DNA from: Anaerolineae bacterium | GTDB taxonomy: Bacteria; Chloroflexota; Anaerolineae; B4-G1 | Direction of reading: 5' to 3' | Assembly: GCA_030612185.1 (NCBI GenBank) | Contig: JAUWOI010000085.1 | Coordinates: 1-11,679 of the forward strand | Length of the DNA stretch: 11,679 nucleotides | Part shown: positions 1 through 11,679 of the stretch, in pieces | Layout: every line of letters begins with the position of its first letter | How positions within the stretch are numbered: position 1 is the first letter of the stretch | The notes under the pieces: generated by a model | The model's database searches: none | Seen by the model: only the letters and a program-made list of their open reading frames with translations | What the model was told of the DNA's origin: nothing | Position numbers and translations under genes: made by a program

Positions 1-20
1 ATTTCGCAGGGTCAGTCACC

Positions 21-116
21 AGACCCTAAGGGTTTTCGTGCAAAATCTGGCAAAAAGAGCTGTTACGCTAGCGAAAAATGGTGTTTACACGATCTTGGGC
101 AAAACCCTTAGGGTCT
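21..116. repeat. REPIN/MITE-like palindromic element 1
   Basis: A 16-bp perfect inverted repeat (AGACCCTAAGGGTTTT at 21-36 and its reverse complement at 101-116) encloses a 64-bp spacer, for 96 bp in all. Each arm is itself a small palindrome (ACCCT-A-AGGGT). The tetramer CACC lies directly outside both ends (17-20 and 117-120), as a 4-bp target duplication would, though four bases can match by chance. No ORF fits inside. The size and paired-palindrome layout resemble REPINs or very small MITEs. The mobilising enzyme is not identifiable here. Confidence 0.6.
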
Positions 117-179
117 CACCACGCGAAATCCCAAAGAGCCACCGTGCAGAGGCGTCGGAACCCCGGATCGCGTCATCGC

Positions 180-208
180 TTGCGCCGAACAGACAACTGG
201 CGTACAAT
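180..208 (+). promoter_or_regulatory. Possible sigma70-type promoter of the Vps62-PrsW gene
   Basis: A TACAAT -10 hexamer (203-208, 5 of 6 to consensus) follows a weak TTGCGC -35 (180-185) at a 17-bp spacing. It would start transcription near 215 and leave a leader of about 27 nt before the GTG start at 242. The weak -35 limits confidence. Confidence 0.4.
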
Positions 209-227
209 TCACGCTCAGATGTGAAAC

Positions 228-234
228 GAGGAGG
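228..234 (+). promoter_or_regulatory. Shine-Dalgarno that decides the GTG start at 242
   Basis: GAGGAGG lies 7 nt before GTG at 242. The only ATG further upstream in the same frame (38) lies inside palindromic element 1, has no comparable site, and precedes the predicted promoter. Translation is therefore placed at 242. Confidence 0.75.
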
Positions 235-241
235 CACAACA

Positions 242-2731
242 GTGCTCACACACATAGGGGCCAAGAAACCGGGTTTTTCACACAGGAAGACCTCGCTGGC
301 AGCGGAAAAGCATCTGCAAGCAATACTGCTTCGCTTGTGGAGCACCAAAAACCCGGTTTCTGCGATCATCGCACTGGCGCTGGTGCTTCTGGCCTGCGCC
401 GTTCCGGTACTGGCCGACGATCCCCCTCCTCCCGAAAGTGACGCCGAGTTGGCCCGGCGCTACGCGCCGGTGTTTTACTTCCACCTGGCCGAGATCTTCC
501 GCCCCCAGCCGGTGGACGTGATCGTGGAACAGGCCCGGTTGCGCCAGAGCCGCAGGCTGTGGTTCGACGTCAACATTCTGCTCAGTCTGGACGTCTTCGA
601 TCTGTTCGACCTCGAAAGCGACGAGAGCCACTTTCTCGACGTCTGGTACGGCGACGACGGCGGTTCAGCCTACACCAATTACTCCGCCCACCAGGCATAC
701 TACGAGGCAGTGCTGAGCCCCGAGGCCGGTGGGCCGCCCGCTGTGGTCTACGCCCACGTGGTGCGGGAAAAGGACACAGGTCACATCACGATCCAGTACT
801 GGGCCCTCTATTTTTACAACGACTGGTTCAACAAACACGAGGGCGACTGGGAAATGGTCCAGGTGATGCTCACCGCTGAGGGTGAGCCGGAATGGGTGGT
901 GCTCAGCCAGCACCACGGCGGCACCCGCCGACCCTGGGCCAGTGCGCCAGTTGAGCCAGTCGAAGACGGCACGCACCCGGTAGCCTACGTCGCCCTGGGC
1001 TCGCACGCCAACTACTTCGCCGGCGACGAGATCTACCCCAATGGGAAGGACATCGCCAAGACACGCGTCGAGATTCTGGACCGCACGGGCACCTGCGACC
1101 GTCTGATCCCCGACGTGATTCTGATCCCCGACCGAGCCGACCTGGCGACGGACCCCGGCGCGTGGCCGGGGGCGGAGTGGCTGCCCTACCGTGGCCGCTG
1201 GGGCGAGGTGGCCGTCCAGAGCGACTTCGGCGGCCCGCTAGGCCCGGCCGACAAGGGCGCGCAGTGGGAACAGCCCTATGCCTGGGGGATGGCCCAACCC
1301 CTGGACACGGATACATGGTACGCTAACCGGCTGCGAGTGGAGGTCGTCGGGGCAACTGCCGAAGAGGCCCAGGTACAGTTGGCGGACGAGCGCGGCGGCG
1401 ACTTGTCCCCGGTGGAGGAATTGGGCCACCTGGCCATCTTGCATAACAACCCACTGACAGGGACGGGAGTCGTGGCTTCCATCAGCGTTCTCCCCAACAG
1501 CCGCTGGGACGTGGTCGCCACCTGGCCTGACGCTGCGGCAACGCAGGTGACCCGGCTGCGCTTCGCCGCTGTGCCGTTCGCCGAGTCGGGCCATGCGACG
1601 CTGGAACTGGGGCCCGGCCCCGTGGCAAGCCTGCTGGTGGAGGGCGCAGGCGACGGGGGGAGCGACCTGGCGCTGGAGCCTGCGGAGACGGAGACCTTCG
1701 AGGTCACGTGGGACGCACCCGACCTGGTCTGGATCGGTACCGTCCTCCCGGCGCACCAGGTGGGAACGGGGTTGCTGATTGTATTGCTGGCGAGTGTGGT
1801 ACCGGCGCTGGTCTACGTCGGCACGCTCTACTGGGTGGACCGGTACGAGAAGGAGCCGAAGCGGCTGCTGGCGGCAACGTTTCTGTGGGGGGCCATCCCG
1901 TCGCTGGCGCTGGCGCTGGCGGCGGAACTGTTCTTTCGGCTGCCGCCGGACCTGATCGGTGCCCATGCGTTGGAAGCAGTGCGGCTGGGCCTGATCGCGC
2001 CGCTGTTACAAGAAGTCTTAAAGGGCGCGGCGGTGCTTTTCATCTCCTGGCGCTACCGGCGCGAGTTCGACAACGTCCTGGATGGCATCATCTACGGGGC
2101 GATGGTGGGCTTCGGCTTTGCGATGACGGGGAATATCATCAGTTACGCCGGCAGTTTCGCGCTGTGGGGCTTCGACGGACTCAGTGTCTCCGTCTTCGCT
2201 GAAGGGCTGGCCTACGGTATGAACCACGCCCTCTATACAGCAATCTTTGGCGCGGGGCTGGGACTTGCCCGCCTGACGCAGAAGCGGAGGCAGCGTTGGG
2301 TCTTATCTGTGGGAGGATTCGTGCTGGCGGTGGCGACTCACGCGCTGCATAGCCTGCTGGCGCGCAATCTCCTGGGGTTGAACGTCGTGACAGTTCTCGC
2401 AACAGGAGCGGGGGTGATCCTGGTCGGGATCGTCACAGGCTGGTCGCTGGCGCGGCAGCGCCGGTGTCTGATAACCGAGTTGGTGGGCGAGGTGCCAGAC
2501 GCGCTCTACCGCACGCTGACCGCCCCAGGGAGGCGCAGCCGGGCAGAGTGGCGGGCGCTATGGACCGGAGGGATGAGTGAGTGGCGGCGCGCACGACGAC
2601 TACACGAATGGTGTACAGAACTAGCCTTCAAGAAGATGCAGCACCGGCGGCGGCCCGATGAGTCTGAGATAGTTCAGGAAATTGAACGGTTGCGCCAGGA
2701 GATCAGCGCACTGGTCGAACACACGGAGTAG
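242..2731 (+). CDS. Secreted Vps62-like domain fused to PrsW-family intramembrane protease-like domain
   Basis: An 829-aa protein starting at GTG 242. Residues 39-58 form a hydrophobic signal or anchor segment ending in VLA-DD. Residues about 65-365 look like a Vps62/DUF946-type domain (YAPVFYFH near 74-81, HEGDWEMVQV at 199-208, VALGSHANYF at 250-259). A beta-rich linker follows to about 500. Residues about 508-740 are a multi-helix PrsW-type domain with the family EKEP motif (536-539), MNHALYTAIFG (660-670) and HALH (700-703). PrsW proteases cleave membrane substrates such as anti-sigma factors. Here the usual EExxK reads QEVLK (590-594) and the usual FAxxEN reads FAMTGN (626-631), so activity is doubtful. 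The last 90 residues are charged and probably cytosolic. Residues 8-40 are encoded by palindromic element 2. Domain assignments come from motif recognition: PrsW is fairly certain, Vps62 less so. Confidence 0.8.
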   Translation: MLTHIGAKKPGFSHRKTSLAAEKHLQAILLRLWSTKNPVSAIIALALVLLACAVPVLADDPPPPESDAELARRYAPVFYFHLAEIFRPQPVDVIVEQARLRQSRRLWFDVNILLSLDVFDLFDLESDESHFLDVWYGDDGGSAYTNYSAHQAYYEAVLSPEAGGPPAVVYAHVVREKDTGHITIQYWALYFYNDWFNKHEGDWEMVQVMLTAEGEPEWVVLSQHHGGTRRPWASAPVEPVEDGTHPVAYVALGSHANYFAGDEIYPNGKDIAKTRVEILDRTGTCDRLIPDVILIPDRADLATDPGAWPGAEWLPYRGRWGEVAVQSDFGGPLGPADKGAQWEQPYAWGMAQPLDTDTWYANRLRVEVVGATAEEAQVQLADERGGDLSPVEELGHLAILHNNPLTGTGVVASISVLPNSRWDVVATWPDAAATQVTRLRFAAVPFAESGHATLELGPGPVASLLVEGAGDGGSDLALEPAETETFEVTWDAPDLVWIGTVLPAHQVGTGLLIVLLASVVPALVYVGTLYWVDRYEKEPKRLLAATFLWGAIPSLALALAAELFFRLPPDLIGAHALEAVRLGLIAPLLQEVLKGAAVLFISWRYRREFDNVLDGIIYGAMVGFGFAMTGNIISYAGSFALWGFDGLSVSVFAEGLAYGMNHALYTAIFGAGLGLARLTQKRRQRWVLSVGGFVLAVATHALHSLLARNLLGLNVVTVLATGAGVILVGIVTGWSLARQRRCLITELVGEVPDALYRTLTAPGRRSRAEWRALWTGGMSEWRRARRLHEWCTELAFKKMQHRRRPDESEIVQEIERLRQEISALVEHTE
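264..361. repeat. REPIN/MITE-like palindromic element 2, inside a coding region
   Basis: A 15-bp perfect inverted repeat (AGAAACCGGGTTTTT at 264-278, reverse complement at 347-361) surrounds a 68-bp spacer, 98 bp in total. The arm holds the palindrome AACCGGGTT. Its outer edges (AGA...GGTTTT) match those of elements 1 and 3. It lies within the N-terminal coding part of the Vps62-PrsW gene, where the arms encode KKPGF and KNPVS. The flanking tetramers GCCA (260-263) and GCGA (362-365) match at 3 of 4 positions, so a target duplication is possible but unproven. Confidence 0.6.
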
Positions 2732-2742
2732 AGGCAATTTAG

Positions 2743-2788
2743 TCATTATGTCATTGCTTCATTGTTCATTGCTTCATTGCTTCATTGA
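2743..2788. repeat. TCATTGCT octamer tandem array
   Basis: Nearly six copies of an 8-bp unit, TCATTGCT, some shortened to 7 bp or varied (TCATTATG, TCATTGT). They fill almost the whole spacer between two convergent genes (stops at 2731 and 2792). No hairpin terminator is visible in this spacer. It is a likely slippage-prone VNTR. Confidence 0.8.
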
Positions 2789-2791
2789 CAC

Positions 2792-3436
2792 TCACCGATT
2801 CTCCAACCGGAACCCGTGCCCACGCACAGTAACAATGTAGTGGTGATCCGGGTCTGCGGCCGAGATACGGTCGCGCAGGCGGCGCACCAGCGCATCAATC
2901 GCCTGTTCGGAGATGCCCACCTCTTCATCTTCGGACCACACGGCGGCCACGATTGTTTCCCGCGCAATCACCTCACCTTCGTGGTCGAGCAGTAACTCCA
3001 GCAGCCGGTACTGAGACACCGAGAGAGGCGGGGTCAACTCGTGCCCCCCGACGAAGATCCTCTTGGCAGCCCGGTCAACGTGCAGTCCACGGCGTGGACC
3101 GGTCAACTCCAACGGCAACGTCGCGTCAGCGCCCACAAAGCCCATCTTGATGCACAGCGCGACCTGTATCTCGTCCCCATCCTTCAGACGGTACGGCTCA
3201 TCGTGCACCTCCCGGCCATTGACGCAAGTGCCGTTTTTGCTCCCCAGATCGCGCAGCAGATAGCCACTGGAGTCCCGTTCGATCTGGACGTGGTGGCGCG
3301 ATACCTGCCGCTCCGGGAGCACGATGTCACATTCCGACCCCCGCCCGATAATCACCTGACCCTGCTCGATGACCCAGCGCTGCCCTTCCAGTTCTCCCTC
3401 GTAGACAATGAGCATTGGCATGTCCAGTCGTGTCAT
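2792..3436 (-). CDS. FHA domain protein with C-terminal OmpR-type winged helix
   Basis: A 214-aa predicted cytosolic transcription regulator. Residues about 8-98 are a forkhead-associated domain with all usual signature residues: GR at 31-32, SRHH at 46-49, SKNGT at 66-70 and N73, which together bind phosphothreonine. Residues about 118-212 match a Trans_reg_C winged helix (recognition region SEQAIDALVRRLRDRI, wing VRGHGFRL). The order is opposite to mycobacterial EmbR, where the winged helix comes first and FHA last. The start at 3436 is chosen because GAGGAGG lies 5 nt before that ATG; an in-frame ATG 20 codons upstream lacks a site. The gene is divergent from a Ser/Thr kinase 202 bp away, so it is probably a phospho-dependent regulator controlled by that kinase. 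Target genes are unknown. Confidence 0.9.
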   Translation of the reverse strand: MTRLDMPMLIVYEGELEGQRWVIEQGQVIIGRGSECDIVLPERQVSRHHVQIERDSSGYLLRDLGSKNGTCVNGREVHDEPYRLKDGDEIQVALCIKMGFVGADATLPLELTGPRRGLHVDRAAKRIFVGGHELTPPLSVSQYRLLELLLDHEGEVIARETIVAAVWSEDEEVGISEQAIDALVRRLRDRISAADPDHHYIVTVRGHGFRLENR

Positions 3437-3441
3437 CACAA

Positions 3442-3448
3442 CCTCCTC
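3442..3448 (-). promoter_or_regulatory. Shine-Dalgarno of the FHA regulator gene
   Basis: GAGGAGG on the minus strand lies 5 nt from the ATG at 3436 and decides the start. It lies 5 bp from the edge of palindromic element 3, so a hairpin in the leader could affect access to it. Confidence 0.8.
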
Positions 3449-3453
3449 ACTCA

Positions 3454-3552
3454 AGACCTGACAGGTTTCCACGAATTTCGTCACTTGAGGCCCCATCTGT
3501 CACTCGGCAACTGTGTTGAACAGCAAATCTTGGGTAAAAACCTGTCAGGTCT
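3454..3552. repeat. REPIN/MITE-like palindromic element 3
   Basis: A 15-bp perfect inverted repeat (AGACCTGACAGGTTT at 3454-3468, reverse complement at 3538-3552) encloses a 69-bp spacer, 99 bp in total. Each arm is a palindrome (ACCTG-A-CAGGT). Directly inside the right arm is ATCTTGGG, also found at the same place in element 1 (92-99). It occupies most of the spacer between the divergent FHA and kinase genes. No target duplication is apparent. Confidence 0.65.
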
Positions 3553-3574
3553 GATCAACCGGGAATTGCTGTAC

Positions 3575-3603
3575 TTGACAGAATCGCTCTTCTCGCTTAT
3601 GAT
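3575..3603 (+). promoter_or_regulatory. Strong sigma70-type promoter of the Ser/Thr kinase gene
   Basis: A perfect TTGACA -35 (3575-3580), a 17-bp spacer, then TATGAT (3598-3603, 5 of 6). Transcription would start near 3610, about 29 nt before the kinase ATG. It lies 22 bp outside palindromic element 3. It is the best promoter match in the window. Confidence 0.75.
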
Positions 3604-3638
3604 GAAACGCAGCCGCAACAGAGAGAAGAAGAGAAAAC

Positions 3639-4625
3639 ATGGTCCGCCTGCTTGCATCCGAGACCGTCCTGCGTGGACGGTACAAAATCATTGCGCCTGT
3701 CGGCCAAGGGGGTATGGGCGCAGTATACCGCGCCGAGGACCTGCGCCTGGAAGGTCGCATCTGTGCGGTCAAAGAGGTCCGCCCAGACCCAGAAGCCACG
3801 CCAGAGGCGCTGCTCCAATCCCAGGAGCAATTCCGCCGCGAGGCCTCCACTCTGGCGCGGCTGGACCACCCCAACCTGCCCAAGGTCTCCGACACCTTCA
3901 GCGAGAGTGGGCGTGAGTACCTGGTGATGGACTTCGTCGGTGGGCCGGACCTGCGCCACCTGATGGAGGAGAACCGTCGCCAGGGTAAATTCCTCGACGA
4001 GCAACTGGTGCTTCGCTGGGCCGACCAGTTGTGTGACGCGTTGGAGTATCTCCACAGCCAGGACCCTCCCGTACTCCACCGCGACATCAAGCCGGCCAAC
4101 ATCAAGTTGACGCCCGGTGGACTGATTAAACTGGTGGACTTTGGGCTGGTCAAACTGCTGGCGGCGGACGACTCCCACACCGTCACCATTCTGCAAGGTC
4201 GGGGCACCGTAGCCTATACCCCGTTGGAGCAGTATGGTGGAGATACCGGCCACACCGATGTCCGTTCCGACGTTTACTCGTTTGGCGCTACGCTCTACCA
4301 CCTGTTGACCAATCAACCCCCAGTAGATGCCAAGCAGCGGTTCCTCAACCCCAACGCGCTCCTATTCCCGCGAGCGATCAATCCACGCATCCCTCCCACC
4401 ACAGAGCGTGCCATTATGACAGCCATCGCCATGCATCCCAGTCCACGCCCACCGAACGTGGCAGCGTTTCGGGAACTGCTACACGCCAATTCCATCCCCT
4501 CCTCCTTGCTTCCCCTGGTTCCCGCACAAGGGGAGTGGCGCCGGGCAGTGATCGAAAACCGGGGCTTGCTATCGTTTGCCGCCGTGATGCTCATCCTCGC
4601 CGTATTGGTGACCTTCTTCAATTAG
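3639..4625 (+). CDS. Tail-anchored Hanks-type Ser/Thr protein kinase
   Basis: A 328-aa kinase that transfers phosphate from ATP to Ser/Thr of protein substrates. All catalytic landmarks are visible: glycine loop GQGGMGAVY (22-30), ATP-binding K45, helix-C E68, HRDIKPAN (147-154, catalytic D149), DFG (167-169), TPLEQ in place of the APE motif (194-198, common in bacterial kinases) and D211 in SDVYSFG. The kinase domain covers about 14-285. A single hydrophobic helix (309-327) ends at the C-terminus, so the enzyme is tail-anchored with the kinase domain facing the cytosol and no extracellular sensor or PASTA repeats. The ATG at 3639 follows a purine-rich stretch (GAAGAGAAAAC) and a strong promoter. 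The divergent FHA-winged-helix gene is the obvious candidate partner. The signal it senses cannot be read from the sequence. Confidence 0.93.
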
Positions 4626-4643
4626 CCGCTCAAAGCCCCTGCC

Positions 4644-4722
4644 TTGCACACTTGCCAACTTGCAAACTTGCACACCTGCCAACTTGCAAACTTGCACACT
4701 TGCCAACTTGCACACTTGCAGC
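4644..4722. repeat. TTGCNNAC octamer tandem array
   Basis: Ten consecutive 8-bp units of the form TTGC(AC/CA/AA)AC, arranged with a 24-bp higher-order period (TTGCACAC TTGCCAAC, then TTGCAAAC). One unit has CTGC. The array fills nearly the whole 97-bp gap between the convergent kinase and GH3 genes and ends at the GH3 stop codon. The 8-bp period and absence of spacers exclude a CRISPR. Likely a VNTR. Confidence 0.85.
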
Positions 4723-7587
4723 CTATCCAGACCGTCTCCACCGGCCGGCAATCCGCGCGATAACCAGCGGCACCACCCCGCCCAGCAGCGCCATCCATCC
4801 TGCGGCCCACACGCCAGCCTGCTCTCGCAACCAGACAGCCCCTGGCGCGCGCAGAGCGTAGGCCAGATACAGCGCCAGTCCGCCTATCATACACCACAAC
4901 GCCACGCGCAAAGCCCGGCTGGCTGGACCGTTGTCAAAACGCACAACGTAGTACCCCGTACCGCCGACGACGAGGACACCGAGCAGCGCCAGGGTCAGGT
5001 CCAGAAATCCGACGCTCTCGACCGCGGGGGGTATCTCTTCCTCCTCATTTCCCGGCCCAGGCGTGGCTGTGGGTGTTTCTTCGACCTCCGGTTCTGGCTC
5101 CGGTGTAGGAGTTGGTCGCGGTGTGGACGTAGGCCTGGGCGTGGACGTGGGCGTGGGCGTCCAGATGATGGCTGGCTCCCCCTCCGGGATCGTGATTTGC
5201 AGGCAGATTGTGCGCGGAACGGGGTCTGCCTGGATGGATATTTCTAGTTGCCCCGTCCGTTCCAGCGTAACCGCCGTTTCGGCCACGCCGCCCTGGGTCG
5301 CTTCCACAATAAAGTGTTCCAACCCTTCCTGTGGATAGGTGAAGATGAACCGGACAGGAGTGCCATCGGGCACCGGATGGCCGTTGTGATCCACGATCAC
5401 ACCGGTGCGCAACCTCAATGCGTCGCCAACCTCAAGCCTGGGCGATTCCGGCGTTGGCTGCCCCTCCTCGGGCGGCTCCGGCGTTGGCTGCCCCTCCTCG
5501 GGCGGCTCGCCAATGTCGAAGTAGAGCGTGATGGTCTGCTCAGGATCTGGAGATGTCCGGGTTGATAGGTCATAGTTGATGCCGGCCACACTGACAGGCG
5601 CGGTCCCCCTCGGCGCAAACTCGCCGAACAACGCCCGCACGGAACCCTCGATGGAAGGCCCCATCCGGCCGTAAGCCACGTAGTAAGCGCTCAGTTTGTT
5701 GATCTCAGTTGCATCCAGGTAGTAGGGGGCATCGTAAGCCAGCACGACCAGGTGTGGATCGCGCAACGCATCGGCCCGCTCGGCCAGGAAGCGCCGCACG
5801 GCTCCTGACTGGGGCGGATCGCCGGTCGGGTTGAGCATAGCGAAGATGATCCAGTCGGCCCCTCCCAGTGCCTCTTCGACGGGGTAAGGTTGGGTCGGGG
5901 TGATGGCTTCCCCGGCCGTGGGGGACGGCGACAGCGCGCTCATGTATTCTTCTAGTTGGTCGAAGGTGAAACTAGTCACCCGCCACGGAGTGATCTGCCC
6001 CGTCGCATCAGGGCCATAGAGCCGCACGATTGTATCTCGCAGCGCGAGAGGATCAATATAGGACACAGGAGCACACACAGCGCAGGGTTGCCCCTCCCGA
6101 CCGTCGGTGAAGATGACGATGTTGTCCTCGGGAGTCGGTGGAGAGGGGACCAGGTCAGGTGACGGAGGAGAAAGCAGCGTAATAGCGTCACGGCCAATGG
6201 CCGATGCCGTCTCCAGTTGCAGCCCTACCCGTTCGCTGGCTGTCTCCACGTCCGGCTGGATGGCAGCGAGGTCAAACGTGCCGCCGTAGAGTCTTAGTTT
6301 CAGCCGCAATATGCGCGCTACAGCCGCATCCACCGACATCTGGAACAAGGGATCACTGTCATATTTCTCGCGGAAGAAGGTGATCGTGGACTTGACGTTG
6401 GTTATCCGGTCTTCCCAATCATCAGTGAGCGCAAACTGGGAAAGGAGCAAAAGGTCGTTGCCAGCGAAGAACGCCTCCTGTACGATGCGGCGGCTGTTGA
6501 AAGTCTGCTCGCCGGGATCGTAGAAGCGCCTCAACGCACGCAGGCCCAATCCGTCAGAGACCGTCACACCGCCCGCCTCACGCCAGGCAGCCAGTTCCGG
6601 TAACCCCAGCAGCCGCTGGAGCACCTGGCTATCCACGCTGACCGGGCGGGTGGTAACAAAGCGACCACCCTCCAGCCCCCGGAAGCGGATGTGAGACACC
6701 ATCAACCCGTCCGTGCGCGCCAACGGATCCTCAGCCTGGGTCACAGCGAAAAAGGGAGCCAAGTCAATCTGCCGTAGTTTCTCCAGCGTGCGCTGTACCG
6801 TGGAAACCTCTTCATCAAGTGAACGGTCGGAGGCTCCCAGGCCAGGGAAGTGCTTCGCTACGACCGCGACCTGTCCCTCGGCCCCCTCGTGGACGCCACG
6901 GACATACGCCCACCCCATCTGCCCCACCCAGAACGGCTCACCCCCGAAGGCTCTCACGCCCAGGTCACCGGTACTTTCAGGGCGTGGGTTTTCGAGCACG
7001 TCCAGCGAAGGCCCCAGCAGCATGTTGATGCCCAGACCGCGCAGTTCCTGCCCCACAATCTGGCCTATGCGCTCAGTGTGGCTCAGATTCCAGGTGGCCC
7101 CCAACGCCATCTCAGAGGGCAGAGGTGTCGTCCCGCTGACGATGCCGGTGAACGGCATGCCGTTGCCCTCGTGATTCACGGCGACAAAGAGAGGGACGAA
7201 AGGACCGAGAGATGTTCCTTCCTCGGCGAGCGTCTCGGTCACCGGCTGCGTAGCATCCCAGGCGGCCTGCTGGAGTTGACCGACCAGCGCGGCCACCTGC
7301 GCGGGCGTGTCACCCTCGTTGACGATGTTGCCGTTATCGGGCAGAAGCACTACCCCGCCGATGTGATAATCGCGGATCAGTTCTGCGATGACACCATCCT
7401 CGGCGACCTCGACCCCAGGGAAAGTGACCAGGAAGAGTTGCCCCACCCTGGCCGCGCTGGACATACGTTCCATCAGCCGCGCGACCTCGTCTTCCTCCTG
7501 CGCACGGCCCATTTTGAGCGGCACGAGCAGTATCAATATAGTGACCACGAGGGCCAGTGTAGCCAGTCGTTTCAATTGCTTAGCCAT
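4723..7587 (-). CDS. GH3-family (NagZ-like) surface protein with Ig-like domain and C-terminal membrane helices
   Basis: A 954-aa multidomain protein. Residues 1-29 are a signal or anchor segment. About 35-435 match the glycoside hydrolase 3 N-terminal barrel: VAVNHEGN (135-142), INMLLGPSLDV (187-197), AKHFPG (244-249) and VTVSDGLGL (341-349), where D345 aligns with the catalytic nucleophile. Residues about 450-670 resemble the GH3 C-terminal domain. A linker with PEEGQPTPE twice, an Ig-like domain (about 715-790), a Pro/Thr linker (808-845) and about three helices (860-945) follow. The nearest family, NagZ, removes N-acetylglucosamine in peptidoglycan recycling, but its acid/base histidine (PGHG...DSH) is missing here: the region reads PGLGASDRSLDEE. 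Substrate and activity are uncertain. ATG 7587 directly follows the TAA of the upstream gene and no clear ribosome site is seen, suggesting coupled translation. Confidence 0.85.
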   Translation of the reverse strand: MAKQLKRLATLALVVTILILLVPLKMGRAQEEDEVARLMERMSSAARVGQLFLVTFPGVEVAEDGVIAELIRDYHIGGVVLLPDNGNIVNEGDTPAQVAALVGQLQQAAWDATQPVTETLAEEGTSLGPFVPLFVAVNHEGNGMPFTGIVSGTTPLPSEMALGATWNLSHTERIGQIVGQELRGLGINMLLGPSLDVLENPRPESTGDLGVRAFGGEPFWVGQMGWAYVRGVHEGAEGQVAVVAKHFPGLGASDRSLDEEVSTVQRTLEKLRQIDLAPFFAVTQAEDPLARTDGLMVSHIRFRGLEGGRFVTTRPVSVDSQVLQRLLGLPELAAWREAGGVTVSDGLGLRALRRFYDPGEQTFNSRRIVQEAFFAGNDLLLLSQFALTDDWEDRITNVKSTITFFREKYDSDPLFQMSVDAAVARILRLKLRLYGGTFDLAAIQPDVETASERVGLQLETASAIGRDAITLLSPPSPDLVPSPPTPEDNIVIFTDGREGQPCAVCAPVSYIDPLALRDTIVRLYGPDATGQITPWRVTSFTFDQLEEYMSALSPSPTAGEAITPTQPYPVEEALGGADWIIFAMLNPTGDPPQSGAVRRFLAERADALRDPHLVVLAYDAPYYLDATEINKLSAYYVAYGRMGPSIEGSVRALFGEFAPRGTAPVSVAGINYDLSTRTSPDPEQTITLYFDIGEPPEEGQPTPEPPEEGQPTPESPRLEVGDALRLRTGVIVDHNGHPVPDGTPVRFIFTYPQEGLEHFIVEATQGGVAETAVTLERTGQLEISIQADPVPRTICLQITIPEGEPAIIWTPTPTSTPRPTSTPRPTPTPEPEPEVEETPTATPGPGNEEEEIPPAVESVGFLDLTLALLGVLVVGGTGYYVVRFDNGPASRALRVALWCMIGGLALYLAYALRAPGAVWLREQAGVWAAGWMALLGGVVPLVIARIAGRWRRSG
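5447..5506. repeat. Two exact 30-bp tandem copies in the GH3 gene linker
   Basis: Two identical 30-bp units (5447-5476 and 5477-5506) encode a duplicated ten-residue PEEGQPTPE(P/S) linker segment between the GH3 region and the Ig-like domain. Perfect identity points to a recent duplication; linker length may vary among strains. Confidence 0.9.
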
Positions 7588-8481
7588 TTATTGAGGGATG
7601 ATGCTGATTGCGACGGGCAGGACAACGTGGTCATCACCCGTCCCGGCCAGGACTCGCCCGGTAGCCGGTTCGTACAGGCCAACCACGATCCTCGCCGGCC
7701 CGGTGTAGGCGGTGTCGTAGAAGGCCAACAGATGAGTGTCTACGATGGTCTCACCGGGGGTCCATCCGGTCGTGGGACGGGTACCGCCTGCCGGCCCACC
7801 ATCGTGCTGCGCGACGAGGTGGCCATCCCCTGCCAGGAGATGAGTGAATGCCAGGTAGTCCATCGGGCTGGTTCCATCCAGTGCCCGCCAGTAGAGGGTG
7901 AGCGGCAGAGACTCTGCCGTGGTGACCACGGCGGCTGGCAGGCTATAACCGACCAGTGCCGAAAAGTCGCCGAAACGGACGTATAACTCACCCGAGATGG
8001 CGACTTCCGTCACCTCAACCGGCTCCGGAGTGGGCATCTCAGCCGGTTCTGGAGTGGGCGTCTCGACCACCTCCGGCGGAGGAGGCGTGGGCACCATCAC
8101 GGTCGTGGTCAGCGGGGTGAGAGTCGGTACCACGAGTTCCAGCATGGGACTGGGAGTAGACGTGACGCCAGGGGTAGGAAACTCCACGCCGGCTGACAGT
8201 GTAGGTGTTGGGAGCAGGGTTCCTGCCTCATAGATGGACCAGCCGGGCAGAACGATAGTAATGCTGACGAAGATGACCACTCCAATGACGACGAAGATCA
8301 GTACCATAGACCAGGCCTGTACGATTCTTGCTGTGGCAGTATCCCGTTCGAGTATGAACAGGGCCAGGTTTCGCTCCCGTTGAGCGACAAGCGCACGCAT
8401 CACATAGACAATGACGCCGATGGCACATGCAGCGTAGAGAACCCAGACGTACTCTACCAGCCATTGGAGAAGAATCATCAT
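7588..8481 (-). CDS. Two-helix membrane protein with Pro/Thr linker and exposed beta-sandwich domain
   Basis: A 297-aa protein of unproven function. Two hydrophobic helices (about 5-28 and 56-79) flank a short charged loop. A Pro/Thr/Glu linker (90-157, repeated TPEP) leads to a C-terminal beta-rich domain (about 162-295) with GDFSALVGYS, LPLTLYWRAL, HLLAGDG, WTPGE and VGLYEPATGR. I recognise this pattern as the accessory domain often attached to Chloroflexota glycosyltransferases; here it stands without an enzyme. The start at 8481 gives the classic ATGA overlap with the phosphorylase stop; an ATG seven codons upstream would need a longer overlap. The stop TAA touches the ATG of the GH3 gene. 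It may act as a cell-surface partner of the GH3 protein, since both have similar linkers, but that is inference. Confidence 0.75.
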   Translation of the reverse strand: MMILLQWLVEYVWVLYAACAIGVIVYVMRALVAQRERNLALFILERDTATARIVQAWSMVLIFVVIGVVIFVSITIVLPGWSIYEAGTLLPTPTLSAGVEFPTPGVTSTPSPMLELVVPTLTPLTTTVMVPTPPPPEVVETPTPEPAEMPTPEPVEVTEVAISGELYVRFGDFSALVGYSLPAAVVTTAESLPLTLYWRALDGTSPMDYLAFTHLLAGDGHLVAQHDGGPAGGTRPTTGWTPGETIVDTHLLAFYDTAYTGPARIVVGLYEPATGRVLAGTGDDHVVLPVAISIIPQ

Positions 8482-9320
8482 AGCGCTTTTAACACCCCGC
8501 AAATGATGGCTTCCAGTCGTGGCACCAGCATCCGACCCGCCTCCAGCACCTCTTCGTGGCTCGTCTCCGCTGGCGACATACCCTCGACCGGCAGAACGTT
8601 GCTGATGCCGGAAAGGCCCAACACCCGCGTGCCGCCGTGCCGGGCGACGATGGCCTCGGGAACGGTGGACATGCCCACAGCGTTCGCTCCAATCAGGCGC
8701 AGGAACCGCAGATCGGCCGGGGTCTCGAAACTGGGACCGACCAGGCAGACGTACACCCCTTCCCGCAAAGGCACATTCGCCCCAGTTGCTGCCTGCCTGG
8801 CAAGCGCCCGTAACCGGGTATCGTACACCTCTGACATGTCGGGGAAGCGCGGCCCGAACTCGTCGAGATTGGGGCCACGCAGCGGGTTCAGCCCACCCAT
8901 CCCGACCAGGTTGATGTGATCGGTGATAAGCATCACGTCTCCCGTGTGAAACTCCGGGTTGAGGCCGCCGGCTGCATTGGTGATGATCAGAACCTCAACC
9001 CCCAGAACCTGCATCACCCGCACGGGGAAGGTGGCCTCAGCCATCGAACAACCCTCGTAGTAGTGAGCACGTCCCTGCATCACCGCCACGACTTGCCCTC
9101 CCAGCCGCCCGACGATGAGCCGGCCAACGTGTCCTTCCACACTCACGGTGGGGAAGTGCGGGATTTCGCTGTAGGGGATTGCCGTACCATCCTCGACAGT
9201 ATCAGCCAGTGGATTAAGACCCGAGCCCAGAATCAGGCCAACCTTCGGTTCGAGTTGGGTCCGCTCTCGTATCGTCGCAGCAGCAGCCTCGAAGTGCGAC
9301 CGTGAAAAAAATTCAGGCAT
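8478..9320 (-). CDS. punA: Purine nucleoside phosphorylase, trimeric inosine/guanosine type
   Basis: A 280-aa enzyme that splits inosine or guanosine with phosphate into free base and ribose 1-phosphate, in cytosolic purine salvage. Motifs of the trimeric PNP/MTAP class are intact: phosphate-binding LGSGL (31-35), GRAHYYEG (83-90, H86), TNAAGG (114-119), GPSFET (195-200, with base-binding E199), GMSTVPE (216-222) and SGISN (237-241, N241). Glu plus Asn at the base site favours 6-oxopurines rather than adenosine. Length is normal for the family. An AGGAGA ribosome site lies 7 nt before the ATG, at the end of a long purine-rich leader. It heads a coupled cluster with the membrane protein and GH3 genes. 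The assignment is firm. Confidence 0.96.
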   Translation of the reverse strand: MPEFFSRSHFEAAAATIRERTQLEPKVGLILGSGLNPLADTVEDGTAIPYSEIPHFPTVSVEGHVGRLIVGRLGGQVVAVMQGRAHYYEGCSMAEATFPVRVMQVLGVEVLIITNAAGGLNPEFHTGDVMLITDHINLVGMGGLNPLRGPNLDEFGPRFPDMSEVYDTRLRALARQAATGANVPLREGVYVCLVGPSFETPADLRFLRLIGANAVGMSTVPEAIVARHGGTRVLGLSGISNVLPVEGMSPAETSHEEVLEAGRMLVPRLEAIICGVLKAL

Positions 9321-9335
9321 AGATATCTCCTCTCA

Positions 9336-9403
9336 TCTCTCTCCTCTTCTCTCCTCTCCTCTCCTCTTCTCTCCTCTTCTCCCCTCTCTTTCTTCCCCTC
9401 CCT
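9336..9403. repeat. Polypyrimidine tract with 10-bp tandem repeats (purine-rich leader of the phosphorylase gene)
   Basis: An unbroken 68-nt pyrimidine run on the plus strand, built from about five copies of a 10-bp unit CTCCTCTTCT (clearest at 9341-9380). With one interruption (A at 9335) it extends to 9326. Read on the minus strand it is an A/G-only leader with many AGGAG-like strings, ending at the ribosome site of the phosphorylase gene. It fills the 87-bp gap between that gene and the bPH2 gene. Such mirror-like tracts can form triplex DNA; no function is shown. Confidence 0.85.
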
Positions 9404-9407
9404 GGCC

Positions 9408-10055
9408 CTAAATCTTGGCCAGCAATCGCTGTTTCTTCTCTTCGAACTCCACGTCGGTAATCACACCCTTCTGGCGTAACTCATCCAGTCCGGCAATCAG
9501 TTCAGGGACATCGCTGGCGTCTGGTGTTTCAGCGCTCAGTACGCGCCCCACCCGTTCGTCAAAAACATCCAGGCTGCCAAGTGTCTCCTTCTGATTGAGG
9601 AGTTCCTTCTTAAACTCAATGGGATCAGCAATGCGCCGGAAGACGTCAATGCCGCTCTCGGAGCCGCTGATGATCTCAATGTCACCGAACTTGAGCAAGC
9701 GCCCCAGCGCCGACTGCTCCATCACAATATCGTTGATCTTCTCCAGCGAAGTATCCGACACTCGCTTGCCGAACGTCCCCGTGACCTGGATGATACGCCG
9801 GTTGGTGACGATGTACTGCTTGTTCCACCACACCCAGACACGGAGCGCGAGGTGCCCGATGATGGGCACAGCCAGCAACATGAGGCCGAACCACGCCCAG
9901 GGCAGCGAGAGGATGTCCCCCACGATTGAGAGCCCAATGATGACGATACTGACCGCAACGTCAACCAGAATTACAGGCAGCAACGTGACCCAGTGGTCGC
10001 GGGCGACTCGCACGATACGCTCGTTACGTGCCAGTAGTTCCTCAACATAACCCAT
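9408..10055 (-). CDS. Membrane bPH2 (YdbT/DUF304-like) protein with C-terminal SHOCT domain
   Basis: A 215-aa membrane protein. Two hydrophobic helices (about 22-46 and 53-74) precede a bacterial PH domain (about 76-155) with the typical KQYIVTNRRIIQVTG (79-93), the DTSLEKINDI region (101-110) and ALGRLLKFGDIEI (116-128). Residues about 185-214 form a SHOCT motif (LDELRQKGVITDVEFEEKK), a short helical module often found at protein C-termini and thought to mediate oligomerisation. The ATG at 10055 has AAGGAGG 5 nt upstream, a strong start. The function of bPH2 proteins is poorly known; membrane organisation or stress roles have been suggested for the family. It reads in the same direction as the phosphorylase gene 87 bp downstream, so the two could share a transcript. 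Confidence 0.9.
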   Translation of the reverse strand: MGYVEELLARNERIVRVARDHWVTLLPVILVDVAVSIVIIGLSIVGDILSLPWAWFGLMLLAVPIIGHLALRVWVWWNKQYIVTNRRIIQVTGTFGKRVSDTSLEKINDIVMEQSALGRLLKFGDIEIISGSESGIDVFRRIADPIEFKKELLNQKETLGSLDVFDERVGRVLSAETPDASDVPELIAGLDELRQKGVITDVEFEEKKQRLLAKI

Positions 10056-10085
10056 TTGTGCCTCCTTACGAGAACGGCCTGGTAC

Positions 10086-10098
10086 CTGACAATGTCAG
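10086..10098. promoter_or_regulatory. Short perfect palindrome upstream of the bPH2 gene
   Basis: CTGACA-A-TGTCAG, 13 bp, lies 31 bp before the bPH2 start codon. It resembles an operator or a single unpaired palindrome arm similar to that of element 3 (ACCTGACAGGT). No inverted partner was found within about 100 bp. Confidence 0.35.
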
Positions 10099-10110
10099 AT
10101 GGCCTTAAAT

Positions 10111-10202
10111 CGCTCCAAGCCCCCGTCTCGGGGGCGTCTCGGGGGCGTCCCATGGGCGAGTTCCCTTGCAGACCCGCCCCCGGGGACTGGGGGCTGAGAG
10201 CG
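10111..10202. repeat. GC-rich paired inverted element 4
   Basis: Imperfect inverted arms at 10111-10136 and 10175-10202 (both begin CGCTC from the outside, share AGCCCCC and end GGGGGCG) enclose 38 bp, 92 bp in total. The left arm has an internal hairpin (CCCCCG-TCT-CGGGGG). An 11-bp unit GTCTCGGGGGC is repeated in tandem at 10125-10146. It lies in the 188-bp spacer between the xerD stop and the bPH2 start, both on the minus strand. Its layout is like elements 1-3 but the sequence is unrelated. It lacks a T-run, so it is not a canonical terminator. Confidence 0.5.
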
Positions 10203-10243
10203 TTCGAGTACAACACCCTTGCAATGTGACGTTGTCAAGGCAG

Positions 10244-11134
10244 TTACGCTCGCGGGTGAGCCTCGTCGTAAGCCTCTCGCTTGCGCCGGGTGGAAATCTC
10301 GGTGTAAACCTGCGTGCTGGCGATACTGGCGTGGCCCATCAGTTGTTGGAGTTCACGCAGTCCTGCCCCACCGTCGAGCATGTGGGTGGCGAAGGAGTGA
10401 CGAAATGTGTGAGGTGTAACCTCACGCTCGACACCGGCGGCTGCAGCGTACGTTTTGACAATCAGCCAGAGCCCCTGCCGGGTCAAAGGCCGCCCCCGGT
10501 GATTGACAAACAACACTGTTGTCTCTCGCCCCCGCAGCAACCTGGCACGTCCATTCTCAAGATAAGCGCCGAGCGCTTCCCGCACACGCTTGTATAGCGG
10601 CAGCAGGCGCTCTTTGTTCCCCTTGCCCAGGCAGCGCACCGTGCCGGCCTCCAGATCAACTGCGTCCATCTCAAGTCCAATCACCTCACTGGCCCGCATG
10701 CCAGTGGCGTACATCAACTCGAGCAGAGCACAGTCCCGCAACGCTCTGGGCGTATCAGACTTGGCCGGCTCCGCCAGCAGGCGCGCCATCTTTTCCCGGC
10801 TCAGAGGACGCGGGAGACGTCTGGCCACCGGGGGCGAATCCACCGCAGCGGTGGGGTCATCCTGGAGCACTCCATCGGCAACCAGGAAATGGAAGAACGA
10901 CTTGACGGACGCAATCTTGCGGGCCACTGTCGAAGGAGCGTATTCACGCTCCTTCAGGTACAGAATGTAGTTCAGAATATGCGTCCGGCCCACTGCTCGC
11001 CAGGAAGAAACAATCTCACCTGCCAGATAGGTCAGGAACTGGGTGAGGTCATTGCGGTAGGCCGCGATGGTGTGTTTCGAGTAACCCTTCTCCACTGCCA
11101 GTAAGCGAAGGAATTCTTCAACCTGTGTTTGCAT
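10244..11134 (-). CDS. xerD: Site-specific tyrosine recombinase, XerD type
   Basis: A 296-aa recombinase that cuts and rejoins DNA at specific sites; Xer proteins resolve chromosome dimers at dif, usually with FtsK. The N-terminal SAM-like core-binding domain (about 4-88, including GYSKHTIAAYRNDL at 17-30) precedes the catalytic domain (about 108-285). All active residues are present: R147 in ATGMRASE, K171 in GKGNKER, H242 and R245 in HTFRHSFATH, H268 in LMGHAS and the nucleophile Y277 in VYTEI. The GKGNKERLLPL string is closer to XerD than XerC. The ATG at 11134 is chosen because AGGGGA lies 6 nt upstream; an adjacent GTG at 11137 is the alternative. No second Xer gene is in the window. It could be an IS- or island-linked integrase, but length and motifs fit a housekeeping Xer. 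Confidence 0.93.
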   Translation of the reverse strand: MQTQVEEFLRLLAVEKGYSKHTIAAYRNDLTQFLTYLAGEIVSSWRAVGRTHILNYILYLKEREYAPSTVARKIASVKSFFHFLVADGVLQDDPTAAVDSPPVARRLPRPLSREKMARLLAEPAKSDTPRALRDCALLELMYATGMRASEVIGLEMDAVDLEAGTVRCLGKGNKERLLPLYKRVREALGAYLENGRARLLRGRETTVLFVNHRGRPLTRQGLWLIVKTYAAAAGVEREVTPHTFRHSFATHMLDGGAGLRELQQLMGHASIASTQVYTEISTRRKREAYDEAHPRA

Positions 11135-11176
11135 CACCTGTCCCCTATCGTCACATTCATCTCCTGTCCCAACTAT

Positions 11177-11205
11177 AGTATACTTTGCATGAACCCAAAA
11201 TGCAA
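11177..11205 (-). promoter_or_regulatory. Probable xerD promoter with overlapping inverted repeat
   Basis: On the minus strand TTGCAT (11205-11200) and TATACT (11182-11177, 5 of 6) are 17 bp apart, about 43 bp before the xerD ATG. The near-perfect inverted repeat ACTTGCAT...ATGCAAAGT (11207-11182, one extra base in one arm) covers the -35 and reaches the -10, an operator-like arrangement. The -35 is weak (3 of 6). Confidence 0.5.
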
Positions 11206-11302
11206 GTCCGCCAATTTCAATATCCCCTTCAAACTTTAGTTTCCGGTAAACCGTCCGTCGCTGGTGGGCAGTAGCGTACAGCCGGGAATTCCAAAAGCAA
11301 TG

Positions 11303-11331
11303 AAAAAGGCTTCCGAGTTGAGAAAAAAGCC
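11303..11331 (-). terminator. Weak terminator-like hairpin after the transposase fragment
   Basis: On the minus strand GGCTT (11331-11327) pairs with AAGCC (11312-11308) over a 14-nt loop and is followed by five T (11307-11303), 25 bp after the stop of the transposase fragment. The stem is short, so this is tentative. Apart from this and the xerD promoter, nothing else was recognised in the 11135-11355 spacer. Confidence 0.3.
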
Positions 11332-11355
11332 GGAAATTGGCCTCAACCAGCGGTT

Positions 11356-11679
11356 TTAGGTGCTGGCAGGCTGTCTAGTACGTCGATGACCCAAAATACC
11401 CTTGGGCAAATGGTCACAGACAGAGTCCTTTTTTCGAAGTCGCCCCGGAAACGGGTACAACTTTGGAAAATGCACCCGCGCCAGCAACCGGCGCAGCCGT
11501 CCAGGCGTGGGCTTGGGATTGCGGTCCCAGAATCCGGTCGGAACCGCGGGCAACGCAGCGGCCAGGTAGGTCACGATTGCGCCTGACAACAGGTTCAGTT
11601 CTGGTAACCGTTGGCAACTCTCAGGCGCGAACACGAATTGGCGTGCACCACCTAGCATCTGTTTGCCGGCCAATGGAAC
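11356..11679 (-). CDS. C-terminal fragment of a probable transposase (runs off the window)
   Basis: An open frame of 107 codons reading in from the right edge with no stop and ending in TAA at 11358-11356. The N-terminal part lies outside the window; a TTG at 11673 is not needed as a start. The segment [20 protein letters not shown] followed by [15 protein letters not shown] resembles C-terminal tails of DDE-type transposases common in Chloroflexota, rich in Pro, Arg and Trp. The catalytic residues would be upstream and cannot be seen. It may be part of an intact insertion sequence or a remnant. No terminal inverted repeat of the IS was recognised between this gene and xerD. Family assignment is by resemblance only. 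Confidence 0.45.

Follow-up and report, generated by a model that had tools for sequence, protein, structure and literature searches.

The window (the whole stretch of 11,679 nucleotides that was analysed) carries reading frames with Pfam matches to a PrsW-type protein, an FHA-winged-helix regulator, a protein kinase and a GH3 enzyme, and further frames matching a purine nucleoside phosphorylase, a bPH/SHOCT protein and a tyrosine recombinase, the gene for the last of these (positions 10244-11137) being of XerC/XerD size. Its minor features include a tandem repeat with an 8-bp period (CTTGCACA/CTTGCCAA) at 4643-4735, between the kinase and GH3 genes, and intergenic short direct repeats at 2743-2787 and 9326-9373, made up of TCATTGCT and TCTCCTCT units.

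Three paired palindromes, designated E1, E2 and E3 and each a putative REPIN, are the subject of this analysis. E1 (21-116) is of the type AGACC-N5-GGTTT with the core CTAAG; its 16-bp left arm AGACCCTAAGGGTTTT (21-36, forward strand) is perfectly complementary to the right arm, a 16-bp inverted copy on the reverse strand (101-116). E3 (3454-3552), upstream of the FHA-winged-helix gene, is of the same type with the core TGACA, and its 15-bp left arm AGACCTGACAGGTTT (3454-3468, forward strand) is again perfectly complementary to the inverted right arm (3538-3552, reverse strand, 15 bp). E2 (264-361) falls inside the frame that encodes the PrsW-type protein and has perfectly complementary arms of 15 bp, AGAAACCGGGTTTTT, at 264-278 and 347-361. 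A first-pass annotation of this DNA had described three elements with inverted arms of 15-16 bp, and its coordinates proved exact; they are the only pairs in the window with arms of at least 15 bp and a loop of 40-120 nt, and no such pair arose in 300 first-order Markov shuffles. Its observation that E1 and E3 carry ATCTTGGG inside the right arm in identical orientation was also borne out. The single arm plan that it saw in all three elements applies to E1 and E3 but not to E2, whose arms represent a sister type, AGAAACC-N-GGTTT.

A search of the window with the strict pattern AGACC-N5-GGTTT..AAACC-N5-GGTCT returned E1 and E3 only, with 0 expected from 200 shuffles. Single arms, when 2 mismatches were allowed, occurred 14 times against 8.7 expected, a number reached by 12 of 200 shuffles; since single arms are thus near chance level, the signal is carried by the pairing of arms. 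A comparison of positions 1-3800 with Rfam gave nothing above cut-off, the one match (E 0.9) scoring 15.4 bits against a cut-off of 39; by this comparison the pairs are not a known RNA family.

The PrsW-type membrane protein gene (PF13367; 242-2731, forward strand) was read by eye as starting at the GTG at 242, with GAGGAGG ahead of it at 228-234, and so E2 is probably not intergenic but within an open reading frame. From this GTG there are 58 residues to the likely end of the signal peptide, again read by eye. In four relatives, with starts and ends placed in the same manner, the corresponding distances are 25 (L386; 67% identity to the PrsW-type protein), 26 (L389; 62%, over part of the protein only), 24 (L387; 54%) and 23 residues (L388; 50%). 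The E2 stretch is absent from all four, and omission of the 99 nt from 263 to 361 keeps the frame and leaves a signal peptide of 25 residues, as in the relatives. From this comparison E2 seems to be an in-frame insertion of 99 nt that lengthens the signal peptide by 33 residues.

For E3, the orthologous spacer could be compared in the four nearest relatives listed (L165, L166, L168 and L169), and the element is absent from all of them. L165 and L168 have a short spacer and L166 and L169 have other sequence at the place of E3; in L165 the aligned flanks abut and 126 bp are missing, which exceeds the length of E3 (99 bp), so that none of the four provides a precise empty site.

Dispersed copies in related genomes

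The family counts and the linkage to genes for a REP-associated tyrosine transposase (RAYT) described from here on come from the genomes of relatives and not from the window's own genome. Among 396 genomes of one class, whose central member is G012 (from a record named Chloroflexi bacterium), the proteins closest to the FHA protein of the window were found in G387 (81% identity), G288 (79%), G223 (76%) and G315 (75%), and on the strength of this identity we infer membership of the window in the G387 family. Searched against genome contigs, the strict pattern with 50-80 nt between the arms matched at least 116 stretches. The matches listed were mainly in records named Anaerolineae, Anaerolineales or Chloroflexi, and also in Bacteroidota, Thiotrichaceae, a Planctomycetota and a Methylobacter record; among them, elements from Chloroflexi records were mostly 94-103 bp long and those from Bacteroidota mostly 80-85 bp.

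Eighteen genomes picked for holding a match contained between 3 and 149 AGACC-type pairs each, and a reversed-pattern control gave 0 in all 18. In the family of G387, AGACC-type copies are present in 3 of 11 genomes (8, 9 and 3 copies); G387 itself, the nearest genome, has none by the strict pattern. The sister type represented by E2 was found in 22 of the 396 genomes, the richest having 61, 55 and 45 copies, and G402, of the family of G387, has 3. A REPIN-type family with many copies, as the first-pass annotation had predicted, is therefore present in relatives.

The commonest cores among the matches listed were TGACA and CTAAA (31 each), TGTCA and GCAGA (8 each) and CTTAG (7). The earlier proposal of palindromic cores with compensatory changes describes E1, E2 and E3 but does not extend to the family, since CTAAA and GCAGA, both common there, are not self-palindromic. 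Conserved instead is the match between the two arms of an element, whose five free core positions are complementary in 93-97% of cases (151 non-identical elements); the outer arm positions were fixed by the search pattern and are therefore uninformative on complementarity. In the loci scanned there were 180 pairs against 29 unpaired arms.

The distribution of the copies bears on the idea that selection holds the pairs in place as bidirectional terminators of transcription or as regulatory hairpins of another kind. E3 does lie between divergent genes, and by eye the AGACC..GGTTTT arms resemble a weak stem followed by a T run. However, not only the arms but also the spacer is common to family copies within one genome, the pairs are absent from orthologous places, E2 is in a reading frame, the arms border RAYT genes (see below) and Rfam gave no match above cut-off in 1-3800. 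Taken with these points, a role as terminator or other regulatory hairpin is very unlikely.

Immediately beside the AGACC arms, target duplications of 1-10 bp were not above chance in the 151 elements. The first flanking bases were complementary in 6% of these, which is below expectation, and therefore the two sides of the element differ. Further out, conserved outer repeats flank copies in three genomes, G001, G002 and G009 (for example L016, L060 and L087), which raised the possibility that the pairs are the inner parts of TIR-type MITEs, with a DDE transposase reading the outer inverted repeats and the AGACC arms as passengers. With four tandem rows left out, 26 of the 147 elements scored at least 10 for an outer inverted repeat, compared with 4 of 441 shuffled pairings. 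When 30 copies from G001, G002 and G009 were inspected for direct repeats outside the outer repeats, 19 could not be resolved, and 6 of the 11 resolved copies had direct repeats of at least 6 bp (control 11.5%); the possible direct repeats in these genomes are 6-9 bp long. Thus, in G001, G002 and G009 the pairs may be carried by a DDE-type MITE. As an account of the family as a whole this is unlikely, as the outer repeats vary between genomes whereas the AGACC arms are constant, most of the 147 elements have no outer repeat above chance, and the arms border RAYT genes. Within the window, E2 and E3 have outer repeat scores of 6 and 5, which is shuffle level (E1 was left out, the window starting 20 nt before it).

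RAYT genes bordered by the arms

The link between the arms and RAYT genes was found, via weak matches, by comparing the proteins of two loci, L220 and L269, with all frames of the fetched loci; L220 is a Y1 gene of Gillisia bordered by AGACCTCACAGGTCT hairpins, and inverted pairs of REPIN size were present around several further Y1 loci scanned. RAYT genes stood beside AGACC arms in four loci (L208, L091, L073 and L063) that had been retrieved with nothing but the arm pattern. One of these, L208, is from G409, which belongs to the G387 family, and its RAYT gene has hairpins with the core of E1, CTAAG, on both sides.

A search with the L208 RAYT gave matches in 129 of the 396 genomes, and 30 loci, one per genome, were fetched from it. 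Strict AGACC arms were present at 22 of the 30, compared with none of 30 control FHA loci, and inverted pairs of at least 13 bp at 30/30 RAYT loci and 12/30 FHA loci. The first-pass annotation had predicted a RAYT/Y1 gene flanked by the same palindromes, and in relatives such genes exist, including the one in G409. Among 29 resolved frames (L297 was left out), 19 had an inverted pair within 120 nt on both sides of the RAYT gene, and in 17 an inverted pair lay inside the RAYT frame, not all of these being of the AGACC type. Over the 30 loci, the REPs flanking the RAYT were mostly hairpins of 33-36 nt and not pairs of 97-98 bp. In G104 (L372), the RAYT match has a 100-bp pair of the E2 type on one side and a 33-nt hairpin on the other.

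The motifs NHFH and YIHxNP were present in 29 of the 30 RAYT frames. Three of the linked RAYTs scored 17.5, 24.9 and 29.4 bits against the Pfam model Y1_Tnp (cut-off 23). For three RAYTs compared with NCBIfam, the only model that matched was NF047646 (REP_Tyr_transpos), with 54.4, 56.8 and 65.1 bits, below its cut-off of 80. A PDB search with the L208 RAYT gave no match at E 0.1.

Genes for Y1_Tnp proteins over the Pfam cut-off occur in 16 of the 18 genomes, and the pairs could on this ground be non-autonomous relatives of IS200/IS605 moved by an ordinary TnpA. At the 30 best Pfam Y1_Tnp loci, however, AGACC arms were near only three (L122, L132 and L140), as a single arm within 1.5 kb, and on both sides of none; one of these three arms has a 6-nt core. 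Nor was an IS-sized unit bounded by AGACC arms seen in the loci scanned, with their 29 unpaired arms and 180 pairs. The ends of IS200/IS605 elements are not known to be inverted copies of one sequence, unlike the two ends here. Together these points make movement by an ordinary TnpA extremely improbable. The nearly negative result with the Y1_Tnp model was also considered as a case against a RAYT and was set aside, two of the linked RAYTs being barely over the cut-off of that model and one below it.

Taken together, the evidence makes it very probable that the three pairs of the window are REPINs, each a non-autonomous element (about 96-99 bp) composed of two inverted REP arms and a spacer, and that the RAYT gene stands elsewhere with copies of the same REP at its borders. 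The best explanation for the partner of each type is an HUH/Y1 transposase (NHFH...YIHxNP) bordered by copies of the REP of that type. The genome of the window presumably contains such a RAYT, which would move E1, E2 and E3 and may be active at present. When 58 genomes, the majority with dispersed pairs, were searched at a threshold of 1e-6, a RAYT match was obtained in 41 and was absent from 17, including G002 and G009 with 118 and 149 copies.

If each RAYT serves its own REPs, the core flanking it should recur among the dispersed copies. The RAYT-flanking core was found among the sampled dispersed cores in 6 of 20 genomes, with 2.6 expected (P=0.017), the sampling of dispersed cores being shallow, often one locus per genome. 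In the other 14, including G409, in which the strict dispersed pairs have mostly the core TCCGA, it was not among the sampled cores. A first run had given 8/22 (P=0.0006) and included G418 and G433, which were left out because their only dispersed element is the RAYT locus itself. A run with extra copies gave 10/20 (P=0.0001 among the cores listed, which lack G321 and part of G088), but the eight genomes resampled for it had all been non-matching previously; this figure is therefore biased and was not relied on. The cores that flank RAYT genes and those of dispersed copies are moderately coupled, in part of the genomes sampled.

Comparison with known REP systems

In Pseudomonas fluorescens SBW25, a REPIN is made of two inverted REPs with a spacer and is the replicative unit, and for GI the first residues of the two 16-mers are 71 bp apart, according to the passages of Bertels and Rainey (2011; PMC3116915) used here. 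The family described above is like these REPINs in having an inverted REP pair, a hairpin in the single strand, a link to a RAYT and many copies. It differs from them, as far as those passages go, in the arm sequences and the tag, in that the RAYT-flanking copies in relatives of the window are mostly short hairpins, and in that some copies here are in frame inside genes.

Against the subclasses of TnpA-REP given in the rows compared from Quentin 2018 (PMC6006769), the agreement is partial. Subclass 2.4 (RAYT group 4) has a GT[AG]G foot and the motifs WQ and YIxNNP. The present RAYTs are like it in that REPs lie in frame within the tnpA-REP gene, between the HUH and Y motifs, and in the double-foot REPs (with a foot at both ends) and the NH[IFV]H motif, but they have F[QE] in place of WQ and YIHxNP, and the arms lack the GT[AG]G foot. 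Subclass 2.6, from Bacteroidetes and with atypical structures, also has no GT[AG]G and its motif YIH[QN]NP is close, but unlike the RAYTs here it has WQ and NH[LIV]H. The motifs of subclass 2.1 (NH[YF]H, FQ and Y[IV]HLNP) are close to those of the present RAYTs; this subclass is reported in those rows without REPs, unlike the RAYTs here. No subclass row compared fits all of their features.

A GT[AG]G foot was not enriched, occurring within 8 nt in 10 of 192 flanks against 9.06 expected from shuffling, with 2 immediately adjacent. In the W-Q motif, F stands in place of W in 45 of 53 RAYT frames, 3 frames (Pedobacter) have W, and 5 could not be parsed; two genes are counted twice in these figures. 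In the text of Quentin et al. (PMC6006769) consulted, W94 and Q95 are among the conserved residues of the classes that read GTAG, and the role of W94 is termed unclear. GTAG-tagged REPs have been reported from Chloroflexi and CGTC-tagged REPs from Bacteroidetes (Di Nocera 2013, PMC3733652; the parts compared). The present elements resemble both of these in being palindromic repeats that form dimers with spacers of 20-100 bp. They are unlike the GTAG REPs in that GT[AG]G is not enriched, and, with arms ending AGACC/GGTCT, appear to differ from the CGTC type. Going by sequence, their tag is neither of the two described in the literature compared, GTAG and CGTC, and no description of an AGACC/GGTCT tag was found in the literature searched.

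In the sections of PMC8266576 used here, the GTAG foot is crucial for the E. coli TnpA-REP, which cuts at CT, and for the RAYT of Marinomonas the foot takes part in the choice of site, A3G4 being proposed to choose CT. The arms of the present family keep AG outside ACC and CT outside GGT. We propose, by analogy, that in this family the part played by A3G4 and the CT site in GTAG-tagged REPs would fall to the constant outer AG of AGACC and the CT of GGTCT. The arms would fold when the DNA is single-stranded, for instance during replication; the RAYT would read the arm hairpins and cut each GGTCT arm at its terminal CT; the element would then be excised or copied and joined elsewhere without target duplication. 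Since one RAYT has to fit both arms, a core change would become fixed in both.

More broadly, it is possible, though we hold this view tentatively, that the elements represent a further REPIN tag class, with a foot shortened to AG (AGACC...) at one end and CT (...GGTCT) at the opposite end. This class would have evolved together with RAYTs in which F took the place of the conserved W, and would be spread across Chloroflexota, Bacteroidota and some gammaproteobacteria. Its members would in certain genomes have been captured in TIR-type MITEs and so have reached the highest copy numbers, and others would have inserted in frame and changed proteins, among them the RAYT itself and a signal peptide. 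Studies of hairpin reading and choice of the cut site by TnpA-REP have used GTAG-tagged REPs. A large natural group that lacks the GTAG foot, has an altered position among the conserved residues of the RAYT and carries free 5-base cores specific to lineages would be a ready panel for tests of recognition. The in-frame copies would be cases in which a miniature mobile element adds a peptide to genes that stay open.

Several Y1 loci had other arrangements. In G011:C41, at about 5203-6992, two tandem RAYT genes were accompanied by four AGACC pairs of 95-96 bp with the core CTAAA. Further Y1 genes (L269, L373, L371, L127, L128, L212, L250 and L262) are bordered by other inverted palindromes; such palindromes, for example AGACTTCCGAAGTCT and AGGTGCCAGGCACTT, form pairs at about 96-101 bp, and in a genome named Draconibacterium the pairs bordering a Y1 gene are 82-84 bp long. 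In several of the 18 genomes, Y1 domains were also seen inside open frames of 430-602 aa, as in G018:C149.
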